DNA from: Campylobacteraceae bacterium
GTDB lineage: Bacteria; Campylobacterota; Campylobacteria; Campylobacterales; Sulfurovaceae
Direction of reading: 5' to 3'
NCBI GenBank assembly: GCA_026985495.1
Contig: JALSQJ010000095.1
Location: 1-12,792, forward strand
DNA length: 12,792 nucleotides
Positions within the stretch are counted from its first letter, which is position 1. Each line of letters starts with the position of its first letter. A program made the position numbers and the translations under genes. The notes beneath the pieces were generated by a model, which was not told where the DNA came from, ran no database searches, and saw only the letters and a program-made list of their open reading frames with translations. Positions 1-12,792 of this stretch are shown piece by piece.

Positions 1-848
1 TAGTAAGGCTCTTGATACTCAATATAGCCCAATATAAATAGCACTGATAAAAACAGTATAACAATCATTTTTATATGCTTTTGTTTCTCTTTTACTCTTG
101 ATACACCAACCACATAAGATAGAAAAAAGACTACCATAAATAGATGTTGAACTCTATAACCATAAAATCTGTCCAACATTGTAACCAGTAGTGAAGTAGA
201 GACTCCATATAGAAGTTGAAGCCATCTATTATTAGGTGTTACAGGTGGGTCTGTTAGCATAAAATATATAAAGAGCATAAAAGTTACAGAGTACAATCTT
301 CTATATATATCTTCAAATATTACAGTTGGGTCATAAAATATAATAAAGTAGTATTGAAATAGCAGATAACTACCCAAAAAAGCCAATGATATAATCCATC
401 TATCTACTCTCACCAAGATTGCCATTGCTAAAGTAAACACAACCATAGAGAGCCATAACTCATCTCCTAACTGACCTGTAATGGTATGAGCCTTATTGTA
501 AAAAAGTAGCAATATAATAACAATAGCAAAATTTGATGGATTAAATATATGTCTCCCCTCTAATAGTAAAAAATGTTTTTGAAAAAGTGCAAAAAATATA
601 GCAATAAAATAGACCCATAAATAGGAGGAGTAGAGTAGAACAATAATGCCAATAGCTGTTGATATTGCTGAGTAGGAGAGATGAAACTCTCTATTTTTGT
701 TAAAAAGAAGAAGAGAATGCTCTATAAAGATAGCAAATAGTAAAATAGCTACTATATCTATCCAAGATGAATAGATATAGGCTGTTAATAGACCTAAAAG
801 AGCTATAAGAAGTAGATTGACTGCTTGATGAAGCTGAATAGAGAGCAT
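1..848 (-). CDS. NqrB/RnfD-like (UnbU-like) integral membrane protein, C-terminus cut off by window edge
   Basis: I translated 282 residues by hand from the ATG at 848-846; the frame stays open to base 1, so the C-terminus is missing. The protein is almost entirely hydrophobic, with about nine likely membrane segments. Two motifs suggest the NQR2/RnfD/RnfE family (subunits of sodium-pumping NADH:quinone oxidoreductase and Rnf complexes): GRHIFNPSNF at about residues 98-107 and FMLTDPPVTP at 196-205, which resemble the family's HxFNPA and FMxTDPVTSP motifs. The S-G-A-T motif that carries covalent FMN in true RnfD/NqrB is not visible between them, and no other rnf or nqr gene is present here. 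It is therefore more like the stand-alone UnbU-type members of unknown function. The start lies 9 bp after the M23 peptidase stop, with AGAGGG upstream as a ribosome site, so the two are probably cotranscribed. Family assignment is moderately sure; function is unknown. Confidence 0.66.
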   Translation of the reverse strand, partial: MLSIQLHQAVNLLLIALLGLLTAYIYSSWIDIVAILLFAIFIEHSLLLFNKNREFHLSYSAISTAIGIIVLLYSSYLWVYFIAIFFALFQKHFLLLEGRHIFNPSNFAIVIILLLFYNKAHTITGQLGDELWLSMVVFTLAMAILVRVDRWIISLAFLGSYLLFQYYFIIFYDPTVIFEDIYRRLYSVTFMLFIYFMLTDPPVTPNNRWLQLLYGVSTSLLVTMLDRFYGYRVQHLFMVVFFLSYVVGVSRVKEKQKHIKMIVILFLSVLFILGYIEYQEPY

Positions 849-857
849 CTAAACCCT

Positions 858-2264
858 CTACTTCCCATCAATAATTTTATCTGCCTCTTTAAATACTTTA
901 TCTACATTATCACGAATCCATTTTCTATCCATCCACTCTTCTGGACGAACTTCTACCCCTTGAACTAAAATTCCAAAGTGTAAATGGTCTCCCAATGCAA
1001 GACCACTTTTCCCTGTTTTAGCTATAACTGTTCCAGCAGAAATATGGTCTCCCTTTCTTACCAAAATTGTTGAACAGTGACCATATAGAGTATAGAGTCC
1101 TAACCCATGGTCAATCATAGGCATATTTCCATAAATACCATTATCTTCATCATTTACCACTACTCCTGCATTAGAGCTAACGACACTTGCCATCTTTGTA
1201 CTTGCCATATCTAATCCTACGTGATAAGATTCAGAGACAACATTATCTTTTGTCTCATAATAGTAGTATCTATGGTCACCAAAAGAGGCAACTTTTGCAG
1301 CATTTTTTAACGGATAAAACTTTTTAATTTTCCAACTATCAATCATCTCATCAGATACATTTTTTGCAAGAGCATGAATATGCTCCTCATTTTCAAGTCG
1401 CATAGTCTCATTAACTGCTTTTAATTTCTCCAATCTATTTTCAATGGTTGAATATTTTGGTTCTGTTGCTATTAAGTCTGAAATTTTTCCATCAATAAAT
1501 TTATCTTTTGCCTGAATGGTTGAAGTACGATACTTTTTACCTAATAGATAGAGAGGAATATTTACAATACGTTTATTACCTGCCATATCTTCAGCATGTA
1601 TATTGGCTGTAAAGTTCTCCTTATTAAAAGGCCATGCAATAAGTGTTGCATAATACCCCTCTTTTTTATAGGGCTGTGCTTTAAAAAATCTACCCCCTGC
1701 CTCAACAAAAAAGCTCTTTAAAGCATCATCTTTGACTTGAAAAACTACCAATGCAGAACCACCACGTGTAATTGAGTAGGAGTTAGACAAAATATTAACG
1801 TTAGGACGTTTGTAATCTACCTTTACAGTAATAACTTTAACTAATCTGTTTCCTTGAAGAAAATTCCAATTACTCTTATCTGTAGCTTTTATTATAAGTT
1901 TTAAATTAGTAGCTCTTGGGTCTAAGAGTACCCCATTAACTGCTTTTTTAGGATAGTTAATCTCAATAACTTTTTCATTAGTATTCTCAAGTAGTAACTC
2001 ATTTGCAACTGTAATCGTATTTACACCATCACTAATTTGTACATCATATGATTTTAATGGACTCTCATCTGTAACTTTAATCTTTAAAGGGTCTTTTCGG
2101 TTCCAATAGATAAAATTTGCAACATCAACAGTTGGTACATTTCTCTCAAAACTTTTTGAAGTATAGATAAATGCCCCTGCTCCAATAAATGCCAATAAAA
2201 TAATTATCCATAAAGAGCTTGAACCTCTATCTCTTCCATATCCACGTCTGCGTCTATAACTCAT
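858..2264 (-). CDS. Membrane-anchored M23 (LytM-type) peptidoglycan endopeptidase
   Basis: 468 residues, probably a zinc peptidase that cuts peptidoglycan cross-links in the periplasm. The N-terminus is basic (RRRRGYGRDR) and is followed by one hydrophobic segment at about 17-35, giving a signal anchor with the bulk outside the cytoplasm. Residues 40-245 are beta-rich and of no family I recognise. A charged helical stretch at 273-305 could be a short coiled coil. The M23 domain covers about 318-440 and has all expected zinc and catalytic residues: H348 and D352 in HxGxD form, and H427 and H429 in DHLHFG. GxxxxxDHG and LYGH elements lie between them, so it should be active. Campylobacterota use several M23 enzymes (the Csd/Pgp type) to set cell shape, but I cannot assign this one to a named member. 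The start is supported by AAGAGGA upstream. It lies 126 bp after nadC and 9 bp before the RnfD-like gene. Confidence 0.9.
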   Translation of the reverse strand: MSYRRRRGYGRDRGSSSLWIIILLAFIGAGAFIYTSKSFERNVPTVDVANFIYWNRKDPLKIKVTDESPLKSYDVQISDGVNTITVANELLLENTNEKVIEINYPKKAVNGVLLDPRATNLKLIIKATDKSNWNFLQGNRLVKVITVKVDYKRPNVNILSNSYSITRGGSALVVFQVKDDALKSFFVEAGGRFFKAQPYKKEGYYATLIAWPFNKENFTANIHAEDMAGNKRIVNIPLYLLGKKYRTSTIQAKDKFIDGKISDLIATEPKYSTIENRLEKLKAVNETMRLENEEHIHALAKNVSDEMIDSWKIKKFYPLKNAAKVASFGDHRYYYYETKDNVVSESYHVGLDMASTKMASVVSSNAGVVVNDEDNGIYGNMPMIDHGLGLYTLYGHCSTILVRKGDHISAGTVIAKTGKSGLALGDHLHFGILVQGVEVRPEEWMDRKWIRDNVDKVFKEADKIIDGK

Positions 2265-2306
2265 AAAATAATCCTCTTTTTTTTATCAAAATTAAATAGA
2301 TGTTGA

Positions 2307-2312
2307 ATTTTA
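2307..2312 (-). promoter_or_regulatory. Candidate -10 box for the M23 peptidase gene
   Basis: Reading the minus strand, TAAAAT lies about 43 bp before the M23 start inside the 126-bp gap after nadC. There is no clear -35, as is usual for the vegetative sigma factor in this phylum. In such AT-rich DNA this match is weak, and the gene could instead be read through from nadC. I see no strong terminator in the gap. Confidence 0.3.
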
Positions 2313-2390
2313 GCGAAATGAAGTAAAATCTTTAAGCACTTTTAGCAAATTTCAACTATATAAAACCTAAAATAGTAATTTACACTAACT

Positions 2391-3212
2391 CTAACCCTCT
2401 ATTTTCATAGATAGGTCAATCCAGTTTGCTTGGTGAATAAGAGAACCCGATGAGATAGCATCAACTCCAGTTTTTGCAATATCTTCAATTGTATCAAGAG
2501 TAACATTACCACTCGCTTCTAATAAAATATGAGGATAATTACTATTTCGATATTGAACTACCTTATAAATTAATTCATTACTCATATTATCGCACATCAC
2601 AATATCTGCACCTGCACCCATTGCCTCTTTGACTCCTTCAAAATCTTCACACTCAATCTCAACTTTAGAGGTAAAAGGTATTTTTTTGCGAACTTCAACC
2701 ATAAAATCTTTAAGATTATCAATAGTCTTAAGGTGTGTATCTTTTAACATTAAACAATCATCTAAACCCATTCTGTGGTTAATCCCTCCACCACAACGAA
2801 CAGCATATTTTTCAAACTCTCTCAATAGTGGTCTTGTTTTTCGTGTATCTAAAAGTTTTACACCATAAAGTTCAATTTTTTTAACAAATCTATTGGTTAA
2901 AGTAGAGATAGAAGAGGCATGAAGAGCAATATCTAAAATAGAACGCTCTAATGAGAGAATTGCTTTGGAGTCTCCATAGATAAAAAGTAGCTTCTCTCCT
3001 GCAACAAAAGAGTCACCATCACAGACCCTCCACTCTAGTGCTAAATTATACATTGATGCAACTATTTCAATATATTCAACACCTGCAAAAATACCATCTG
3101 ACTTTGCAATAATGTAGGCTCTTACCTCTTTTGAAGTAGAGATACGAGAGAAGAGGTCACCACGCCCTATATCTTCAGCCACCATAGCTTCTATAAATTT
3201 ATGCTTTAACAT
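2391..3212 (-). CDS. nadC: Nicotinate-nucleotide pyrophosphorylase (quinolinate phosphoribosyltransferase, decarboxylating)
   Basis: 273 residues, full length for NadC. The enzyme converts quinolinate and PRPP to nicotinate mononucleotide, CO2 and pyrophosphate, the step where de novo NAD synthesis joins the common route; it is cytoplasmic. The N-terminal EDIGRGD (13-19) is typical. Substrate and PRPP contacts are visible: LDTRKT (121-126), R131 in the helix after it, GGGINHR (141-147), EIE (185-187), D208-N209, EASGN (232-236) and SGSLIHQA (255-262). The substitutions around RPLLREFEKYAVRCGGG and DDCLMLKD leave the known catalytic residues intact. The ATG at 3212 is preferred because the next upstream ATG (3223) is in another frame and stops at once. 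nadA and nadB are not in the window. The gene diverges from smpB, and a TATAAT box lies 25 bp upstream of its start. Confidence 0.95.
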   Translation of the reverse strand: MLKHKFIEAMVAEDIGRGDLFSRISTSKEVRAYIIAKSDGIFAGVEYIEIVASMYNLALEWRVCDGDSFVAGEKLLFIYGDSKAILSLERSILDIALHASSISTLTNRFVKKIELYGVKLLDTRKTRPLLREFEKYAVRCGGGINHRMGLDDCLMLKDTHLKTIDNLKDFMVEVRKKIPFTSKVEIECEDFEGVKEAMGAGADIVMCDNMSNELIYKVVQYRNSNYPHILLEASGNVTLDTIEDIAKTGVDAISSGSLIHQANWIDLSMKIEG

Positions 3213-3236
3213 TCTATATCCATATTCTTTTGAGCA

Positions 3237-3242
3237 ATTATA
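3237..3242 (-). promoter_or_regulatory. -10 box of the nadC promoter
   Basis: The minus strand reads TGATATAATTGCTC here, a perfect TATAAT. The expected start of transcription is about 15-20 bases before the nadC ATG, giving a short leader. The region 17 bp further upstream is a run of A with no -35 hexamer. Confidence 0.6.
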
Positions 3243-3264
3243 TCATTAAGAGCTTTTTTTTTGA

Positions 3265-3270
3265 TATAAT
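3265..3270 (+). promoter_or_regulatory. -10 box of the smpB promoter
   Basis: A perfect TATAAT preceded by TG and a T-rich run, with no -35, matches the vegetative promoter style of Campylobacterota. Transcription should begin near 3277, about 16 bp before the smpB ATG at 3293. It lies 22 bp from the oppositely directed TATAAT of nadC. Confidence 0.65.
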
Positions 3271-3292
3271 TCACCTAAAAAAGAATATTATT

Positions 3293-3751
3293 ATGGCAAT
3301 CAATCTAATAGCAAAAAATAAAAAAGCTTATCATGACTATGAAATACTTGAAAAGTATGAAGCAGGTATTGTTCTGCAAGGGTATGAGGTAAAGGCACTT
3401 CGTGCAAAAAGAGCCAACCTAAATGACTCTTTTTGTCGTTTTATAAAAGGTGAACTACACCTTATGAATACACACATTGCACACCTAGATACAACCAACA
3501 AAAACTTTGCAAGAGATACAAGAAGCCCTAGAAAACTACTACTACATACAAAAGAGTTAGATAAACTCTTTGAAAAAGTACAAAAAGATGGTTTAACTAT
3601 TGTTCCTCTAATGCTCTATTTTAATGAAAGAAACTTTGCTAAGGTTAGCATTGCCGTAGCAAAAGGTAAGCAACTACACGACAAGCGAGAGAGCATGAAA
3701 CGAAAAACCCAACTTAGAGAAGCAGCACAAGCAATGAAAAACTATAGATAG
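3293..3751 (+). CDS. smpB: SsrA (tmRNA)-binding protein SmpB
   Basis: 152 residues, the usual SmpB length. SmpB binds the tRNA-like part of tmRNA and brings it to stalled ribosomes, starting trans-translation and tagging of the incomplete protein. Conserved stretches are visible in order: NKKAYHDYEILEKYEAG (9-25), LQGYEVKALR (28-37), ARDTRSPRKLLLH (73-85), and GKQLHDKRES (125-134) leading into the basic C-terminal tail that enters the mRNA channel. The frame is open further upstream to 3230, but that start would lie before the TATAAT box at 3265-3270 and would add 21 hydrophobic residues unlike the family, so the ATG at 3293 is chosen. The ribosome site is poor (AAGAA). It is transcribed divergently from nadC, and its stop codon abuts the stop of the gene on the opposite strand. 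Confidence 0.96.
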   Translation: MAINLIAKNKKAYHDYEILEKYEAGIVLQGYEVKALRAKRANLNDSFCRFIKGELHLMNTHIAHLDTTNKNFARDTRSPRKLLLHTKELDKLFEKVQKDGLTIVPLMLYFNERNFAKVSIAVAKGKQLHDKRESMKRKTQLREAAQAMKNYR

Positions 3752-4369
3752 TTACTCTCTAATCTCAACTACTGTATTTTTATCTACTCTACTCCAAACA
3801 TCGTCCATTCCCCTATTTGTCATTGCTATACACCCAATAGTCCAATCGTGTTCCAAAGTATAATCATCTCCATGTCCGTCCCAATTCCAAGGCACTTGTG
3901 CATGAAAAGTAATACCTCCACCAGGGTTAAAACCAAGCTCTCTTGAACGTCTTCTATCCTCTTCATTTGGGTAAGAGATAAGTATCTCTTTATAATATTT
4001 AGGGTCTGTTCTAATATCTACAATAGAGTAGATACCTTCAGGAGTTTTATAGTCACCCTCCTTTAACTTTGTTCCTACTGGGTTCTTACCAAGTGAAATT
4101 CTATGTCTGCTTAACACTTCACCATTCTCATCAAAAAGAACCAAGACTCTTTTTGACTTAACCACTACAATTTTTGCAGCTCTACCCTCTTGCAATATCT
4201 CATCATTCTGTTGCCAATCAAATAGAGTATCATCAATTATTGCACCTGAAGTAGTAGTAATAGTAGTAGTATTTCTATCACCTCTTATATCTTTGTTAGG
4301 TTTCACATTTTTAGAACAACCTGTCAATATTAAAAGTAAAAAAAGTACCAATCCTAATATTTTACCCAT
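3752..4369 (-). CDS. Lipoprotein with YkuD-type L,D-transpeptidase domain
   Basis: 205 residues. The N-terminus is a lipoprotein signal with lipobox LTGC (15-18), so C18 should be lipidated and the protein held at a membrane facing the periplasm. A Thr-rich stretch (33-40) is followed by the catalytic domain at about 65-203. It has conserved VGTKLKEGDYKTPEGIY (98-114), H156 in ITFHAQ, and the active-site DWTIGCIAMTN (175-185) with nucleophile C180. YkuD enzymes make 3-3 cross-links in peptidoglycan, attach proteins to it, or, as for the H. pylori Csd6 and C. jejuni Pgp2 relatives, trim tetrapeptides as L,D-carboxypeptidases; sequence alone does not choose between these. AAGGAG lies 6 bases before the ATG, an excellent ribosome site. 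The stop codon directly abuts that of smpB. A run of ACT codons at 4250-4270 encodes TTTITTT. Confidence 0.9.
   Translation of the reverse strand: MGKILGLVLFLLLILTGCSKNVKPNKDIRGDRNTTTITTTSGAIIDDTLFDWQQNDEILQEGRAAKIVVVKSKRVLVLFDENGEVLSRHRISLGKNPVGTKLKEGDYKTPEGIYSIVDIRTDPKYYKEILISYPNEEDRRRSRELGFNPGGGITFHAQVPWNWDGHGDDYTLEHDWTIGCIAMTNRGMDDVWSRVDKNTVVEIRE
4250..4270. repeat. Trinucleotide repeat (AGT)3-AAT-(AGT)3
   Basis: Seven triplets, six of them identical, lie inside the linker of the L,D-transpeptidase gene and encode TTTITTT. Changes in copy number would alter linker length without breaking the frame. Confidence 0.7.
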
Positions 4370-4414
4370 CTACTACTCCTTTTCTGTTAAAAACTGCTAC
4401 TAAAGCAACATAAT

Positions 4415-4420
4415 TTTATA
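4415..4420 (-). promoter_or_regulatory. Candidate -10 box for the L,D-transpeptidase gene
   Basis: The minus strand reads TATAAA about 46 bp before the ATG at 4369, in the 103-bp divergent gap shared with the universal stress protein gene. It is a plausible but weak match in AT-rich DNA. Confidence 0.3.
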
Positions 4421-4431
4421 AATATTAATTG

Positions 4432-4437
4432 TATAAT
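4432..4437 (+). promoter_or_regulatory. -10 box of the universal stress protein gene, inside a small palindrome
   Basis: A perfect TATAAT lies 35 bp before the ATG at 4473. It overlaps the palindrome TTAATT-GTAT-AATTAA at 4425-4440, which could be a regulator site or a chance product of base composition. AAGGA at 4463-4467 is the ribosome site. Confidence 0.5.
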
Positions 4438-4472
4438 TAAAAGAGTTTAAATCAAATTAAAAAAGGAAAATC

Positions 4473-5327
4473 ATGAAACATCTATTTAAACGCACCGTTG
4501 TACTACTTAATGAAATTGGAAATATAGAGAATATTTTAAAAAAAGCTATTGAACTATCAAACAAGCACAACACTACCCTAGAGGTACTTTTTGTGCATGA
4601 AGAGCCTCTTTTTTCTCTACCTGACTACTTTATTTCAGAAGATAAAATAGAAGAGGATAGATTTGATACTCAAAAGATTAAAGAGCATATAGAAGATATT
4701 ATTCAAAATCTTAATCCTAAAAATAGTCACTCTATTCTAGTTCGAATAGATGATAGTGTTAACCAACTTATAGAGTATGGAAAAGAGCAAAAAGAGATAT
4801 TAGTAGTAACTAACTACAATAGAGAGTTGACTCCTCAACTTATTAAAAAAAGCTCCTACTCCTTTTGGATTATAAAAAATGAGTATAAAGAGTACAGCAA
4901 TATAGTTTTACCTTTAGATTTAACTGAACTATCAAAAAAAGCTATTAAGATAACGCAACATCTATTTTCAACTTCATCACTACGAATTGTTCATGACTAT
5001 CGTTACTTAATTGATAGACTATATATTCAAGAGGAGTACCTACAAGTTGCACCTGTTGCAACTACTCTTGACCTAGAGATTAACAAAAAGCTAAAGAAGA
5101 GACAAAAATCACATTTTGAAGAGTATAAAAAAATCTATGATATAGAGGGTGATTTTATAGAGGAGCAACATCTTTTAAAAGATGACTTAGCCAACTATAT
5201 CAATGAACATAAAGCAGAACTAACTGTAATGTATCGACAAGATGGTGAACTCTTCTTCTCCCCTACTCTAATAGAAGAGCTTATCAAGTTAATATCTACT
5301 GATTTCTTAATTTTAACTATTGAGTAA
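4473..5327 (+). CDS. Tandem universal stress protein (UspE-like), degenerate nucleotide site
   Basis: 284 residues with the layout of two Usp domains, about 5-136 and 140-284. Each begins with a strand of the type RTVVLLNE or NIVLPLDL and ends in a hydrophobic strand (SSYSFWIIK; TDFLILTIE). The second half has the usual helix after the first strand (TELSKKAIKITQHLF) and the HDYR strand end. The GxxGx9G(S/T) ATP-binding motif seen in ATP-binding Usp proteins is absent from both halves, so a signalling or scaffold role of the UspA/UspE kind is more likely than ATP binding. Such cytoplasmic proteins are induced by starvation or stress, but nothing here shows the trigger. The gene has its own TATAAT promoter and the AAGGA ribosome site, and diverges from the L,D-transpeptidase gene. 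The family is likely but the sequence is divergent. Confidence 0.75.
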   Translation: MKHLFKRTVVLLNEIGNIENILKKAIELSNKHNTTLEVLFVHEEPLFSLPDYFISEDKIEEDRFDTQKIKEHIEDIIQNLNPKNSHSILVRIDDSVNQLIEYGKEQKEILVVTNYNRELTPQLIKKSSYSFWIIKNEYKEYSNIVLPLDLTELSKKAIKITQHLFSTSSLRIVHDYRYLIDRLYIQEEYLQVAPVATTLDLEINKKLKKRQKSHFEEYKKIYDIEGDFIEEQHLLKDDLANYINEHKAELTVMYRQDGELFFSPTLIEELIKLISTDFLILTIE

Positions 5328-5332
5328 CAGAT

Positions 5333-5351
5333 GATAATCATAATAAATATC
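5333..5351 (+). promoter_or_regulatory. Fur-box-like sequence upstream of the small secreted protein
   Basis: These 19 bases (GATAATCATAATAAATATC) match the classical 19-bp Fur consensus at 16 positions, as two direct GATAAT-like hexamers plus an inverted one. The site lies just after the stress-protein stop and about 30 bp before the candidate -10 of the next gene. AT-rich DNA yields such matches by chance, so this is a candidate only. Confidence 0.35.
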
Positions 5352-5380
5352 TTAATAATAAATATTAACTAAAATAAAGA

Positions 5381-5388
5381 TATATTAT
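5381..5388 (+). promoter_or_regulatory. Candidate -10 region for the small secreted protein
   Basis: TATATTAT follows GA and lies about 52 bp before the ATG at 5440. There is no -35. It is the best -10 candidate in the 112-bp gap. Confidence 0.4.
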
Positions 5389-5439
5389 TTAAGTACAAAA
5401 ATGCTAAAGTATCTTACCAAAAATTAAAGGATGATATAT

Positions 5440-5697
5440 ATGAAGTTACTATTAAGCTTAATGATTACAGGAACAGCACTATTTGCAGGAGGAGATATTC
5501 TTCCAGTTAAACCAATTACTAGATTTGAGAAACCAGTAGTTGTATCAAAACCAGCTCCAAAAGGTTGTTATAAACCAAACATTAAAAAATGTCCAGATTG
5601 TGCTGATGTAGCAGAGTTATGTCCTGATGACCCAAATTTACCAATTGCACAAACAGTTCCATGTGAAGGTCTTCTTCGTCAACAAGCTGGTCACTAA
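5440..5697 (+). CDS. Small secreted cysteine- and proline-rich protein of unknown function
   Basis: 85 residues from the ATG at 5440. An ATG at 5431 is in frame but overlaps the AAAGGA ribosome site (5426-5431), so 5440 is preferred; it gives a clean signal peptide MKLLLSLMITGTALFA with likely cleavage before GGD. The mature part, about 69 residues, is rich in Pro and Lys and has five cysteines, including CPDC and the segment from KGC to LCPDD. An odd number of cysteines leaves at least one free or available for metal, cofactor or intermolecular bonding. I recognise no family. It ends at a hairpin (5708-5730) and has its own candidate promoter, so it is probably a single-gene unit, possibly iron-responsive given the Fur-like site. 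Coding is supported by the signal peptide, ribosome site and clear start-to-stop structure. Confidence 0.75.
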   Translation: MKLLLSLMITGTALFAGGDILPVKPITRFEKPVVVSKPAPKGCYKPNIKKCPDCADVAELCPDDPNLPIAQTVPCEGLLRQQAGH

Positions 5698-5707
5698 AAA
5701 TTAAACT

Positions 5708-5730
5708 CTTATCACCTCTTTGGTGATAAG
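5708..5730. terminator. Hairpin between convergent genes, likely transcription terminator
   Basis: A perfect 9-bp stem (CTTATCACC with GGTGATAAG) encloses a 5-base loop. Read on the minus strand it is followed by AGTTTAATTTTTA, a reasonable U-rich tail ending the ispG-to-lipoprotein unit. Read on the plus strand the tail TAATAC is poor, so it would end the small secreted protein gene less well. The stop codon of the minus-strand lipoprotein gene (5714-5712) lies inside the stem. Confidence 0.6.
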
Positions 5731-6248
5731 TAATACAACCCCCTTCTCTCACTCCATCTATATTTTTTATCTCTATCTATCCAACTAAAATATAAATCAC
5801 CAGAGTTTCGCCATGCATCTAAGAGAATGCTTCTTACTATTCCATCTCCTTTCGCACTTACGCAGAGAGCATTATGCTCATTTAAGTAACCAATATTGGC
5901 ACTAACAGCATGAAAAGAGAAACTCCTATACTCTCTCTTTTTAAGATAATGCCACAAATCACTTGCCCACTCATGACAGAGTCCACGCTTTTTTAAACCT
6001 ATATTAACCAAACTATTTTGTAACCATGGAAAAGCTATAGCTCTATACTCCTTAGCTAATCTATAGCTATAATTAACACTACTTTTAGCTAAGTCGTAAG
6101 CCTCTGCTCTATCTACTTTTGGAGACAACAGAAGTAACATATTCTCTAATCTATAAATTTTATCTTGGCGATAGTTCACTGTTAGCTCTTTTACAGCACA
6201 CCCCAAAAAAAGAGATGAGATAAGAACAAACCTAAACAATAGAGACAT
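5712..6248 (-). CDS. Lipoprotein with a Cys-His-Asp (transglutaminase-like) domain
   Basis: 178 residues from the ATG at 6248. An in-frame TTG at 6278 would add ten residues before the signal and is less likely. The N-terminus is a lipoprotein signal with lipobox LFLGC, putting the lipidated Cys at 17. I do not recognise the family with certainty. The pattern RGLCHEWASDL (88-98, C91), NEHNAL (123-128, H125) and LLDAWRNSG (142-150, D144) has the order and surroundings of the Cys-His-Asp triad of transglutaminase-like cysteine proteases, a fold often found in secreted bacterial proteins. That is inference, and the substrate is unknown. The start overlaps the end of the rhomboid gene by 17 bp, suggesting translational coupling as the last gene of the run. 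The ribosome site is weak, and the stop lies in the terminator hairpin. Confidence 0.7.
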   Translation of the reverse strand: MSLLFRFVLISSLFLGCAVKELTVNYRQDKIYRLENMLLLLSPKVDRAEAYDLAKSSVNYSYRLAKEYRAIAFPWLQNSLVNIGLKKRGLCHEWASDLWHYLKKREYRSFSFHAVSANIGYLNEHNALCVSAKGDGIVRSILLDAWRNSGDLYFSWIDRDKKYRWSERRGLYYLSPKR

Positions 6249-6900
6249 AGAGTAGAGATAAATAGTTATATATAGCAACTAAAAGAGATACTGAGATAGC
6301 CAAATAGACCCAAACAAATCGTGGCTGTTTTGCAACAACAAGCCCACCTATAACTCCAGCAACTAAGCCACCCACATGAGCAGAGACATCAATAGAGGGG
6401 AAGAGAAAACCAATTACAAGATTAATCAGCAATATAACTCCAAAATCTTTCATAAATGCCATAAACTGTTCTCTCATTCTATTTCGATGAACAAAAGCAA
6501 ACCCTGCTAATGCACCAAAAACTCCAAATATAGCTCCACTTGCTCCTACTGCCCAACCATCTGGGTGCATATAGATAGAAGTAAAAGCTCCAAAAAATGC
6601 AGAGATGAAGTAGATAGACAAATAGGCAAACTTACTAAAAAGTCTCTCAACTACTCTTCCTACCATGTATAAAGAGAGCATATTCATAACAATATGTGTC
6701 CCACCAGAGTGTAAAAATATTGAGCTAACCAATCTATAAATCTCACCTTTAACTACAACCCAATAACCACTCAATGCACCCTCTTGATAGATAAAATTTT
6801 CAAGTGATGGGATAAGTATAGGAGTAAGAAAAATAGTAATATTCAAAATAATTAACAAATAGGTTAAGGGGTACTCTTTAAATTTAGATAAATAGCTCAT
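6232..6900 (-). CDS. Rhomboid-family intramembrane serine protease
   Basis: 222 residues of six- or seven-segment membrane protein. Rhomboids cut transmembrane segments of other membrane proteins within the bilayer. The catalytic dyad is visible: S121 in GASGAIFG (119-126) and H175 in SAHVGG (173-178). The oxyanion and structural residues H69 and N73 lie in GGTHIVMNMLSLY (66-78), and the family's ExWRL-like element appears as EIYRLVSS (53-60). Everything needed for activity is present. The gene starts 19 bp after the comEC stop and overlaps the following lipoprotein start by 17 bp, so it belongs to the dnaB-comEC run. No natural substrate can be read from the sequence; the overlapping lipoprotein is a candidate partner only by position. 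Confidence 0.93.
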   Translation of the reverse strand: MSYLSKFKEYPLTYLLIILNITIFLTPILIPSLENFIYQEGALSGYWVVVKGEIYRLVSSIFLHSGGTHIVMNMLSLYMVGRVVERLFSKFAYLSIYFISAFFGAFTSIYMHPDGWAVGASGAIFGVFGALAGFAFVHRNRMREQFMAFMKDFGVILLINLVIGFLFPSIDVSAHVGGLVAGVIGGLVVAKQPRFVWVYLAISVSLLVAIYNYLSLLYVSIV

Positions 6901-6919
6901 GTAGTTTCCAATTTTTTAT

Positions 6920-8194
6920 TTATGATACCAAAAAGCCACTAAACAAACCAATAGCAAAAAGAGTAGAAACTAAAAGTAGGAGATAAAATAGCCATCGTGA
7001 GAATATTGCACAAAAAGATAGAAGTAGATATAAACCTCCATAATATGATGGCAGTAAAAAGAGATGCTCTTTGGCTTCAAGTGTAAAAAGTTTTATGAGC
7101 ATTGTATCAAAAATATCACCAACTCCAAATAGGTGTAAAAGCATACTTATTGGGTAAAAAAGAGAAAATATCAATGAGAGAATAGGTGAAAAAATCTGTA
7201 AAGAGCTAACCAAAGGAAAAATCATATGTACAATTGGCAACATTAAGATAAAAATTACAACACTTATAAGTAGAGTCATTAAATATCTATTTACTGTTGA
7301 GAAGTAGTGCAGTAGCAAAAAGATATAAAATACCCCTGCAACTGAAAACCAAAAAGCTAAAGAGAGTAGCAACATTGGAAAGATAACCAATAAAATTAAA
7401 ACAACCGTTACTAAAAAAGTAATTGAGATTAACTCTACTCCTAAAAGTAGAACAATCCACCCAACTAACATCATAGTATATGAACGAACTAATGAGGGAG
7501 GAGAGCCTACAAACCAAACATACCAAGCTAGAAGTAGTAAAACCATAAAACCAATATCAAAAAGGTCAAAACGATAAGGGAAAAACCTCTGCTGTAGAGG
7601 TCGATAAAAAATTCTAAGTAGAAAAAATAGTAGAGAAGATAAGATAGCCAAATGAAAGCCACTTAGAGCAATAAGATGGCTCACACCTAAAGTTGAAACT
7701 CTATTTCGTAAAGATTTCTCTATAGGTGTAGCAAAGTAGATAGCTTTATAGAAACTTCTTATCTCATCATTGTGATGTTGCCTCTCAATAAAGGTAAAAA
7801 TATCCCTCTTTGGACTCTCTTCATCATCATAAATCTCTCGAACCAAAGAGGAGATATATGGTGTTCCTAAATAGTCAAGAAAATGCATCTTCTTGTTAGG
7901 AAAAAGCTTCAAACGTATCTTAGAAGTTATCTCCTCTTGACGTATTTTAGTACGAGAAAAAAAGTTCATATCTAAAGCAGGACTATAGAGCTTTAAAATA
8001 GTATGATACTCATTCTCTTTCCACTTCTCATAGGCTTGAATTACCTCTACATCGCTATAATAAAAAGGTTTCTCTCGAAACTCTTGGAACTCTCCATATA
8101 GAAAAAATAGTCGTACAAAAAGTAGCAACAGAAGCAGTAGCACTGCCAACCAAAACTCTTTTAAATTTAAAAAAAGTTTCGGTTTTTCAAGCAT
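6920..8194 (-). CDS. comEC: ComEC/Rec2-family DNA uptake channel, short form
   Basis: 424 residues. ComEC is the inner-membrane channel that takes single-stranded DNA into the cytoplasm during natural transformation. The N-terminus has one membrane segment (about 12-32), followed by a soluble part to about 150. The competence domain follows, with its signature GVSHLIALSGFHLAIL (170-185) and then many membrane segments to the C-terminus. No metallo-beta-lactamase domain (HxHxDH) is present, whereas Bacillus-type ComEC proteins of about 750 residues carry one. H. pylori ComEC is similarly short, as I recall, and also lies beside dnaB. The gene begins 9 bp after dnaB and is followed by the rhomboid gene 19 bp on. 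Whether the organism is naturally transformable cannot be judged here, since no other com or type IV pilus genes are in the window. Confidence 0.9.
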   Translation of the reverse strand: MLEKPKLFLNLKEFWLAVLLLLLLLFVRLFFLYGEFQEFREKPFYYSDVEVIQAYEKWKENEYHTILKLYSPALDMNFFSRTKIRQEEITSKIRLKLFPNKKMHFLDYLGTPYISSLVREIYDDEESPKRDIFTFIERQHHNDEIRSFYKAIYFATPIEKSLRNRVSTLGVSHLIALSGFHLAILSSLLFFLLRIFYRPLQQRFFPYRFDLFDIGFMVLLLLAWYVWFVGSPPSLVRSYTMMLVGWIVLLLGVELISITFLVTVVLILLVIFPMLLLSLAFWFSVAGVFYIFLLLHYFSTVNRYLMTLLISVVIFILMLPIVHMIFPLVSSLQIFSPILSLIFSLFYPISMLLHLFGVGDIFDTMLIKLFTLEAKEHLFLLPSYYGGLYLLLSFCAIFSRWLFYLLLLVSTLFAIGLFSGFLVS

Positions 8195-8203
8195 TCAAAA
8201 TAC

Positions 8204-10144
8204 CTAAATTGTTGGTAGTTCTATATTCCCCATATCTCGGGTATCCATATTTCCATCCTCTTCATAAATAACTTCAAATGGAACATCTCTACCTCCACCT
8301 TTTGGTGCATCTACAAAGCGAGTAAATCGTTTTTGGAATATAAGTCGAACTGTTCCTGTAGGTCCATTTCTATGCTTACCTACAATAAGCTCGGTCTCCT
8401 CTTCTGGTTTATTCTGAAACGTATTCTCATACTCTTTACCCTCAGCTTTTGCCTTCATCTCTTTCTCTTTTTCAGCAGCCTCACGATAGACATCATCACG
8501 ATAGACAAACATTACTATATCGGCATCTTGCTCAATAGAACCAGACTCTCTAAGGTCACTAAGCATCGGTCGTTTGTTATCTCGACTCTCAACTCCACGA
8601 TTTAACTGTGAAAGAGCAATAATTGGTATTTGAAGCTCTCTAGCCAACTGTTTTAATCCTCTTGATATTTCAGAAATAACCTGCTGTCTCCCCTCTTTAT
8701 TATCTCCACTCATTAGTTGTAGATAATCAATAATAGCCATACTAATCTCAGGGTGTTGCCCTTTAAGTTTACGCAATTTAGAACGTACATGATGAATGGT
8801 AGCCATTCCTCCATCGTCCACAAAGAGCTTACGACTTGCCATCTTATCGGCTGATTTAGAGAGATTACTCCACTCATCATCTGTCAAATCCCCTACTCTA
8901 AGCTTCTGCAACGGAATAGAGGTCTCCGTAGAAAGTAACCTAAGCATCAACTGTTCAGCTGGCATTTCAAGTGAGAAAAATGCTACGCCTTCCCCTCTCT
9001 CTATGGCTTTTTGGGTCATGTTTAGAACTAATGAAGTGTTATGCGTAACTGTCATATCTTCAAGTAAAAACAACTTATTCCCATCTATCTCAAAACCATA
9101 ATAGTCATCTACTTTATCAAATTCTACTTTAATACCTGTATATTCTATTTCATCAGAAACACTATATTTATCTGAATAACTGAAAGAGAGCTTTGAAAAG
9201 TCAAGTTTACTTTTGTACCCCTTATAATTACTCTTAAATTTAGTGGACTTCTCTAAATATTCCGAAACCTCAATATTTAAAATATCGCCATGTTTATCTT
9301 TCCCCTCATTTCGAGAACGCTTAAGTGATAAAATATGCGACTTATTAACCCTATAATCTATCCCTTTATTTTGACGAACCCAATACATCTCTTCACGTCC
9401 ACGAGCCAAAGAGAGTACTTTTCTAGGCGTTGAATCATCACCCATTAACTCATCACCCACCACAATATCTTCTACTTTTTTTAACTCTCCAGAGTACATT
9501 AATACCTTTGTGCCTTTTCCCAAACATTTCCCCATCGCAGGTCTAGCAGCTACAATAATAAGGTCACCCTTACCAAACCCTTGTGTATGGTCATTTAGAT
9601 TATGGAACCCTGTATCAACCCCAAGAAGTTTTGAGTTTCCCAACGCTTTTAGACGATTTATCTCTTCTATCATAGAGAGAGTTATCTCTTTTGACTCTCT
9701 AAAATCTTCACTCGTACTATCTTGAGTAATCTCATAGAGCTTTCGCTCTACCATATTCATAACCTCTTCGGTTGGTAGGTCATCTTCTATAGTCAATTTT
9801 TTAATAGTAGTTGCCAATGTTGCCAAAGCTCGTTTTGTTGAACGTGATTTAATCTCAGCTAAATAGGCATTGGTGTTGGAGATAGGATTTGAAGCCAATA
9901 CATCTAAAAGAGCAACCTCATCGTAATCTCCATTACTACTCAATTTTGTCTTTAAAAACTCTTCATCTATTGGTTTATCTTCTCGTATCAACTCCTCCAT
10001 TGCCACAAAAAGGTGTTGATGAAAAGGTAGATAGAAATCTTGTACTTTTAACTTTGATGCTATCTCTTCAAAAATTTGAGGGTCAAATATAATTGCTGAA
10101 AGAACTGCCCTCTCTATATTTAAGTTATATATATTTTCACTCAC
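8204..10144 (-). CDS. dnaB: Replicative DNA helicase DnaB, precursor interrupted by a mini-intein
   Basis: 646 residues as translated, 483 after intein removal, a normal DnaB length. DnaB is the hexameric 5'-3' helicase at the replication fork. The N-terminal domain covers about 8-105 and a linker runs to 170. The RecA-like ATPase domain starts at LLGVDTGFHNLNDHTQGF. Its Walker A sequence ARPAMGK (200-206) is cut by the intein and resumes as TSLVLN (370-375). Walker B is IIDYLQLM (471-478); LSQLNRGVESR (511-521), DLRESGSIEQDAD (530-542) and KHRNGPTG (590-597) are all intact. Neither extein contains a cysteine. The start is GTG at 10144 with AGGGG about 8 bases before it; no ATG is available in the right place. 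It lies 20 bp after ispG and 9 bp before comEC. Confidence 0.96.
   Translation of the reverse strand: MSENIYNLNIERAVLSAIIFDPQIFEEIASKLKVQDFYLPFHQHLFVAMEELIREDKPIDEEFLKTKLSSNGDYDEVALLDVLASNPISNTNAYLAEIKSRSTKRALATLATTIKKLTIEDDLPTEEVMNMVERKLYEITQDSTSEDFRESKEITLSMIEEINRLKALGNSKLLGVDTGFHNLNDHTQGFGKGDLIIVAARPAMGKCLGKGTKVLMYSGELKKVEDIVVGDELMGDDSTPRKVLSLARGREEMYWVRQNKGIDYRVNKSHILSLKRSRNEGKDKHGDILNIEVSEYLEKSTKFKSNYKGYKSKLDFSKLSFSYSDKYSVSDEIEYTGIKVEFDKVDDYYGFEIDGNKLFLLEDMTVTHNTSLVLNMTQKAIERGEGVAFFSLEMPAEQLMLRLLSTETSIPLQKLRVGDLTDDEWSNLSKSADKMASRKLFVDDGGMATIHHVRSKLRKLKGQHPEISMAIIDYLQLMSGDNKEGRQQVISEISRGLKQLARELQIPIIALSQLNRGVESRDNKRPMLSDLRESGSIEQDADIVMFVYRDDVYREAAEKEKEMKAKAEGKEYENTFQNKPEEETELIVGKHRNGPTGTVRLIFQKRFTRFVDAPKGGGRDVPFEVIYEEDGNMDTRDMGNIELPTI
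9038..9526 (-). mobile_element. Mini-intein in the DnaB P-loop, no homing endonuclease
   Basis: 163 residues (C207-N369 of the precursor) inserted in frame between K206 and T370 of Walker A. Splicing blocks are clear. Block A is CLGKGTKVLMYSGELKKVED, with nucleophile C207, continuing to VGDELMG. Block B is VNKSHILSL (266-274) with the conserved His at 270. Block F is YYGFEIDGNKLFLLEDMTV. Block G is THN, with penultimate H368 and terminal N369, followed by T370 as the +1 nucleophile. T370 is also the Walker A Thr, so exact splicing restores GKT. No LAGLIDADG or HNH motif is present; the stretch from about 312 to 340 is a short linker where an endonuclease would sit in full-size inteins. Mobility is therefore lost or supplied in trans. 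All splicing residues are present, so activity is expected though unproven. Confidence 0.95.
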
Positions 10145-10164
10145 TCTTTAAACCCCTAAAAAAA

Positions 10165-11226
10165 TTATCTATTCTCTTTAGCAAACGCTTCAACCTCTTC
10201 TACAAATCTGTCAACCAACTCATTTTCAGGTAGTCGTGCTACAACTTCCCCTTTTATCATAACCAACCCTGCCTCTTTACCATACGCAATAGCCACATCG
10301 GCATGTTTCGCTTCACCAATAGCATTAACCACACACCCCATAACCGACACGTCCATAGGGGTTTTAATGTGAGCTGTTCGTCTCTCAACCTCTGCTACAG
10401 CTGAAACTAAATTAGCCTCTATACGTCCACATGTTGGGCAAGATATAATGTTTAAACCATCTTTAACACGCCCTGAATCTTTTAAAATTGCTTTTCCAAC
10501 TTTAATCTCCTCTTCCAACTCTCCTGTAATAGAGATTCTCATGGTATCGCCAATTCCATCTAAGAGTAAAGCTCCAAGACCAATAGAGGACTTAACTGTT
10601 GCATGAAAAATTGTTCCTGCCTCTGTTACTCCAAGGTGAAATGGGTAGTGGTTTTTAGGTCGTAACATTCGGTAAGCATCAACCGTTCGCTCTACATCTG
10701 AAGCTTTTAAAGAGACCTTTATATCTGTAAATCCCAAATCCTCTAAAAACTTAATATTATACTCAGCACTTGCTACCATACCCTTAGCTGTTGCTCCATA
10801 TTTATCATCAAACTCTTTTTCTAAACTTCCTGCATTTACCCCAATTCTAATTGGTAAATTTCGCTCTTGACACGCTTTGACAATATCTTTGACACGACTC
10901 TTCTCCCCTATATTTCCTGGGTTTATACGGATACAATCTACCCATTTAGATGCTTCTAATGCTAATTTATAGTTAAAGTGAATATCAGCAATCAAAGGTA
11001 ATGATATCTGCTCTTTTATCGCTTTAAGAGCTAAGGCATCTTCCATTTTAGGCACAGCCACACGAACCATGTCAGCCCCTGCAAAGTGTAAACGGTTAAT
11101 TTGTTCTACGGTTTCAGCCACATTATTGGTGTCACTATAGGTCATGGATTGTACTGAAATAGGAGCATCTCCACCTACGGCTACATCACCTACATAGATT
11201 TTTTTGGTTGGGTATCTTTCTTTCAT
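10165..11226 (-). CDS. ispG: 4-hydroxy-3-methylbut-2-en-1-yl diphosphate synthase (MEcPP reductase)
   Basis: 353 residues, the length of the compact bacterial IspG (GcpE). It reduces methylerythritol cyclodiphosphate to HMBPP, the next-to-last step of the MEP isoprenoid pathway, using a [4Fe-4S] cluster. The TIM-barrel part covers about 1-245, with [15 protein letters not shown] (22-36), LIADIHFNY (78-86), IRINPGNIG (99-107) and LGVTEAG (198-204). The cluster domain has C263 and C266 in CPTCGR and C298 in MGCVVN, with E305 as fourth ligand in NAIGEA. This is the same spacing as the E. coli enzyme. No key residue is missing. The ATG at 11226 gives [13 protein letters not shown], a typical start; the ribosome site (AAGAAG) is weak. 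It precedes dnaB by 20 bp and follows the REP-like inverted repeat. Confidence 0.97.
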
Positions 11227-11254
11227 GTTTGCTTCTTTATTATTTATTTAATAT

Positions 11255-11282
11255 CGTAGGTCGGGTTGTCCTCATCCCGACA
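11255..11282 (+). repeat. REP-like palindrome, left copy
   Basis: A 28-bp GC-rich unit. After the first base it reads GTAG followed at once by an imperfect palindrome with arms GTCGGG (11260-11265) and CCCGAC (11276-11281) and a 10-base loop. A conserved GTAG before a small palindrome is the hallmark of REP sequences. It is the inverted partner of 11362-11389, with 27 of 28 positions complementary. Confidence 0.75.
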
Positions 11283-11361
11283 ATTCTAACGATTATTATA
11301 TTTTATCGTTCATTTTATATCTTTTTATGTCAAGATATATTTGTTTCATTGAGCTAATTTA

Positions 11362-11389
11362 TGTCGGGATGAGGGCAACCCGACCTACG
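11362..11389 (-). repeat. REP-like palindrome, right copy
   Basis: Read on the minus strand this is the same 28-bp unit as the left copy with one base changed at 11375: GTAG, then GTCGGG, a 10-base loop, and CCCGAC. The two GTAG ends point outwards from the pair. Confidence 0.75.
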
Positions 11390-11418
11390 GTTGTTATATC
11401 AAATTTTACCCAAAAATA

Positions 11419-12792
11419 CTAAGAGAACTCCACAGGATCCATATCAATTTCTATCAAAGGATTATTTACAAAATGTAGTGCTTTTAAAAGTATCGAACGT
11501 TTAGATGCGCGTAACAAGATATTAAACCTATACTTATTAGCAATCCGTTCAATGGGAGCTTTTCCATGACCTACTATCTCAACACCCTCAAAAGCTTTTA
11601 ACTTTGTCACTGTATCTAAAGTTATTTTACCAGCTTTTTCCTCTTTAACATGAGAAATCAAAATTCGTGCCAAACTTACAAAAGGAGGGTACATATCCTC
11701 CACAAAAAGCATCTCATCTTTTAAAAAGGCTTCATAATCATTCAAATATAGACTAAAAAAATCTGCATTTTGAGACTGCACAATCACCTCAGCAGATTTA
11801 GCACGACCAGAACGCCCTGCTACTTGCAAGAGCAGACTCATCGCCCTCTCTCTAGCCCTATAATCTCCCAAACCTAAAATATAGTCCATACCTAAAATAA
11901 TAGAGAGTGTAATATTCGCATAATCATGCCCCTTACTTAACATCTGTGTTCCTAAAAGTAAGTGGCTCTCTTTTGCCTCAAAACGTTTTAAAGCTTTTTT
12001 CAATTTAGTAGCTGTAGTAATACTATCTCTATCAAACTGCTCTATTACCATATTAGGTATTGCACTCTCAACTATCTCTTTTACCTCTTCTGTTCCCATT
12101 CGCTCACTTATCAAAGGCTCATGCCCACAATGTGTACAGACTGTTCTAATAGCTTCTGTATAGTTACAATAGTGACACTTCAGATGCCTAACTTTTCTAT
12201 GTAGAGCCATACCCACTGAACAGTAAGGGCAGAGATGAGTAACCCCACACTTTTGACAATACAAATACTTAAAATTTCCTCGTGTTGGCACAAAAAGAAG
12301 TGACTGCTTATCTGCTTCAAAATTCTCCATAAGCTTTTTAAGCATTGCATTGTTTAGCGTTGTTCCCCCCATAAAATAGTATCTCTTTTTGGTCTTAATA
12401 AAAGGTTTTTTGAGCCGTACAACATCATATTTGTGGTAAGAGCTAAGGCTAGGAGTAGCACTTGCCAAAATAACTTTAGCCCCTAACTTTTTAGCCATAT
12501 AAACAGCCATATCACGAGCATGATAGCGTGGTTTCATCATAGATTTATAGCTGTCATCATGCTCTTCATCGACAATAATCAAACCCAAATTTGTCAAAGG
12601 CGTAAACAACGCCGACCTAGCACCTGCGACAATATCGACTTCATTATTATGTATCTTCTCTAAAATCTCCTCTTTTCTCTTTTTGGTCAATTTAGAGTGC
12701 CACATCACCAAACGCTTTCCAAAATAGTTAGTGAGTCGTTTTTCCATCTGTGGGGTAAGGGAGATTTCAGGCATCAAAAAAATACACTGTTT
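11419..12792 (-). CDS. priA: Primosomal protein N' (PriA) helicase, N-terminus cut off by window edge
   Basis: 457 residues are visible; the frame is open through the right edge (reading KQCIFLMPEISLTPQ), so the N-terminal DNA-binding part and Walker A lie outside. PriA recognises stalled forks and reloads the replicative helicase. Visible landmarks, counting from the edge: PEISLTPQ (8-15), the GARSALFTPL motif, the helicase II box DEEHD (75-79) and SATPS (111-115). A zinc-binding module follows with eight cysteines in four CxxC pairs at 179/182, 188/191, 206/209 and 219/222. The later helicase motifs include GTQMLSKGHDY and QVAGRSGRA. The stop is TAG at 11421-11419. I recall PriA of related bacteria at about 620 residues, so roughly 160 are missing. 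It is separated from ispG by the inverted REP-like pair, so cotranscription with ispG is uncertain. Confidence 0.95.
   Translation of the reverse strand, partial: KQCIFLMPEISLTPQMEKRLTNYFGKRLVMWHSKLTKKRKEEILEKIHNNEVDIVAGARSALFTPLTNLGLIIVDEEHDDSYKSMMKPRYHARDMAVYMAKKLGAKVILASATPSLSSYHKYDVVRLKKPFIKTKKRYYFMGGTTLNNAMLKKLMENFEADKQSLLFVPTRGNFKYLYCQKCGVTHLCPYCSVGMALHRKVRHLKCHYCNYTEAIRTVCTHCGHEPLISERMGTEEVKEIVESAIPNMVIEQFDRDSITTATKLKKALKRFEAKESHLLLGTQMLSKGHDYANITLSIILGMDYILGLGDYRARERAMSLLLQVAGRSGRAKSAEVIVQSQNADFFSLYLNDYEAFLKDEMLFVEDMYPPFVSLARILISHVKEEKAGKITLDTVTKLKAFEGVEIVGHGKAPIERIANKYRFNILLRASKRSILLKALHFVNNPLIEIDMDPVEFS

Follow-up and report, generated by a model that had tools for sequence, protein, structure and literature searches.

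The window, by which we mean the whole stretch of 12,792 nucleotides that was analyzed, contains a gene for the replicative helicase DnaB that carries an in-frame insertion in its Walker A motif (Table 1). The gene begins with a GTG start codon and has 646 codons and a stop, and the DnaB N and DnaB_C domains (Pfam) lie on both sides of the insertion. The insertion itself is 489 nt long, encodes 163 amino acids, and contains no stop codons; with its flanks it reads RPAMGK / C...THN / TSLVLN. The computed masses are 73.6 kDa for the precursor, 54.7 kDa for spliced DnaB (483 amino acids), and 18.9 kDa for the intein.

Table 1. The dnaB gene of the window and the parts of its intein
Feature	Position	Strand	Basis
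dnaB precursor, 646 aa (483-aa extein + 163-aa intein), stop codon included	8204..10144	-	NCBIfam PRK08506 and TIGR00665 above cut-offs
N-extein, residues 1-206, ending RPAMGK (Walker A)	9527..10144	-	domain matches, translation, empty-site relatives
Class 1 mini-intein, residues 207-369, C1 to N163	9038..9526	-	domain match, alignment, solved inteins
N-terminal Hint part, intein residues 1-105, blocks A and B, block B His = precursor residue 270	9212..9526	-	alignment, invariant columns
Mini-specific linker SKLDFSKLSFSYSDKYSVSDEIE, replaces homing endonuclease	9143..9211	-	alignment
C-terminal Hint part, blocks F and G, ending THN	9038..9142	-	alignment, invariant columns
C-extein without stop codon, residues 370-646, from T370 (+1 residue and Walker A Thr)	8207..9037	-	domain match, translation

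The gene for a ComEC/Competence-type membrane protein (PF03772; 6920-8194, minus strand) begins 9 nt past the dnaB stop codon, and a DNA-uptake gene therefore adjoins the intein-bearing helicase gene. Elsewhere in the window, an 88-aa open reading frame (5431-5697, plus strand) has a cysteine-rich later part and, judged by eye, a signal-peptide-like start. The assembly to which the window belongs (262 contigs, 79.75% complete, 5.79% contamination) had one dnaB match, and at this completeness we found in it no second dnaB, no second Hom_end_hint domain, and no match to LAGLIDADG_3 (PF14528). Three proteins had the same insert region or one that was 99% identical: P0002 on a contig of 24706 bases, P0003 on one of 12792, and P0004 on one of 20899. 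The contig of P0003 is possibly that of the window, and the three may not be independent.

By every defining feature that can be judged from sequence, the insertion appears to be a genuine class 1 mini-intein. Residues 207-279 (the first 73 of the intein) matched the Pfam domain Hom_end_hint (PF05203) at 76.7 bits, well above its cut-off of 32.1. Among solved structures, the match to PI-SceI had an E value of 6e-12 and was best over intein residues 1-62; that to a Prp8 mini-intein ran end to end over residues 1-163 (E 1.7e-11). C207, H270, H368, N369, and T370 were invariant among 95 aligned homologues, which were 95 of the 120 listed (the best 120 of 6832). The block B motif of inteins is TxxH; that of the window is NKSH. 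The precursor had no match to the homing endonuclease (HEN) domains PF05204 or PF14528, as is expected of a mini-intein of 163 residues. Relatives with an empty site, RPAMGKT[SAG], in 18 of 34 genomes of the same genus define the exact borders of the insertion. Cys207 is the sole cysteine in the 646-residue precursor, and a class 3 intein of the Mycobacterium smegmatis (Msm) DnaBi1 type was ruled out by the presence of Cys1 together with the lack of any other cysteine. The preliminary description had placed a complete mini-intein at 9038..9526, splitting Walker A. Our analysis confirmed this to the base (residues 207-369, between Lys206 and Thr370 of DnaB), with Cys1, the block B His, the His-Asn-Thr junction, and the matches to Hom_end_hint and to solved inteins all in agreement; its proposal that the +1 residue, T370, doubles as the Walker A Thr was also supported.

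Class 1 inteins splice in four steps, which in the numbering of this intein begin with an acyl shift at Cys1; transfer to Thr+1 comes next, followed by cyclization of Asn163 and a shift back. Judging from the conserved residues, the intein would excise itself after translation by this route, thereby restoring GKT. Thr370 serves at once as the +1 residue and as the Thr of Walker A, so ATPase activity is expected to be missing from DnaB until it has been spliced. In pairs of mini-inteins for which dN/dS could be computed (five minis with DNA, several of the comparisons with saturated dS), the Hint parts had values of 0.00-0.12, indicating that the short form is under purifying selection in these parts. 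The linker between them evolves faster, with dN/dS up to 0.80 in one pair that had few silent changes.

The DnaB P-loop intein family is widespread in Campylobacterota and Bacteroidota and is mostly full-length. The preliminary description had suggested that the window represents a new host lineage for such inteins. That suggestion did not hold: in an even sample of the phylum, 20 of 397 Campylobacterota genomes carried an intein closely related to that of the window (68-100% identity, leaving out 15 weaker matches such as G010 at 43% and G250 at 37%). All 20 carried it at the GK/T site, and the only mini among them was that of the window's own genome. Sulfurovum mangrovi and Sulfurimonas sediminis are among the carriers as named in the database. 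The preliminary description had itself set common carriage by close relatives as a refuting condition, and by this rule the claim of novelty falls. The precedent that had been cited, a P-loop intein in mycobacterial DnaB, is indeed described in the available text of PMC6195587. In the open-license literature we found no paper describing a P-loop DnaB intein in Campylobacterota, and none combining an intein with Sulfurovum or inteins with Hymenobacter.

Nearly all of the same-site relatives were full-length, about 340 residues, with a LAGLIDADG HEN. Within the window's family, 40 of 175 genomes carried a close relative (not counting the weaker matches in G250 and G429, at 43%), two of them known by the C-terminal part only; five had a mini, and both junctions were seen in 32 of the 40. 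The genus of the window was divided: besides the 18 of its 34 genomes with an empty site, ten had the intein and six were not assessable. Three of these ten had a mini (G000, G521, and G541, of which G521 also had a fragment of a full-length allele on another contig) and seven were apparently full-length, one of them (G525) classed so only from about 185 codons ahead of a C-terminal-only match. A scan with patterns from the window's intein, which favors close relatives, gave 66 loci with named organisms: 42 in Campylobacterota (30 full-length, 4 mini, 8 not classed), 23 in Bacteroidota (22 full-length, 1 not classed), and 1 in Pseudomonadota (full-length). One full-length intein (L136) is in a record titled Helicobacter cetorum, isolate SulCav, and the isolate name makes the organism name doubtful. 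Among viral contigs, three stretches fit a pattern and none encodes a relative, in a search that covered close relatives. In a single genus of the order, 13 genomes had weak matches (27% identity over intein residues 57-158, E 4e-4 to 1e-3, in frames of 502 codons), located at L024-L031 and at five further places; these matches are perhaps due to chance and were excluded from the counts. Some relatives have a second DnaB intein: L150 at RESG/SIEQD, L090 at RESG, and P0005, P0008, and P0014 as indicated by an Intein_splicing domain. In P0014, the second intein holds a LAGLIDADG domain and the P-loop intein is a mini.

The short form of the P-loop intein recurs, and it recurs with one type of linker. 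The best 120 of 6832 homologues comprised 23 minis of 157-163 residues and 97 inteins of 295-344 residues. A second protein search was directed at the linker together with the C-terminal part (best 120 of 1318); its top 26 rows were all minis and two more came lower. Both searches together gave 28 minis among the 183 different proteins in the matches listed, which is not a frequency; the five that were added have 153-154 residues. The linker of the minis is of the type YKAKLDFSKLSF...EYSDIKVEYDKVDDYYGF. Full-length inteins have in the same place, for example, YKVAVDFSEK...IEPYFLGLWLGDG, then the HEN, and then RNHQHTGIKVEYDKVDDYYGF. In 15 minis chosen from the 23 of the first search, alignments of the linkers scored better than shuffled sequences in 105 of 105 pairs at p<0.05 and in 99 of 105 at p<=1/300. 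The five minis from the second search were compared by eye only, and P0125 and P0157 were further off. The linkers of the window and of another mini, L086, agree at 68 of 69 nt. The comparisons with shuffled sequences support common descent of the linkers. All minis with a named organism are from Campylobacterota and the full-length relatives extend to Bacteroidota, and we therefore infer that the mini is the derived form and that the HEN was lost once.

Mini and full-length alleles were found on identical or near-identical exteins. P0016 (mini) and P0102 (full-length), compared as proteins only, differed at none of 468 extein residues and at 2 of 137 Hint residues, and the differences between the two inteins were nearly confined to the linker/HEN block. 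Three other mini/full-length pairs (P0022/P0063, P0008/P0072, and P0023/P0035) had 97-98% extein identity. Between the window and P0015, a full-length allele known to us as protein only, 3 of 140 Hint residues differed (98% identical) versus 98 of 480 extein residues (80% identical). In the Hint tree, the fork that unites the window, P0015, P0004 (mini), and P0020 (full-length) had the highest support, 98.

Comparisons at the nucleotide level gave a similar contrast between intein and extein. The N-exteins of the window and L086 were 78.5% identical (21.5% of positions differ), with a dS of 2.47, which is saturated (values above about 1 are unreliable). Their Hint parts were 92.7-93.3% identical, with dS of 0.35 and 0.49, and the first 63 nt of the C-extein, all that L086 holds, were 93.7% identical. 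L086 and the full-length allele L090 were 99.2% identical over 498 nt of the N-extein and 97.5% in the N-terminal Hint part, and from the place of the HEN rightwards the sites that L086 has in common with the window are roughly as numerous as those that it has in common with L090. To the left, 128 sites were shared by L086 and L090 versus 6 by L086 and the window; to the right, the counts were 10 versus 13, or 10 versus 10 without three linker-edge sites that differ through the mini/full-length difference itself. Fisher's test on these counts, with a cut set after the counts had been seen, gave 6e-9, or 6e-7 without the three sites. Both comparisons rest on the L086 contig, which may be chimeric, because it ends 63 nt after the intein and the same bin also has the full-length L150. 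That metagenome bin (isolate 354-166) thus holds L086 with the mini allele and L150 with a full-length allele at the same site. The L150 allele is identical to L090 at 2600 of 2603 nt. Across all pairs, the Spearman correlation between extein and Hint identity was 0.38 in minis (136 pairs of 17) and 0.66 in full-length alleles (4656 pairs of 97). The lower value in minis is consistent with exchange and is no test of it.

Phylogenetic trees indicated both clustering and scatter of the mini state. The trees were built from 108 of the 120 listed proteins and from none of the 63 added by the second search; 12 were dropped as near-identical or shortened (P0002, P0003, P0010, P0018, P0040, P0044, P0050, P0058-P0061, and P0080). 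With 108 rows, 19 of them minis, the Hint tree needed 9 state changes, and the starred inner branches, 2 of 101, forced only 2 of the 9. The extein tree, which was computed from 376 columns (residues 1-206 and 370-539) with a simpler model and carried long-branch and odd-composition warnings, needed 13 changes, 6 of them forced by starred branches. On both trees the mini and full-length labels were clustered (0 of 500 shuffles were as low), and much of the mini/full-length history is therefore vertical. Constraining the minis to one clade in the Hint tree lowered the log-likelihood by 39, and the AU test on this short alignment of 140 columns did not reject the clade (p = 0.224).

Based on these results, we believe that this genuine class 1 mini-intein is an old HEN-less allele of the P-loop family that lost its HEN once and has been exchanged by recombination between hosts (probability roughly 0.7). 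The HEN would have been lost in an ancestor of these minis, leaving the KLDFSKL-type linker, as the likeness of the linkers suggests. From there the mini allele would have moved among dnaB genes in distinct host lineages. Recombination within the flanking Hint parts would swap the linker block and the HEN block, giving rise to mini and full-length alleles on identical or near-identical exteins; the patterns are as described above and the events are our reading of them. One possible route is DNA uptake followed by homologous recombination, and uptake is thinkable because a ComEC/Competence homologue adjoins dnaB. Another is that the HEN of a full-length allele cuts the DNA and the break is repaired from a mini template, and full-length alleles of the same genus could supply the HEN in trans. 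It is possible, and we offer it tentatively, that the minis are a non-autonomous mobile intein that persists and crosses species by means of the HENs of full-length alleles in the same populations. The linker and the HEN would then be cassettes that can replace each other, and the mini state would be reversible and no end point of the homing cycle.

The exchange of an old HEN-less allele has to be weighed against the usual account of minis as a dying stage of the homing cycle, in which the HEN is deleted after fixation and the mini is then inherited with the host gene. In the available text of PMC4071816, such minis are described as inherited mostly vertically or as traveling with their host gene, and the clustering of the mini state on both trees and the unrejected single mini clade fit this account. 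We nonetheless consider it rather unlikely here, given the contrast at silent sites between the intein and the N-extein, the much greater identity of the window to P0015 in the Hint parts than in the exteins, the occurrence of both alleles on identical or near-identical exteins, and the state changes in the extein tree.

Repeated, independent deletions of the HEN, with linkers that are alike through the demands of the fold, would account for the different full-length sisters of the minis on the Hint tree. The start of the linker (YK, hydrophobic, D/E, F) is common to the full-length relatives, so that part of the likeness is ordinary homology, and the Lys at linker position 8, invariant in the 15 minis, also occurs in 10 of 97 full-length rows (69 of 97 have Glu). 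The Leu at linker position 4, however, is invariant in the 15 minis and occurs in 0 of 97 full-length rows, all 97 of which have Val or Ile there. The KLxF motif and the S ahead of I.VEY are likewise absent from the full-length relatives shown, so that deletion alone would not produce them, and the near identity of the window and L086 linkers also argues against this explanation, which we regard as unlikely.

An intein that is kept as a stress switch delaying DnaB maturation, as has been proposed for M. smegmatis DnaBi1, seems improbable. It would lie in the same loop and have a +1 residue with the same double role (as described in the available text of PMC6195587), and its catalytic Cys could perhaps be oxidized or bind metal. 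With one Cys in the precursor, however, a Cys-Cys trap of the DnaBi1 type is impossible within the chain, and 18 of 28 assessable genomes of the genus manage without an intein at the site. The M. smegmatis type of intramolecular disulfide switch (Cys toggle) was ruled out by the lack of a second Cys in the 646 residues. An assembly artefact or a dead intein is highly improbable: the source assembly is fragmented and partly contaminated, but the insertion is in frame, all splicing residues are kept, dN/dS is low, and near-identical proteins occur on other contigs (P0002-P0004, with the reservation given above).

The kind of intein is already known, and its presence in a campylobacterotal host is no novelty, as same-site relatives are common. 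What is of interest is an HEN-less allele that has seemingly been traded between bacteria instead of fading. In the titles and the beginnings of abstracts of the open-license literature, we found no description of exchange of HEN and linker blocks or of the spread of an HEN-less allele. In PMC4071816, as far as its available text goes, the phase of the homing cycle is inferred from intein length and minis are taken as mainly inherited. If our interpretation is true, a mini lineage that has a constant type of linker and changing Hint flanks and hosts means that inference of the phase from length misses such exchange. Empty, mini, and full-length alleles at one site in one genus make a natural system for testing persistence without an HEN. 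The window also provides a 163-residue class 1 mini-intein in a single-Cys precursor of a replicative helicase, from a lineage for which we found no described case in the open-license literature.

The intein of the window resembles several known inteins and differs from each. The Prp8 mini-inteins of PDB 6mx6 and 6owu match it end to end in sequence (E about 2e-11) and have another insertion site, in a eukaryotic splicing factor. Haloarchaeal inteins, like the window's family, have empty, mini, and full-length alleles at one site in related hosts (PMC4071816, PMC10643990, available text). The haloarchaeal minis are read there as HEN losses, in PMC4071816 by length and as mainly vertical. The available text of these two papers does not describe, for haloarchaeal inteins, a common linker block that changes places with HEN blocks, as we infer for the window's family.

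A known parallel in DnaB is M. smegmatis DnaBi1 (site b), an HEN-less P-loop intein whose +1 residue doubles as the Mg-coordinating residue (PMC6195587, available text). DnaBi1 is thus like the intein of the window in being HEN-less, in its place in the P-loop of DnaB, and in the double role of the +1 residue. For DnaBi1 itself, loss of ATP hydrolysis in the unspliced precursor is a reasonable assumption, according to the same text. The two inteins differ in that DnaBi1 is of class 3, with the internal catalytic Cys118, a second Cys48, and Ser at +1, whereas that of the window is of class 1 by its Cys1, with Thr at +1 and no second Cys. The full-length DnaB P-loop inteins of Sulfurovum, Sulfurimonas, Hymenobacter, and Flavobacterium share with the window the GK/T site, C1, and the HN/T junction, and the best segments of full-length P-loop loci are 62-92% identical to the window's intein. 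These inteins have a LAGLIDADG HEN of about 200 residues (as found with Pfam for P0015) where the window has a linker of 23 residues.
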